Shown here: one piece after another, positions 1 through 64,000 of the stretch
How the letters are laid out: every line of letters starts with the position of its first letter
Position numbering within the stretch: position 1 is the first letter of the stretch
NCBI GenBank assembly: GCA_029968055.1
Contig: JASCNX010000001.1
Location: 1,178,001 to 1,242,000, forward strand
Direction: 5' to 3'
Length of the DNA stretch: 64,000 bases
Source: Xenophilus aerolatus
GTDB taxonomy: Bacteria; Pseudomonadota; Gammaproteobacteria; Burkholderiales; Burkholderiaceae_C
The notes under the pieces: generated by a model
What the model saw: the letters and a program-made list of their open reading frames with translations, nothing else
Told to the model about the DNA's origin: nothing
Databases searched by the model: none
Made by a program: the position numbers and the translations under genes

Positions 1-1231
1 CATCCTTCATCGCCACCAGGCCCAGCACGGCTTCGCGGCCGTCGATGATGCGGTGGTCGTAGCTCATCGCCAGGTAGTTCATCGGGCGGATGACGATCTG
101 GCCGTTCTCGACCACGGCGCGGTCCTTGGTCGCGTGCACGCCCAGGATGGCCGACTGCGGCGGGTTGATGATCGGGGTCGACAGCATCGAACCGAAGGTG
201 CCGCCATTGGAGATGGAGAAGGTGCCGCCGGTCATCTCTTCGATGCCGAGCTTGCCTTCCTGCGCCTTCTTGCCGAACTCGGCGATCTTCTTCTCGATGT
301 CGGCGAAGCTCATCTGGTCGGCATTGCGCAGGATCGGCACCACCAGGCCGCGCGGCGAACCGACAGCGATGCCGATGTCGAAGTAGCCGTGGTAGACGAT
401 GTCGTTGCCGTCGACCGAGGCGTTGAGCACCGGGTACTTCTTGAGAGCGTGCACCGCCGCCTTGACGAAGAAGCTCATGAAGCCCAGCTTGGTGCCGTGC
501 TCCTTGGTGAAGGCGTCCTGGAACTTCTTGCGCAGGTCCATCACCGGGGCCATGTTGACCTCGTTGAAGGTGGTCAGGATGGCGTTGGTCGATTGCGACT
601 GCAGCAGGCGCTCTGCGATGCGGGCGCGCAGGCGGCTCATCGGCACGCGCTCCTCGGGGCGATCGCCCAGGTCCTGGCCCTTGGGTGCAGCGACCTGCGG
701 CAGTGCGGCCTTCGGCGCGCTGGCCGGGGCCTGCACCGCGGGGGCCTTGGCGGCAGCGCCACCGGCCACGGCGCCCAGCACGTCGCCCTTGGTCACGCGG
801 CCGTCCTTGCCGGTGCCAGCAACGTCGCCGGTGCTGAGGTTGTTGTCGGCCAGCAGCTTGGCGGCTGCCGGCATGGCGACGTCGGACTTGGCGCCGCCCG
901 TGGCAGCGGGGGCGGCAGCGGCCGGCGCAGGCGCCGCGGCAGCCGGGGCCGGCGCAGCGGCCGGTGCGGGCGCGGCGGCACCGGCCTTGGCCTCGGTATC
1001 GATCTTCGCGATCAGTTGATCGGCCACCACGGTGGCGCCGTCGCCCTGGACGATCTCGGAGAGCACCCCGGCCGCAGGCGCCGGCACTTCGAGCACGACC
1101 TTGTCGGTCTCGATCTCGATCAGGATCTCATCGACGGCAACGGCCTCGCCGGCCTTCTTCTTCCACTGGAGCATCGTGGCCTCGGCCACGGATTCGGACA
1201 ACTGGGGAACCTTGACTTCAACGATGGACAT
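1..1231 (-). CDS. sucB: Dihydrolipoyllysine succinyltransferase, E2 of 2-oxoglutarate dehydrogenase (partial at C-terminus)
   Basis: This is the E2 core of the 2-oxoglutarate dehydrogenase complex; it moves the succinyl group from E1-bound thiamine to CoA through a swinging lipoyl arm. The N-terminus shows a lipoyl domain with the ETDK modification site near residue 44. An Ala/Pro-rich linker follows, then an E1/E3-binding domain ending near GDVLGAV, then the catalytic domain. The catalytic SYDHR motif lies close to the window edge, so only about 14 residues should be missing. The ATG follows sucA by about 100 bases on the same strand, so the two are probably co-transcribed. The complex's own E3 gene probably lies outside the window. 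Confidence 0.95.
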   Translation of the reverse strand, partial: MSIVEVKVPQLSESVAEATMLQWKKKAGEAVAVDEILIEIETDKVVLEVPAPAAGVLSEIVQGDGATVVADQLIAKIDTEAKAGAAAPAPAAAPAPAAAAPAPAAAAPAATGGAKSDVAMPAAAKLLADNNLSTGDVAGTGKDGRVTKGDVLGAVAGGAAAKAPAVQAPASAPKAALPQVAAPKGQDLGDRPEERVPMSRLRARIAERLLQSQSTNAILTTFNEVNMAPVMDLRKKFQDAFTKEHGTKLGFMSFFVKAAVHALKKYPVLNASVDGNDIVYHGYFDIGIAVGSPRGLVVPILRNADQMSFADIEKKIAEFGKKAQEGKLGIEEMTGGTFSISNGGTFGSMLSTPIINPPQSAILGVHATKDRAVVENGQIVIRPMNYLAMSYDHRIIDGREAVLGLVAMKD

Positions 1232-1332
1232 TTTTTATCTCTGTCTGTTCATGTTCTGGGGAGCGGTACCGGCGCGGGGCTCGGCGCAACTGGACGCGGG
1301 CCGGCGCACGACGCACCGGCCCGCTGCCCGTC

Positions 1333-4212
1333 TTACTTGGTCAGCACGAAACCCTTCAGCTTGCCGAAGGCGCCGTCGACCAGCGCCTTCTGCTGTTCCT
1401 GATGCAGGTGCGAGTAGCCGACCGCCGGCGAGGCCGACGCGGCACGGCCGGCGTAGCCCAGCTTCTGCCCATCGAGCATGTTCTCGTGGATGTAGTGCTG
1501 CACGAAGAACCAGGCACCCTGGTTCTGCGGCTCGTCCTGGCACCAGACGATCTCGGTCGCGTTGGCGTACTTCTTGATCTCGGCCGCGAAGGCCTTGTGG
1601 GGGAAGGGATAGAGCTGCTCGACGCGCAGCACGGCCACGTCGTCGATGCCCTTCTCCTCGCGCTTCTTGGCCAGGTCGTAGTACACCTTGCCCGAGCAGG
1701 CGACGATGCGCTTGACCTTGTCGGCCTTGAGCTCCTTGGTGTCGGGGATGACGGTCTGGAAACCGCCCTTGATGAACTCCGACAGCGGCGAGGTCGCGTC
1801 CTTGTTCCGCAGCAGCGACTTCGGCGTCATGATGACCAGCGGCTTGCGCAGGTTGCGGATCTGCTGGCGGCGCAGCACATGGAAGATCTGGCTGGCCGTG
1901 GTCGGCTGCACCACCTGCATGTTGGTGTCGGCCGCGAGCTGCATGAAGCGCTCCAGGCGGGCCGAGCTGTGCTCGGGGCCCTGCCCTTCGTAGCCGTGCG
2001 GCAGCATCAGCGTCAGGCCGTTCACGCGGCCCCACTTCACTTCACCCGATGCGATGAACTGGTCGATCACCACCTGGGCGCCGTTGACGAAGTCGCCGAA
2101 CTGCGCTTCCCAGACCACGAGCGTGCTCGGGTCGTTCGAGGCATAGCCGTACTCGAAGGCCAGCACGGCCTCTTCGGACAGGATCGAATCGATGACGACG
2201 AACGGCGCCTGGTTCTCGGCCACGTTCTGCAGCGGCACGTAGGTACCTTCGTCGAACTTCTCGCGGTTCTGGTCGTGCAGCACCGCGTGGCGGTGCGTGA
2301 AGGTGCCACGGCCGGAATCCTCGCCCGACAGGCGCACCGGGTAGCCGCTGGCCACCAGCGAGGCGAAGGCCATGTGCTCGCCCATGCCCCAATCGACGTT
2401 GACGTCGCCGCGGCCCATGGCGGCGCGGTCGTCCAGCACCTTCTTGACCAGCGGATGCACGGTGAAGCCGGCCGGCACCGTGGTGATCTTGTCGGCCAGG
2501 CGCTTCCACTCGGCCAGCGGGATCGCCGTGTCGGCGGCGTCGGTCCACTTCTTGTTGAGGTAGGGGCTCCAGTCGACCGCGTACTTGCTCTTGAAGTTGG
2601 TCAGCACCGGGTCGGAGGTGTTCTTGCCGGCGTCGAAGGCAGCGCGCTGCGCCTTGACCATGTCGTCGCCGAGCGTGTCGCCCAGGCCCTGCGCAGCCAG
2701 CTTGTCGGCGTACAGCTTGCGCGTGCCGGGGTGGGCCGCGATCTTCTTGTACATCAGCGGCTGGGTGAGCGAGGGGGTGTCCTGCTCGTTGTGGCCCAGC
2801 TTGCGGAAGCAGACGATGTCGACCACCACGTCCTTGTTGAACTCCTGGCGGTACTCGAGTGCGAGCTGCGTGCACAGCACCACGGCCTCGGGATCGTCGC
2901 CGTTCACGTGCAGGACCGGCGCGTCGATCATCTTGACCACGTCGGTGCAGTACAGCGTCGAGCGGCTGTCGCGCGGGTCGCTGGTGGTGAAACCGATCTG
3001 GTTGTTGATGACGATGTGGACCGTGCCGCCGGTGTAGTAGCCACGGGTCTCGGCCAGGGCCAGGGTTTCCATCACGACGCCCTGGCCGGCGAAGGCCGCG
3101 TCGCCGTGCACCAGCACGGGCAGGACCTGGTCGCCTTCCTTGTCGCCACGGCGGTCCATGCGGGCGCGCACGGAACCTTCGACGACCGGGTTCACGATCT
3201 CGAGGTGCGACGGGTTGAAGGCCAGCGACAGGTGCACCGGGCCGCCGGAGGTGCTGACGTCGGAGCTGAAGCCCTGGTGGTACTTCACGTCGCCGCTGGG
3301 CAGGTCTTCGGGCGCGGTGTGGTCGAACTCGGCGAACAGGTCCTTGGGCATCTTGCCCAGGGTGTTCACCAGCACGTTCAGGCGGCCACGGTGGGCCATG
3401 CCGATCACGATCTCCTGCACGCCCTTCTCGCCGGCGCGGTTGATGAGTTCGTCCATCGAGACGATGAAGCTCTCGCCGCCCTCGAGCGAAAAGCGCTTCT
3501 GGCCGACGTACTTGGTGTGCAGGAAGCGCTCCAGGCCTTCCGCGGCCGTGAGGCGGTCGAGCACGCGCTTCTTCTGCTCGTTCGTGAGCTTGGGATTGGT
3601 GCGGGCGCTCTCGAGCTTCTGCTGCCACCAGCGCTTCTGCGCCTGGTCGGTGATGTACATGTACTCGGACCCGATGGTGCCGCAGTACGTTTCACGCAGC
3701 GCGTTCAGCAGCTCGCGCAGGGACATGGTGTCCTTGCCGAAGAAGGTGTTGCTGGTGTTGAAGACTGTTTCGAGGTCGGCGTCCGAGAAGCCGTAGAAGG
3801 ACGGCTCGAGTTCCGGAATGGCCGGGCGCTCGGTGCGCTTGAGCGGATCGAGGTCGGCCCAGCGGGCGCCGACGTTGCGGTAGGCGGCGATCAGCTGCTG
3901 GACGGCGGTGCGCTGGCGGCCCAGTTCGGAATCGGCGCCGCTGGCCTGTACGACCTTGGTGGTGCCCTGCTTGGCACGCTCGGCGAATGCGTTGATGACC
4001 GGGAGGTGAGGCACGTCCTTCGTGTTGCTGCCGTCGGTGGCAGGCACGTGCTGGAGTGCGTCGAAGTAGGAGCGCCAGTTGTCGGGCACGCTGCCCGGGT
4101 TGGCGAGGTAGTTCTCGTACATCTCTTCGACATAGGGCGCGTTGCCGCCGAAGAGGTAGGAGTTGCCCTGATAGGCAGTGTAGACCGTGGATGGAGACGA
4201 AGAATCGCTCAT
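1333..4212 (-). CDS. sucA: 2-oxoglutarate dehydrogenase E1 component
   Basis: Thiamine-diphosphate-dependent E1 subunit that decarboxylates 2-oxoglutarate and succinylates the lipoyl arm of SucB in the TCA cycle. The 959-residue length is normal. The family N-terminal segment is present (NSYLFGGNAPYVEEMYENYL), as are GMAHRGRLNVL, the cofactor region around HGDAAFAGQG and the C-terminal PHGYEGQGPEHSSARLERF. The start is supported by a GGAGG about 13 bases upstream. It is followed directly by sucB and lies 250 bases downstream of prpE on the same strand. I could not pick out a convincing promoter in that gap. Confidence 0.97.
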   Translation of the reverse strand: MSDSSSPSTVYTAYQGNSYLFGGNAPYVEEMYENYLANPGSVPDNWRSYFDALQHVPATDGSNTKDVPHLPVINAFAERAKQGTTKVVQASGADSELGRQRTAVQQLIAAYRNVGARWADLDPLKRTERPAIPELEPSFYGFSDADLETVFNTSNTFFGKDTMSLRELLNALRETYCGTIGSEYMYITDQAQKRWWQQKLESARTNPKLTNEQKKRVLDRLTAAEGLERFLHTKYVGQKRFSLEGGESFIVSMDELINRAGEKGVQEIVIGMAHRGRLNVLVNTLGKMPKDLFAEFDHTAPEDLPSGDVKYHQGFSSDVSTSGGPVHLSLAFNPSHLEIVNPVVEGSVRARMDRRGDKEGDQVLPVLVHGDAAFAGQGVVMETLALAETRGYYTGGTVHIVINNQIGFTTSDPRDSRSTLYCTDVVKMIDAPVLHVNGDDPEAVVLCTQLALEYRQEFNKDVVVDIVCFRKLGHNEQDTPSLTQPLMYKKIAAHPGTRKLYADKLAAQGLGDTLGDDMVKAQRAAFDAGKNTSDPVLTNFKSKYAVDWSPYLNKKWTDAADTAIPLAEWKRLADKITTVPAGFTVHPLVKKVLDDRAAMGRGDVNVDWGMGEHMAFASLVASGYPVRLSGEDSGRGTFTHRHAVLHDQNREKFDEGTYVPLQNVAENQAPFVVIDSILSEEAVLAFEYGYASNDPSTLVVWEAQFGDFVNGAQVVIDQFIASGEVKWGRVNGLTLMLPHGYEGQGPEHSSARLERFMQLAADTNMQVVQPTTASQIFHVLRRQQIRNLRKPLVIMTPKSLLRNKDATSPLSEFIKGGFQTVIPDTKELKADKVKRIVACSGKVYYDLAKKREEKGIDDVAVLRVEQLYPFPHKAFAAEIKKYANATEIVWCQDEPQNQGAWFFVQHYIHENMLDGQKLGYAGRAASASPAVGYSHLHQEQQKALVDGAFGKLKGFVLTK

Positions 4213-4462
4213 GTTCCGCTGACCTCCGCTTCCCTGGAGGAAGCATTAGCTGGTTTGAAAACCTTCCGCGACACGGCTGAACCGATTGGCGGATGCGACT
4301 GTGGCTGGGGAAGGGCCGAGTACCTTCGCATTGTGCCACGTCAAGCATATGACGCCGGACGGCGCCCAATACAAGCGTCGGCAGCGCAGTCATCCGCGCG
4401 CAGGAGTCGGCAATTCTTGGCACTCGGGCGCACGGCGGCAACCGGGATGACCCGGCCCGAAC

Positions 4463-6376
4463 TCAGCCCGCCGCCACGGCGGCGCGCACGGCCTGCAAGG
4501 TGGCCGGATCGTCGAGCGTGGTCAGGTCGCCCGGGTCGCGCTGCTCGCACACCGCCTGGATCGCACGGCGCAGCAGCTTGCCGCTGCGCGTCTTGGGCAG
4601 GCCGGGCACGAAGCGCACGCGCGCCGGCCGGGCCAGCGCGCCGAGGTCGTCGGCCACGCGCTTCATGATCTCGCCTTCGAGCTTCAGCGCCTCGGCGCTG
4701 TCGGTCGCTGCGTTGCCTGTCTTGGGTACCACGAAGGCCATGGCGACCTGCCCCTTGAGCGCGTCGGCCACGCCCACCACCGCCACCTCGGCCACGTTGG
4801 CATGGCCGGAGATGGCCTCCTCGATCTCGCGCGTGCCCAGGCGATGCCCGGCCACGTTGATCACGTCGTCGGTGCGCCCCAGGATGTAGTAGTAGCCGTC
4901 CTCGTCGCGGATGCCCCAGTCGAAGGTGGAGTACACGAGCTTGCCGGGGATGCTCTTCCAGTAGGTGTTGACGAAGCGCTCGTCGTCGCGCCACACGGTC
5001 TGCATGAAGCCCGGCGGCGTCGGGCCCTCGATCACGACCACGCCCTTCTCGTTGGGCGCGGTGAGCTCCTCGCCCGTGGTCTCGTGCACGATCTTCACCT
5101 TGTAGCCGTACATCGCGATGCCCGGGCTGCCGAACTTTGCCGGCCGGCCCTCCACGCCGCCCGGCAGCGTGATGATGGGCCAGCCCGATTCGGTCTGCCA
5201 GTAGTTGTCGATGATCGGTACGCCCAGGCCGTCGCTGATCCAGCGCGCCGTGGGCTCGTCCAGCGGCTCGCCGGCCAGGAAGAGCGCCCGCAGGCTCGAC
5301 AGGTCGTATTTCTTGAGCAGCGCCGGGTCCTGCTTCTTGAGCACGCGCACGGCCGTGGGCGCGCTGAACATCACCGTCACCTTGTATTTCTCGACTAAGT
5401 GCCACCAGATGCCGCCGTCGGGCTGGCGGTCCATGCCCTGGGTCGGCAGGCCCTCGTACATGATCGTCGCCATGCCGGCGATCAGCGGCCCGTAGACGAT
5501 GTAGCTGTGGCCCACCACCCAGCCGATGTCGCTGGTGGAGAAATAGGTTTCGCCAGCCCTGCCGTCGAAGATGTGCTTCATGCTGGCCGCCAACGCGACC
5601 GCGTAGCCGCCCACGTCGCGCTGCACGCCCTTGGGCTTGCCGGTGGTGCCGCTGGTGTAGATGGTGTAGCTGATGTCGGTGGCATCCAGCCAGGTGCAGG
5701 GCACCACCGCCTGGGCGTGTTTCTGGCTGGCGGCGCTTGCCAGATGGTCGCGGCCCGCTGTCAATTCCATCGGAGCCAGACCCCGGTCGTGCAGCAGCAC
5801 GGCCGAGGGCTTGTGCCTGGACAGCCGGATCGCCTCGTCCAGCAGTGGCTTGTACGGCACCACCTTGCCGCCGCGCGAACCGGCATCGGCGCTGACGACG
5901 ACCTTGGGCTCCGCGTCCTCGATGCGCGAGGCCAGCGATCCACTGGCGAAGCCGCCGAACACCACGCAGTGGATGGCGCCGATGCGCGCGCAGGCCAGCA
6001 TGGCGAACGCGGCCTCGGCAACCATGGGCATGTAGATGAGCACGCGGTCGCCGCGCTGCACGCCAAGCTCCAGCAGGACGGCCGCCGTGCGCTGCACCTC
6101 GGCATGCAGTTCGCGAAAGCTGTAGCTGCGCTCGCTGCCAGTCTCGGTCGAAATGGCGATGAGCGCCGGCTGGTCGGCGCGTTCGGCCAGGTGCCGGTCG
6201 ATCGCGTTGTGGCACAGGTTGGTCTGACCGCCCACGTACCAGCGGTAGAACGGCGGCCGGCTGGCGTCCAGGATCTGCGTGGGCGCCTGGTGCCAGTCGA
6301 TGAGGCGAGCCTGCTCGGCCCAGAAGGCCTCGGGCTGGTCCGTGGAACGGCGATAGAAATCCTCGTAGCGGCTCAT
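4463..6376 (-). CDS. prpE: Propionyl-CoA synthetase (propionate--CoA ligase)
   Basis: AMP-forming acyl-CoA synthetase that activates propionate to propionyl-CoA. It is 637 residues. The P-loop-like YTSGTTGKPKGVQRD motif sits near residue 240 and the acylation-target lysine is in RSGKLLRR near residue 600. It aligns by eye along its length with PrpE of enteric bacteria (FYRRS, TNLCHNAIDR, IGWVVGHSYIVYGP) rather than with acetyl-CoA synthetase. The open frame extends 39 codons upstream, but the start chosen has AAGGAG at good spacing and matches the family N-terminus. The product would feed the pcc-mcm genes at 47-56 kb. No prpBCD genes are nearby. Confidence 0.93.
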   Translation of the reverse strand: MSRYEDFYRRSTDQPEAFWAEQARLIDWHQAPTQILDASRPPFYRWYVGGQTNLCHNAIDRHLAERADQPALIAISTETGSERSYSFRELHAEVQRTAAVLLELGVQRGDRVLIYMPMVAEAAFAMLACARIGAIHCVVFGGFASGSLASRIEDAEPKVVVSADAGSRGGKVVPYKPLLDEAIRLSRHKPSAVLLHDRGLAPMELTAGRDHLASAASQKHAQAVVPCTWLDATDISYTIYTSGTTGKPKGVQRDVGGYAVALAASMKHIFDGRAGETYFSTSDIGWVVGHSYIVYGPLIAGMATIMYEGLPTQGMDRQPDGGIWWHLVEKYKVTVMFSAPTAVRVLKKQDPALLKKYDLSSLRALFLAGEPLDEPTARWISDGLGVPIIDNYWQTESGWPIITLPGGVEGRPAKFGSPGIAMYGYKVKIVHETTGEELTAPNEKGVVVIEGPTPPGFMQTVWRDDERFVNTYWKSIPGKLVYSTFDWGIRDEDGYYYILGRTDDVINVAGHRLGTREIEEAISGHANVAEVAVVGVADALKGQVAMAFVVPKTGNAATDSAEALKLEGEIMKRVADDLGALARPARVRFVPGLPKTRSGKLLRRAIQAVCEQRDPGDLTTLDDPATLQAVRAAVAAG

Positions 6377-6521
6377 CGGTCGTGTCTCCTTGTTCTGGCG
6401 GCGAAGGTTCGCCCGGCCGACTTGCACCGCGCTGACGCCTTTCGCCGTCAGGACGGCATTCCAAGCCTTTTCTTGATCTCGCTCAACCGGCACGCTGGCG
6501 GGCCGGCCACGACCGTTGCGC

Positions 6522-7130
6522 TCAGCGGATCAGGGCCTGCCAGTCCCTGAACGCCGGATGCTCGGCCGTGCGCAGCCACTCGAAGCCCACCATCTCGGTC
6601 GTCACCAGCTCGGCGCCGGCACCGGCCAGGCGGTCGAAGGCGGCGTCGCGGTTGCGCTCGGTGCGCGAGCTGCAGGCGTCGGTCACGACCCACACCTCGA
6701 ACTCGTCCTCGAGCAGATCGAGCGCCGTCTGGAGCAGACAGACATGCGCCTCGCAGCCGGCCACGACGACGGTGTTGCGCTCCTCGGCCGGGGCTGCGGG
6801 TTTCTGCAGGTGCTTGGGCAGGCTGCGCGCGTTGCCGCGTGGCGCCTGCGGCGCCGCCGGCGGGCGCAGCCACTCGCCCAGGCCCTCTTCCACGCCGCTG
6901 AAGTGCATCTTGGCCAGGGTCTTGCGGCACAGGCCGCGGATCTCGGCCGGGTTTTCCCCGAGCTTGGAGGGGTTCTGTTCCGTGCCCCAGGCCGGCACCT
7001 CCAGCAGCTTCGCGAGTTGGGCCAGCCGGATCGCGTTGCGCAGCACCGGCTCGGCGTCGAAGATGGCTGGCATGAGGCGGGACTGGTAGTCGACCAGCAC
7101 GAGTTGGGATTGGGAGGCGTCGAGCAGCAT
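6522..7130 (-). CDS. Isochorismatase-fold cysteine hydrolase
   Basis: Member of the cysteine hydrolase family that includes isochorismatase, nicotinamidase and YcaC. The triad can be placed by eye: Asp14 (LVLVDYQ), Lys74 (LAKMHFSG) and Cys126 (VVVAGCEAHVC). Between strand and nucleophile, residues about 90-118 form a Pro/Ala-rich insertion that compact relatives lack. The substrate cannot be told. The ATG gives 202 residues; a TTG four codons upstream (7142) is an alternative, and neither has a clear ribosome binding site. It lies 145 bases upstream of prpE on the same strand and faces away from the HpaB-family gene. Confidence 0.85.
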   Translation of the reverse strand: MLLDASQSQLVLVDYQSRLMPAIFDAEPVLRNAIRLAQLAKLLEVPAWGTEQNPSKLGENPAEIRGLCRKTLAKMHFSGVEEGLGEWLRPPAAPQAPRGNARSLPKHLQKPAAPAEERNTVVVAGCEAHVCLLQTALDLLEDEFEVWVVTDACSSRTERNRDAAFDRLAGAGAELVTTEMVGFEWLRTAEHPAFRDWQALIR

Positions 7131-7249
7131 GGAATCAGGCAAAGGCGAAGCGAAGCCGGCACCCTACCACCGAACCGGCGCCGCGCCCGGCGGACTTGGA
7201 GCGAACGCACTTCGATGCTGAAATGCCCCGACAACAGCAGGAGACACGT

Positions 7250-8902
7250 TTGAACGCTCCCCACGCCACGGCCGCGCTCATGACGGGCGATGACTACCGC
7301 GAATCGCTGCGGCGCCTGAACCCCACCGTCTACGTCGACGGCCGGCTGATCGACTCCATCGCCGACGCGCCTGCGCTGCAGCCCGGCATCAACGCCATCG
7401 CCCTCACCTACGACTTTGCGCACCGGCCCGAGTACGCGCCCCTGATGACGGCCGTGCAGCACACCAGCGGCCGCCGGGTCAACCGCATGACCCACATCGA
7501 CACCGGCAGCGGCGACCTGCTCAACAAGCTCGAGGCGGTGCGGCTCATCTGCCACGAAACGGGCTGCGCCCAGCGCTACCTCACGCACGACGCGCTCAAC
7601 GCCATCGCACAGGTGTCGGCCCGGCTCGACGATGCCGCCGGGAGCAGCGCCCACACAGAGCGCTTCACCGAGTACCTGCACCGCGTGCAGGATCAGGACC
7701 TGACGCTGGGCGTGGCCATGACCGATGCCAAGGGCGACCGCAGCCGCCGCCCGCACCAGCAGGCCAACGTGGACAGCTACGTGCACGTGGTCGAGCGCAA
7801 TGCCGTGCACAACGGGCAACGCGGCATCGTCATCAGCGGCACCAAGGCCATCGTGACCGGGGCGCCCTACGTGCACGAGCTGCTGGTGATGCCCTGCCGC
7901 GCGATGGGCCGGGAAGACGCCGAGTTCGCCGTCTGCTGCGCCGTGCCGCTGGACGCGCCAGGTCTGACCATCGTGGCCCGCCCCGCCGGCCGGCCCGGCG
8001 AGAAGCTCGAGCACGGCGATGCGCTCTTCAGCCGCCGCTATGGCCAGAGCACCGGCGTGTGCATCTTCGACCGCGTCTTCGTGCCCGAGGACCGCGTCTT
8101 CTACGACGGCAGCGGCGGCAGTTGGGAGCACAGCAGCCACCTCACCTACAGCTACGCCACGCACCACCGCCACAGCTGCATCGGCGCGAGGGCCGGCTTC
8201 GGCGACCTGCTCATCGGTGCCGGCGCGCTGATGTGCGAGGCCAACGGATTCGACCCCGGCCAGGAGACGCACCTGCGCGAGCAGATGGTCGAGCTCATCA
8301 CCATCACCGAGAGCTTCTTCGCCTGCGGCGTGGCCGCCAGCGTGTATGCCAAGGCCGACCCGCACTGCGCCGTCTTCATGCCGGAACCGGTGTTCGCGAA
8401 CATCGGCAAGCTGCTGCTGGCCACGAAGATCTACGACATGCACCGCATCGCGCACTACGTGAGCGGCGGGCTCATCGTCACCCTGCCCGGCCCCGACGAG
8501 GACCACAACCCCGAAACCGCCGGGCGCCTCGCGGACCTGCTGCGCGCCAATCCCGACGTGCCGTACGAGCAGCGCATCGAGACCGCGCGCTTCATCGAGG
8601 ACCTCACGGCCGGCTACCAGGGCGGCTGGTACAGCACCATCAGCCTGCACGGCGGCGGATCGCCCGCGGCGATGAAGCAGGAGATCTGGCGCCACTACCC
8701 GGTCGGCTCCAAGGTCGAGCTGGTGGAACGGCTGCTGGAGCGCGGTATCGCCGGCGACGGCTCGGCTGCCGCTGCGCCGCACGACCCCGCCCGCGCCATC
8801 ACGCGCAACCGCCAACCCGGCCGCTGCTGCGACGCGGGCTGCGCGCCGCCGGGCCAGCCGGTGATGGTGGACCTCCCTGCGCCGGGTCGCGCCCCGCGCT
8901 GA
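7250..8902 (+). CDS. HpaB / 4-hydroxybutyryl-CoA dehydratase family protein
   Basis: A 550-residue acyl-CoA dehydrogenase-fold protein of the family holding 4-hydroxyphenylacetate 3-monooxygenase (HpaB) and the clostridial 4-hydroxybutyryl-CoA dehydratase/vinylacetyl-CoA isomerase. Alignment from memory to the dehydratase is good (AMTDAKGDRSRRP, GTKAIVTGAPYVHELLVMP, SLHGGGSP). However, of the four cluster ligands of that enzyme only one cysteine and the histidine seem kept. The other cysteines are Tyr (CAQRY) and Ala (HHRHSCIGARAGFGD). It may be a flavin monooxygenase or a cluster-free hydratase. Start: TTG with AGGAGA five bases ahead; ATG codons at 7226 and 7280 are alternatives. About 50 low-complexity residues end the protein. 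No HpaC-type flavin reductase is nearby. Confidence 0.8.
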   Translation: MNAPHATAALMTGDDYRESLRRLNPTVYVDGRLIDSIADAPALQPGINAIALTYDFAHRPEYAPLMTAVQHTSGRRVNRMTHIDTGSGDLLNKLEAVRLICHETGCAQRYLTHDALNAIAQVSARLDDAAGSSAHTERFTEYLHRVQDQDLTLGVAMTDAKGDRSRRPHQQANVDSYVHVVERNAVHNGQRGIVISGTKAIVTGAPYVHELLVMPCRAMGREDAEFAVCCAVPLDAPGLTIVARPAGRPGEKLEHGDALFSRRYGQSTGVCIFDRVFVPEDRVFYDGSGGSWEHSSHLTYSYATHHRHSCIGARAGFGDLLIGAGALMCEANGFDPGQETHLREQMVELITITESFFACGVAASVYAKADPHCAVFMPEPVFANIGKLLLATKIYDMHRIAHYVSGGLIVTLPGPDEDHNPETAGRLADLLRANPDVPYEQRIETARFIEDLTAGYQGGWYSTISLHGGGSPAAMKQEIWRHYPVGSKVELVERLLERGIAGDGSAAAAPHDPARAITRNRQPGRCCDAGCAPPGQPVMVDLPAPGRAPR

Positions 8903-8936
8903 CGGTCGCCGCCCGGCAGGCCGGCATACTGCGCCG

Positions 8937-9719
8937 ATGCCGCATCGCCGCCGATTCGGACTGATTTCCGCCGCCACCGCTGCGCTCGCCGCGGCGGGCG
9001 TGCCGGGCTGCGGCTGGCTGCCGCGCGAGCCCGTGGCGCCGATGCCGGTGCGGCGCTTCGCCTCCGCCTGCGGCCGCCGCGTCGACACGCTGCTGGTGCT
9101 GCTGCCCGGCCGGGGCATGGGCTTGGGCGAACTCGAGCGGGAAGGCTTCGTCGAGGCCGTCCGGGCACGTCAGCTGGCCGTCGACCTCGTGCTGGCCGAC
9201 GCCCACCTGGCCTATTACAAGAACAGGACGGTGGTGCAGCGCCTGCACGACGACGTGGTGGCACCGGCACGTGCCGAGGGCTACCGGCAGGTGTGGTTGG
9301 CCGGCATCTCACTGGGCGGACTGGGCGCGCTGATCTACGCCGATGAACACCCAGGCGACGTTGCGGGCACCTTGCTGCTGGCGCCCTACCTCGGCGAGCC
9401 CGAGGCGACCCAGGCCATTGCCGCCGAGGGCGGCCTGATGCGCTGGGACGCGCCCCGGGGCGCACTGCCGGACGGGGCCCTCGACCTGCGGCTGTGGCGC
9501 AGCCTGCAGGGCCGGCTCCGCCCGCAAGGCATCCGGCCTTCGCCACTGTTCCTGGGCTACGGACTGCAGGACCGCTTGGCCCCGAGCCACACGCTGCTGG
9601 CACAGGCGCTGCCGCCGACGCAGGTATTCACAGCCCCGGGCGGTCACGACTGGAATCCTTGGCTGGGACTCTGGCAGCGCCTGCTGGACGCGGCGCCGCT
9701 GCCACGCTGCGCGCCCTAG
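8937..9719 (+). CDS. Alpha/beta hydrolase, probable exported lipoprotein
   Basis: A 260-residue alpha/beta hydrolase. The nucleophile elbow is GISLGG (about residue 124) and a late His sits in GGHDW. The N-terminus has MPHRRR, a hydrophobic stretch and AAGVPGCGW, which resembles a lipobox, so it may be a membrane-anchored lipoprotein; Tat export via the RR pair is possible. The substrate is unknown. No Shine-Dalgarno is visible; instead CATACT stands six bases before the ATG, which would fit leaderless transcription. It lies 34 bases after the HpaB-family gene. Confidence 0.75.
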   Translation: MPHRRRFGLISAATAALAAAGVPGCGWLPREPVAPMPVRRFASACGRRVDTLLVLLPGRGMGLGELEREGFVEAVRARQLAVDLVLADAHLAYYKNRTVVQRLHDDVVAPARAEGYRQVWLAGISLGGLGALIYADEHPGDVAGTLLLAPYLGEPEATQAIAAEGGLMRWDAPRGALPDGALDLRLWRSLQGRLRPQGIRPSPLFLGYGLQDRLAPSHTLLAQALPPTQVFTAPGGHDWNPWLGLWQRLLDAAPLPRCAP

Positions 9720-9793
9720 CGCAGGCGGCATCGAATGCATGGCTGCGGGCGAGACGTCAGCGGATGCGCGCGCCCGACCCGGGATGCGACGTT

Positions 9794-10900
9794 TCAGCGC
9801 GGCTGAAGCCGGATCAGCTTGCCGTCCTGTGCGTCGGTCAGCACATAGAGCAGGCCGTCGGTCCCCTGGCGGACGTCACGGATGCGCGCGCGGCCGTCTT
9901 CCAGCAGCTTGTGCTCGGCCACCACTTTGCCGTCCTTGAGTTCAATCCGATCGAGGTAGCCGAACTTGAGCGAGCCGACGAACAGGTTGCCCTTCCATGC
10001 GGCACCGTAGCGGTCGCTGGTCAGGAAAGCCATGCCCGAGGGTGCGATGGACGGCACCCAGTACTTGAGCGGCTGCTCCATGCCGGCCTTGGCCGTGATG
10101 CCCTCCCCGATCTTGCCGCCGCCGTAGTTTTCGCCGTAGGTGATCACCGGCCAGCCGTAGTTGCGACCGGCCTGCGGCACGTTGATCTCGTCACCGCCTT
10201 GCGGGCCGTGCTCGTGCATCCAGAACCTCCCGTCCGGGCCGAGGGTCGCACCCTGCCCGTTGCGATGGCCGTAGCTCCAGATCTCGGGCAGCGCGCCGGC
10301 ACGGTTCGTAAAGGGGTTGTCCGCTGGTGGCCTGCCGTCCTTCTGGAGGCGGATCACCTTGCCGAGATGGTTGTCCAGCGTCTGGGCGTCCTCCTTCCGG
10401 CTGAAGCGGTCCCCCAGGGTCATGAACAGCGTGCCGTCGGGCATCTCGACGATGCGGCAGCCGAAGTGGGCGCGGCTGGCCACCTTGGGCTTCTGGCTGA
10501 AGAGCAGTTGCAGGTTCTCGAGCCGCGTCCGGTCGGCAGACAGTTGCGCCTTGGCCAAGGCCGTGCTGTTGGCGCTGCCGCCGGCGTCGGGCTCGGAGAA
10601 ACAGAAATAAACAGTGCGGTTGCTGGCGAAGGCCGAATCGGTAACGACGTCCAGCAAGCCGCCCTGCCCGCCCGCAGCGATTGCCGGCAAGCCTTGGACG
10701 GGGGGGTTCGCCCGTCCGTCGGGCTCGAGGACGCGCATGCGGCCCGCCTTCTCCGTCACCAGAAAGCGTCCACCGGGCAGGAAGGCCAACGCCCAGGGGC
10801 TTTCAAGCCCGGAAGCAACGACCTCGGGGTTCACCTGCGCCTGCGCTGCACCGACCGCTCCCATGATCAGTCCGACCCAAATGGCGTGTCTTGCCCTCAT
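9794..10900 (-). CDS. PQQ-dependent soluble aldose sugar dehydrogenase-like protein
   Basis: A secreted six-bladed beta-propeller of the glucose/sorbosone dehydrogenase family (YliI/Asd type). These oxidise aldoses with pyrroloquinoline quinone in the periplasm. It is 368 residues with a clear signal peptide cut after AAQA. Family landmarks are LESPWALAFLPGGRFLVTEKAG, YSYGHRNGQG, HEHGPQGGDEIN and YGWPVITYGENYGG. The start has AAAGGA at seven bases; a GTG two codons upstream is less likely. No PQQ biosynthesis genes are in the window. It faces away from the NlpC/P60 gene across a 215-base AT-rich gap. Confidence 0.88.
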   Translation of the reverse strand: MRARHAIWVGLIMGAVGAAQAQVNPEVVASGLESPWALAFLPGGRFLVTEKAGRMRVLEPDGRANPPVQGLPAIAAGGQGGLLDVVTDSAFASNRTVYFCFSEPDAGGSANSTALAKAQLSADRTRLENLQLLFSQKPKVASRAHFGCRIVEMPDGTLFMTLGDRFSRKEDAQTLDNHLGKVIRLQKDGRPPADNPFTNRAGALPEIWSYGHRNGQGATLGPDGRFWMHEHGPQGGDEINVPQAGRNYGWPVITYGENYGGGKIGEGITAKAGMEQPLKYWVPSIAPSGMAFLTSDRYGAAWKGNLFVGSLKFGYLDRIELKDGKVVAEHKLLEDGRARIRDVRQGTDGLLYVLTDAQDGKLIRLQPR

Positions 10901-11015
10901 ATGCACATCCTTTGCCGCAAAAAGAAAACTTTGTCGTTAACTTACGGGCAAGTGCGTATCGAGCGATGAATGACCCCAGGCAATGAAAAACGCTCCTGTT
11001 ACAACTTTAATTTTG

Positions 11016-11026
11016 TTGCAGTGCAA
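11016..11026. promoter_or_regulatory. Perfect 11-bp palindrome TTGCAGTGCAA
   Basis: TTGCA-G-TGCAA is a perfect dyad in the AT-rich gap upstream of the NlpC/P60 gene. From memory it resembles operator motifs attributed to the PHA regulator PhaR in betaproteobacteria; that link is inference. A related motif precedes phaZ. Confidence 0.35.
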
Positions 11027-11078
11027 TAAATTCAATAAAATCAACGGGTTACAATACGTTTTGAATCAATATTCCAAA

Positions 11079-11107
11079 TTGACATCGTTCTGTGTCATCA
11101 ATATCCT
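11079..11107 (+). promoter_or_regulatory. Sigma-70 promoter of the NlpC/P60 gene
   Basis: A consensus -35 TTGACA and a -10 TATCCT are separated by exactly 17 bases inside an AT-rich stretch. The predicted transcription start lies two or three bases before the ATG at 11116, so the transcript would be essentially leaderless. No ribosome binding site is visible. Confidence 0.6.
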
Positions 11108-11115
11108 ACGCGCCC

Positions 11116-11664
11116 ATGCGTCAAATTGTCCTTTCCGTTCTGGCCCTCGCCCTTGCCGCCTCTGCGTATGCAGCCCCGCAGCCGAACCAGGCCGATGACA
11201 TGGACAAGACCCTGGCCGATCGAGGCTTTATGGGCCACATCGACAACGTGCGCCATGCAGTGAGCGACCGCACGTCCGAGTTGGTGGTCAGCGCGATGGG
11301 CTTCCTGGGCGTTCCCTACCGCCGTGGCGGCAACAGTGCCGAAACGGGCTTCGACTGCAGCGGCTTCGTTCGCGCCATGTACAACAAGTCGGTGGGCCTC
11401 CTGCTGCCCCGACGCGCCGAAGAACAGGCGGCGGCCACCGAGAAAATCGATCGCAGCGACCTCAAGCCCGGCGACCTGGTCTTCTTCAACACCATGCGCC
11501 GCGCCTTCAGCCATGTCGGCATCTACATCGGCGACGGCAAGTTCATCCATTCCCCGCGCTCCGGCTCGGAAGTCCGTGTCGAAGACATGAACGGCAGCTA
11601 CTGGCAGCGCCGTTTCAATGGCGCCCGCCGCGTCATCGAGGACAACAAAACGGCCGGCGAATAA
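11116..11664 (+). CDS. NlpC/P60 family cell-wall peptidase
   Basis: Exported C40 cysteine peptidase that probably cleaves peptidoglycan stem peptides. It is 182 residues: a signal peptide (MRQIVLSVLALALAASAYA), then an NlpC/P60 domain. The catalytic Cys is in FDCSGFVR, the His in FSHVGIYIG, and a third polar residue follows in FIHSPRSG. A GTG eight codons upstream is open, but the ATG sits right at the signal peptide. The gene stands alone, with its own strong promoter and a perfect terminator 22 bases after the stop. Confidence 0.9.
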   Translation: MRQIVLSVLALALAASAYAAPQPNQADDMDKTLADRGFMGHIDNVRHAVSDRTSELVVSAMGFLGVPYRRGGNSAETGFDCSGFVRAMYNKSVGLLLPRRAEEQAAATEKIDRSDLKPGDLVFFNTMRRAFSHVGIYIGDGKFIHSPRSGSEVRVEDMNGSYWQRRFNGARRVIEDNKTAGE

Positions 11665-11685
11665 GCGCCCACCCGACGCCAGACG

Positions 11686-11711
11686 AATCCCGCACGCCGC
11701 GGGATTTTTTT
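11686..11711 (+). terminator. Rho-independent terminator after the NlpC/P60 gene
   Basis: Perfect 8-bp stem AATCCCGC/GCGGGATT with loop ACGCC, running into seven T residues. Confidence 0.85.
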
Positions 11712-11726
11712 CGTCCGCCGCGCGCG

Positions 11727-12686
11727 TCAGTCCATCCGGTAGATCAGCACCTTTAGCGCCCGTTCGGGAGCCGCATCCGCAAAGGCCGGCGGATTGGCCA
11801 GACGCAGGGCGAAGCGCAGCGCCGGTGCCTCGGCCTGCACCAGCGCCTGCAGAAACTCCGGGCCCAGTTCCGGCGCGTTGAGGCACAGCATCGCGTGCCC
11901 GCCAGGCGCCAGCAAATCGGGCAGGCGCCGCACGATGCGCGCGTAGTCCTTGGTGGCGACGAAGCTGCCTTTCTGGAAGCTCGGCGGATCGACGATGGCG
12001 AGCGCATAGGGCCCCTCGCGGCCGATGCGCCCCCAGGATTTGAAGATGTCGTGCCCCAGGAAGCTGGCGCCGCCCTCGAGACCGTTGAGCCGGTGGTTCT
12101 GCTGCCCGATGGCCAGGGCACCGCTGCTCATGTCCATGTTCAGCACCTGATCGGCGCCGGCGTGCAGCGCCGCCACCGAGAACGCACAGGTGTAGGCGAA
12201 AAGGTTCAGCACCTTCAGACGCGGCGCCCAGCCGCCGCTGGCGCGTGCCCCGGCATCGGTGGCCACGCGCGCCGCGATGTGGTCTCGTACCCAGCGCCGG
12301 CCCGCCGCCATGTCGAGGAAGAGGCCGTGGTTCTGGCCGCGCAGCACGTGCACGCGGTAGCGCAGCCCGTCCTCGATCACGTCGTGCGGATCGGGCACCG
12401 AGCCAGCCATGAGCCGCGTCTCGCTGCGGCCGCCGCCTTCGCGCACCTGCAGCACCCAGTTCAGCGGCCCGGCATCGAGCTGCCGCCAACGCTCGGCCAG
12501 CGCTTCGCCGACGGCGTCGATCTCGGCCTGTGCCATCGTGCGGAAGCTGGTGAGCAACAGCACGGGCGGGTACGCGTCGAGGGACCAGTGCTCGCAGCCC
12601 GGGTGCAGGCCGCCGCGGCCGTGGAACAGGCGCGCGGCCTCGGTCGGTCGGTCCATGCGCGCGATGGCATCGAGCAGGGGCTGCAT
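11727..12686 (-). CDS. Class I SAM-dependent methyltransferase (RlmI/RlmK-like)
   Basis: A 319-residue Rossmann-fold methyltransferase resembling the C-terminal part of the 23S rRNA cytosine methyltransferases RlmI and RlmK. The SAM-binding motif is VLNLFAYTCAFSVAALHAGAD. It is followed by NMDMSSGAL and the catalytic-site motif DPPSFQKGSF. There is no N-terminal PUA domain, unlike RlmI, so the substrate is uncertain. It lies 83 bases after lpdA on the same strand and may be read from the pdh operon. A TTG seven codons upstream is an alternative start. Confidence 0.8.
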   Translation of the reverse strand: MQPLLDAIARMDRPTEAARLFHGRGGLHPGCEHWSLDAYPPVLLLTSFRTMAQAEIDAVGEALAERWRQLDAGPLNWVLQVREGGGRSETRLMAGSVPDPHDVIEDGLRYRVHVLRGQNHGLFLDMAAGRRWVRDHIAARVATDAGARASGGWAPRLKVLNLFAYTCAFSVAALHAGADQVLNMDMSSGALAIGQQNHRLNGLEGGASFLGHDIFKSWGRIGREGPYALAIVDPPSFQKGSFVATKDYARIVRRLPDLLAPGGHAMLCLNAPELGPEFLQALVQAEAPALRFALRLANPPAFADAAPERALKVLIYRMD

Positions 12687-12769
12687 GTGAATGTCTGGAA
12701 TGGACAAGGCCGCGCAACCCACATCGGGATTGCGCGGCCGCGGGTCGAACGGATTGCGATCCGGGGCCT

Positions 12770-14608
12770 TCAGCCGGCCTTCTTCTGCGGCGGCAGGTCG
12801 GTGCAGGTGCCGTGCGCCACCTCGGCCGCCATGCCGATCGATTCGCCCAGCGTGGGGTGCGGGTGGATGGTCTTGCCGATGTCGATCTCGTCGGCGCCCA
12901 TCTCGATAGCCAGCGCAATCTCGCCGATCATGTCGCCGGCGTGCGTACCGACGATGCCGCCACCGAGGATGCGATGCGTCTCGGCGTCGAACAACAGCTT
13001 GGTGAAGCCTTCGTCGCGCGTGTTGGCGATGGCCCGGCCCGACGCGGTCCATGGGAAGTGGCCCTTCTTGACCTTGATCCCCTCGGCCTTGGCCTGGTCC
13101 TCGGTCAGGCCCACCCAGGCCACTTCGGGGTCGGTGTAAGCGACGCTCGGGATCACGCGGGCGTTGAAGGCGGCCGCGGCCAGTTCCTTGTTGCCCTGCT
13201 GCTCGCCGGCGATGACCTCGGCGGCGACGTGCGCCTCGTGCACCGCCTTGTGGGCCAGCATCGGCTGGCCGACGATGTCGCCAATGGCGAAGATGTTCTG
13301 CACGTTGGTGCGCATCTGGATGTCGACCGGGATGAAGCCGCGGTCGCTCACCGTCACGCCGGCCTTGTCGGCGCCGATCTTCTTGCCGTTCGGGCTGCGG
13401 CCCACGGCCTGAAGCACGAGGTCGTAGACCTGCGGCTCCTTGGGCGCGTTGGCGCCCTCGAACATGACCCTGATGCCGTCCTTCGTCGCCTCGGCGCCGA
13501 CGGTCTTGGTGCCGGTCATGATGTTGTCGAAACGCGGCGCGTTCATCTTCTGCCAGACCTTCACCAGGTCGCGGTCCGCGCCCTGCATGAGGCCATCGAG
13601 CATCTCGACCACATCGAGGCGCGCGCCCAGCGTGGAGTACACCGTGCCCATTTCCAGGCCGATGATGCCGCCGCCCAGGATCAGCATGCGCTTGGGGTCG
13701 GTGCCCATCTCCAGCGCGCCGGTCGAGTCGACCACGCGCGGGTCGTCCTTCGGCATGAAGGGCAGGCTCACCGCCTGCGAGCCTGCCGCGATGATGGCGT
13801 TGCGGAACTTGACGACCTTCTTGCTGCCGGTCGTTTCCGAGCCGCTGCCCGTGGTCTCGTCCACCTCCAGATGGTAGGCATCGAGGAAGGTGCCCAGGCC
13901 GCGCACGGTGGTCACCTTGCGCATCTTCGCCATCGCGGTGAGGCCGCCCGTGAGCTTGCCCACCACCTTGTTCTTGTGGGCCAGCAGCTTGGCACGGTCG
14001 ATCTTGGGCGCGGCGTAGTCGATGCCCAGGTCGGCGAAGTGCTTGACCTCGTCCATCACGGCCGCGACGTGCAGCAGCGCCTTGGAAGGGATGCAGCCCA
14101 CGTTCAGGCACACGCCGCCGAGCGTGGCGTAGCGTTCGACCAGCACCGTCTTCATGCCCAGGTCGGCCGAGCGGAAGGCGGCCGAATAACCGCCGGGCCC
14201 AGCGCCGAGCACCAGCGTGTCGCACTCGATGTCGACCTTGCCGGTGTAGGTGGATGCGGCGGATTGGACGGCCGGCGCGGCCGATGGGGCGGGCGCCGGA
14301 GCCGCCTTGGGCGCAGACCCTGCCGGAGCCGGAGCCGCCGCCGGTGCAGGCGCAGGGGCCGACGCACCCTCGGTCGCCTCGACCGTGAGCACCACCGAGC
14401 CTTCGCTCACCTTGTCGCCGACCTTCACGGCCACCGACTTCACCACGCCGGCATGGCTCGACGGAATCTCCATCGAGGCCTTGTCGGACTCGACGGTGAT
14501 GAGCGACTGCTCGACCTTGACCGTATCGCCGGGCTTGACCAGCACCTCGATCACGGCGACTTCGCTGAAATCGCCGATGTCCGGCACCTTGACCTGTTGT
14601 TCGCTCAT
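12770..14608 (-). CDS. lpdA: Dihydrolipoamide dehydrogenase (E3) with N-terminal lipoyl domain
   Basis: E3 flavoprotein that reoxidises dihydrolipoamide and passes electrons to NAD+. It is 612 residues because of an extra N-terminal lipoyl domain (residues 1-80, lipoyl Lys43 in VESDKAS) joined by a long Ala/Pro linker. The core has the FAD motif [14 protein letters not shown], the redox-active [13 protein letters not shown], the NAD motif [13 protein letters not shown] and the C-terminal HPHPTLGES with its catalytic His. Lipoyl-E3 architecture is known in some betaproteobacterial pyruvate dehydrogenases. It is the fourth gene of the pdh operon, 47 bases after BPH. Confidence 0.96.
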
Positions 14609-14655
14609 GTGCTGTCCCCTATCAGTGTTCCGTATGCGGGTGCCGAACTCGCGGT

Positions 14656-15243
14656 TCAGCCACCCTTGAGTTTGAGAGTGATGATTTCGAGCGGGCCCGC
14701 CGTGCTGCGGTCGAACTCGCAACCCGCCGCCAGGCCCGCCTCGGCCACTTCACGCGCGCCCTTGGCGCGACCGTACGCGGCATGCATCGCGCCGAGCGCG
14801 AAGCTGCGGCCCGAGCCGATGCTCCAGAATTCCTTGAACTCGAAGACCTCGCGGTAGCTGTAGACACCATAGATGCCGCTCGCGTTGGCCAGCAGCAGGC
14901 TGAACTGGCTGGACTCGTAGGGGTCGTGGTCCTCCTCCTTGGTCTGGAGGAAGAACGTCTCCTTGAGCACCGGGTGCAGCTTGGTGAAGGTGAGGAACAC
15001 CTCGTCCTTGCTGCCCAGGCGGATGTCGGCCTTGGGCATCGCCGCCAGCGCATGCCGCAGCACCGGGAAGTGCGCGATCGAGCCGGAGGCAGCGAACACG
15101 TTGCGGCCATTCGCACCATCGATGGTGAACAGCTTGCGGTTGTCCTCCGATCGGTGCGACAGCCGCGTGTCCCCGAAGGTCACGAGCGTGTCGGCACCGA
15201 TCGCCACCTGGCCGCCCTTGCGAACGGCCACCACGGTTGTCAT
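14656..15243 (-). CDS. Betaproteobacterial proteasome homologue (BPH), HslV-like N-terminal threonine peptidase
   Basis: A 195-residue Ntn-hydrolase of the proteasome beta-subunit fold. It starts [19 protein letters not shown]: after Met removal Thr1 is the nucleophile and Asp17 is in the expected place, as in HslV. The ungapped equivalent of HslV Lys33 is Asp, with a Lys three residues later (NRKL). It differs from HslV in its longer central segment ([17 protein letters not shown]) and ends [14 protein letters not shown] proteins are reported to form double rings and to descend from HslV; no ATPase partner is established to my knowledge. The gene lies between aceF (19 bases) and lpdA (47 bases), clearly within the pdh operon. 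No hslU is in the window. Confidence 0.85.
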
Positions 15244-15262
15244 GGCTTCTGCCGGCCTCGCG

Positions 15263-16957
15263 TCAGAGGACGATGCGGCGGTAGTCCGCCAGCAGCTGGC
15301 CCAGGTGCGCGTTGAAGCGCGCCGCGGCGGCGCCGTCGATCACGCGATGGTCGTACGACAGCGACAGCGGCAGCACCAGACGCGGCACGAACTGCTTGCC
15401 GTCCCACACCGGCTTCATCTGGCCCTTCGACAGGCCCAGGATGGCGACCTCGGGCGCGTTGATGATCGGCGTGAAGTGCGTGCCGCCGATGCCGCCGAGC
15501 GAGCTGATCGAGAAGCAGCCGCCCTGCATGTCGGCCGAGCCCAGCTTGCCGTCGCGCGCCTTCTTGGCCAGATCGCCCATCTCCTGGCTGATCTGGATGA
15601 TGCCCTTCTTGTCGGCGTCCTTGAGCACCGGCACCACCAGGCCGTTGGGCGTGTCCGCCGCGAAGCCGATGTTGAAGTACTGCTTGTAGACCAGCGTGTC
15701 GCCGTCCAGGCTGGTGTTGAACTCGGGAAACTTCTTCAGCGCCGCGACCACCGCCTTGATGACGAAGGCCAGCATGGTCACCTTGACGCCCGACTTCTCG
15801 TTCTCTTTGTTGGTGGAGACGCGGAAGGCTTCGAGCTCGGTGATGTCGGCCTCGTCGTTGTTGGTGACGTGCGGGATCATCACCCAGTTGCGGTGCAGGT
15901 TGGCGCCGCTGAGCTTCTTGATGCGCGAGAGGTCCTTGCGCTCCACCGCGCCGAACTTGGTGAAGTCCACCTTCGGCCAGGGGATGAGACCCAGCGCCGC
16001 GCCGTCGGCCCCGCCACCGCCGGCGGGTGCCTTGGCGGCCGACGCCTTGGTCTGCGTGGCACCGCTCATCACGGCCTGGGTGAAGGCCTGGACGTCGGCT
16101 TCGGTGATGCGGCCCTTGGGGCCGGAACCCTTGACTTCGTCCAGCGGCACGCCGAGTTCGCGCGCGAACTTGCGCACCGAGGGCGAGGCATGCGGCAGGC
16201 TGCCGGTGGGTGCCTTGGTGGGGTCGTGCGCCGGTGCGGCCGCCACAGGGGCAGCAGCAGCGGGCGCGGGTGCAGGCGCAGGTGCGGGCGACGACGCCGA
16301 TGCGGCGGGCGCGGGCGCGGGCGTGGCGGCGGCCGGCGCGGGCGCGGCGGAGCCCCCTGCCCCCTCCAGCACCGCGATCAGGTCGCCGATGTTGACCGTG
16401 TCGCCGACCTTGACCTTCAGTTCCTTGAGCGTGCCCGCCGCGGACGACGGAATTTCCATCGACGCCTTGTCGGACTCGACGGTGATGAGCGACTGCTCTT
16501 CCTTGATGGTATCGCCGGGCTTGACCAGCACCTCGATGACGGCGACGTCCTTGAAGTCGCCGATATCGGGCACCTTGACCTCGACCGGGCCCGACGAGGC
16601 GCTCGCTCCCGCGCTCGTCGCACCCTGCGCAGGCGCAGCGGGCGCCGGAGCCTCCTTGGGTGCCGGAGCCGGCGCGGCCGCAGGGGCCGGCGCAGGCGAC
16701 GGGGCGGCAGCGCCCGCACCCTCCGCTTCGAGGACCAGCACCACGGAGCCTTCGCTCACCTTCGCACCGACATCGACCTTCAGTTCCTTCACCACGCCGG
16801 CGGCCGACGACGGGATCTCCATCGATGCCTTGTCCGACTCGACCGTGATCAGCGACTGCTCGGCCTTGACCGTATCGCCCACCTTCACCAGCACCTCGAT
16901 CACCGCGACTTCGTCGAAATCGCCGATGTCCGGCACCTTCACTTCAATGGCTGCCAT
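15263..16957 (-). CDS. aceF: Pyruvate dehydrogenase E2, dihydrolipoyllysine acetyltransferase
   Basis: E2 core of the pyruvate dehydrogenase complex, transferring acetyl groups to CoA. It is 564 residues with two lipoyl domains (lipoyl Lys43 and Lys164, both in [13 protein letters not shown]), each followed by an Ala/Pro linker. A binding domain ([23 protein letters not shown]) precedes the catalytic domain, which ends with the SYDHRVIDG motif. A GGGAGA ribosome site precedes the ATG. It is 45 bases after aceE and 19 before BPH. The lipoyl domains closely match the one on LpdA. Confidence 0.96.
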
Positions 16958-17002
16958 GTTCCGTGTCTCCCGCCAGAAAGGCGTGTGTGTTCTGGTTGTT
17001 GA

Positions 17003-19720
17003 TTACGCGTAGAGCGGGTTGATCTTGTCGGCCTTGATGGCGTACTTCTTGATCGCTTCGGCCACCTTGGCCGCGGGCACCGCGCCGTCGTCGGCCAGCG
17101 CACGCAGCGCAGCGACCACGATGTAATGACGGTTGATCTCGAAGTGTTCGCGCAGCTTGCTGCGGAAGTCGCTGCGGCCGAAGCCGTCGGTGCCCAGCAC
17201 GCGGTAGCTGCGTCCCTTGGGGATGAACGGACGGATCTGCTCGGCGTAGGCCTTCATGTAGTCGGTCGAGGCGACCACCGGGCCGCTCGTGCCGCCCAGT
17301 TGCTTGGCCACGAAGGGCACGCGCTGCTCGTCCGTCGGGTGCAGCAGGTTCCAGCGGTCGACGTCCTGGCCGTCGCGTGCCAGCTCGTTGAAGCTCGGGC
17401 AGCTCCAAACGCTCGCGGCCACGCCCCAGTCCTTCTCGAGCAGTTCCTGCGCGAAGAAGGATTCGCGCAGGATGGTGCCGCTGCCCAGCAGCTGCACCGT
17501 GGGCACGTTCTTGCCCTTGATGGCCGGCGCCTGCTTCGACAGATACATGCCCTTGATGATCTGTTCCTCGGTACCGGGCTGCAGGCCCGGCATCGCGTAG
17601 TTCTCGTTGAGCAGCGTCAGGTAGTAGTAGACGTTTTCCTGCTTCTCGACCATGCGCTTGAGGCCGTGGTGCAGGATGACGCCGACCTCGTGCGCGAAGG
17701 TGGGGTCGTAGCTCACGCAGTTCGGGATCGTGCCCGCGAGGATGTGGCTGTGGCCGTCCTCGTGCTGCAGGCCTTCGCCATTGAGCGTGGTGCGCCCGGA
17801 GGTGCCGCCCAGCAGGAAGCCGCGGGCCTGCATGTCGCCGGCCGCCCAGGCCAGGTCGCCGATGCGCTGGAAGCCGAACATCGAGTAGTACACGTAGAAC
17901 GGCACCATGATGCGGTTGTTCGTGCTGTACGAGGTGGCCGCGGCGATCCAGCTGGACATGCCGCCGGCCTCGTTGATGCCTTCCTGCAGGATCTGGCCGG
18001 CCTTGTCTTCCTTGTAGTACATGACCTGGTCCTTGTCGACCGGGGTGTACTGCTGGCCGTGCGGGTTGTAGATGCCGACCTGGCGGAACAGCCCTTCCAT
18101 GCCGAAGGTGCGCGCTTCGTCCACGAGGATGGGCACGACGCGCGGGCCCAGCGCCTGGTCGCGCAGCAGCTGCGTGAGGAAGCGCACGTAGGCCTGCGTG
18201 GTGCTGATCTCGCGGCCTTCGGCCGTGGGTTCGAGCACCGCCTTGAAGGTCTCGAGCGCGGGCACGGTGAAACTCTCGTCGGCCTTCACCCGGCGGTGCG
18301 GCAAGTAGCCGCCCAGCGCCTTGCGGCGCTCGTGCAGGTATTTCATCTCCGGCGTGTCGTCGGCCGGCTTGTAGAACGGCAGTTCGGCGATCTGGCTGTC
18401 GGGGATCGGGATGTTGAAGCGGTCGCGGAAGGCCTTGATGTCCTCGTCGCTGAGCTTCTTGGTCTGGTGGACGGTGTTCTTGCCCTCGCCGATCTTGCCC
18501 ATGCCGAAGCCCTTGACGGTCTTCACGAGCAGCACGGTGGGCTGGCCGGCGTGGTTCTGCGCGGCGTGGAAGGCGGCGTACACCTTCTGCGAGTCGTGGC
18601 CGCCGCGCTGCAGGTTCCAGATCTCGTCGTCCGTCATGTTCTCGACCATCTTCGCGGTGCGCGGGTCGCGGCCGAAGAAGTGCTTGCGGACGTAGGCGCC
18701 GTCGTTGGCCTTCATGGCCTGGTAGTCGCCGTCGTTGGTCTTCATCATCAGCTCGCGCAGGGCGCCGTCATGGTCCTTGGCGAGCAGCGCGTCCCAGCCC
18801 TTGCCCCAGATGAGCTTGACGACATTCCAGCCCGAGCCGCGGAATTCGCCTTCCAGCTCCTGGATGATCTTGCCGTTGCCGCGCACCGGGCCGTCCAGGC
18901 GCTGCAGGTTGCAGTTGATGACGAAGATCAGGTTGTCGAGGTTCTCGCGCGCCGCCAGGCCGATGGCGCCGAGCGATTCCACCTCGTCCATCTCGCCGTC
19001 GCCGCAGAACACCCACACCTTGCGGTTGGCGGTGTCGGCGATGCCGCGGGCATGCAGGTATTTCAGGAAGCGCGCCTGGTAGATGGCCATCAGCGGTCCG
19101 AGGCCCATGGACACCGTCGGGAACTGCCAGAACTCGGGCATCAGCTTCGGATGCGGGTAGCTGGACAGGCCCTTGCCGTCGACTTCCTGGCGGAAGTTCA
19201 ACAGTTGCTCCTCGGTCAGGCGGCCTTCCAGGTAGGCGCGGGCATAGATGCCGGGCGAGACGTGGCCCTGGATGTAGAGCAGGTCGCCGCCGTGCTTCTC
19301 GCTCTCGGCATGCCAGAAGTGGTTGAAGCCGGCGCCGAACATGCTGGCCAGCGAGGCGAAGGAACCGATGTGGCCGCCCAGGTCGCCGCCTTCGGGCGGG
19401 TGGTGGCGGTTGGCCTTGACCACCATGGCCATGGCGTTCCAGCGCATGTAGGCGCGCAGGCGCTGTTCGATCTCGAGGTTGCCCGGGCTGCGGGCTTCTG
19501 CCTCGGGCTCGATGGTGTTGACGTAGCCGGTGTTGGCCGAGAACGGCATGTCCACGCTGTTCTGGCGGGCGTGCTCGAGCAGTTCCTCGAGCAGGAAGTG
19601 CGCACGCTCTGGGCCTTCGGCCTGGATGACGGCGGAGAGGGCATCCCTCCACTCCTTGGTTTCCTGCGTGTCCGCGTCGTTCGCGGCCGCGCCAAAGTGG
19701 TTCTCGGGATTCGCCGACAT
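17003..19720 (-). CDS. aceE: Pyruvate dehydrogenase E1 component (homodimeric type)
   Basis: Thiamine-diphosphate E1 that decarboxylates pyruvate and acetylates the E2 lipoyl arms. It is 905 residues, the single-chain type typical of Proteobacteria. Landmarks are RYMRWNAMAMVVKAN-like N-terminal text, GGHIGSFAS, the cofactor motif GDGEMDEVESLGAI with NCNLQRLDGPVRGN, and the C-terminal VLGTDGFGRSD. GGAGACA upstream supports the start. It is the first gene of the operon and is divergent from a sensor kinase. The 193-base gap between them contains a perfect palindrome. Confidence 0.97.
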   Translation of the reverse strand: MSANPENHFGAAANDADTQETKEWRDALSAVIQAEGPERAHFLLEELLEHARQNSVDMPFSANTGYVNTIEPEAEARSPGNLEIEQRLRAYMRWNAMAMVVKANRHHPPEGGDLGGHIGSFASLASMFGAGFNHFWHAESEKHGGDLLYIQGHVSPGIYARAYLEGRLTEEQLLNFRQEVDGKGLSSYPHPKLMPEFWQFPTVSMGLGPLMAIYQARFLKYLHARGIADTANRKVWVFCGDGEMDEVESLGAIGLAARENLDNLIFVINCNLQRLDGPVRGNGKIIQELEGEFRGSGWNVVKLIWGKGWDALLAKDHDGALRELMMKTNDGDYQAMKANDGAYVRKHFFGRDPRTAKMVENMTDDEIWNLQRGGHDSQKVYAAFHAAQNHAGQPTVLLVKTVKGFGMGKIGEGKNTVHQTKKLSDEDIKAFRDRFNIPIPDSQIAELPFYKPADDTPEMKYLHERRKALGGYLPHRRVKADESFTVPALETFKAVLEPTAEGREISTTQAYVRFLTQLLRDQALGPRVVPILVDEARTFGMEGLFRQVGIYNPHGQQYTPVDKDQVMYYKEDKAGQILQEGINEAGGMSSWIAAATSYSTNNRIMVPFYVYYSMFGFQRIGDLAWAAGDMQARGFLLGGTSGRTTLNGEGLQHEDGHSHILAGTIPNCVSYDPTFAHEVGVILHHGLKRMVEKQENVYYYLTLLNENYAMPGLQPGTEEQIIKGMYLSKQAPAIKGKNVPTVQLLGSGTILRESFFAQELLEKDWGVAASVWSCPSFNELARDGQDVDRWNLLHPTDEQRVPFVAKQLGGTSGPVVASTDYMKAYAEQIRPFIPKGRSYRVLGTDGFGRSDFRSKLREHFEINRHYIVVAALRALADDGAVPAAKVAEAIKKYAIKADKINPLYA

Positions 19721-19833
19721 CCTGTGTCTCCTTGATTCGATGTGTGTGGGCAGTAATTTAGTGCCGCTTCCTGCGGCCGCGGCAGTGTCTCACAAAAATT
19801 TGCGCATTCCAAATGGTGCATGCTGATTTCTTT

Positions 19834-19847
19834 ATGTGAAATCACAT
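19834..19847. promoter_or_regulatory. Perfect palindrome ATGTGA-AA-TCACAT between aceE and the kinase gene
   Basis: A 6+2+6 dyad in a locally AT-rich stretch, about 114 bases before aceE and 67 before the kinase. It looks like a regulator binding site for one or both divergent genes. The regulator is unknown. Confidence 0.4.
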
Positions 19848-19913
19848 TATTTCGGACCCTCCCGAGAGAAGGCTCGTTCCACGTCGGCGAAGCCGACCCT
19901 CTACACTGCGCCG

Positions 19914-22454
19914 ATGTCCGTTCCCAGCCCGTCCGCCACCCGCGCTGCGGTCCCCGCATCGCCCTTGTCGTGGTGGCGCCGGTGGTGGCGCCGGCAGACG
20001 CCGGTGATCCAGGACAGCGTTGCCATGCTGATGCCGCTGGTGGCGGTGCTGCTCTTCCTGGCGGCGCTGGTGGCTGCTTTCTATTACCTGCGCGCGGAGG
20101 AAATGGAGCGCGAGCAGGAGTCGGTCAAGCGCGATGTCGAATACGCCCAGCAGCGCCTGCGCCTGCGCCTGCTCGAGCGCCAGGAGCAGTTGATGCGGCT
20201 GGCGCGCGACGCCGGCAACCGGGAGATCGATCCCGGCGAATTCGCCAGCCGCGCCGAATCGCTGGTGAGCCAGTACCCCGAACTGCAGGTCATCAGCTGG
20301 ATCGACGACCGGCGCTCCGTGCGTGCCAGCTACGCCGCGCCCAGCGTGCATCCGTCCCAGCAGCATCCGCAGGGCGAGGTCCTGCGGCCCGGCGAGATCG
20401 AGAGCAACTACGCGCTCGCACGCGAGCTTCGCCAACCGGTGTTCTCGCAACCCGGCGCCGGCCGCGAGCCGCCCTCCATGCTCCAGTTGCACATCCCCCT
20501 GTACGACCAGGGCCTGTTCGCGGGGGTGGTGCTCGGCGAGTTCTCCATCGACGGCCTGCTGCGCTACGGTGTGCCGCCCGAGGTGTCGGCCCGCTATGCG
20601 GTGGCTCTGCTTGACGGCAAAGAGGGCCTGCTGGCCGGCAACACCGTGAACCCGCGCGACGGTGCGGCGGTGCGCCTGCTGCCGTGGGCGGAACACACCA
20701 ACCAGTTCGAAGTGCCCGTATCGCCGGTGGGCAATGGCCTGGTCCTGCGCGCACAGGCCTACCGGACCTCGCAGGGCCTGGTGGGCAACGGCCTGTTCTG
20801 GCTGGTCGCGGCGCTCAGCGTGCTCACGAGCTGGACGCTGATCGGCATGTGGGGCCACACCCGCCGGCGGCTGGCGGCGCAGCAGGCGCTGGTGGCCGAG
20901 ACCAACTTCCGCCGCGCCATGGAGAACTCGATGCTCACGGGCATGCGGGTGCTCGACCTCTCGGGCCGCATCACCTACGTCAACGCCGCGTTCTGCGCCA
21001 TGACCGGCTGGAGCGAGCAGGAACTGGTCGGCCAGACACCGCCCTTCCCCTACTGGCTCGAGGCCGACCACGAGATCATGAGCGAGCGGCTCGAGGAAGA
21101 GATCCACGGGCGGTCGCTCCCCGGCGGCTTCCAGGTGCGGGTCAAGCGCAAGAACGGCAGCGTCTTCAACGCCCGCCTCTACGTCTCGCCGCTGATCGAC
21201 GCGCACGGCCACCAGGCCGGCTGGATGACCTCGATGACCGACATCACGGAGCCCACGCGCATCCGAGAGCAGCTGTCGGCCTCGTACGAGCGCTTCACCA
21301 CGGTGCTGGAGGCGCTCGATGCGTCCGTGTCGGTGGCGCCCCTGGGCAGCCAGGAACTGCTGTTCGCCAACAAGATGTACCGCTCCTGGTTCGGCTCCGA
21401 CACCGAGGGCCACCTCGACATGGTGGCCCAGGCCGGCGTGCCCAGCACGCCGGCGCAGGACTCCGCCTTCGACGACGTGGATGCGCTGGCCGGCCTGCCG
21501 GTGGATACGCTCACCGCCGCGCAGGCCGCCAACAACGAGATCTTCCTGCCCGAGCTGGGCAAGTGGCTGGAGGTGCGCTCGCGCTACCTTACCTGGGTCG
21601 ACGGCCGGCTGGCGCAGTTGGTCATCGCCACCGACATCACGCCGCGCCGCGACGCCGAGGAGCAGGCCGCCGCCCAGGCCGACAAGGCCCAGGCCGCGAG
21701 CCGCCTGATCACGATGGGCGAGATGGCCTCCAGCGTCGCGCACGAGCTCAACCAGCCGCTGACGGCCATCACCAACTACTGCAACGGGATGGCCTCGCGC
21801 ATCCGCAGCCAGCAGATCGACGAGGAGGCGCTGCTCGCCGCGCTCGACAAGACCTCCAAGCAGGCGCAGCGCGCGGGCCAGATCATCCAGCGCATCCGCA
21901 CCTTCGTGAAGCGCAGCGAGCCCAACCGCACGCCGGCCGAGGTGTCGACGATGGTCAGCGAGGCCGTCGAACTGGCCGGCATCGAGCTGCGCCGGCGCAA
22001 CGTGCGCCTCAACCACTACGTCGCAGCGCGCCTGCCCATCCTGCGCGTGGACCGCATCCTGATCGAGCAGGTGCTGGTCAACCTGATGAAGAACGCGGCC
22101 GAGTCGATCGACCTGGCCGACCGGCCGGTGGCACGGCGCAGCGTGGAACTGCGCGTGGTACCGAAGGTGGTCGATGGCCACAACGCGGTCGAGTTCTCGG
22201 TCCAGGACACCGGCATGGGGCTGGCGCCGGAAGTGATGGAGCGGCTGTACGAAGCCTTCTTCTCCACCAAGCCCGAGGGCATGGGGATCGGCCTGAACCT
22301 GTGCCGGACGATCGTCGAATCCCACCGCGGCCGGATGCAGGCGGAGAACCTCTACAATGGTCCGGATGTGGTCGGATGCCGTTTTTCCTTCTGGATTCCG
22401 GTGTCTGGCGCTATCGATTCCATAGCAAGCGACGAGGCAAAGGTACCTGCATGA
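19914..22454 (+). CDS. Membrane PAS-domain sensor histidine kinase
   Basis: An 846-residue two-component sensor kinase. A Trp/Arg-rich N-terminus leads to a transmembrane helix (about 38-60) and an extracytoplasmic sensor region of about 230 residues. A second helix (GLFWLVAALSVLTSWTLIGM) and two PAS domains follow. The histidine box is MASSVAHELNQPLTAITNYC and the ATPase domain has NLMKNAAESI, DTGMGL and GMGIGLNLCRTIVESH. The NQPL-type box is shared with FixL-like kinases. The signal is unknown. Its stop overlaps the response regulator start (ATGA). No Shine-Dalgarno is visible; TACACT stands six bases before this ATG. The last codons overlap a dispersed palindrome (22410-22426). Confidence 0.9.
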   Translation: MSVPSPSATRAAVPASPLSWWRRWWRRQTPVIQDSVAMLMPLVAVLLFLAALVAAFYYLRAEEMEREQESVKRDVEYAQQRLRLRLLERQEQLMRLARDAGNREIDPGEFASRAESLVSQYPELQVISWIDDRRSVRASYAAPSVHPSQQHPQGEVLRPGEIESNYALARELRQPVFSQPGAGREPPSMLQLHIPLYDQGLFAGVVLGEFSIDGLLRYGVPPEVSARYAVALLDGKEGLLAGNTVNPRDGAAVRLLPWAEHTNQFEVPVSPVGNGLVLRAQAYRTSQGLVGNGLFWLVAALSVLTSWTLIGMWGHTRRRLAAQQALVAETNFRRAMENSMLTGMRVLDLSGRITYVNAAFCAMTGWSEQELVGQTPPFPYWLEADHEIMSERLEEEIHGRSLPGGFQVRVKRKNGSVFNARLYVSPLIDAHGHQAGWMTSMTDITEPTRIREQLSASYERFTTVLEALDASVSVAPLGSQELLFANKMYRSWFGSDTEGHLDMVAQAGVPSTPAQDSAFDDVDALAGLPVDTLTAAQAANNEIFLPELGKWLEVRSRYLTWVDGRLAQLVIATDITPRRDAEEQAAAQADKAQAASRLITMGEMASSVAHELNQPLTAITNYCNGMASRIRSQQIDEEALLAALDKTSKQAQRAGQIIQRIRTFVKRSEPNRTPAEVSTMVSEAVELAGIELRRRNVRLNHYVAARLPILRVDRILIEQVLVNLMKNAAESIDLADRPVARRSVELRVVPKVVDGHNAVEFSVQDTGMGLAPEVMERLYEAFFSTKPEGMGIGLNLCRTIVESHRGRMQAENLYNGPDVVGCRFSFWIPVSGAIDSIASDEAKVPA
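22410..22426. repeat. Imperfect 17-bp palindrome, copy 1 of a dispersed repeat
   Basis: GCTATCGATTCCATAGC lies in the last codons of the kinase gene. It differs at one base from the copy at 42451-42467. Similar GCTAT...ATAGC palindromes are, from memory, common in Comamonadaceae. Confidence 0.5.
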
Positions 22455-23095
22455 GTTTGATCCCCAAGAAAGGCACGGTCTATGTGGTGGATGACGACGA
22501 AGCGGTGCGCGACTCGCTGCAGTGGCTGCTCGAAGGCAAGGACTACCGCGTCCGCTGCTTCGATTCGGCCGAGTCCTTCCTCTCCCGCTACGACCCGCGC
22601 GAAGTCGCCTGCCTGATCGTCGACATCCGCATGGGCGGCATGACCGGCCTGGAGCTGCAGGACAAGCTCATCGAGCGCAAGTCCCCGCTGCCGATCGTGG
22701 TCATCACCGGCCACGGCGACGTGCCGATGGCGGTCGATTCGATGAAGAAGGGCGCGATGGACTTCATCCAGAAGCCCTTCAACGACGAGGCGCTGGTCAC
22801 GCTGGTCGAACGCATGCTCGACCATGCCCGCAGCGCCTTCGCGCAGCACCAGCAGTCGGCCAGCCGCGATGCGCTGCTGTCCAAGCTGACGGGCCGCGAG
22901 GCGCAGGTGCTCGAACGCATCGTCGCCGGGCGGCTGAACAAGCAGATCGCCGACGACCTCGGCATCAGCATCAAGACGGTGGAGGCGCACCGCGCCAACA
23001 TCATGGAAAAGCTCAACGCCAACACCGTGGCCGACCTGCTGAAGATCGCGCTGGGCCAGACGCCCGCGCCTGCCGCCAAGGCTGCCACGCCCTGA
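22451..23095 (+). CDS. FixJ/NarL-type response regulator
   Basis: A 214-residue regulator: a receiver domain (YVVDDDEAVRDSL, phospho-acceptor Asp in LIVDIRMGGMTGLEL, Thr in VVITGHGDVPMAV, Lys in IQKPF) followed by a LuxR-type helix-turn-helix (LTGREAQVLERIVAGRLNKQIADDLGISIKTVEAHR). Receiver and output layout match FixJ. It overlaps the kinase gene by four bases, so the two form a translationally coupled pair. Targets are unknown; the divergent aceE operon is one candidate. Confidence 0.93.
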   Translation: MSLIPKKGTVYVVDDDEAVRDSLQWLLEGKDYRVRCFDSAESFLSRYDPREVACLIVDIRMGGMTGLELQDKLIERKSPLPIVVITGHGDVPMAVDSMKKGAMDFIQKPFNDEALVTLVERMLDHARSAFAQHQQSASRDALLSKLTGREAQVLERIVAGRLNKQIADDLGISIKTVEAHRANIMEKLNANTVADLLKIALGQTPAPAAKAATP

Positions 23096-23118
23096 CGCCA
23101 CGGATTCATAGCTGCCAG

Positions 23119-23149
23119 CGCCCGCCCCACCTGCGTGAGCGGGCGTTTT
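23119..23149 (+). terminator. Terminator after the two-component pair
   Basis: Stem CGCCCGC/GCGGGCG with a 13-base loop followed by TTTT. The preceding ATTCATAGCTGCCAGCGC text resembles the start of a dispersed intergenic repeat that I recall from Comamonadaceae. Confidence 0.7.
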
Positions 23150-23191
23150 CATTTGCCGTTTTCATTTGCATCCCCCGGAAAGCCCTCCGCC

Positions 23192-24043
23192 ATGACCGCC
23201 CAGCTCATCGACGGCAACGCCCTCGCCCGCCAGATCCGCGCCGACGTCTCCGGCCGCACCGCCGCCCTCAAGGCGCGCGGCATCCAGCCCACGCTGGCCA
23301 TCGTCCTCGTGGGCGACGATCCGGCCAGCCAGGTCTACGTGAAGCACAAGGTCAACGACAGCAGCGAGACCGGCCTGGTCGCGAATCTCGAACGCCATCC
23401 GGTCGAGATGGCCGAGGCCGATCTGCTGGCCCGCATCCACGCGCTGAACGAGGACCCGGCCGTGCACGGCATCCTGGTGCAGTTGCCGCTGCCCAGGCAC
23501 ATGGACAGCCACAAGGTGATCGAAGCCATCTCCCCCGCCAAGGACGTCGACGGCTTTCACGTCGCCAGCGCCGGCGCACTGATGGTGGGCCAGCCCGGCT
23601 TCTGGCCCTGCACGCCGCACGGCTGCATGAAGATGCTCGAATCGATCGGCTACAGCCTGCGCGGCAAGCACGCCGTGGTCATCGGCCGCAGCAACATCGT
23701 GGGCAAGCCCATGGCCATGATGCTTCTGGCACAGAACGCCACCGTCACCATCTGCCACAGCGCCACGGCCGACCTCGGCGCCATGACGCGGCAGGCCGAC
23801 GTGATCGTGGCGGCCGTCGGCAAGGCGAATCTGCTGACGGCCGACATGGTCAAGCCTGGCGCCGTGGTGATCGACGTGGGCATGAACCGCACCGCCGAAG
23901 GCAAGCTCTGCGGCGACGTGGACTTTGCCGGTGTGAAGGAGGTGGCGGGCTGGATCACGCCCGTGCCCGGCGGCGTGGGGCCGATGACACGCGCCATGCT
24001 GCTGGTCAACACCCTCGAAGCCGCGGAACGCTCGGCCGCCTGA
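23192..24043 (+). CDS. folD: Methylenetetrahydrofolate dehydrogenase / methenyl-THF cyclohydrolase
   Basis: Bifunctional cytosolic enzyme that interconverts 5,10-methylene-, methenyl- and 10-formyl-tetrahydrofolate with NADP+. It is 283 residues, the normal size. It has the catalytic YVKHK with its lysine, the VQLPLP motif, [10 protein letters not shown], the nucleotide-binding [17 protein letters not shown] and the C-terminal [18 protein letters not shown]. It follows a terminator, so it has its own transcription unit or starts one with prlC (92 bases downstream). Confidence 0.97.
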
Positions 24044-24135
24044 CGCGCTCCAACGGGCCCCCATAGCGAGCCTTCATCGGCGCCATGCAAACGACGGTGG
24101 CTTGAAGCCACCGGCCCCGCCACAAAATGCCACCC

Positions 24136-26187
24136 ATGACCAATCCTCTGCTCGACTTCGACGACCTGCCCCTTTTCGACCGCATCCGACCCGAGCATGT
24201 CGCGCCGGCGGTCGACGTGCTGCTCAAGCAGGCCGAGGTCGCGCTGGAGGAAGTCACCGCGCCCGAGTTCCCGGCCCGATGGGAGGCCATCGCCAAGGTG
24301 CTCGACGTCGCCACCGAGCGCTTCTCGCGCGCCTGGGGCGCCGTCGGCCACCTCAACGCCGTGGCCGACACGCCGGAGCTGCGTGCCGCCTACAACGAGG
24401 CGATGCCGCGCGTGACGGCGTTCTGGACTCAGCTGGGCTCCGACGAGCGGCTGTACGCCAAGTACAAGGCCATCGACCCGGCCACGCTGAATCCCGAGCA
24501 GGCGCAGGCCCACAAGAACGCCGTGCGCAACTTCGTGCTGGGTGGCGCCGAACTCCAGGGCGGGGCCAAAGCACGCTATGCCGAGATCCAGGAGCGCCAG
24601 GCCGAGCTGAGCCAGAAGTTCAGCGAGCACGCCCTGGACGCGACCGACGCCTTCGCCTGGTATGCCGAGCTGGCCGACCTCGACGGCCTGCCCGAGGACG
24701 TGATCGGCGCTGCCCGTGCCGCTGCCGAGGCCGAGGGCAAGGACGGCTACAAGCTCACGCTCAAGATGCCGTGCTACCTGCCGGTGATGCAGTTCGCCAA
24801 GAGCAGCGCCCTGCGCGAGCGCCTGTACCGTGCCTACGTCACGCGCGCCAGCGAGTTCGGCGACCCGGCCTTCGACAACACCGCCCTTATCACCGAGATC
24901 CTCGCGCTGCGCGAGGAAGAAGCCAAGCTGCTGGGCTATGCCAACTTCGGCGAACTGTCGGTCGTGCCCAAGATGGCGGAGTCACCCGAGCAGGTCGTGA
25001 AGTTCCTGCGCGACCTGGCCACCAAGGCCCGGCCGTACGGCGAACGCGATGTGGCCGAGCTGCGCGAATTCGCGGCCAAGGAACTGGGCCTGGCCGATCC
25101 GCAGCCCTGGGACTGGAGCTACGTCGGCGAGAAGCTCAAGGAAGCGCGCTATGCCTTCAGCGAGCAGGAGGTCAAGCAGTACTTCCCGGCGCCCAAGGTG
25201 CTGGCCGGCCTGTTCAAGATCGTCGAGACGCTGTTCGAGGTGAACATCCGCCGCGACAGCGCGCCGGTGTGGCACCCGACCGTCGAGTTCTACCGCATCG
25301 AGCGAAACGGCCAGAAGGTCGGCCAGTTCTACCTCGACCCCTCGGCCCGCGTCGGCAAGCGCGGCGGCGCCTGGATGGACGACGTGCGCGCGCGCTGGCT
25401 GCGCCCGGACACCGGCACGCTGCAGACGCCGGTCGCCCAACTGGTGTGCAACTTCGCCGAAGGTGTGGACGGCAAGCCGCCGCTGCTCACGCACGACGAC
25501 GTCATCACCCTCTTCCACGAGTTCGGCCATGGGCTGCACCACATGCTCACGCAGGTGAACGAGCGCGACGTCTCCGGCATCAGCGGCGTCGAATGGGACG
25601 CGGTCGAACTGCCCAGCCAGTTCATGGAGAACTTCTGCTGGGAGTGGGACGTGCTCAAGCACATGACGGCCCATGCCGACACCGGTGAGCCGCTGCCGCG
25701 CCAGCTTTTCGACAAGATGACCGCAGCCAAGAACTTCCAGAGCGGCATGCAGACCTTGCGGCAGATCGAGTTCTCGCTCTTCGACATGCTGCTGCACACC
25801 GAATTCCAGGCCGCCACCGCAGCGCCCGGCGCGGTGATGGCGCTGCTGGGGCGCGTGCGCGACGAAGTGGCCGTGCTCCCCGCCCCGCCCTTCAGCCGCA
25901 CGCCCAACACCTTCACGCACATCTTCTCGGGCGGCTATGCCGCGGGCTACTACAGCTACAAGTGGGCCGAGGTGCTGTCGGCCGACGCGTACGCGGCCTT
26001 CGAGGAAAGCGCGGGTGCGAACGGCGAGCCGAGCGTGGACACCGGCCGGCGCTACCGTCAGGCCATCCTCGAGGCCGGCGGCAGCCGCACGGCGATGGAA
26101 TCGTTCAAGGCCTTCCGCGGTCGCGAGCCGCAACTCGACGCCTTGCTGCGCCACCAGGGCATGGCCCAGGAGGCGCAGCCGGCCTGA
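24136..26187 (+). CDS. prlC: Oligopeptidase A (M3 zinc metallopeptidase)
   Basis: Cytosolic M3-family peptidase that degrades short peptides, including cleaved signal peptides. It is 683 residues from the ATG that gives the family N-terminus MTNPLLDFDDLPLF; another ATG three codons earlier is possible. The zinc site is HEFGH at residues 461-465, with the third ligand region VEWDAVELPSQFMENF downstream. Further M3 text follows (IFSGGYAAGYYSYKWAEVLSAD). The gene is co-directional with folD. Confidence 0.95.
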   Translation: MTNPLLDFDDLPLFDRIRPEHVAPAVDVLLKQAEVALEEVTAPEFPARWEAIAKVLDVATERFSRAWGAVGHLNAVADTPELRAAYNEAMPRVTAFWTQLGSDERLYAKYKAIDPATLNPEQAQAHKNAVRNFVLGGAELQGGAKARYAEIQERQAELSQKFSEHALDATDAFAWYAELADLDGLPEDVIGAARAAAEAEGKDGYKLTLKMPCYLPVMQFAKSSALRERLYRAYVTRASEFGDPAFDNTALITEILALREEEAKLLGYANFGELSVVPKMAESPEQVVKFLRDLATKARPYGERDVAELREFAAKELGLADPQPWDWSYVGEKLKEARYAFSEQEVKQYFPAPKVLAGLFKIVETLFEVNIRRDSAPVWHPTVEFYRIERNGQKVGQFYLDPSARVGKRGGAWMDDVRARWLRPDTGTLQTPVAQLVCNFAEGVDGKPPLLTHDDVITLFHEFGHGLHHMLTQVNERDVSGISGVEWDAVELPSQFMENFCWEWDVLKHMTAHADTGEPLPRQLFDKMTAAKNFQSGMQTLRQIEFSLFDMLLHTEFQAATAAPGAVMALLGRVRDEVAVLPAPPFSRTPNTFTHIFSGGYAAGYYSYKWAEVLSADAYAAFEESAGANGEPSVDTGRRYRQAILEAGGSRTAMESFKAFRGREPQLDALLRHQGMAQEAQPA

Positions 26188-26283
26188 GGGCGTGAACGCG
26201 CCCGGCCGCCGTCGTGCCCGGCTGCGGTACGCTCGGGCCTTCGCCCGCGGCGGTGCCGCGCGCCGTTCAACCGCCGCATCGCC

Positions 26284-26907
26284 ATGACGCCCACCGCTCG
26301 CCTCTGCTCCTGCGCCCTGCTCCTCGCCGCCGGTGCGGCCTCGGCCCAGGGCCTGTACCGCAACGTCGACGCCAACGGCCGCGTGACCTACACCGACCGG
26401 CCGCCGGCTGCGAACGCACAGCCCGCGCCGGTGGGCGGAAGCGGCGGCAGTGCGTCGTCGAGCGCCCAGTTGCCCTTCGAACTGCGGCAGATCGTGCAGC
26501 GCTACCCGGTGACGCTGTACACCGGCGACGACTGTGCGCCGTGTACCACCGGGCGCCAACTGCTGCAGACGCGCGGCGTTCCTTTCGACGAACGCACGGT
26601 CAAGAGCAACGAGGACATCGCCGCGTTGGAGCGCCTGAGCGGCCGCAACGGACTGCCGCTGCTGACCATCGGGAGCCAGCAGCTCAAGGGCTTCTCCGAT
26701 GCGGAGTGGTCGCAGTACCTCGATGCCGCCGGTTACCCCAAGAGCGTGCAGTTGCCCGCGGGTTACCGCAACCCGCCGCCGCAGCCGCTGGTGGCGCAGC
26801 AGCCGGCCGCGCCGGCGCCCGCACGGCCGGCGGTGCAGGCCGCCCCGCCCGCGGCACCGGTGTCCGATGCCCCCACGCCGTCGAACCCGGCAGGCATCCG
26901 CTTCTGA
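26284..26907 (+). CDS. Exported DUF4124-glutaredoxin domain protein
   Basis: A 207-residue protein with a signal peptide (cut after GAASA) and a DUF4124 segment (LYRNVDANGRVTYTDRPP). A glutaredoxin-like domain with redox motif CAPC follows (YTGDDCAPCTTGRQLLQTRGVPFDERTV). The tail is Pro/Ala-rich. It is probably a periplasmic thiol-disulphide protein; its partner is unknown. The cis-Pro region GLPLLTIGSQQLKGFS is intact, supporting real redox function. It stands 96 bases after prlC. Confidence 0.82.
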   Translation: MTPTARLCSCALLLAAGAASAQGLYRNVDANGRVTYTDRPPAANAQPAPVGGSGGSASSSAQLPFELRQIVQRYPVTLYTGDDCAPCTTGRQLLQTRGVPFDERTVKSNEDIAALERLSGRNGLPLLTIGSQQLKGFSDAEWSQYLDAAGYPKSVQLPAGYRNPPPQPLVAQQPAAPAPARPAVQAAPPAAPVSDAPTPSNPAGIRF

Positions 26908-27007
26908 GCGCGCCCGCACGGCAGTCGACCGAATACCGATTCGCTGGCGTTCCGAGCCAGCAGCGCGATCGTTGCAGCACCATCGGCCCGAGGCGCCGAG
27001 CCGAAGC

Positions 27008-27706
27008 TCAGTCGTAGCGCAGGGTCTGCACGCCCTCGGGCGTGGCCAGCAGGCAGACCTGCGCCTTCTGGTGCGCGAACACGCCGACCGTCACCACGCC
27101 GGGCCACTGGTTCACCTCGCTCTCGAAGGCGAGCGGGTCCGCGATCTTCAGGCCGGTCACGTCGAGGATGTGCTGCCCGTTGTCGGTCACCAGTGGCAGG
27201 CCGTCCTTCTCGCGGACCTGCGCCAGGCCGCCGAGCGCCGCGAACTGGCGCATGAGGCGCCGCGCCGCCATCGGAATGATCTCCACCGGCAGTGGGAAGG
27301 CGCCGAGCACCTCGACACGCTTGGAGGCGTCGGCGATGCACACGAAGCGCCGGGACTGCGCGGCCACGATCTTCTCGCGCGTGAGGGCCGCGCCGCCGCC
27401 CTTGATCATGTGGCCGCGGCCGTCGATCTCGTCGGCGCCGTCGATGTAGACCGCCAGCTCGTCAACCGCATTGCTGTCGAACACCTCGATGCCCAGCGCG
27501 CGCAGCCGCTCGGTCGAGGCGACCGAGCTGGAGACCGCGCCCTTGATCTCGTCCTTGATGGTCGCCAGGGCGTCGATGAACTTGTTCACCGTCGAACCGG
27601 TTCCCACCCCGACGACTTCGCCGCGCACCACGTACTCGAGCGCGGCGCGGCCCACGAGGGTCTTGAGTTCGTCCTGGGTGGGTACGGCGGATGCTGGGGC
27701 GCTCAT
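27008..27706 (-). CDS. rpiA: Ribose-5-phosphate isomerase A
   Basis: Interconverts ribose-5-phosphate and ribulose-5-phosphate in the pentose phosphate pathway. It is 232 residues. It has the phosphate-binding [13 protein letters not shown], the catalytic region [27 protein letters not shown] and [12 protein letters not shown]. The start has AAGGAT upstream; an in-frame extension of 17 codons is less likely. It diverges from pyrD across 50 bases, so the two promoters must overlap. Confidence 0.96.
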
Positions 27707-27756
27707 CGCGGAAAATCCTTGGTTCGTCTGAAGAAACACACGCTGCAAATTATCCA

Positions 27757-28824
27757 ATGCTCGCCTCGCTCCCCGCGCTGTACGGCCTCGCCCGCCCCTT
27801 CCTCTTCGGCATGGACCCGGAGGCCGCCCACGACCTCACGCTCGAGAGCCTGGCCCGCACGCAGAACACGCCGCTGGCCTGCCTGTATGCCTCGCCGCGC
27901 GTGGAAGACCCGCTGATCCTGGCCGGCCTGCCCTTCCCGAACCGCGTGGGCCTGGCCGCCGGGCTGGACAAGAACGCGCGTTGCATCGATGCCTTCTCGG
28001 CCATGGGCTTCGGTTTCGTCGAGGTCGGCACCGTCACGCCGAAGGCACAGCCGGGCAATCCCAAGCCGCGCATGTTCCGGCTGCCCAAGGCGCAAGCGCT
28101 CATCAACCGCCTGGGCTTCAACAACGAGGGGCTCGACGCCTTCATCGCCAATGTGCAGCGGGCACGCTTTCGCCAGCAGGCGGCCGCGGCCGGTCGCAAG
28201 CCGATGCTGCTGGGCCTGAACATCGGCAAGAACGCCAGCACCCCGATCGAACGTGCGGTCGACGACTACCTGATCGGCCTGGAAGGCGTGTACCCCTACG
28301 CCGACTACGTCACGGTCAACATCTCCAGCCCCAACACCGCGAACTTGCGCAGCCTGCAGAGTGACGAGGCCCTGGACGCCTTGCTCGGCGCCGTCGCCGA
28401 ACGCCGCGAGCTGCTCGCGGCCACGCAGCAGCGGCGGGTGCCGGTGTTCCTCAAGATCGCGCCCGACCTGGACGAGGCGCAGGTTGCCGTCATCGCAGCG
28501 ACGCTGCAGCGCCACGGCCTGGACGGCGTGATCGCCACCAACACCACCCTGGCGCGCGAAGCGGTCGCCGGCTTGCCGCACGGCAGCGAGACCGGCGGGC
28601 TGTCCGGCGCCCCGGTGCGTGAAGCCAGCAACCGCGTGATCGCGCAGCTGCGCGCCGCCCTGGGACCGGGCTTTCCCATCGTGGGCGCGGGGGGCGTGCT
28701 GAACGGCGACGATGCGCGCGCCAAGCTGGCGGCGGGTGCCGACGTGGTGCAGGTCTACACAGGGCTCATCTACCGTGGGCCGTCGCTGGTGCGTGAGCTG
28801 GCGCACGCCCTGAGCAAGCGCTGA
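27757..28824 (+). CDS. pyrD: Dihydroorotate dehydrogenase (quinone), class 2
   Basis: Membrane-associated flavoenzyme that oxidises dihydroorotate to orotate with ubiquinone in pyrimidine synthesis. It is 355 residues. The N-terminal helix region ([23 protein letters not shown]) marks class 2. FMN-site text includes [43 protein letters not shown] and [27 protein letters not shown]. The catalytic Ser is in NISSPNT. It is divergent from rpiA. Confidence 0.97.
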
Positions 28825-28838
28825 ATACAACGACCTCG

Positions 28839-28872
28839 AAAAAAAGCCGCCGGAGCGCGGGGCTGCGGCGGC
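28839..28872 (-). terminator. Terminator after the yqjE-yqjK gene
   Basis: On the minus strand GCCGCC...GGCGGC with a 15-base loop is followed by seven T residues, 26 bases after the stop codon at 28898. Confidence 0.7.
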
Positions 28873-28897
28873 ATTTGGAGCGCGAGCGCGTGCGGAC

Positions 28898-29593
28898 TCA
28901 GCGCAGCTTCCAGAGGATCGGAAAGAGCCAGCCTGTGACCCGCAGCAGGCGACGCGGACCGACCACCGCCATCACCACGGCCGCCGCGGCGCCCGTCGCG
29001 ATCGGATGCTCACGCGCCAGCCGCATCGCCCGGTCGGTCGGCGGCTCGTAGGCCGCAGCTTCTTGTGCAGCGGCAGCTTCGGCGGCTGCTTCCATGCGCT
29101 CTTCGAGCATCAGCCGCTGACGCTGGCGTTCGATGCGGTCCAGCAGCGCCTGACGCGAGGCAGGACGCGGCTCCCGCGGCTTGTCGTCGTCGTCGCCAAA
29201 GCGCGTCTGGAGGTAGGCCCAGTCGCGTTCCAGTTCACGCCGCGCTGGCTCCATCGCGGCGGAGGCGCCGCGCAGGCTCGACAGCAGGCCGAGCAGTGCC
29301 GCGACCCACAGGGCGACCCACAGCGCCGCGACCAACCAGGCGGCCGTGGTCCGATGCGGTGTGTCCCAGAAGTTCACCACCACCGCGACCGACAGCAGCG
29401 ACGCCATCACGATGGTCAGCCCGATCAGGGCCACGACGAGCACCGTCAGGCGCTTGAGATGGCCTTTCTCTTCGTCCCAGGCCATCCCGAGCAGTTGCGC
29501 CCGGTCTTCCGCGGCTCGGGCGCCTTCACTCAAGGCCGCGCGTACGCGGCGAATGCGTGCATCGATGCCGAACAGGGAGAGCAGGCGCATCAT
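28898..29593 (-). CDS. Fused YqjE-YqjK inner-membrane protein (phage-holin-family annotation)
   Basis: A 231-residue membrane protein. Residues 1-120 look like YqjE: an amphipathic N-terminus, then two hydrophobic helices (VLVVALIGLTIVMASLLSVAVV and AAWLVAALWVALWVAALLGLL). Residues about 140-231 resemble YqjK: RQALLDRIERQRQRL, then a short membrane segment and LRVTGWLFPILWKLR. In enteric bacteria yqjD, yqjE and yqjK are separate neighbours, so this looks like a fusion of two of them. GGAGG supports the start; an adjacent ATG (29590) is equivalent. Function is unknown. It follows the yqjD homologue by 66 bases. Confidence 0.75.
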   Translation of the reverse strand: MMRLLSLFGIDARIRRVRAALSEGARAAEDRAQLLGMAWDEEKGHLKRLTVLVVALIGLTIVMASLLSVAVVVNFWDTPHRTTAAWLVAALWVALWVAALLGLLSSLRGASAAMEPARRELERDWAYLQTRFGDDDDKPREPRPASRQALLDRIERQRQRLMLEERMEAAAEAAAAQEAAAYEPPTDRAMRLAREHPIATGAAAAVVMAVVGPRRLLRVTGWLFPILWKLR

Positions 29594-29659
29594 GCCGACC
29601 TCCCCCTGTCGGCCCACCCCTGACGCCGGCTCGCCGGCAAGAATCGGGCGCGCACGCGA

Positions 29660-29971
29660 TCAGCGACGGCTGCCAAGAAGCAGGCCCACCAGCACTCCCA
29701 CAGCCAGCGCCGCACCGGCGATCTGCCAGGGCTCGTCGTGCGCGTAGGCGTTGGCCGTCTGCGCCGCATCCTTGGCCTTCTTCGCCGCGATCTTGCTCTT
29801 CTCGGAGGCGAGTTCACGCGCGATGGCCAGCTTGGCTTCGACGCGCTGCTTCAGCGCCTTGATCTGGGGCACCGATTCGAGGTCCTTGTTCGAGAGCACG
29901 CCCTTCACGTCGTTGGCGAGATCCTCGACCACCGCATTGGCAGCCGCTTCGAGATTGTTGGATACGGACAT
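29660..29971 (-). CDS. YqjD/ElaB-family (DUF883) tail-anchored protein
   Basis: A 103-residue protein: a charged helical N-terminal region (VVEDLANDVKGVL, IKALKQRVEAKLAIARELASEKSKIAAKKAKDA as a likely coiled coil) and a C-terminal membrane helix (IAGAALAVGVLVGLLLGSRR). The ElaB/YgaM/YqjD family binds stationary-phase ribosomes at the inner membrane in E. coli. The final GLLLGSRR matches family tails. AAGG precedes the ATG. First gene of a two-gene unit with yqjE-yqjK. Confidence 0.85.
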   Translation of the reverse strand: MSVSNNLEAAANAVVEDLANDVKGVLSNKDLESVPQIKALKQRVEAKLAIARELASEKSKIAAKKAKDAAQTANAYAHDEPWQIAGAALAVGVLVGLLLGSRR

Positions 29972-30075
29972 AGGAAAACCTTCCCTCAGTGGAGTCTGGG
30001 CACCGGCAAAAGCGCCGGCGATGGATACGCCAGAACACTGGCGTAACGTTCATATTACAGCGTCATGAAGCGCAA

Positions 30076-31182
30076 TCACGCCGCAATTCCGGGCAATTCA
30101 CATACATGTCGGCCAATGGCCAGACTGCTTGTCAGACCAGGCGATTCGATGCCGAAGAGATTGACGAGACCCGGCACGCCGTGGACCTCCGGGCCCTGGA
30201 TCAGGAAGTCCCTGGCGGCTTCGCCAGGACCCGAAATCTTGGGACGGATGCCTGCATAGCCTGGCTGCAATGCGCCATCGGGCAGGCCCGGCCAGTACCT
30301 GCGGACCTCGGCATAAAAACCGTCGCCACGCCGGGGATCGACTTCCAGGTCCGTGGGGCTCGCGACCCATTCCACATCGGGGCCGAACTTGGCCTGCCCA
30401 CCCAGATCCAGCGTCAGGTGCACACCCAGACCGCCCGGCTCCGGCACGGGATAGATCAGGCGGCTGAAAGGGGCGCGACCGCCGAGCACGAAATAGCTGC
30501 CCTTGGCCCAGTGCACGTCCGGCACGTGAGAGGGATCCAGGCCTTCGAAGCGCTTCGCTAGCACAGGGGCGTAAAGACCTGCCGCATTGATGACGGTCCG
30601 GCAACGCAGCGCGCTGCCGTCGACCATCTCCAGGTCGATGCCCGCTGCCGCGCAGCGCGCGGCGCGAACTGCCGACTTGAGCGCGAGCACGCCGCCGGCA
30701 TGCTCCATGTCGCCCTGCAGGCTCAACATCAAGGCATGGCTGTCGACGATGCCCGTGGAAGGCGAATGAATAGCGGCGACGCATTCCAGCGCAGGTTCGA
30801 GCGCCCTGGCTTGCGAGGCATCCAGCAGAACCAGGTCGTCGACCCCGTTGGCTCTGCCCTTTGCCATGATGGCATCCAACTCGGCTGCTTCGCCGGGCGA
30901 GGTCGCGACGATCAGCTTGCCGCATCGGCGATGGGGCACGCCACGCTCCTGCGCATAGGCATACAGCAAGCGCTTTCCCTCCACACAGAGCCGCGCCTTG
31001 AGCGAGCCTGCGGGGTAGTAAATGCCGGCATGGATGACCTCGCTGTTACGCGAACTGATACCGGACCCGATCGCACCCTCGGACTCCAGCACCACGACCT
31101 CACGCCCCGCCATCGCCATGGCGCGGGCCACGGCAAGTCCCACCACACCCGCACCGATCACGGCGCAATCGAATTCGTCCAT
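30076..31182 (-). CDS. FAD-dependent oxidoreductase, L-2-hydroxyglutarate oxidase-like
   Basis: A 368-residue flavoprotein of the DAO fold. The N-terminal dinucleotide motif is [48 protein letters not shown] closely matches L-2-hydroxyglutarate dehydrogenases (LhgO/L2HGDH). The C-terminal [13 protein letters not shown] and [16 protein letters not shown] also fit. It probably oxidises L-2-hydroxyglutarate to 2-oxoglutarate, which would link to SucAB, but a related 2-hydroxy acid cannot be excluded. No lhgO partner genes are nearby. Confidence 0.85.
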
Positions 31183-31221
31183 GCCGCGAGCTTAGCGGCA
31201 GGCTGTGCGAAGAAGCCGTGT

Positions 31222-31443
31222 TCAGAAGCCGCGCCAGCGAAAAGCCGCTGCGCGCATGAAGTGCCGGTTCGCCCGCGCCTGCCACGCGAGCAACGTCGGC
31301 GGATGGGGCGACTTGCCAGGCGCCGGCATCGCCGCGTCAGACGGCGGCAACGTGGGCGCCGCCGGACCGCGGTCGGGCGCGACAGGAAGATCCGGCCCCG
31401 AAGGCGTGATCGGCGTAGGGAGTTCGGAAGACATCGGCTGCAT
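31222..31443 (-). CDS. Small Pro-rich hypothetical protein
   Basis: A possible 73-residue protein that I do not recognise. The main support is a strong GGAGGTTG ribosome site seven bases before the ATG. The first 50 residues are Pro/Ala/Ser-rich (LPTPITPSGPDLPVAPD); the end is basic and aromatic (ANRHFMRAAAFRWRGF). It could be expressed together with the flavoprotein gene 39 bases downstream. Confidence 0.45.
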   Translation of the reverse strand: MQPMSSELPTPITPSGPDLPVAPDRGPAAPTLPPSDAAMPAPGKSPHPPTLLAWQARANRHFMRAAAFRWRGF

Positions 31444-31573
31444 GGTCAACCTCCGGGTTGAGTCCTGATGGAGCAGAGTTCTACGCGCGCCGGTGACGCC
31501 GCCTACCGGCGCACAGGCGGGCCGGGCGTCGGCAGCGACCGACACGACGGCATCAGCCATTTCGATGCACCAA

Positions 31574-31597
31574 CGAAAACGGCACCCGAAGGTGCCG
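31574..31597 (-). terminator. Terminator after tRNA-Val
   Basis: Minus-strand hairpin with a 7-bp stem CGGCACC/GGTGCCG closed by a TTCG tetraloop and followed by TTTT. It lies 16 bases past the tRNA 3' end. Confidence 0.8.
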
Positions 31598-31612
31598 CGA
31601 TCGTGAGGTGTT

Positions 31613-31687
31613 TGGTGGGCGGTGAGGGCTTTGAACCCCCGACCCCAGCAGTGTGAATGCTGTGCTCTACCCCTGAGCTAACCGCCC
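31613..31687 (-). tRNA. tRNA-Val, anticodon CAC
   Basis: A 75-base tRNA including an encoded CCA end. The acceptor stem is GGGCGGT paired with ACCGCCC, the D arm contains AGCTCAGGGGTAGAGC, and the anticodon stem CAGCA/TGCTG encloses the loop TTCACAC, so the anticodon is CAC (reads GUG). The T arm is GGGGG-TTCAAAG-CCCTC. GUG should be a common Val codon at this GC content. It stands alone, with its own terminator. Confidence 0.95.
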
Positions 31688-31734
31688 TGGTTGGGTGCTT
31701 CGCAAGGCTCTGACGTGCGCTGCGAAGCCCACGA

Positions 31735-32454
31735 TTATGCCACAGCTTTTTCGGTCAACAGCTTGAAAAGCGTCTTGCCGCCACTGGCCTTGTCCAGGTC
31801 GGCCAGGACTCTGTCGTGCGCAGCGACCTCGTCGTGCGACGCCAGCAACACCGGCAGCGTGAAGCTGCGCAAATCGACGGCCACCACGGTGCCCTGTTGA
31901 TCGCTGCGGCTTTCCACCTCGATGAGCAGCGCGTCCTGGCCGCGCGTGAGGTTGATGTAGACGTCGGCCAGCAGCTGTGCGTCGAGCTTCGCGCCGTGGA
32001 AGGTGCGGTTGGAACGGTCGACGCCGAAGCGGTCGCACAGCGCGTCGAGCGAGTTGCGCTTGCCCGGATAGACCTGCTTGGCCATGGCCAGGGTGTCGGT
32101 CACCTCGGCCACGAAGTCGCGCAGCGGCGCCATGCCCGCCAGCTCGAACTCCTTGTTGAGGAAGCCGACGTCGAAGGCTGCGTTGTGGATGATGAGCTCG
32201 GCACCACGCAGGTACTCGACGATCTCCTGCGCCATGGTGGCGAACTTCGGCTTGTCGCTGAGGAATTCGGTCGTCAACCCGTGCACGCGCAGCGCGTCTT
32301 CATGGCTCTCGCGCTCGGGGTTGAAATAGATGTGAAGGTCGTTGCCGGTGAGCTTGCGGTTGAAAAGCTCCACGCAGCCCAGCTCGATGATGCGGTCGCC
32401 GTTCTCGGCCGAGAGGCCGGTGGTTTCGGTGTCGAGGACGATCTGTCGACTCAT
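31735..32454 (-). CDS. dnaQ: DNA polymerase III epsilon subunit (3'-5' proofreading exonuclease)
   Basis: Proofreading exonuclease of the replicative polymerase. It is 239 residues with the DEDDh motifs: VLDTETTGL (Asp and Glu), HNAAFDVGFLN, and HGAKLDAQLLADVY. HGLTTEFLSDKPKF and FGVDRSNRTFHGA are typical of DnaQ. The C-terminal tail after about residue 190 binds the alpha subunit in other bacteria. It begins one base after the fdx stop, so it is coupled to the isc operon. Confidence 0.96.
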   Translation of the reverse strand: MSRQIVLDTETTGLSAENGDRIIELGCVELFNRKLTGNDLHIYFNPERESHEDALRVHGLTTEFLSDKPKFATMAQEIVEYLRGAELIIHNAAFDVGFLNKEFELAGMAPLRDFVAEVTDTLAMAKQVYPGKRNSLDALCDRFGVDRSNRTFHGAKLDAQLLADVYINLTRGQDALLIEVESRSDQQGTVVAVDLRSFTLPVLLASHDEVAAHDRVLADLDKASGGKTLFKLLTEKAVA

Positions 32455-32455
32455 C

Positions 32456-32794
32456 TCAATGATTTTCCTTGGCGTGGTTGATCGAGTACTTGGGGATCTC
32501 GACCGTCACGTCCTGCTGCGCCAGGATCGCCTGGCAGGACAGACGCGACTGCGGCTCCAGACCCCAGGCCCGGTCGAGCAGGTCTTCCTCGGCCTCGTCG
32601 GCTTCGTTCAGCGAGGCGTAGCCCTCGCGCACGATGACGTGGCAGGTCGTGCAGGCACAGCTCATGTCGCAGGCATGCTCGATGTTGATGTGGTGGTCGA
32701 GCAGCGCCTCGCAGATCGAGGTGCCGGCCGGCGCGGTGATCTCGGCGCCCGTCGGGCAGTACTCGGCGTGGGGAAGGATCTTGATGACAGGCAT
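32456..32794 (-). CDS. fdx: ISC-type [2Fe-2S] ferredoxin
   Basis: Adrenodoxin-type ferredoxin that supplies electrons for Fe-S cluster assembly on IscU. It is 112 residues. Cluster ligands are in EHACDMSCACTTCHVIV (Cys-X5-Cys-X2-Cys) with a fourth Cys in RLSCQAI. The N-terminal MPVIKILPHAEYCPTGA is typical of the isc ferredoxin. It lies 15 bases after hscA and abuts dnaQ. Confidence 0.96.
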   Translation of the reverse strand: MPVIKILPHAEYCPTGAEITAPAGTSICEALLDHHINIEHACDMSCACTTCHVIVREGYASLNEADEAEEDLLDRAWGLEPQSRLSCQAILAQQDVTVEIPKYSINHAKENH

Positions 32795-32809
32795 CGTGGC
32801 GTCGTCGTT

Positions 32810-34666
32810 CTAGATGGATTCGAGCTTGCGGCCGGCCAGCGCCCTGGCGATGCCCTGGTTCATGCGTTGCGCGGCAAATGCCTCGGTGCCGTCGGCCAGC
32901 GCCTTCGTGGCGGCCTCGACCACGGCCGCGTCCTGCAGCGAACGTGCAGCGTCGAGTTCGGCCATGAGGCGATCGATGGTGGCACGCTCTTCGGCGCCAA
33001 GGAGCGCGCCGTCGGCCTCCAATGCGCTGCGGGTCGCGAGCAGCATGCGCTCGGCGTCGACCCGCGCCTCGATGAGCGCGCGCGACTGCATGTCCTGCTG
33101 TGCGGTCGAAAAGCTCTCCTGCAGCATGGTCGCGATCTGGTCGTCCGAGAGGCCGTACGAGGGCTTCACCGCGACGCTCGCCTCCACGCCGCTGGTCTGC
33201 TCCTTCGCACTGACCGACAGCAGCCCGTCGGCATCGACGGTGAAGGTGACCCGGATGCGCGCCGCGCCGGCGGCCATCGGCGGGATGCCGCGAAGCGTGA
33301 AGCGCGCGAGGCTGCGGCAGTCCGCCACCAGGTCGCGCTCGCCCTGCACCACATGCAATGCCAGCGCGGTCTGGCCGTCCTGGTAGGTGGTGAAGTCCTG
33401 CGCCATGGCCGTCGGGATGGTCTGGTTGCGCGGCACGATGCGTTCCACCAGGCCGCCCATGGTCTCGAGCCCCAGCGACAGCGGGATCACGTCCAGCAGC
33501 AGCAGCTCGCCGACACCGTCGTTTCCGGCCAGCTGGTTGGCCTGGATGGCGGCGCCCAGCGCCACCACCTCGTCCGGGTTGAGGTTGGTCAGCGGCTCGC
33601 GCCCGAAGAACTCGGCCACCGCAAGGCGCACCTGCGGCATGCGCGTCGAGCCGCCGACGAGCACGATCCCCTGCAGGTCGTCGGGCTTGAGCCTGGCGTC
33701 GCGCAAGGCCTTGCGCACGGCCGCCAGCGTGCGGTCGGTCAGGTGCCGCGTCGCGGCATCGAAATCGCTGCGCTTCAGGTCGAATCGGACCGCAGCGCCC
33801 GCCAGGTCCACATTGAACGCTGTCGATTCCGCGGCAGTCAGCGCCTCCTTGGCCGCCCGCGCGGCCACGAGGAGCGTGGCACGGTCGATGTCACTCTTCG
33901 GCCGGATGCCGGTGCGTGCGACCACGAGGTCGGCCAGCGCGTGGTCGTAGTCGTCGCCGCCCAGCGCCGAATCGCCGCCGGTGGCGATGACCTCGAACAC
34001 GCCCTGCGTGAGCCGCAGGATGGAGATGTCGAAGGTGCCGCCACCCAGGTCGTACACCGCGTAGACGCCCTCGGAGGCGTTGTCCAGGCCGTAGGCGATG
34101 GCGGCGGCAGTGGGCTCGCTGATCAGGCGCAGCACGTTCAGGCCCGCGAGCTGGGCCGCGTCCTTGGTGGCCTGGCGCTGGCCCTCGTCGAAGTACGCGG
34201 GCACGGTGATCACGGCGCCGTAGAGTTCGTCGTCGAAGGTGTCCTCGGCGCGGTAGCGCAGTGTCGCCAGGATCTCGGCGCTCACTTCGACCGGCGACTT
34301 CAACCCTGCCGCGGTCTGCACCTGCACCATGCCGCCCTCGTCGACCAAGCCATAGGACATCGCGTCGCGATTCGCCACGTCGGCCAGGCCTCGGCCCATG
34401 AGGCGCTTGACGGAAGTGATGGTGTTGGCCGGGTCCTGCGCGCGCGCAGCCAGGGCTTCGAAACCGATCTGGCGCCGGTCCTTGTCGAGGTAGCGCACGG
34501 CAGAGGGCAGGATGACCCGGCCCTGGTCGTCGGGCAGGCACTCGGCCACGCCGTGGCGCACGGCAGCGACGAGGGAGTGCGTGGTGCCGAGGTCGATGCC
34601 GACGGCGATGCGGCGCTGGTGCGGATCGGGCGCCTGGCCGGGTTCGGAAATCTGAAGGAGTGCCAT
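32810..34666 (-). CDS. hscA: Fe-S assembly Hsp70 chaperone HscA
   Basis: Hsp70-type ATPase specialised for IscU. It is 618 residues. The nucleotide domain has [49 protein letters not shown] and [15 protein letters not shown]; the substrate domain begins near [17 protein letters not shown]. It recognises the LPPVK motif present in this cluster's IscU. AAGGAG stands close to the ATG. hscB is 20 bases upstream. Confidence 0.96.
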
Positions 34667-34686
34667 GGGAACTGAAGAGCGGAGAT

Positions 34687-35205
34687 CTATTGTCCCAGCC
34701 GGTCGAAACGCTGGTCGACCTCGGCCGCAAAGCGCTCGATGAACATGAGGGCTCTGACCTGCGCTGCCGCGGCCGGAAAGTCGCCCTTCTCGTCGATGAG
34801 CCAGTCGAGCGAGGACAGGGCACGCGCGCGCGCCGCATCCACCTCGTCCTGCAGCGCAGCGAGCGCGGCCTCGTCGGTCGCCTCGTCGAGTGCCTCGCGC
34901 CACGCCATCTGCTGCATGAGGAACTCGGACGGCATGGCGGTGTTGGTCTCGGCCTGCACCGGCGCCCCGTTCAGCTCGCACAGGTAGCTGGCCCGCTTGA
35001 GCGGGTCTTTCAGGCGCTGGTAGGCCTCGTTGATGCGCACCGACCACTGCATCGCCACGCGTTGCGCGGCTGCGCCCTGGGCCGCGAAACGGTCCGGGTG
35101 GGCTTCGCGCTGCAATTCCTTCCAGCGCGCATCGAGCGCGGCGCGGTCCTGCGCGAAGGTCGGCGGCACGGCGAAGAGTTCGAAGTCGGTGTCGTTGAGG
35201 TTCAT
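34687..35205 (-). CDS. hscB: Fe-S assembly J-protein co-chaperone HscB
   Basis: J-domain co-chaperone that delivers IscU to HscA and stimulates its ATPase. It is 172 residues, with a J domain carrying HPD in [11 protein letters not shown] and [25 protein letters not shown], followed by the helical IscU-binding domain. The ATG chosen gives the family start [17 protein letters not shown]; an upstream in-frame extension is an artefact of the repeat region. It is separated from iscA by a 159-base stretch of hairpins. Confidence 0.94.
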
Positions 35206-35225
35206 GTCGATCGCAGGACGGCCAA

Positions 35226-35260
35226 CAAAAAAGGCCCCCACGCTCCCCGCCGCAGCGTGG
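35226..35260 (-). terminator. Hairpin with T-run in the iscA-hscB gap
   Basis: Minus-strand CCACGCT/AGCGTGG 7-bp stem with a 9-base loop, followed after GGGCC by six T residues. It may reduce read-through from iscA into hscB. Confidence 0.5.
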
Positions 35261-35306
35261 TTCGCTGCCCCCCGAGGGGGTGCTTTTTGTCTGGGGGCGG
35301 CCCGGC
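35233..35306. repeat. GC-rich dispersed intergenic repeat, Comamonadaceae type
   Basis: Contains the dyad CCCCC-CGA-GGGGG (35268-35280) between a CCACGCT/AGCGTGG hairpin and the text CTGGGGGCGGCCCGGC. From memory this composite is a common intergenic repeat in Variovorax and relatives; that identification has not been checked. Confidence 0.5.
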
Positions 35307-35309
35307 GAC

Positions 35310-35331
35310 AAAAAGCCGCCTCGGGCGGCGG
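35310..35331 (-). terminator. Terminator after iscA
   Basis: Minus-strand GCCGCC-CGA-GGCGGC stem-loop followed by TTTTTG, 34 bases after the iscA stop. Confidence 0.65.
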
Positions 35332-35364
35332 CTCTTGCAATCGCCCTCGCCAAAGCGAGTGGCT

Positions 35365-35688
35365 CTAGATCCGGAAGCTCTCGCCGCAACCGCAGCGGTC
35401 GCGTTCGTTCGGATTGTTGAATCTGAAGCCTTCGTTCAGACCCTCGCGCACGAAGTCCAGTTGCGTGCCGTCGATGTAGGCCAGGCTTTTCGGGTCCACC
35501 AGGACCTTCACGCCGTGGTCTTCGAAGACCACGTCCTCGGGTGCCATCTCGTCCACGTACTCCAGCTTGTAGGCCAGGCCGGAGCACCCCGTCGTCTTGA
35601 CGCCCAGCCGCACGCCCACCCCCTTACCCCGCTTGGTCAGGTAGCGGTTCACGTGGCGTGCAGCGGCTTCGGTCAGGGTGACGGACAT
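35365..35688 (-). CDS. iscA: Fe-S cluster assembly protein IscA
   Basis: A-type carrier that moves Fe-S clusters from IscU to apo-proteins. It is 107 residues with the three ligands Cys35 (TTGCSG), Cys99 and Cys101 (RCGCGESF). The chosen ATG gives the family start [13 protein letters not shown]; seven more codons upstream are open but unlikely. It lies 39 bases after iscU, and strong hairpins separate it from hscB. Confidence 0.95.
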
Positions 35689-35727
35689 GGTGCGGGAGCA
35701 GACGAACAAACGAACGAAAAAAAAGGA

Positions 35728-36144
35728 TCAGTGAACGGCTTCTTCGCCGGCCGGCGCCTTGGCGCCGTGCTTGGCCTTGTAGTCGTTCACGGCGGCCTTG
35801 ATCGCGTCCTCTGCCAGGATCGAGCAATGGATCTTCACGGGGGGCAGCGCCAGCTCCTCGGCGATCTGCGCGTTCTTGAGCGCGGCCGCCTCGTCCAGCG
35901 TCTTGCCCTTGACCCATTCGGTCACCAGCGACGACGAGGCGATCGCCGAACCGCAACCGTAGGTCTTGAAGCGCGCATCCTCGATCACGCCGGTTTCGGC
36001 ATTGACCTTGATCTGCAGCTTCATCACGTCGCCGCAGGCCGGTGCGCCGACCATGCCGGTGCCGACCGAGTCGTCGCCCTTGTCGAAGGAGCCGACGTTG
36101 CGCGGGTTCTCGTAGTGGTCGATGACCTTCTCGGAATAAGCCAT
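35728..36144 (-). CDS. iscU: Fe-S cluster scaffold protein IscU
   Basis: Scaffold on which IscS and Fdx build [2Fe-2S] clusters. It is 138 residues. Ligands are Cys37 (APACGD), Cys64 (YGCGSA) and Cys107 (IHCS), with the conserved Asp39. LPPVK at residues 100-104 is the HscA recognition motif. The tail (NDYKAKHGAKAPAGEEAVH) is a few residues longer than in E. coli. It is 42 bases after iscS. Confidence 0.97.
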   Translation of the reverse strand: MAYSEKVIDHYENPRNVGSFDKGDDSVGTGMVGAPACGDVMKLQIKVNAETGVIEDARFKTYGCGSAIASSSLVTEWVKGKTLDEAAALKNAQIAEELALPPVKIHCSILAEDAIKAAVNDYKAKHGAKAPAGEEAVH

Positions 36145-36186
36145 GGTGTTACCTCTTCAATCGTGGTGTTCTACGGAGCGCGGCGT

Positions 36187-37407
36187 TCAGTGCGCCGCCC
36201 ACTGGATGGTGCTCAGGTCGACGCCGTCCTGGTACATCTCCCACAACGGGCTGAGCTCGCGCAGCTTGCTCACGTTGTGCTTGATGGTGGCGACGGCGTA
36301 GTCGATTTCTTTCTCGGTCGTGAAACGGCCGATCGTCATGCGCAGGCTGCTGTGGGCCAGCTCGTCGCTGCGGCCGAGGGCGCGCAGCACGTAGCTCGGC
36401 TCCAGGCTGGCCGAGGTGCAGGCGGACCCCGACGACACCGCCAGGCCCTTGATGCCCATGATCAGCGACTCGCCCTCGACGAAGTTGAAGCTCATGTTCA
36501 GGTTGTGCGGCACGCGGTGCTCGAGGTCGCCGTTGATGAAGACCTGCTCGACGTCCTTCAGCCCGTCCAGCAGGCGCTTCTGCAGGCGCTGCGCCTTGGC
36601 GATGTCGTCCTTCATCTCTTCCTTGGCGATGCGGAAGGCCTCGCCCATGCCGACGATCTGGTGCGTCGGCAGCGTGCCCGAACGCATGCCACGCTCGTGG
36701 CCACCGCCGTGCATCTGCGCCTCCAGCCGCACGCGTGGCTTGCGGCGGACGTACAGCGCACCGATGCCCTTGGGACCGTAGGTCTTGTGCGAAGCCAGGC
36801 TCATCAGGTCGATGGGCAGCGTCTTGACGTCGATCTCGAGCTTGCCGGTGGCCTGCGCGGCGTCGACGTGGAAGATCACGCCCTTCTCGCGGCACAGGCT
36901 GCCCAGCGCGACCACGTCCTGAACGACGCCGATCTCGTTGTTCACGTACATGACGCTCGCGAGGATGGTGTCGGGGCGGATCGCCGCCTTGAACTTCTCC
37001 AGATCGAGCAGGCCATTTTCCTCAACGTCCAGGTAGGTCACCTCGAAGCCCTGGCGTTCCAGTTCCCGCATCACGTCCAGCACGGCCTTGTGCTCGGTCT
37101 TGACGGTGATCAGGTGCTTGCCCTTGCCCTTGTAGAAGTGCGCGGCACCCTTGATGGCCAGGTTGTTGGATTCGGTGGCACCGGAGGTCCAGACGATCTC
37201 GCGCGGGTCGGCGCCGATCAGGTCGGCCACCTGGGTGCGCGCCTTCTCGACCGCCTCCTCGGCCTCCCAGCCCCAGGCGTGGCTGCGCGACGCCGGGTTG
37301 CCGAAATGCTCGCGCAGCCAGGGGATCATCGCGTCGACCACGCGCGGGTCGACCGGCGTGGTGGCGCCGTAGTCCAGGTAGATCGGGAAATGGGGAGTCA
37401 CATCCAT
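36187..37407 (-). CDS. iscS: Cysteine desulfurase IscS
   Basis: PLP enzyme that takes sulfur from cysteine for Fe-S clusters and tRNA thiolation. It is 406 residues. The PLP lysine is in [16 protein letters not shown] and the persulfide-forming Cys in [17 protein letters not shown]. The N-terminus [23 protein letters not shown] and C-terminus [21 protein letters not shown] are typical. The start chosen excludes a 22-codon open extension. It lies 108 bases after iscR. Confidence 0.97.
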
Positions 37408-37490
37408 GGCTTGCTCGTGCTGGCGTGGGTCAATCAATGCGCGTGGGCCGGCCGGGGCCGCAACCGCCGGCAATGGCCCGGTCGAATCAG

Positions 37491-37540
37491 GATTTGGCGA
37501 AGGCGTTGCAGAACATCACGACTTGGCAAAGGCATTGCCA
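37491..37540. repeat. Two near-identical copies of the iscR 3' end
   Basis: The last codons of iscR (37520-37540) recur 29 bases downstream at 37491-37511 with about three changes. Both can encode NAFAKS but lie in different frames. It looks like a short tandem duplication of the gene end. Confidence 0.55.
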
Positions 37541-38052
37541 AGGGCGAACACCGAATTCGGTGCGTTCACGCGGATCGGCTTGACCACCGGCTGGCTCGAG
37601 ATGGCCCGCTTGACGGCCGGCTTGTTCTCGATCTGCACGCCCTTGGCGATCTGGTCGTCGACCAGCTTCTGCAGCGTGACCGAATCCAGGAACTCCACCA
37701 TCTTCTGATTCAGCGAGGCCCACAGCTCGTGCGTCATGCAGCGGCCGGCTTCGCCGAGGCAATTTTCCTTGCCGCCGCACTGGGTGGCGTCGATCGGCTC
37801 GTCGACCGACACGATGATGTCGGCCACGGTGATGTCGGAGGCCTTGCGGCCCAGCGAATAGCCGCCACCGGGACCCCGGGTCGACTCGACAAGTTCGTGG
37901 CGGCGCAGCTTGCCGAACAGCTGCTCGAGGTAAGACAGCGAGATCTGCTGCCGCTGGCTGATGGCCGCCAGCGTGACCGGGCCGGTGTTCTGGCGCAGTG
38001 CCAGATCGATCATGGCCGTGACCGCAAACCGGCCTTTGGTTGTGAGACGCAT
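37516..38052 (-). CDS. iscR: Fe-S cluster regulator IscR (Rrf2 family)
   Basis: Rrf2-type transcription factor that senses Fe-S status through its own [2Fe-2S] cluster and represses the isc operon when loaded. It is 178 residues. A winged helix (AISQRQQISLSYLEQLFGKLRRHELV with RGPGGGYSLGR) is followed by cluster Cys residues 92, 98 and 105. AAGGAG supports the start. A 19-bp palindrome 134 bases upstream is a likely autoregulatory site. The last residues ALGNAFAKS are partly duplicated downstream. Confidence 0.96.
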   Translation of the reverse strand: MRLTTKGRFAVTAMIDLALRQNTGPVTLAAISQRQQISLSYLEQLFGKLRRHELVESTRGPGGGYSLGRKASDITVADIIVSVDEPIDATQCGGKENCLGEAGRCMTHELWASLNQKMVEFLDSVTLQKLVDDQIAKGVQIENKPAVKRAISSQPVVKPIRVNAPNSVFALGNAFAKS

Positions 38053-38174
38053 CGCAAGCTCCTTCGAAGTGCTTACCGTTGAAATGACACCTGGACCGAG
38101 CCCGGGTGGCGTCGTCTCCGCCCCTGCCCGCCTCGTGCCCATCCAGGGATCAGAGGCGGCCCTTCATCGCGAAG

Positions 38175-38204
38175 TTCAGACTTTTCTTGAGTGTTTCGCT
38201 CAAG
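38175..38204 (-). promoter_or_regulatory. Probable iscR promoter with IscR-type operator
   Basis: A perfect dyad CTTGAG-N7-CTCAAG (38186-38204) overlaps a minus-strand -35 TTGAGC. A weak -10 TCTGAA follows 17 bases later. IscR type-1 sites are AT-centred dyads over the isc promoter, so autoregulation is likely; assignment is inference. Confidence 0.5.
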
Positions 38205-38302
38205 TTTAACAGAAAGCCCTGGGTTCTGCTCGGGTAAACCCGCTGAAACCGGTTGCAACCCGGGCGAAGCCGACGGATGTCGACGGCTCGTCCGACGCGG
38301 CC

Positions 38303-40414
38303 TCAGGAGCCACCCGTGGGGAGCACGGCAATGTTGTCGCCTCCCGCCGCGCCGAAGGCCTGCTCGCGCAGCAGTGCCAGCTGGTCGCGCACCCGCGCCG
38401 CCTTCTCGAATTCGAGGTTGCGGGCGTGCTCGAGCATCTGCTTTTCCAGGCGCTTGATCTCGCGGGCGATGTCCTTCTCGGACATGTCCTCGACCTTGGC
38501 CCGCTCCAGGTCGCGCTTGGCGGCCTCCTTGCCCGACTTCTCGCTGTAGACGCCGTCGATCAGCTCGCGCACCTGCTTGACGATGCTGCGCGGCACGATG
38601 CCGTTGGCCTCGTTGAAGGCGATCTGCTTGGCGCGCCGGCGCTCGGTCTCGCCGATCGCCTTCTTCATCGACGCCGTCATGTTGTCTGCGTATAGGATGG
38701 CCTTGCCGTGCAGGTTGCGCGCCGCCCGGCCGATGGTCTGGATCAGGCTGCGCTCGGCCCGCAGGAAGCCTTCCTTGTCGGCATCGAGGATGGCCACGAG
38801 CGACACCTCCGGAATGTCCAGGCCCTCGCGCAACAGGTTGATGCCCACCAGCACGTCGAAGGTGCCCAGGCGCAGGTCGCGCAGGATCTCCACCCGCTCC
38901 ACCGTATCGACGTCGCTGTGCAGGTAGCGCACCTTCACGCCGTTGTCGCCCAGGTAGTCGGTGAGCTGCTCGGCCATGCGCTTGGTCAGCGTGGTGATCA
39001 GGACGCGCTCGTTCTTCTCGACGCGGATGCGGATCTCCTGCAGCACGTCGTCGACCTGGTGCGTTGCCGGCCGCACCTCCACCTCGGGATCGATGAGGCC
39101 CGTCGGCCGCACCAGTTGCTCCACCACCTGCCCGGTGTGCGTCTTCTCGTAATCGGCCGGCGTGGCGGACACGAAGATGCACTGGCGCATGCGCGTTTCG
39201 AACTCCTCGAACTTCAGGGGCCGGTTGTCCAGGGCCGAAGGCAGCCGGAAGCCGTACTCCACCAGCGTGGTCTTGCGTGCCCGGTCGCCGTTGTACATGG
39301 CGCCGAGCTGGCCGATCATCTGGTGGCTCTCGTCCAGGAACATGATCGCGTCCTTGGGCATGTAGTCGGTCAGCGTGGCGGGCGGCTGCCCGGGCGCCGC
39401 ACCGGAGAGGTGGCGCGTGTAGTTCTCGATGCCCTTGCAGTGGCCGATCTCGGCCAGCATCTCCAGGTCGAAGCGCGTGCGTTGCTCCAGGCGCTGCGCC
39501 TCGACCAGCTTGCCGGCGCCGACCAGTTCCTTGAGGCGGTCGGCCAGCTCCGCCTTGATGGTGTCGACGGCGCGCAGCGTCTTGTCGCGCGGCGTGACGT
39601 AGTGGCTCGAGGGGTAGATGGTGAAGCGCGGCACCTTCTGCCGGATGCGTCCGGTCAGAGGGTCGAACAGCGACAGCGTCTCGATCTCGTCGTCGAAGAG
39701 CTCGATGCGGACCGCCAGCTCGCTGTGCTCGGCCGGGAACACGTCGATGGTGTCGCCGCGCACCCGGAAGGTGCCGCGCGCGAAATCCTGCTCGTTGCGG
39801 GTGTACTGCATGCGGATCAGCCGCCCGATCAGGTCGCGCTGGCCGACCTTGTCGCCCACGCGCATGATCAGCCGCATCTCCATGTAGTCCTCGGGCGTTC
39901 CGATGCCGTAGATCGCGCTCACCGTCGCCACGATCACCACGTCGCGCCGCTCCAGCACGCTCTTGGTGGCCGACAGGCGCATCTGCTCGATGTGTTCGTT
40001 GATCGAGGAGTCCTTCTCGATAAACAGGTCGCGCTGCGGCACATAGGCCTCGGGCTGGTAGTAGTCGTAGTAGCTGACGAAGTACTCCACGGCATTCTTT
40101 GGGAAGAACTCGCGGAACTCGCTGTACAGCTGGGCGGCCAGCGTCTTGTTGGGCGCGAACACGATCGCCGGCTTGCCAAGCCGCGCGATCACGTTGGCCA
40201 TGGTGAAGGTCTTGCCCGATCCGGTCACGCCCAGGAGGGTCTGGAAAACCTCGCCGTCGTTCACGCCCTCGACCAGCTTGGCGATGGCCGTAGGCTGGTC
40301 GCCGGCCGGCGGGTAGGGCTGGAACAGCTGGAAGGGGGAATCGGGGAAGCTGACGAACTCGCCCTGGGGGGGCGTGTCCAGGACGGCTTCGGGGGTATCG
40401 GGGGCAGAAGGCAT
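38303..40414 (-). CDS. uvrB: Excinuclease ABC subunit B
   Basis: Damage-verification helicase of nucleotide excision repair. It is 703 residues. Motifs: Walker [10 protein letters not shown], the beta-hairpin [36 protein letters not shown] box (FLDESHQM), helicase motifs VSATPADYE and QTIGRAARN, and a C-terminal UvrC-binding region ([27 protein letters not shown]). It is divergent from tyrB across 164 bases and co-directional with the isc operon, 250 bases upstream of iscR. Confidence 0.98.
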
Positions 40415-40578
40415 CGTGCGCTACAGAAGGGGACGTTTGTCGAAAGACGGTGTTCCGGTACAGCTGCAGACCGGGCCGGTAAAATTCAAGCCAACCCGCA
40501 AGGCTAGCGCAGCCGCGGGAACGCCGAAAGCCCCGCCTCCGGCGCCGGGCAGCCCACCATCCGAAGGACTTTCTCCAA

Positions 40579-41775
40579 ATGTCTCTGTTCACCGCCGTCG
40601 AAATGGCGCCGCGCGACCCCATCCTGGGTCTCAACGAACAATTTGCCGCCGACACCAACCCCAACAAGGTCAACCTGGGCGTGGGCGTGTATTACGACGA
40701 CAACGGCAAGCTGCCCCTGCTGGAGTGCGTGAAAAAGGCCGAGGCCGACATGATGAAGGCGCCCAGCGCCCGCGGCTACCTGCCCATCGACGGCATCGCC
40801 GCCTATGACGCGGCCGTCAAGTCGCTGGTCTTCGGTGCCGACAGCGAGCCCGTCCAGTCCGGCCGCGTCGCCACCGTCCAGGGCCTGGGCGGCACCGGCG
40901 GCCTGAAGATCGGCGCCGACTTCCTCAAGAAGCTCAGCCCTGGCGCCAAGGTGCTCATCAGCGACCCGAGCTGGGAAAACCACCGCGCCCTGTTCACCCA
41001 GGCCGGCTTCACCGTCGAGACGCACCCCTACTACGACGCCGAGAAACGCGGCGTGAACTTCGAGGGCATGCTGGCCGCGCTGAACGCCGCGCCCGCCGGC
41101 ACCATCGTCGTGCTGCACGCCTGCTGCCACAACCCGACCGGGTACGACATCACCCCGGCCCAGTGGGACCAGGTCGTCGCCGCCGTCAAGGCCAGGAACC
41201 TCACGCCTTTCCTCGACATGGCCTACCAGGGCTTCGGCAACGGCATTCAGGAAGACGGCGCCGTGATCGGCAAATTCGTTGCCGCGGGCCTGAACTTCTT
41301 CGTCGCCACCTCATTCTCCAAGAGCTTCAGCCTCTACGGCGAGCGCGTGGGCGCCCTGTCGGTGCTGTGCGCCGACAAGGACGAGGCGGCGCGCGTGCTC
41401 TCGCAGCTCAAGATCATGATCCGCACCAACTACAGCAACCCGCCGACCCATGGCGGCGCGGTGGTCGCGGCCGTGCTGGGCAACGCCGAGCTGCGCGCCC
41501 TGTGGGAGAAGGAACTGGGCGACATGCGCGTGCGCATCAAGGCCATGCGCCAGAAGCTGGTCGACGGCCTGAAGGCCGCCGGCGTGAAGCAGGACATGGG
41601 CTTCATCACCAGCCAGATCGGCATGTTCAGCTATTCGGGCCTCTCCAAGGACCAGATGGTCCGCCTGCGCAACGAATTCGGCGTGTACGGTACCGACACC
41701 GGCCGCATGTGCGTGGCGGCGCTGAACAGCAAGAACATCGATTACGTCTGCCAGGCCATCGCCAAGGTTGTCTGA
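40579..41775 (+). CDS. tyrB: Aspartate/aromatic-amino-acid aminotransferase
   Basis: PLP class I aminotransferase, 398 residues, of the AspC/TyrB subgroup; it probably transaminates tyrosine, phenylalanine and aspartate with 2-oxoglutarate. The PLP lysine is Lys248 in SFSKSFSLYGERVG. PIDGIAAYD, HACCHNPTGYDIT and DMAYQGFG are typical. Sequence alone does not separate AspC from TyrB function. GAAGGA stands about 14 bases before the ATG. Confidence 0.92.
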   Translation: MSLFTAVEMAPRDPILGLNEQFAADTNPNKVNLGVGVYYDDNGKLPLLECVKKAEADMMKAPSARGYLPIDGIAAYDAAVKSLVFGADSEPVQSGRVATVQGLGGTGGLKIGADFLKKLSPGAKVLISDPSWENHRALFTQAGFTVETHPYYDAEKRGVNFEGMLAALNAAPAGTIVVLHACCHNPTGYDITPAQWDQVVAAVKARNLTPFLDMAYQGFGNGIQEDGAVIGKFVAAGLNFFVATSFSKSFSLYGERVGALSVLCADKDEAARVLSQLKIMIRTNYSNPPTHGGAVVAAVLGNAELRALWEKELGDMRVRIKAMRQKLVDGLKAAGVKQDMGFITSQIGMFSYSGLSKDQMVRLRNEFGVYGTDTGRMCVAALNSKNIDYVCQAIAKVV

Positions 41776-42466
41776 GCCGACGCCGTCGTTCGAAGAGCCG
41801 GGCAGCGCCGCCCAAGCGCCGGCCCGGCTTTTTGTCGGGCAGGTGCTGGCCAATCCTGCCAACCGCGCCATCCTCGAGCGCCTGCCTGCGCTGGGCCTGC
41901 CCGATGCCTGGCTGGTCGCCGGCTGCCTGTTCCAGACCGTGTGGAACCTGCGCACCGGCCGCCCGGCCATGGACGGAATCCGCGACTACGACCTTTTCTA
42001 TTTCGACGCCGGCGACCTCTCGGCCGAGGCCGAGGATGCCGTGGCCCGACGCGTCGAGGCGGCCTGTGCCGACCTGCCCGTTACGCTGGAAGTCAAGAAC
42101 CAGGCCCGGGTCCACACCTGGTACGAGGCGCACTTCGGCGCGCCCTACAGCCCTTTGCAGAACTCGATGGACGGCATCGACCGCTTCCTGGTCGAAGGCA
42201 CCTGCGTCGGCCTCCAGGCGCGTGCCGACGGGCTCACGCTGTATGCGCCCGACGGCCTCGCCGGGCTGATGGGCGGGGTGCTGCGGCCCAACCGTCGCAG
42301 CCCCGATCCCCGCCTGTACGCCGCCAAGGCGGCCGACTACCGCCGCCGCTGGCCCTGGCTCACCGTGCTCGACACCGAGAGCCAGGCGCCCCCACGCCCT
42401 TTGCTCGCGCATCGAATCGACCTGCAGCGTGCGCTGGACGCAGGCCAGCCGCTATCGATTCGATAG
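41768..42466 (+). CDS. Nucleotidyltransferase family protein (PF06042-like)
   Basis: A 232-residue protein resembling the NTP_transf_6 family of putative nucleotidyltransferases. WLVAGCLFQTVWN precedes the acidic site IRDYDLFYFD, followed by VKNQARVHTWYEAHFG. The role is unknown. The only early start is a TTG that overlaps the tyrB end by eight bases; the first ATG would remove the conserved N-terminus. The stop lies inside a perfect palindrome. Confidence 0.7.
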   Translation: MSEPTPSFEEPGSAAQAPARLFVGQVLANPANRAILERLPALGLPDAWLVAGCLFQTVWNLRTGRPAMDGIRDYDLFYFDAGDLSAEAEDAVARRVEAACADLPVTLEVKNQARVHTWYEAHFGAPYSPLQNSMDGIDRFLVEGTCVGLQARADGLTLYAPDGLAGLMGGVLRPNRRSPDPRLYAAKAADYRRRWPWLTVLDTESQAPPRPLLAHRIDLQRALDAGQPLSIR

Positions 42467-42469
42467 CGG
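42449..42469. repeat. Perfect 21-bp palindrome, copy 2 of a dispersed repeat
   Basis: Two 10-bp arms CCGCTATCGA/TCGATAGCGG around one T. It contains the stop codon of the nucleotidyltransferase gene. The inner 17 bases match the copy in the kinase gene at 22410-22426 with one mismatch. Confidence 0.6.
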
Positions 42470-42524
42470 CCGACGTCTCGATCACGCCCCACGCGTGGCG
42501 CGGCTCTTGCATTCCTCGGTGGCG

Positions 42525-43148
42525 ATGGACACCCCCCACCCCACCGTGCGCCCCACGCTGAGCCACAGTCGCTTCGAAGACGTGCAGGCCGTGCTGGCCG
42601 GCACGCTCTTCGTCGCCATGGCGATGGTCGTGTTCGGCCAGGCCGGGCTGCTGACGGGCGGCACGGCCGGGGCCGCCTTCCTGCTGCACTACGCCACCGG
42701 CATCGGGTTCGGGCCCCTGTTCTTCGTGGTCAACCTCCCCTTCTATTGGTTCGCCTGGCGCCAGATGGGGCGGGAATTCACGCTCAAGACCTTCGCCGCC
42801 ATCGCGCTGCTGTCGCTCATGACCACGCTGGCGCCGCGCTTCATTGCGATCCAGTCGCTGCACCCGGCCTTCGCGGCCGTCTTCGGCGGCCTGATGCTGG
42901 GCACGGGCTGCCTGTTCCTGGCACGCCACCGCGCGAGCCTGGGCGGTGCGACCATCCTCGCGCTGTACCTGCAGGAGCGGCGCGGCTGGCGGGCCGGCAA
43001 GGTGCAGTTGGCCATCGACTGCTCGGTGGTGGTGCTGGCGCTGTTCGTGGTCGAGCCGGCCCGGGTGGGCTGGTCGATCCTGGGCGCGATCGTCATGGGC
43101 GGCTTTCTCTGGATCAACCACAAGCCGGGCCGCTACGCCGGCACCTGA
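42525..43148 (+). CDS. YitT-family integral membrane protein
   Basis: A 207-residue protein with five or six hydrophobic helices. VLAGTLFVAMAMVVFGQAGLLTGGTAGAAFLLHYATG and the Gly-rich LMLGTGCLFLARHRASLGGATILALYLQ fit the YitT/DUF161 family, whose function is unknown. No Shine-Dalgarno is evident. Located 58 bases after the nucleotidyltransferase gene. Confidence 0.75.
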   Translation: MDTPHPTVRPTLSHSRFEDVQAVLAGTLFVAMAMVVFGQAGLLTGGTAGAAFLLHYATGIGFGPLFFVVNLPFYWFAWRQMGREFTLKTFAAIALLSLMTTLAPRFIAIQSLHPAFAAVFGGLMLGTGCLFLARHRASLGGATILALYLQERRGWRAGKVQLAIDCSVVVLALFVVEPARVGWSILGAIVMGGFLWINHKPGRYAGT

Positions 43149-43261
43149 GCAGCCGCGGGAGGGTCACCTGCGCGACTCCGCACGCCATCTGGCCCGTCCG
43201 GATGTGCGCTTGTGCCCATGGCACGGTAGTTTTGCGGATGGAACCGTCACCGTCCCACTGC

Positions 43262-43279
43262 TATATTGCACCGCAGCAA
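43262..43279 (+). promoter_or_regulatory. -10 element and TTGCACCGCAGCAA motif upstream of phaZ
   Basis: TATATT overlaps an imperfect dyad TTGCACCGCAGCAA about 17 bases before the phaZ start. From memory, TTGC...GCAA motifs of this kind precede PHA genes controlled by PhaR. Both assignments are inference. Confidence 0.35.
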
Positions 43280-43295
43280 AACTCCCGCGGTCCCC

Positions 43296-44777
43296 ATGCT
43301 GTACCAACTCTACGAAGCGCAACGCTCCCTCATGGAGCCGTTCGCCGACTTCGCGCAGGCTGCCTCCAAACTCTTCAGCTCCGGCGCGATGTTCAGCCAG
43401 ATGCCGATGTCGCAGCGCGTGGCGGCCAGCTACGACCTGATCTACCGGCTGGGCAAGGACTACGAGAAGCCCGAGTTCGACATCAAGACCGTGAAGGTCA
43501 ACGGCAGCGACGTCGTCATCCACGAGATCGTCGAGATCGACAAGCCCTTCTGCCAGTTGCGCCGATTCAAGCGCTTCACCGACGATGAACAGGTGCTCGA
43601 GACGCTGAAGGCCCAGCCCGTGGTGCTGATCGTGGCACCGCTGTCGGGCCACTACGCCACGCTGCTGCGCGACACCGTGCGCACCATGCTGCAGGGCCAC
43701 AAGGTCTACATCACCGACTGGAAGAACGCGCGCCTGGTGCCCCTGTCGGACGGCCAGTTCCACCTCGACGACTACATCAACGATGTGCAGGACTTCATCC
43801 GCCACCTGCAGGCCGAGTACGGCAATTGCCACGTGATGAGCGTGTGCCAGCCCACCGTGCCCGTGCTGGCGGCCATCTCGCTCATGGCCAGCCGCGGCGA
43901 GACCACGCCGCTGTCGATGACCATGATGGGCGGCCCCATCGACGCCCGCAAGTCGCCCACCGCGGTGAACAACCTGGCGATGAACAAGAGCTTCGAGTGG
44001 TTCGAGAACAACGTCATCTACCGCGTGCCGCAGGGCTTCCCCGGTGAGGGGCGCCGGGTGTACCCGGGCTTCCTGCAGCACACCGGTTTCGTGGCCATGA
44101 ACCCGGACCGGCACGCCAGCAGCCACTACGACTACTTCAAGGACCTCATCAAGGGCGACGATGCGAGCGCCGAGGCCCACCGCAAGTTCTACGACGAGTA
44201 CAACGCCGTGCTCGACATGGACGCCGACTACTACCTCGAAACCATCAAGACGGTGTTCCAGGAATTCGACCTCGTCAACGGCACCTGGGACGTGAAGAAC
44301 CCCGAAGGCCAGGTCGAGCGCGTGCGTCCGCAGGACATCCGCACCACCGCCCTGCTCACCGTCGAGGGCGAGCTGGACGACATCTCCGGATCGGGCCAGA
44401 CCCAGGCCGCGCACGAGCTGTGCACCAGCATCCCGGCAGGCGAGCACTACGAGGTCAAGGGTGCCGGCCACTACGGCATCTTCAGCGGCCGCCGCTGGCG
44501 TGACCTGGTGTATCCGCGCGTGCAGGCCTTCATCACGGCGCACGACGAGCAGCAGGTTCGCGCACGCCGCGCCGCCACGCCTGCGGACCTCACGGCGGAG
44601 GACACGGTCAAGGCCGCGCCGTCCGCCGCGCGCCCGCGCACCGCCGCTCGCAAGGCCACGCCCTCGGCCGCTGCGCGCCCGAGCGCGGCGCCGGCCCGCA
44701 AGGCCACCGCTTCGCCCAAACTGGCGCCCACCGCTTCGCGCAAGGCTTCCGCCACTTCACGCAAGCCACGCGCCTGA
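43296..44777 (+). CDS. phaZ: Intracellular polyhydroxyalkanoate depolymerase with basic C-terminal tail
   Basis: Depolymerises PHA granules inside the cell. It is 493 residues. The N-terminal [16 protein letters not shown] and the nucleophile Cys184 in [10 protein letters not shown] match the cysteine-type PhaZ of Ralstonia. [11 protein letters not shown] and the late His in [13 protein letters not shown] complete the domain at about residue 415. The last 75 residues are an Ala/Lys/Arg/Pro tail ([28 protein letters not shown]) like histone H1 or PhaF, which is unusual for PhaZ. A terminator follows. Confidence 0.92.
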
Positions 44778-44799
44778 GCGGCTGCCAGCCCCGAGAATC

Positions 44800-44823
44800 A
44801 CGCCGGCGCCTGCCGGCGTTTTT
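44800..44823 (+). terminator. Terminator after phaZ
   Basis: Perfect 8-bp stem ACGCCGGC/GCCGGCGT with loop GCCT followed by TTTT. It separates phaZ from rnfB. Confidence 0.85.
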
Positions 44824-44844
44824 CATCGCCCTCCTCCCTTCTCC

Positions 44845-45480
44845 ATGTCTCCCCTCGCTGCCCGACTGCTCGACGCCCTGCCGCAGACGCAGTGCACGCG
44901 CTGCGGCTACCCCGACTGCGCGGGGTATGCCCAGGCCATTGCCGCGGGCGAGGCCGGCATCGACCAGTGCCCGCCGGGCGGCCACGAAGGCGTGCGCCGC
45001 CTCGCGGCGCTCACCGGCCGGCCGGCCGCACCTCTGAATCCCGAGTTCGGCACCGAGGGCCCGCGCATGCTGGCCGTGATCGACGAGGCCTGGTGCATCG
45101 GCTGCACGCTGTGCCTGGACGCCTGCCCCACCGACGCCATCGTCGGCGTGAACAAGCGCATGCACACCGTCATCGAGCCTCACTGCACGGGGTGCGAGCT
45201 GTGCGTTCCGGTGTGCCCGGTCGACTGCATCGCGCTGGAGTCCGCCACGCCCGGCCGCGCCGGCTGGGACGCCTGGTCGGCAGACCAGGCTGCCGCCGCG
45301 CGGCGACGCTACGAAGTCCACAAAGCCCGGCGCTGGCCGGACGAACACGAAGCGCAGATGGCGCCCGATGGCACGGCGCAGTCCGGGGCCGATGCCGGCG
45401 AACGCAAGCGCAGCGTGGTCGAAGCCGCGCTCGCTCGCGCCCGCCAGGCGGCCGCCGCACGGACCACCGGCAAACCGTAG
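44845..45480 (+). CDS. rnfB: RnfB-family iron-sulfur protein (orphan)
   Basis: A 211-residue ferredoxin-like protein. A 4Fe-4S domain ([30 protein letters not shown]) is followed by two ferredoxin-type motifs ([12 protein letters not shown] and [12 protein letters not shown]). This is the RnfB/RsxB layout, but the N-terminal membrane helix is missing and no other rnf genes are present. Solitary RnfB proteins occur in betaproteobacteria. The C-terminus is charged ([21 protein letters not shown]). It likely shuttles electrons between soluble partners that cannot be named. Confidence 0.82.
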
Positions 45481-45522
45481 CCGGCCGCGCGCCGAACGCC
45501 GCCCCACGGCGTGCCCGGCCCC

Positions 45523-46443
45523 TCAACGCCGGCCGCTGCCGTGCTGGACCAGCAGCAACAGAACGCCCGCGAGCACCACCCCGACGGCGTACCACTCGAA
45601 GCGCGTCACCGTCTCCTGCGCGATCCACACGCCCAGCAGCATCGCGATCACCGGATTGACGAAGGTGTAGCTCGACGCGAGCGCCGCAGGCGCCCTCGCC
45701 AGCAGCAGCATGTACGCGTTGAAGGCGACCAGCGAACCGAACACCACCAGGTAGGCCCACGCGCCCACGGCCAACGGTTGCGGCGGCCACGGCGCTCGCT
45801 CGCCGGACAGCGCCGCCAGGCCCATCAGCACCAGGCCGCCGCACACCATCTCGCTCGCGAAGCCCATCGCACCCGGCGCCAGCGGCAACGCGCGCTGGCT
45901 GAGCACGCTGCCCAGCGACCAGCAGACGCACGCGATCGCGATTGCCGCCAGTCCGGCGGGCGACGACCGGAACCCGCTGCCCTGCGTCAGCAGGAGCACC
46001 CCCACGAGCCCCAGCGCGATGCCCAGCCACTCGAGCGGCGCGGGCCGGATGCCCCACAGCAGGTTGAGCAGCGCGATCATGAGCGGCACCACGGCGATGA
46101 ACGCCACCACCAGCCCCGACCCGACGGACACCTCGGCCTGTGCCGTGCCGCCCATGCCGCCACCCAGCATCAACGCGCCCACGACCAGCGCATGGCACCA
46201 CTGCCGGCGCGTGGGCCACGCCGCGCCGCGCCAGCGCATCCACAACGCCAGCACCAGGCCAGCGAAGAGGAAGCGCGAGCCCATCTGCAGGAAGGGCGGA
46301 AAGCTGATCAACGCGTACTTGATCGCCAGGTAGGTCGACCCCCAGACCAGCCAGGTGGCGGCCAGGCACAGCAGGATCAGCGGGGGCAGACCGCGTCGTG
46401 CGCGGACAGGTCCTTGCGAAACGGGTGAAACGAGGCTGGACAT
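45523..46443 (-). CDS. EamA/DMT-family exporter (YedA-like)
   Basis: A 306-residue drug/metabolite transporter with ten predicted helices in two EamA repeats. The first repeat starts AATWLVWGSTYLAIKYALISFPPF, typical of YedA; the second starts IACVCWSLGSVLSQRA, with SSYTFVNPVIAMLLGVWIAQE. It probably exports amino acids or other small metabolites. It is divergent from an Lrp-type regulator, which is a common arrangement for amino-acid exporters. Confidence 0.85.
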   Translation of the reverse strand: MSSLVSPVSQGPVRARRGLPPLILLCLAATWLVWGSTYLAIKYALISFPPFLQMGSRFLFAGLVLALWMRWRGAAWPTRRQWCHALVVGALMLGGGMGGTAQAEVSVGSGLVVAFIAVVPLMIALLNLLWGIRPAPLEWLGIALGLVGVLLLTQGSGFRSSPAGLAAIAIACVCWSLGSVLSQRALPLAPGAMGFASEMVCGGLVLMGLAALSGERAPWPPQPLAVGAWAYLVVFGSLVAFNAYMLLLARAPAALASSYTFVNPVIAMLLGVWIAQETVTRFEWYAVGVVLAGVLLLLVQHGSGRR

Positions 46444-46564
46444 GGGCGCGGCTTCCGGATCGGGTTCACAGAGGGGTCCACACCATGGTATGAAGGCTCC
46501 TCGCGCCGAACCATGCGCATCTCATCGTCATGACGCCGTTTGGCCGTCGAATCGAAGGACTTTG

Positions 46565-47062
46565 ATGAACCCGACCTTGAACCCTCCGCTGGATGCCTAC
46601 GACACCCGCATCCTGGCCGAGCTGCAGGCCGATGCACGGCTCTCGATGGCCGAGCTGGGCCGGCGCGTGCACCTGAGCCAGCCGGCCGTAACCGAGCGCG
46701 TGAAGAAGCTGGAAACCGCCGGCGTCATCAGCGGCTACCGCGCCACCGTCGACCTGGGGCGCCTGGGCTATGGCATCCGCGCCATCATCCGCGTGGGTCG
46801 TGCGGACTATGCACGCGTGGTGAAGCTTATCCAGCAGACACCGGAATGCGTGAATGCGTACAACGTGACCGGCGACGACAGCTGGATCCTCGAGATCGCC
46901 GTCATCGACGTGGCGCACCTCGACGCCGTGGTCACCAAGTTCTGCATCCTCACCGAAACGGCGACCTCGATCATCCTCAACCCCGCGCGCGAACATCAGC
47001 CGATGCTGCCGCCGCAGCGGGAGGACGTGAAGCCGCCGATCCGCAAGGTGCTCAACGCCTGA
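46565..47062 (+). CDS. Lrp/AsnC-family transcriptional regulator
   Basis: A 165-residue regulator with an N-terminal helix-turn-helix (ILAELQADARLSMAELGRRVHLSQPAVTERVKKLETAGVI) and a C-terminal RAM ligand domain. AAGGA supports the start. It is divergent from the EamA exporter across 121 bases and is likely to control it in response to an amino acid; the ligand is unknown. Confidence 0.9.
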   Translation: MNPTLNPPLDAYDTRILAELQADARLSMAELGRRVHLSQPAVTERVKKLETAGVISGYRATVDLGRLGYGIRAIIRVGRADYARVVKLIQQTPECVNAYNVTGDDSWILEIAVIDVAHLDAVVTKFCILTETATSIILNPAREHQPMLPPQREDVKPPIRKVLNA

Positions 47063-47136
47063 AGCGCGCGGCGCCACTCGGCACGAAGCCGGGCGCGCCC
47101 ATGACTGCCGGCCGGTCTCCCCTGCCGCGCAGCGAG

Positions 47137-47679
47137 TCAGTGCGAGGTCGCCAGCGCGGCGAACGCGCGCACCACCTCCGGCGGCGCCTGCACCAGCTCG
47201 ATCAACACGCCCTCCCCCGCAATCGGGAATTCGTCGCTGGCCTTGGGGTGCAGGAAGCAGATGTCGAAGCCCGCCGCGCCCTGGCGGATGCCACCGGGCG
47301 CGAAGCGCACGCCCTGCGCCGTGAGCCACTCGACGGCCCGGGGTAGGTCGTCGATCCACAGGCCGATGTGGTTGAGCGGCGTGGTGTGGACCGCCGGCTT
47401 CTTCTCGGGGTCCAGCGGTTGCATCAGGTCGACCTCGACCTTGAAGGGACCGTCGCCGATGGCGCAGATGTCTTCGTCCACATTCTCGCGCTCGCTTCGG
47501 AACGTGCCGGTGACCGACAGGCCCAGCATGTCGACCCACAGCTTCTGCAGGCGCAGCTTGTCGGGACCGCCGATGGCGATCTGCTGGACGCCCAGCACCT
47601 TGAACGGGCGGTGCGCCGCGGTACCTCCGGCTTCGCCTTCGGTGCGAGCGTCCTTCGGAGCGGTCGGGCGGACGCTCAT
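47137..47679 (-). CDS. VOC-superfamily protein, methylmalonyl-CoA epimerase or glyoxalase-like
   Basis: A 180-residue vicinal-oxygen-chelate protein. Its position as last gene of the pcc operon and the text [25 protein letters not shown] and [24 protein letters not shown] suggest methylmalonyl-CoA epimerase. Aligned by eye, the four metal ligands would be Gln, Glu, His and Glu. Classic epimerases use His, Gln, His and Glu; the set here is the one of human glyoxalase I. Both functions remain possible. Its ATG overlaps the pccA stop (ATGA). Confidence 0.75.
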
Positions 47680-49742
47680 GCGAACTCCAGGATGATCTGG
47701 TCCACGGCCAGCGACTCGCCCTTGGCGGCCGAGATCTTGCCCACCACGCCGTCCTGCGCGGCGAAGAGCACGTTCTCCATCTTCATCGCTTCGATCACGG
47801 CCAGCTTCTCGCCGGCCTGCACCTGCTGGCCTTCCTTGACCGCCACGTCGACGAGCAGGCCGGGCATGGGCGACATGAGGAATTTGCTCAGGTCCGGGGG
47901 CGCCTTGTAGGGCATGAGGCCCAGCAGGCGCGCGCCCAGCGGCGACAGCACCATCGCCTCGATCTGCGTGCCGTTGTGCTGCACGCGCAGGGCCAGCGGG
48001 TTCTTGCCCGCGCCGCGCTCCACCTGGGCGGTGAAGGGCGCGCTGCCCTGCCCCTTGTCGACACGGCCCTCGAAGCGGATGCTGCCCAGCGGCGATCGGC
48101 TGTCGATCTGGTAGCTGTTCGTGCCCACGGTAACAGCGCTGGAGCCCGTTTTCCCTTGGAAATCGGTGACCGACACCGGCGTGTGCACATGCTGGCCGTC
48201 GGTCGCCAGCGTGACGACGACGAACTTCTCGCCGACCTTCACGCCGTGGCCTTCCAACTGCCCGCTGATGCCCGAGGCCCGCGCGCGGTAGCGGCGATGC
48301 ACGTAGGCCGCCAGCGCGACAAGGAAGTCCGGGTCGCCGTGCGGCACGTCTTCCGCGCGAAAACCCTGGCCGTAGTGCTCGGCGATGAAGCCGGTGTTGA
48401 AGTCGCCCGCGACGAACTTGGGGTGCGCGAGCAGCGCCGCCTGGAAGGGAATGTTGCTGTGGATGCCGCGGATCACGAAGCCGTTGAGCGCCTCGCGCAT
48501 CAGCGCGATGGCGTGCTGCCGGTCGCGCCCGTGCACGATGAGCTTGGCGATCATCGAGTCGTAGTACATCGGGATCTCGCCACCCTCGTACACGCCGGTG
48601 TCCACGCGCACGCCGTAGTCGTCGGCGGCGTTGGGCCTCGAGGCCGAGAGCGACTCCACCGGCGGCTGGAACTTCACCAGCCGGCCCGTGGAGGGCAGGA
48701 AGTTGCGGAACGGGTCCTCGGCGTTGATGCGGCACTCGATCGCCCAGCCGTCGCGCTTCACGTCGGCCTGCGCCAAGGGCAGCTTCTCGCCGGCCGCCAC
48801 GCGGATCATGAGTTCCACCAGATCCAGCCCCGTGATGCATTCGGTGACCGGGTGCTCGACCTGCAGCCGCGTGTTCATCTCCAGGAAGTAGAAGTCCTGG
48901 TCCTTGCCGACGACGAACTCCACCGTGCCGGCGGACTGGTATTTCACCGCCTTGGCCAACGCCACGGCCTGTTCGCCCATCGCCTTGCGCGTTGCGTCGC
49001 TGATGAAGGGCGAAGGCGCCTCTTCGATCACCTTCTGGTGGCGGCGCTGGATGGAGCATTCGCGCTCGTTCAGGTAGATCACGTTGCCGTGCGAATCGCC
49101 CAGCACCTGGATCTCGATGTGGCGCGGTTCCTGCACGAACTTCTCGATGAAGATGCGGTCGTCGCCGAAGGAGTTGCGCGCCTCGTTCTGGCAGGCGGTG
49201 AAGCCCTCGAGCGCTTCCTTGTCGTTGTAGGCCACGCGCAGGCCCTTGCCGCCGCCACCGGCGCTGGCCTTGATCATCACCGGGTAGCCGATGTCCTTCG
49301 CGATCTGCACCGCGCGCTCGGCCGACTCGATGGCATCGTTCCAGCCCGGGATGGTGTTGACCTTGGCCTCGTTCGCGAGCTTCTTCGAGGCGATCTTGTC
49401 GCCCATGGCCGCGATCGAGTAGTGCTTGGGACCGATGAAGGCGATCCCCTCTTCCTCGACCTTCCTGGCGAAGGCCTCGTTCTCCGACAGGAAGCCGTAG
49501 CCCGGGTGCACCGCCTCGGCACCGGTCTTCTTGCAGGCCTCGATGATGCGGTCGGCCTGCAGGTAGGACTCGCGCGAGGGCGCGGCGCCGATGTGCACGG
49601 CCTCGTCGGCCAGTTCGACGTGGCGGGCGTCCTTGTCGGCGTCCGAATACACGGCCACCGTCAGGATGCCCATCTTGCGGGCCGTCTTGATGACCCGGCA
49701 GGCGATTTCGCCGCGGTTGGCGATCAGGATTTTCTTGAACAC
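47676..49742 (-). CDS. pccA: Propionyl-CoA carboxylase alpha subunit (biotin carboxylase/BCCP)
   Basis: Carboxylates biotin with ATP and bicarbonate and carries it to PccB. It is 688 residues: biotin carboxylase domain ([42 protein letters not shown]-like [32 protein letters not shown]) then a BCCP domain with the biotinylated Lys654 in EAMKMENVL. Start is GTG with GGAG just upstream. A methylcrotonyl- or acetyl-CoA role is possible, but mcm and meaB in the operon favour propionyl-CoA. Confidence 0.93.
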
Positions 49743-49779
49743 ATCTGCTCCGATGTAGGGTGTTTCGACCGGGCGCCGC

Positions 49780-50397
49780 TCACTGCAGACCCAGTTGTTT
49801 GCGCATGGCGGCGTTCTTCGCCTCGGCGCGCAGCAGGGCGGGCCGCGCCTCGAGACGTTTGACGTAGTCCTCGAACACGGGCGCCGGCTCGATCTGCTTG
49901 AAGCCGATCATGAAGCGCAGCGTGCCGCCGAACACCACGTCGGCCATGGAGAACGCATCGCCGAGCACAAAGGCCCTGCCGGTGATGGCACTCTCGGCAG
50001 CGGCGAGCATGGCCGCGAAGGTGCCCCAGCCCGCCGACACGTCCTTGACGTCCCAGCCCGCGTGCTTGGCCATGACGGCCGGCTCGATCACGCTCGGGGC
50101 GAAGAACGACCAGCGCAGGTAGGCGCCGCGCTGCGGGTCGCCTCGCGCGGGCGCCAGCGCGGGTGCGTAGCGGTCGGCCAGGTACAGCGCGATGGCCGCG
50201 GCTTCCGTGACGACGATGTCGCCATCCACCAGCGTCGGCAGCTTGCCCATCGGGTTTTTCGCGATCAACTCGGGGCCTTTCTGTTCGCCCTTCATGATGT
50301 CGACGACCTTCAGGTCGTAGTCGACGCCGGCTTCTTCCAGCGCCCAGAGCGTGCCCGCGGCGCGCGAGTACGGGTGGTAGCAGAGGCTGAGCGACAT
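49780..50397 (-). CDS. Glutathione S-transferase family protein
   Basis: A 205-residue GST with a thioredoxin-like N-terminal domain (LSLCYHPYSRAAGTLWALEEAGVDYDLKVVDI, GKLPTLVDGDIVVTEAAAIALYLADRY) and an all-helical C-terminal domain. The VTEAAAI motif binds the gamma-glutamyl part of glutathione. It sits between pccB and pccA with 27 and 37 base gaps, so it is part of the operon. Its role in propionyl-CoA metabolism is not known. Confidence 0.9.
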   Translation of the reverse strand: MSLSLCYHPYSRAAGTLWALEEAGVDYDLKVVDIMKGEQKGPELIAKNPMGKLPTLVDGDIVVTEAAAIALYLADRYAPALAPARGDPQRGAYLRWSFFAPSVIEPAVMAKHAGWDVKDVSAGWGTFAAMLAAAESAITGRAFVLGDAFSMADVVFGGTLRFMIGFKQIEPAPVFEDYVKRLEARPALLRAEAKNAAMRKQLGLQ

Positions 50398-50424
50398 GGT
50401 GTCGTGCTCCTGTGCGGCAGGCCT

Positions 50425-51969
<1,545 letters not shown>

Positions 51970-52013
51970 GGAGTTTCGACTCGGTTGAGGTTTTTGTTCG
52001 CTTCGGCGAAATG

Positions 52014-53102
52014 CTATGGATGCGACAGCTGCTCGTGCCCGCCTACCGGGCTCTGCGGCACGATCTGCGTTGAAGCTTCCAGCAGTTGGCGCGCTGCGGT
52101 GGAGGCCGGCAGCCGCCCGCTGCGCACCTCGTCGGTCAGGCGCGGCAGTTGCTCGCGCACGGCCGGGTGCTGGCGGAAGGCCTGGCGCAAGCCGGCCTCG
52201 ATGCGCTCCCACATCCAGGCCAGCGCCTGCTTCTCGCGCCGCACGGCAAGGCGGCCGTTGGCGGTCTGCAGTGCGCGGAATTCGCTCACCAGCGCCCAGA
52301 AGCGGTCGACGCCGGCGCCGGTGAGTGCGCTGAGCTGCATCACCTTCGGCAACCAGAAGCGCACCTCGGTGCCGGCATGCGCATCGTGCATCGCATGCAC
52401 ATGGTCCGGGTTGCCCTGGTGCCCGAAGAGGCGCAGCGCCGAGGTGATCTGCGCCTGCGCGCGCGTGGCGGCGTCCTTGTCGAGGTCGGCCTTGTTGATG
52501 ACCACCAGGTCGGCAATCTCCATCACGCCCTTCTTGATGGCCTGCAGGTCATCGCCCGCGTTGGGCAGCTGCAGCAGCACGAACATGTCGGTCATGCCTG
52601 CCACGGCCGTCTCGGACTGGCCCACGCCCACGGTCTCGACGATCACGACGTCGTAGCCGGCGGCCTCGCACACCAGCATCGCCTCGCGCGTCTTCTCGGC
52701 CACCCCGCCCAGCGTGCCCGACGACGGGCTGGGGCGGATGTAGGCGCCCTCGTGCACCGAGAGCTTCTCCATGCGCGTCTTGTCGCCCAGGATCGAGCCG
52801 CCCGAAACGGTGGAGGACGGGTCGATGGTGAGCACCGCCACGCGGCGCCCCTGCCCGATCAAGAACAGGCCCAGCGCTTCGATGAAGGTGGACTTGCCCA
52901 CGCCGGGAACGCCCGAGATGCCCAGGCGGAAGCTGTGCCCGGTGTGCGGCAGCAAGGCCGTGAGCAGTTCATCGGCCTGCGCGCGGTGGTCGGCGCGGGT
53001 GGATTCGAGCAGGGTGATGGTCTTGGCGATGGCGCGGCGCTGGGCCATGGGGGTGGCGGCGTGCAGGATGCCGTCGAGGTAGCCGATCTGCGCCGCAGTC
53101 AT
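52014..53102 (-). CDS. meaB: Methylmalonyl-CoA mutase-associated GTPase MeaB (ArgK)
   Basis: G3E GTPase that protects and reloads B12 on methylmalonyl-CoA mutase. It is 362 residues. The P-loop is [52 protein letters not shown] and [11 protein letters not shown] are further G motifs. The ATG overlaps the GIY-YIG stop (ATGA), and its GGGAGG ribosome site lies in the end of that gene, so a mobile-looking unit supplies the start context. Confidence 0.95.
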
Positions 53103-53512
53103 GGCACCTCCCGCAATGGCTGGCTATCTCCCAACCGTTCGGGCTGAGCTTGTCGAAGCCGGGGCGCGGTCCCTGCCTGCGGTGCATCCAGCCCTTCGAC
53201 AAGCTCAGGGCGAGCGGCTCGGGAGTTCGGGCCCGTGCGAGAACGTGCCAGTTCTTGAATCGCCGGCCAATCGCCACGAACCAGGGCTTCCTTCTTCGCC
53301 CGCGACCAACCCTTGACCCGCTGCTCGAAAGCAATCGCGCCCTCACGCGTCTCGAACTCGCCCTGCCACAGGAATTCGACCGGCTTGCGCGTCGCGGTGT
53401 AGCCGATCAAACCATCGCCGTGCTGCCGCATGCGCACGCCCAAGTCGTCGGTCTGGCCCACGTAGTACGAGCCGTCCGAACAGCGCAGCAGATAGACAAA
53501 AAAGGGTTTCAA
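53099..53512 (-). CDS. GIY-YIG nuclease domain protein inside an inverted-repeat unit
   Basis: A 137-residue protein. The GIY-YIG domain fills about residues 1-90: FFVYLLRCSDGSYYVGQTDDL, the Arg/His pair in VRMRQHG, GYTATRKPVEFLW and the catalytic Glu in AIAFEQRVKGWSRAKKEALV. These UPF0213-type small nucleases have no settled role. The remaining 45 residues are translated repeat DNA (ARPELVEG, LRQAQPERLG). The start is uncertain: TTG 53512 fits the family N-terminus but lacks a ribosome site. The stop overlaps the meaB start. The domain lies between perfect 24-bp inverted repeats. Confidence 0.75.
   Translation of the reverse strand: MKPFFVYLLRCSDGSYYVGQTDDLGVRMRQHGDGLIGYTATRKPVEFLWQGEFETREGAIAFEQRVKGWSRAKKEALVRGDWPAIQELARSRTGPNSRAARPELVEGLDAPQAGTAPRLRQAQPERLGDSQPLREVP
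53135..53217. repeat. REP pair (two inverted copies)
   Basis: Copies 53135-53158 and 53194-53217 face each other and can form a large hairpin in the transcript, just upstream of meaB on the minus strand. Both lie in the coding end of the GIY-YIG gene. Confidence 0.75.
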
Positions 53513-53530
53513 GCGACTGAAGCAGAAGGG

Positions 53531-53554
53531 CTTCGACAAGCTCAGCCCGAACGG
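53531..53554. repeat. REP copy upstream of the GIY-YIG gene
   Basis: Exact reverse complement of 53135-53158. It lies between the mcm stop and the GIY-YIG start region. Confidence 0.8.
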
Positions 53555-53586
53555 TGGAAATGGCTGGTGGTGATCGGAAGGCTGTG

Positions 53587-55746
<2,160 letters not shown>

Positions 55747-55882
55747 GGCGGCGCGTGCGGTGGCGGTGTGATGGAAAGTCGGGCGTGGCCCTCGTACGAG
55801 GCACGCCGGTGACGCCACCGGCAGCCTGCCGCAGCCAGCCGGCGAGCTTGCACGCCGCACCTGACCGAAGAGCCGCTGACGA

Positions 55883-55911
55883 GTCTAACCCATCCGTAAT
55901 TATTAATTCAA
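55883..55911 (-). promoter_or_regulatory. Probable mcm promoter
   Basis: Minus-strand TTGAAT and TTAGAC hexamers are 17 bases apart. They overlap an AT-rich TAATTATTAATT block in an otherwise GC-rich divergent gap, where the GntR protein may bind. Confidence 0.45.
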
Positions 55912-55939
55912 ACCCGATTTCTGCGCTACAGTCGCGGCC

Positions 55940-56587
55940 ATGTCTGCCCTCACGCTCACCCCGCGCGCCCTCTATGAGGAGGTGGCCGAGCTGCTGCGCC
56001 AGCGCATCTTCCGGCGCGAACTCGAGCCGGGCAGCTGGATCGACGAACTGAAGATCGCCGAGGAGTTCGGCATCAGCCGCACGCCCCTGCGCGAGGCGCT
56101 GAAGGTGCTCGCTGCCGAAGGCCTGGTGACGATGAAGGTGCGCCGCGGCGCCTACGTGACCGAGGTGTCCGAGCGCGACCTGGCCGACGTGTACCACCTG
56201 CTCGCCCTGCTCGAGAGCGATGCGGTCGCCGTGGTGGCCGAACGCGCGAGCGATGCGCAGGTGGCCGAGCTGAAGGCCCTGCACGCCGAGCTGGAGGCAG
56301 CGGGCAGGCCCGGCCGCGTCGACCGGGAACATTTCTTCGCGATCAACGAGCGCTTCCACATGCGGGTGCTGGCCATCGCCGACAACCGCTGGCGCGACCA
56401 GATGGTCTCCGACCTGCGCAAGGTGATGAAGCTCAACCGCCACAACTCCCTGCTGAAGGCGGGCCGCATTGCCGAATCGCTGGCCGAGCACCGGGCCGTC
56501 ATGGCTGCCATCGAAGCGCGCGATCCGGCCGCGGCCATGGCGCGCATGCAGGCGCACTTCCGCAACGGGCTGGAAGCTGCCGGCTGA
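55940..56587 (+). CDS. GntR-family (FadR/FCD-type) transcriptional regulator
   Basis: A 215-residue regulator with a GntR winged helix (LYEEVAELLRQRIFRRELEPGSWIDELKIAEEFGISRTPLREALKVLAAEGLV) and an FCD effector domain. That domain carries the usual metal-site His residues (NERFHMRV, EHRAVMAAI). Divergent from mcm, it probably controls the propionyl-CoA operon; the effector may be an organic acid or acyl-CoA. No Shine-Dalgarno; TACAGT lies seven bases before the ATG. Confidence 0.9.
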   Translation: MSALTLTPRALYEEVAELLRQRIFRRELEPGSWIDELKIAEEFGISRTPLREALKVLAAEGLVTMKVRRGAYVTEVSERDLADVYHLLALLESDAVAVVAERASDAQVAELKALHAELEAAGRPGRVDREHFFAINERFHMRVLAIADNRWRDQMVSDLRKVMKLNRHNSLLKAGRIAESLAEHRAVMAAIEARDPAAAMARMQAHFRNGLEAAG

Positions 56588-56662
56588 GCGTCGATGGCGC
56601 GTGACGCCGCAGCCGCCCGCGCAAGCAGGACGCGGGCTGCAGTCCGGCCTGGCGCGAGAAGT

Positions 56663-57658
56663 TCAGGCGGGATCGGCCACCGCCACGGCGTGCGCGCGCG
56701 CCATCACCTCGTGCGGCGGCAAGGCCTTGAGGCGGTGGTCGCTCCACACCTGCCGCCAGCGGCGCGCGCCCGGCAACCCGTTGCGCAGGCCCAGCATGTG
56801 GCGCGCCACGTTCGACCAGGGTGTGCCGTGCTCGGCCGCCTCATGGGCCATGTAGTCGCACATGCGCGCCTCCACGTCCTCGCGCGTCAGTGCGTTCGGC
56901 GCAGCGTCGAAGAAGGCCGCGTCCCAGCCCGCCAGCCACCAGGGGTTGTGGTACGCCTCGCGTCCGACCATCACGCCGTCGAGCAGGCGCAGGTGCTCGT
57001 GCACCTGGGCATCGGTCTGGATGCCGCCGTTGACCGAGAAGCGCAGCGTCGGGAAGTCGTGCTTGAGCCGGTGCACCAGCGCATAGCGCAGGGGCGGGAT
57101 CTCGCGGTTCTGCTTGGGACTCAGGCCCTTGAGCCAGGCATTGCGAGCATGGACGATGAAGGTGCGGCAGCCTGCTTCGCTCACGGTGCCGACGAAGTCG
57201 CGCACGAACTCGTAGCTCTCCACCTTGTCGATGCCGATCCGGTGCTTCACCGTCACCGGCACATGGACCACGTCGACCATGGCCTTCACGCAATCGGCGA
57301 CCAGTTGCGGTTCGGCCATCAGGCAGGCACCGAAGGCGCCGCGCTGGACGCGCTCGCTGGGGCAGCCGCAGTTGAGGTTGATCTCGTCGTAGCCCCACTG
57401 CTCGCCCAGCTTCGCGCCATGCGCGAGGTCGGCCGGCTCGCTGCCACCCAATTGCAGCGCCACGGGGTGCTCGGTGTCGTGGAAGCGCAGATGCCGCGGC
57501 ACGTCGCCATGGATGAGCGCGCCGGTCGTCACCATCTCGGTGTAGAGCAGCGCCTGGCGCGTGAGCAGACGGTGGAAGAAGCGGCAGTGCCGGTCGGTCC
57601 AATCCATCATCGGTGCGACGGAGAGGCGGTCGGCGGAAAAGGCGGGAGCGTCGGACAT
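56663..57658 (-). CDS. dusA: tRNA-dihydrouridine synthase A
   Basis: FMN enzyme reducing uridines in the tRNA D-loop. It is 331 residues. The N-terminal LSVAPMMDWTDRHCRFFHRLL, the catalytic Cys in EINLNCGCPSERVQRGAFGACLM, the KHRIGIDKVESYEFVRDFV region and the DusA-type GLRNGLPGARRWRQVWSDH end are all present. It is convergent with the GntR gene. Confidence 0.96.
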   Translation of the reverse strand: MSDAPAFSADRLSVAPMMDWTDRHCRFFHRLLTRQALLYTEMVTTGALIHGDVPRHLRFHDTEHPVALQLGGSEPADLAHGAKLGEQWGYDEINLNCGCPSERVQRGAFGACLMAEPQLVADCVKAMVDVVHVPVTVKHRIGIDKVESYEFVRDFVGTVSEAGCRTFIVHARNAWLKGLSPKQNREIPPLRYALVHRLKHDFPTLRFSVNGGIQTDAQVHEHLRLLDGVMVGREAYHNPWWLAGWDAAFFDAAPNALTREDVEARMCDYMAHEAAEHGTPWSNVARHMLGLRNGLPGARRWRQVWSDHRLKALPPHEVMARAHAVAVADPA

Positions 57659-57696
57659 CGGGAAAAGCGGCAACTGCGCCGCCCCGGGATTGTCCC

Positions 57697-58269
57697 TCAG
57701 GGGTTGCCGAGTTGCCCGAAGGAGGTGCGCAGGCCCTGGTAGTCGGTGGGCCCGCTGGCGGCCGGCGGATGGCCGGCTGCGGAGAGCCAGCCGGTGATGC
57801 TGGGCAGCCGCCGGTCGAAGTGACCGTGCAGCGCGAACCAGTCGCCCTCGGACGTGTGCGGGACCATGATCTCCAGCGCCTCGACGGCGATGGTCCGCAA
57901 GCTCGTCACCATGGCCAGGCCGCGGCCGTCGAGCTGCTGCAGGCTGGCCTCGCGGCCCTGGGCAAGGATCTCCTCGAGGATGCGGCGGTGCACGACGAAG
58001 TCGGCCCAGCTTGCCTTGCCGCAGGCATCGGCCAGTTCGCGGAACACCCAGTGCATGTTGGCTGCGAACAACGCCGCGACATGCTGTGCCTGCCGTGTGG
58101 TGCGGTTGGCAGCTTCGCGCTGGAGCTGCGCGCCCCAGAGCAGCGCCATCAGGACACCGATGGCCTGGATCCAGGCCGCCCATTCGAACGAACTCTGCGG
58201 CCGCGCGAACCACAGCACCAGGCCGAAGCCGAGCACGAGCACGGCGGCGACCGGAACGAGACGGTTCAT
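57697..58269 (-). CDS. Hypothetical membrane protein
   Basis: A 190-residue protein that I do not recognise. Two hydrophobic helices open it (RLVPVAAVLVLGFGLVLWFA and WAAWIQAIGVLMALLWGAQL); the rest is soluble and helical (RRILEEILAQGREASLQQLD). It resembles small predicted two-helix membrane proteins. It lies 38 bases upstream of dusA on the same strand and may be co-transcribed. Confidence 0.65.
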   Translation of the reverse strand: MNRLVPVAAVLVLGFGLVLWFARPQSSFEWAAWIQAIGVLMALLWGAQLQREAANRTTRQAQHVAALFAANMHWVFRELADACGKASWADFVVHRRILEEILAQGREASLQQLDGRGLAMVTSLRTIAVEALEIMVPHTSEGDWFALHGHFDRRLPSITGWLSAAGHPPAASGPTDYQGLRTSFGQLGNP

Positions 58270-58293
58270 CGGGCTGCCGCGCAACGGTTGCCC

Positions 58294-58542
58294 TTAAAAA
58301 AGCGTCGGGCCGAAGCCGTCGCGGCGAGGACCTTCGCCCCCGAAAAGGCGCCGCATCGCCGCGACGCCGGCCACCAGGGCGCTGGAGTAGTTCGGCTGCG
58401 GATGCGCGGCCGTCTCGAGCACCATGTAGGGCAGCACATCGTCCACGGCTCCGTCCACGGCTTCCATCAGGACCCAGTGGAATTCCCCGTCCTCGAGTTC
58501 GTGGACGGTGAGCGCGATATTTCGAAAACGTGGTGTGACCAT
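58294..58542 (-). CDS. Small hypothetical protein
   Basis: A possible 82-residue protein that I do not recognise (MVTPRFRNIALTVHELEDGEFHWVLMEAV...). Its acidic, patterned composition (EAVDGAVDDVLPYMVLETAAHPQPNYSSALVAGVAAM) looks coding. No good ribosome site is visible. The frame stays open upstream, but into AT-rich non-coding sequence. It lies 24 bases before the membrane protein gene. Confidence 0.5.
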   Translation of the reverse strand: MVTPRFRNIALTVHELEDGEFHWVLMEAVDGAVDDVLPYMVLETAAHPQPNYSSALVAGVAAMRRLFGGEGPRRDGFGPTLF

Positions 58543-58815
58543 GCCTTGGCGATGAAGGGCGCACTGGCACCCGATGTGTCGCTGGATCGTAGGTCGAAGG
58601 ACTTCATGGGCTGAAGCGATAAATTCACGTTTTGCTACAAATGTGACGAGTTTCAAGCAATTTTGGCGCTCTTTCGCGAAAAAAAGCAAGTCGTTCACGC
58701 AATGGCGCCCGTGCCGTGCGCGGCGGACCGGGCTCCTCCTACATCCGAGTCCGGCACCGCGCACCTATGGTCCGTGCACGTCCCGGCAACGGGCTCGATA
58801 CGAGGAGATCCAATC

Positions 58816-59220
58816 ATGAGAAATCTGGCCGTCGACAGCAGCATGCTTGCCCCCATCGGCGGGGCGTTCTACCCCACCGGGCATTCAATGCTCATGTTCG
58901 AGACCGACGATCTGGCCAAGGAAGTGGGCCAGCGGCTCCTGGACCATGGCTTCACGCGCGACGAGATCTACTTCGTGCCTGCCAACGTGGTGCTGGCGCA
59001 GATCTCGCCCACCGTCGCCGATGCCGACAACCCGTTGCCGTCCGCCGGCACCGATGGCGCCACGGTGCGCGCCTTCACCAAACTGGCCCGGGAAGGCCAT
59101 GCCGGCCTTCTGGTTCGCACCGAAGAGGACGAGGCGCGGGACCGGCTGATGGAGGCCGTGGGCTCGACGCCCTATGCCATCGCCCAGCGCTACCGCCGAC
59201 TGGTGATCGAAGACCTCTGA
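58816..59220 (+). CDS. Hypothetical protein, possible stress-related fold
   Basis: A 134-residue soluble protein with no family I can name. It has the layout of a small alpha/beta domain: SMLMFETDDLAKEVGQRLLDHGFTRDEIYFV then AGLLVRTEEDEARDRLMEAVGSTPYAIAQRYRRLVIEDL. The second part resembles the repeat of general-stress-type domains where a turn residue follows FTRDE; this is a weak suggestion. GAGGAG precedes the ATG. The 270-base AT-rich region upstream could hold its promoter, but I see no clear hexamers. Confidence 0.65.
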   Translation: MRNLAVDSSMLAPIGGAFYPTGHSMLMFETDDLAKEVGQRLLDHGFTRDEIYFVPANVVLAQISPTVADADNPLPSAGTDGATVRAFTKLAREGHAGLLVRTEEDEARDRLMEAVGSTPYAIAQRYRRLVIEDL

Positions 59221-59223
59221 GCG

Positions 59224-60924
59224 TCAGGCCATCGCGGCGCGGCGCAGCACGTCGCGCGCCATGGCCTGAGCCAGTTCGTGCTCGCCGAGGAACACGGTCG
59301 CCTCGGCTTCCTGCGTGAGCAGCTTCGCCTCGGCCTCGTTGTGGCTGCGCACCACCGTCTGAATGGCGGGATTCAGCGTACGAGCCGTCTCGATCATCTG
59401 TCGCACGTTGAGGGCGTCGGGTGTCGCCACCACCAGCACCCGCGCACGCGCGATATGCGCCTGGATGAGCACGGCGGGTTCTGCCGCATCCCCCCACACG
59501 GCGGCCACGCCTTCGTCGCGCAGCCGTTCGACCAGTTCGCGGTTCTGGTCGGCCACCACGAAGGGAATGTCCTGGGCGCGCAACGCGGCCGCGATGCGGC
59601 GACCGACGCGGCCGTAGCCGACCAGCACCACCTGGCGCGAGAGATAGCGCGCCTCGGTGCTCATCGGCAATTCGGCCAGCGGATCGTCGCGCGCCTCGAG
59701 CCGCCGGGCCAGGGGCGAGTGCGCCTGCAGCCAGCGCTGGATCGGGCCGATGGCGCTGAACCACACCGGATTCGTGGCGATGGAGATCAGCGCCCCGGCG
59801 AGCACCAGGCTCTGCGCCTCGGGCGGCAGCATCTGGTGCTTGAGGCCGAGGGCGATGAGGATGAACGAGAACTCACCGATCTGCGCCAGGCTCGCGCTCA
59901 CCGTGAGCGCCGTAGCGAGCGGGTACCGGAAGACCAGCACCAGTGCGCACGCCGCCACCGACTTGCCCACCACGATGACCAGCACCACCGCCAGCACCTG
60001 CAGCGGCCGCTGCCACAGCACCACCGGGTCGAAGAGCATGCCCACCGAGACGAAAAACAGCACGGCGAACGCATCCCGCAGGGGCAGGGATTCCTCGGCC
60101 GCGCGGTGGCTGAACTCCGATTCGCGCATCACCATGCCGGCGAAGAACGCACCCAGCGCGAAGGACACGCCGAAGAGCGCCGCGGATGCGAAGGCGATGC
60201 TCACCGCGGCCGCAACCACGCACAGGGTGAACAACTCGCGCGATCCGGTGCGCGCGACCTGCCACAGCAGCCAGGGGAACACGCGCCGCCCCACCACCAG
60301 CATGAGCGTGACGAAGCCGCCAACCTGGAGCATCGTGATGCCCAGCGTGCGCCACAGCGAAGAGGCGTCTGCCGCGTCGCCCCCGTCGGCGCGACCGCCC
60401 AGCAGGCTCGCCAGCGGCGGCAGCAGCACCAGCACCAGAACCATCGCGAGGTCTTCCACAACCAGCCACCCGACCGCGATGCGCCCGGTGTGCGATTCGA
60501 GCAGGCCCAGGTTCTCCAACGCGCGCAGCAGCACCACCGTGCTGGCCACCGAGAGCGCGAGCCCGAACACCAGCGCCGCGCCCATGTTCCAGCCCCACCA
60601 GGTGGCCAGCCCGGCCCCCATCAAGGTTGCCGCCACGATCTGCACCAGCGCGCCCGGCAATGCGATCTTGCGCACGGCCAGCAGGTCGTCGAGCGAGAAA
60701 TGCAGGCCGACGCCGAACATCAGCAGCATGACGCCGATTTCGGCGAGCTGGGCGGCAATGTCGGCATCGGCGACGAAGCCAGGCGTGAACGGCCCGATGA
60801 TGACGCCGGCCAGCAGGTAGCCGACGAGCGCGGGCAGGCGCAGCCGCGCTGCCGCGAACCCCAGGATGAGCGCAAGCCCCAGGGCGGCAGCGATGGTGTT
60901 GATCAGGGAGGCGCCTTGGTGCAT
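59224..60924 (-). CDS. ybaL: YbaL-type monovalent cation:proton antiporter (CPA2) with RCK domain
   Basis: A 566-residue CPA2 antiporter. About twelve helices begin LINTIAAALGLALILGFAAARLRLPALVGYLLAGVIIGPFTPGFV. The core includes LLMFGVGLHFSLDDLLAV, VGWLVVEDLAMVLVLVLLP and DAFAVLFFVSVGMLFDP. A C-terminal TrkA-N/RCK domain follows (VVLVGYGRVGRRIAAALRAQDIPFVV). It agrees closely with YbaL/KefB of E. coli; K+ or Na+ specificity cannot be read. The ATG chosen matches YbaL; another lies three codons upstream (60933). Confidence 0.92.
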   Translation of the reverse strand: MHQGASLINTIAAALGLALILGFAAARLRLPALVGYLLAGVIIGPFTPGFVADADIAAQLAEIGVMLLMFGVGLHFSLDDLLAVRKIALPGALVQIVAATLMGAGLATWWGWNMGAALVFGLALSVASTVVLLRALENLGLLESHTGRIAVGWLVVEDLAMVLVLVLLPPLASLLGGRADGGDAADASSLWRTLGITMLQVGGFVTLMLVVGRRVFPWLLWQVARTGSRELFTLCVVAAAVSIAFASAALFGVSFALGAFFAGMVMRESEFSHRAAEESLPLRDAFAVLFFVSVGMLFDPVVLWQRPLQVLAVVLVIVVGKSVAACALVLVFRYPLATALTVSASLAQIGEFSFILIALGLKHQMLPPEAQSLVLAGALISIATNPVWFSAIGPIQRWLQAHSPLARRLEARDDPLAELPMSTEARYLSRQVVLVGYGRVGRRIAAALRAQDIPFVVADQNRELVERLRDEGVAAVWGDAAEPAVLIQAHIARARVLVVATPDALNVRQMIETARTLNPAIQTVVRSHNEAEAKLLTQEAEATVFLGEHELAQAMARDVLRRAAMA

Positions 60925-61090
60925 GGCGACCATTGTGCAAGAAGGCGCCCGCACCCGGCGCCAGGCCGACCATGCGCCGTCGGCGGGCGCGCCAGTCCGT
61001 GTTGGGCGTCGAGGCCGGGTCGTCGCGCAGACCCCAGGGCGCGGCGGCGTCCTTGCGGGCGTTCTCGGCGTCGGCCCTCGCCAGCGTGCG

Positions 61091-62431
61091 TCAGCCTGCC
61101 ATCTTGCTTTCGCGTGCGTTGACCAGCTCTTCCGGCTCGTTGGCCTCGACCCAAGTCTCGCCGTTCAGGGCGGCCTGCAACCGCGCGGTGTCCAGGTCGC
61201 CCGTCCACTTCGCCACGACGATCGTGGCGACGCCGTTGCCCACCAGGTTGGTCAGCGCGCGCGCCTCCGACATGAAGCGGTCGATCCCCAGGATCAGTGC
61301 CAGCCCGGCCACCGGCACGTGCCCCACCGCCGACAGCGTGGCCGCCAGCACGATGAAGCCGCTGCCGGTCACGCCCGCCGCGCCCTTGGAAGTCAGCAGC
61401 AGCACAGCCAGCAGCGTGAGCTCCTGGATCAGCGTCATCGGCGTGTTGGTGGCCTGGGCGATGAATACGGCCGCCATCGTCAGGTAGATCGAGGTGCCAT
61501 CCAGGTTGAAGGAGTAGCCGGTGGGGATCACCAGGCCCACGGTGGTCTTGTTGGCGCCCAGGTTCTCCATCTTCTCCATCATGCGCGGCAGCACCGACTC
61601 GCTGGAGCTGGTGCCCAGCACGATCAGCAGCTCCTCCTTGATGTACTTGACGAACTTCCAGATCGAGAAGCCGTGGAAGCGCGCGATCAGCCCCAGCACC
61701 ACGAAGACGAACAGCAGGCAGGTGGCATAGAAGGTGGCCATCAGCTTGCCCAGCGAGAAGAGGCTGCCCACGCCGTACTTGCCGATGGTGAAGGCCATGG
61801 CACCGAAGGCGCCGATGGGCGCGAGCTTCATGATGTAGCCGATGATCACGAAAAGCACGTGCGAGCCCTTCTCGATCACATCGAAGACGAGCGTGCCGCG
61901 CCCGCCGAAGCGGTGCAGTGCAAAGCCGAAGAGCACGGCGATGAGCAGCACCTGCAGGATCTCGCCCTTGGCGAAGGCGTCGACCAGGGTGTTGGGGATG
62001 ATGTGCAGCAGGAAGTCGACCGTGCCTTCCATCTTGCCCGGCCCGGTGTAGGCGGCGATGGCCTTGGTGTCGATGCTGGCCGCGTCGACGTTCATGCCCA
62101 CGCCGGGCTTGAGCACATTGACCAGCACCAGGCCGACGATCAACGCGATGGAGCTGACGATCTCGAAGTACAGCAGGGCCAGCCCGCCGGTCTTGCCAAC
62201 CTTCTTCATGTCCTCCATCCCGGCGATGCCGACCACCACGGTGCAGAAGATGATCGGCGCGATCATCATCTTGATCAGCTTGATGAAGCCGTCGCCCAGG
62301 GGCTTCATCTGCTCGCCCAGCGACGGGTAGAAGTAGCCCAGAAGCACGCCGACGATGACGGCGAAGATGACCTGGACGTAGAGGGAGCGGTACAGCGGCT
62401 GCTTGACGCGGGCGCCGGCGGGTGCGGACAT
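61091..62431 (-). CDS. dctA: C4-dicarboxylate/proton symporter DctA
   Basis: Imports succinate, fumarate and malate. It is 446 residues in the glutamate-transporter fold. The start has AAGGAGAC six bases ahead. Landmarks are [85 protein letters not shown] and the C-terminal [16 protein letters not shown] palindrome 72 bases upstream may be its operator. Regulator genes (DctBD or DctSR) are not in the window. Confidence 0.95.
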
Positions 62432-62502
62432 GGACTGTCTCCTTGTTGGAATAGGACTCGGGTGTGACGCCGGCACTCTAGCGCCGCCGCAGCAGCGCCG
62501 AA

Positions 62503-62518
62503 ATGTGGGAATCCACAT
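62503..62518. promoter_or_regulatory. Palindrome ATGTGG-GAAT-CCACAT upstream of dctA
   Basis: A perfect 6+4+6 dyad in the gap between phaB and dctA, 72 bases before the dctA ATG. It is a candidate operator for a dicarboxylate regulator; identity is unknown. Confidence 0.4.
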
Positions 62519-62544
62519 CCATTGGCAACGGAATGCAACAACGA

Positions 62545-62568
62545 CAAAGCCCGCCGAAGCGGGCTTTG
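62545..62568 (-). terminator. Terminator after phaB
   Basis: Perfect 10-bp stem CAAAGCCCGC/GCGGGCTTTG closed by a CGAA/TTCG tetraloop. It lies 44 bases past the phaB stop on the minus strand. The U-run is short. Confidence 0.75.
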
Positions 62569-62611
62569 AGAACGCTCGGCCGAGTCAGCCGAAGGTCAGC
62601 GCGACGGTGTG

Positions 62612-63349
62612 TCAGTGCATGTGCAGGCCGCCGTTGACCGGGAAGTCCGCACCCGTGGAGTAGCCACCCTCGTCGGAGGCCAGCCACGAGATGATCGAGG
62701 CGATCTCGGACGGATCGCCCAGGCGCTTGACCGGGATGGTGCCGACGATCTTGTCGAGCACTTCCTGGCGGATCGCCCGGACCATGTCGGTGCCGATGTA
62801 GCCGGGGCTCACGGTGTTCACGGTCACGCCCTTGGCGGCCAGTTCCTGCGCCAGCGCCATCGTGAAACCGTGCATGCCGGCCTTGGCGGCCGAATAGTTG
62901 GTCTGTCCGGCCTGGCCCTTGGCGCCGTTGACCGAGCTGATGTTGACGATGCGGCCCCAGCCCTTCTCGACCATGTCGCCCACCACCTGCTTGGTGACGT
63001 TGAACATGCTGTTGAGGTTGGTCTCGATGACGGCGTTCCAGTCGTCGGGCGTCATCTTCACGAACATGCGGTCGCGCGTGATGCCGGCGTTGTTCACCAG
63101 CACGTCGATGCTGCCGTGCTCGGCCTTGGCCTTGCCGAAGGCCTCGACGGTGGAATCCCAGGCGCCGACGTTGCCCACCGATGCGTGGAAGGTGTAGCCC
63201 TGTTCCTTTTGCTCGGCCAGCCATTTGCCATAGTCCCGCGTGGGTCCGCAGCCCGCGATCACCGTGAAGCCGTCCTTGTGGAGGCGCTGGCAAATGGCGG
63301 TTCCGATGCCTCCCATGCCACCGGTGACGTATGCGACTTTTTTGCTCAT
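62612..63349 (-). CDS. phaB: Acetoacetyl-CoA reductase
   Basis: Short-chain dehydrogenase that reduces acetoacetyl-CoA to (R)-3-hydroxybutyryl-CoA for PHA synthesis. It is 245 residues. NADPH motif YVTGGMGGIGTAICQRLHKDGF, NNAGITRD, and the catalytic Ser/Tyr/Lys of ISSVNGAKGQAGQTNYSAAKAG are present. The tail STGADFPVNGGLHMH is typical of PhaB. No phaA or phaC lies adjacent; phaZ is 18 kb away. The N-terminus MSKKVAYVTGG fixes the start. Confidence 0.94.
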   Translation of the reverse strand: MSKKVAYVTGGMGGIGTAICQRLHKDGFTVIAGCGPTRDYGKWLAEQKEQGYTFHASVGNVGAWDSTVEAFGKAKAEHGSIDVLVNNAGITRDRMFVKMTPDDWNAVIETNLNSMFNVTKQVVGDMVEKGWGRIVNISSVNGAKGQAGQTNYSAAKAGMHGFTMALAQELAAKGVTVNTVSPGYIGTDMVRAIRQEVLDKIVGTIPVKRLGDPSEIASIISWLASDEGGYSTGADFPVNGGLHMH

Positions 63350-63626
63350 GAATGTTTCCTTGATTGAGGCCCGGACCCGCTGGCCGGACTCGGTCACTTT
63401 AGCGACATTTTTCCATGCGCCCGTCTCAGGAAAACACTGAGGTTGCCGGGCGATCCGCGCGCGAGCCGCCATCTTGCGCAACGCGCCTGCGGCGTGTGTG
63501 ACAGGAGGTATTCCCGGCGCGCGCGCCGTCGCGAAGCGCCGCACGGCCACGGTGCGTCCAGCCGGCCTTCCTGGCGCCCGCGCCGGGCGGCCGGCGCGGC
63601 GGGGCCTCGGGCACACTTCGCGGGCC

Positions 63627-64000
63627 ATGAAGCTCAAGCATCTCGAGGTCTTCCACGCCATCATGCTCACCGGCAGCGTCAGCGCCGCGGCGCGCCTGCT
63701 GCACGTGACGCAGCCCGCCGCCACGCAGACCTTGCAGCATGCGGAACTGCAACTGGGCTACGCGCTGTTCACCCGGGAGCGCAACCGGCTCGTGCCCACG
63801 CACGAGGCCGTTGCGCTCTATGCCGAGGTGCAGCCGCTGATGAGCCAGCTCGAGCGCGTGCGGCGCCTGGCCATCGCGCTGGGCCGCGACGAGGACCGCC
63901 CGCTGCGCATCCTGATCGTGCCCTCGCTGGCCGTGCGCGCCCTGCCCGACGCGCTGCGGCGCTTTCGCCTGAAGCACCCGGACATGCCGGTGACCATCCG
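63627..64000 (+). CDS. LysR-family transcriptional regulator (partial, cut by window end)
   Basis: The first 124 residues of a LysR protein. The winged helix is LKHLEVFHAIMLTGSVSAAARLLHVTQPAATQTLQHAELQLGYALFTRER and the effector domain begins at LRILIVPSLAVRALPDALRRFRLKHPDMPVTI. It is truncated by the end of the window. It is divergent from phaB across 277 bases, and no clear promoter is visible there. CACACT lies nine bases before the ATG with no Shine-Dalgarno. Confidence 0.88.
   Translation, partial: MKLKHLEVFHAIMLTGSVSAAARLLHVTQPAATQTLQHAELQLGYALFTRERNRLVPTHEAVALYAEVQPLMSQLERVRRLAIALGRDEDRPLRILIVPSLAVRALPDALRRFRLKHPDMPVTI

Follow-up and report, generated by a model that had tools for sequence, protein, structure and literature searches.

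The window, the whole 64,000-nucleotide stretch of the Xenophilus aerolatus genome that was analysed, carries a small GIY-YIG nuclease gene between mcm and meaB, with all three genes on the minus strand (Table 1). Since most relatives of the encoded protein begin with MKPFF or a similar N-terminus, the likely start of the gene is the TTG at 53512, which places the right-hand copy of the repeat discussed below outside the coding sequence, upstream of it. The stop codon overlaps the meaB start, as an earlier, sequence-only reading of this DNA had noticed, and the nuclease domain that it had named proved genuine: PF01541 was the sole match in a Pfam search of the window protein, which returned no HUH/Y1 transposase domain (PF01797), and the predicted structure of the domain (mean pLDDT 90) found its best matches among solved structures in UPF0213 proteins, Slx1 and the nuclease domain of UvrC. 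No NCBIfam or PHROGs family matched the window protein at the thresholds used, and a looser NCBIfam threshold gave only weak, below-cut-off matches for its family. The one other PF01541 match in the genome is uvrC. The GIY-YIG protein is under purifying selection (dN/dS 0.04–0.10 in 11 pairs).

Table 1 Features of the mcm–meaB region, with positions in the window.
Feature	Position	Strand	Remarks
mcm (methylmalonyl-CoA mutase)	53587..55860	-	Named from its sequence, no family search
REP upstream of gene	53529..53555	+	Tail GAACGG away from gene; perfect 27-nt inverted partner of 53134–53160; covarying stem
GIY-YIG nuclease gene	53099..53512	-	137 codons, TTG start, TGA stop; frame and start via relatives and PF01541
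GIY-YIG catalytic domain	53291..53503	-	PF01541, E 1.5e-14, residues 18–88 of the 151-residue frame
Inner REP, inside gene 3' end	53191..53217	+	Stem GCCCT/AGGGC instead of GGGCT/AGCCC
REP at gene 3' end	53134..53160	-	Tail towards meaB; tail-out pair with inner REP
ATGA overlap, GIY-YIG stop/meaB start	53099..53102	-	
meaB	52014..53102	-	Separate frame in window; Pfam MeaB in relatives

Inverted repeat copies bracket the gene, as had been claimed, but the perfect match extends over 27 nt rather than the 24 first reported; its arms lie 368 nt apart, and the unit of repeat, gene and repeat spans 422 bp. The inner copy (53194–53222 as aligned) is 83% complementary to the left copy over 29 nt, and the large hairpin proposed for these two copies held up, with an energy z-score of −3.61 and 1 of 200 shuffles equally good. 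The description of the protein's C-terminus as translated repeat was right in part: the last ~43 residues include two translated REPs, but repeat accounts for only about half of their length. Single 5-bp hairpins are unexceptional in energy (z −0.35 and 0.01), and their stems are backed instead by covariation across copies. In a set of 62 distinct copies fetched from the same genome and picked by their loop (which by itself makes the loop constant), positions 3 and 4 of the stem vary yet remain paired in 60 and 55 (shuffle means 38.8 and 27.6), and each of the six positions of the tail matches GAACGG in 52 to 59.

With its covarying stem of 4–5 bp, its loop of 11 nt, its GAACGG tail and the 135 copies of its core CTTCGACARGCTCAG in the genome (65 + 70, about one per 38 kb, with 0 + 0 in the control), the window repeat is a true REP. 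The shorter pattern TTCGACAAGCTCAG occurs in 20 + 20 exact copies, against 0 + 0 for the reversed control. No GTAG tag stands beside any of the three window copies, and the repeat also lacks the CGTC tag, 8–9 bp stem and CCA tail of another REP class. All three core copies in the 64-kb window lie at the GIY-YIG gene. Across the genome, neighbouring REPs within 120 bp of each other are inverted with tails outward in 25 of 29 pairs; the outer REPs of the gene are ordered in the same way, with the gene as filling. The REP consensus, read from its sequence, is open in five of six frames.

The pairing of gene and repeat recurs well beyond this genome. An even draw of 250 genomes from the family gave a domain match in 31 and a member of the close clade (56% identity or more) in 20, while a second draw covered 398 genomes of the phylum. 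When GIY-YIG genes were counted against REP copies, an intact clade gene was found in 17 of the 29 family-draw genomes with at least 20 REPs vs 3 of the 221 others (Fisher p 5e-16), and strong matches (E below 1e-25) in 14 of the 20 phylum-draw genomes with at least 10 REPs vs 13 of 378 others, the abundance cut-offs in both draws having been chosen after the tables were seen. REP abundance tracks the presence of the gene with exceptions, and the 12 of 29 REP-rich genomes that lack an intact clade gene indicate that REPs persist, or spread, in its absence.

Close linkage gives the same picture. In a species-level collection, the best 80 of at least 521 relatives (hereafter the best 80) carried the core TCGACRRGCTC within 130 bp of the gene in 66 cases; at the same distance it appeared in 1 of 68 and 0 of 56 displaced windows and at 0 of 26 Y1-transposase loci. 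Among the best 80 of at least 521, the two 300-bp flanks shared an inverted match of at least 12 nt at 58 loci (displaced windows, 0 of 60), a class motif flanked the gene on both sides at 54, and the nearest loop-pattern copies pointed tail-out on both sides at 38; within 200 bp, no loop pattern was found upstream at 23 of these 80 loci or downstream at 19. From this linkage, the repeat is most likely cognate to the window nuclease.

Repeat class also follows the gene. Paralogues within one genome carry different flanking hairpins, as in the two units of G590, and a class motif lay within 130 bp of the gene at 130 of 140 loci, a count that includes a loose class D motif and eight distant loci hand-picked for their repeats. 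On the gene tree, repeat class changed 19 times, vs at least 36 times in 200 shuffles (124 of the 140 loci, those with a single class). Repeat class and gene have evolved together, with near relatives contributing to the signal, and the clustering partly reflects shared ancestry and the hand-picked class D loci. A further hairpin class, with CCTCATCCTGAGG or CTTCGAG cores, was seen at L223, L224, L228–L230, L233, L235 and L236.

Units of the same make-up lie at unrelated loci and have defined ends, as expected of a mobile element. Of 26 gene pairs at separate loci with at least 85% (rounded) identity, many of them from metagenome assemblies in which misbinning is possible, 20 share neither flank, one shares one flank and five share both. 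In the best pair (L169/L182; 86% over 366 bp), the similar stretch begins at the outer edge of the upstream REP and stops 3 bp beyond the downstream one. Among the nine loci aligned, several other alignments stop inside the REPs, and that of L171 with L180 continues 30–40 bp beyond them; where measured between homologues, the unit is ~370 bp long. L139 and L156 share a locus but with their flanks swapped, which looks like an inversion of the unit between its repeats.

At the mcm–meaB junction itself, the gene is a long-standing resident and is not hopping. It occupies this junction at 19 of the 20 clade loci retrieved in the family draw, the exceptions to the site being L059 and a second copy in G116, and at 11 of the best 80 of at least 521 named loci, in hosts from the Comamonadaceae, unplaced Burkholderiales or betaproteobacterial assemblies and Aromatoleum tolulyticum; the other 69 named loci lie elsewhere or show no mcm or meaB in the DNA examined. 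Altogether the same junction holds the gene at 30 loci (two pairs are near-duplicates), and we therefore reject a recent hop into the mcm–meaB site of the window genome. One or two arrivals at mcm–meaB would both fit: the GIY-YIG genes of this junction were drawn as two clades, with a single clade in 0% of 200 bootstrap trees, but one origin was not rejected by an AU test (p 0.638), the one-clade tree having the better likelihood.

A landing between mcm and meaB, as the sequence-only reading had it, fits the gene-free junctions that were sought and found in relatives, though the residence just described makes the locus largely fixed for this family; the enrichment of REPs at related genes elsewhere is, by contrast, strong. 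MeaB was found in 45 genomes, and 30 loci were read. Two genomes of the window's own genus are telling: G177 has a mcm–meaB junction of 14 bp, with neither repeat nor gene, and G071 retains a truncated GIY-YIG gene and one REP. Nine of the 30 junctions measure ~490–1100 bp, and each of the six tested contains a GNAT gene (L240, L247, L257 and L266) or a PIN gene (L244 and L255), so the junction seems often to accept inserts. The mcm stop and meaB start overlap as GTGA in four of seven junctions read. No target-site duplication was seen at the mcm–meaB junctions, where the comparison sites are too highly diverged for one to be read.

The residents of this junction are often joined to their neighbour. 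The GIY-YIG frame continues into MeaB at 23 of the 30 mcm–meaB loci (two near-duplicate pairs included), through a connecting stretch of 28 to 215 residues that contains REP cores in 22 of the 23 fusions, L055 being the exception. The window, L131, L132 and L134 instead have an ATGA or GTGA overlap with meaB, and the two genes are separate at L049, L130 and L137. Of 101 units elsewhere (L157 and L269 are the same locus, and L233 is apparently no true fusion), 25 have a frame of at least 200 residues, nine overlap by 4 nt with a downstream frame of 100 codons or more, 64 are neither fused nor overlapping and three run off the locus. By eye, 17 of the 25 long frames enter one SpoU/TrmJ-like sequence. 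In each of the seven long frames tested (L141, L143, L153, L157, L181, L184 and L188), Pfam found a further domain beside GIY-YIG, namely a SpoU methylase, Prok-JAB, a pseudouridine synthase with S4 or a MaoC-like hydratase, and it confirmed a GIY-YIG and a second domain in two MeaB fusions as well. By partner, L143, L181 and ~15 others carry SpoU, L141, L157 and L188 JAB, L153 the pseudouridine synthase and L184 the MaoC-like domain.

Protein linkers made partly of translated REPs thus join the nuclease to unrelated housekeeping enzymes. Rickettsial palindromic elements are likewise translated in frame within proteins, whereas the repeats here supply linkers that connect a nuclease with a housekeeping protein. 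In the MeaB fusions at L052, L058 and L060, the linkers contain near-identical tandem repeats of translated REPs, as if an array had expanded. The units L272 and L275, in rnc–era and yqeY–dnaG junctions, overlap the following gene by ATGA just as the window gene overlaps meaB.

These observations suggest that the window gene belongs to a REP-associated GIY-YIG nuclease element analogous to REP/RAYT, a reading that we hold at a probability of about one half. A nuclease gene of ~100 codons would be bounded by inverted, tail-out REPs that its product most likely recognises, and the REP-gene-REP unit would have moved between loci and lineages over evolution, with single REPs and REP pairs as its non-autonomous counterparts, much as REPs are to RAYT genes. 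The nuclease may bind the REP hairpin on single-stranded DNA (the lagging strand or incoming DNA) and cut at or near the conserved tail, which would promote the copying or joining of REP-bounded pieces. In the lineage of the window, one copy would have become resident between mcm and meaB, where open REP frames could let the nuclease read on into the next gene, fused with it or ATGA-coupled; with such coupling, careless loss of the element would presumably harm meaB. The sequence-only reading had proposed a moving unit of REPs and nuclease: the recurrent pairing and the units at unrelated loci are in its favour, and the cutting and moving themselves are what we infer from them. Its comparison with REP/RAYT, using a different nuclease, is fair given the recurrence of the pairing, its tracking of REP abundance, the units at unrelated loci and the gene-free sites. 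What weighs most against a simple transposase is that 12 of 29 REP-rich genomes have no intact gene, that the gene has long resided at mcm–meaB and that no target duplication is visible.

As described by Nunvar 2010 (PMC2817692) and Di Nocera et al. 2013 (PMC3733652), REP/RAYT systems (REPtrons, REPINs) share with the units seen here a small nuclease gene between inverted REPs, a REP abundance that follows the gene, a repeat class that follows the gene tree and inverted REP pairs elsewhere in the genome. They differ in their HUH/Y1 domain, where a GIY-YIG domain is found here, and in their GTAG tag, where the window REP has a short stem, an 11-nt loop and a GAACGG tail. RAYTs are described as "always flanked" by REPs, and the GIY-YIG association is looser. 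Within the library searched, our literature search found no paper on a GIY-YIG/REP pairing, nor did one made with the repeat's own letters.

A site-specific single-strand nuclease of the Ssn type that acts on its repeats without transposing anything is a less probable but serious alternative. Chenal, Veyrier and colleagues, writing in Nature Communications in 2025, reportedly found that Ssn GIY-YIG nucleases cut single-stranded DNA at a repeat, one said to be present in hundreds of copies in Neisseria; the subject of that study was reportedly cutting and transformation. To our knowledge, it covers neither mobile units bounded by REPs nor fusions with housekeeping proteins. We take the window protein, a member of the GIY-YIG superfamily, to be a candidate for the Ssn kind and probably one of it; both have a small GIY-YIG protein tied to a many-copy repeat. 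Such an enzyme might act on its repeats in, for example, DNA uptake or repair, and gene and repeats would spread by horizontal transfer and repeat recombination. Purifying selection and long residence at one site fit an enzyme that serves its host. Against this, units of REP, gene and REP recur at unrelated loci and end at or close to their REPs, and others are inserted in operon junctions, all of which looks like an element; nor does this alternative by itself explain the multiplication of REPs.

It is improbable that a RAYT or IS transposase moves the REPs, with the GIY-YIG gene a passenger captured between them. Y1_Tnp genes are present in 26 of the 29 REP-rich genomes (REP-rich genomes alone were counted), and the absence of an intact clade gene from some of these genomes would be expected of a passenger. 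Yet the window REP was found within ~1.5 kb of Y1_Tnp at 0 of 30 loci (of 34 matches), unlike the RAYTs and REPs described in PMC2817692, and the repeat class follows the GIY-YIG tree. With no REP near Y1 loci, a RAYT is not favoured as the partner of the window REP. The sole Y1_Tnp gene of the window's own genome (L041, C4:401440-401766) lies in a 320-residue frame with no window REP within 1.5 kb.

Quite unlikely, too, is that the gene homes into pre-existing REP pairs that it does not itself carry. Free-standing GIY-YIG homing nucleases have a catalytic domain like the present one and can spread selfishly; here there is no intron and no allele-specific homing site, and a dispersed repeat is found instead. 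The rnc–era junction, a second case of sites lacking the unit, was surveyed in 61 genomes of one sphingomonad-like genus, of which 30 loci were read, with rnc not found in six of the 30. The gene occurs at seven of the 30, the junction is 11 bp or shorter at three (G682, G687 and G664), and one or two REP cores stand without the gene at five (G683, G653, G675, G685 and G695); these gene-free single or paired REPs may be targets for homing, or scars. The mcm–meaB junctions speak against homing, since none of the 14 of 30 that measure 90 bp or less holds an intact REP and one (G208) holds a single degenerate copy, so that the REPs at mcm–meaB come with the gene. Chance proximity, for which the commonness of REPs in this genome speaks, can be rejected, because three REPs lie in a 485-bp mcm–meaB junction where 0.013 would be expected and the pattern is missing from displaced windows and Y1 loci.

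Distant GIY-YIG genes extend the comparison to a second group of repeats. CGTC REPs are described in PMC3733652 as having a CGTC tag, a stem of 8–9 bp, a loop of 4–5 and a CCA tail, and the same paper reports no association with transposase genes and classes RPE-4 and RPE-6 among them. Like the window REP, they are non-GTAG repeats that form inverted dimers, sometimes inside genes and without a RAYT; their tag, stem length and tail set them apart from it. Since a loose CGTC motif (class D) also occurred in controls (10 of 68 and 11 of 56 displaced windows, 8 of 14 UvrC loci), a strict detector of the CGTC structure was built from the description in PMC3733652. An inverted match of at least 12 nt was absent at 53 of 60 distant loci, and of the seven that had one (L307, L317, L325, L328, L334, L335 and L341) the strict detector called L325 only, several others being CGTC-like by eye. 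Applied to 75 distant genes, with L337 of the 60 left out, the strict detector placed a CGTC REP beside 10 (3 of 59 in the phylum draw, 6 of 9 in the family draw and 1 of 7 others), on both sides in seven; it called 0 of the 80 named loci and 0 of 160 control items (61 + 59 displaced windows, 26 Y1 loci and 14 UvrC loci).

On these results, small GIY-YIG enzymes are good candidates for the machinery that a large group of bacterial repeats has lacked. The data name a concrete enzyme family for one non-GTAG REP class and, on fewer loci, for the CGTC REPs, which have been without an assigned enzyme since 2013 (PMC3733652). More tentatively, and with the odds somewhat against so broad a claim, small GIY-YIG nucleases might form a second, HUH-independent class of REP transposases, each subclade with its own REP class, CGTC included. 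Their units of ~370–480 bp would then be among the smallest self-mobile elements of bacteria, would favour operon junctions and would be protected from deletion by REP-encoded linkers to housekeeping proteins (MeaB, the SpoU methylase, the JAB protein, the pseudouridine synthase and the MaoC-like hydratase).

The CGTC-flanked genes (L062, L064, L065, L067, L068, L071, L075, L321, L325 and L343) form a second, distant GIY-YIG subfamily, often with the motif VYILAS..NGTLYVGVT.
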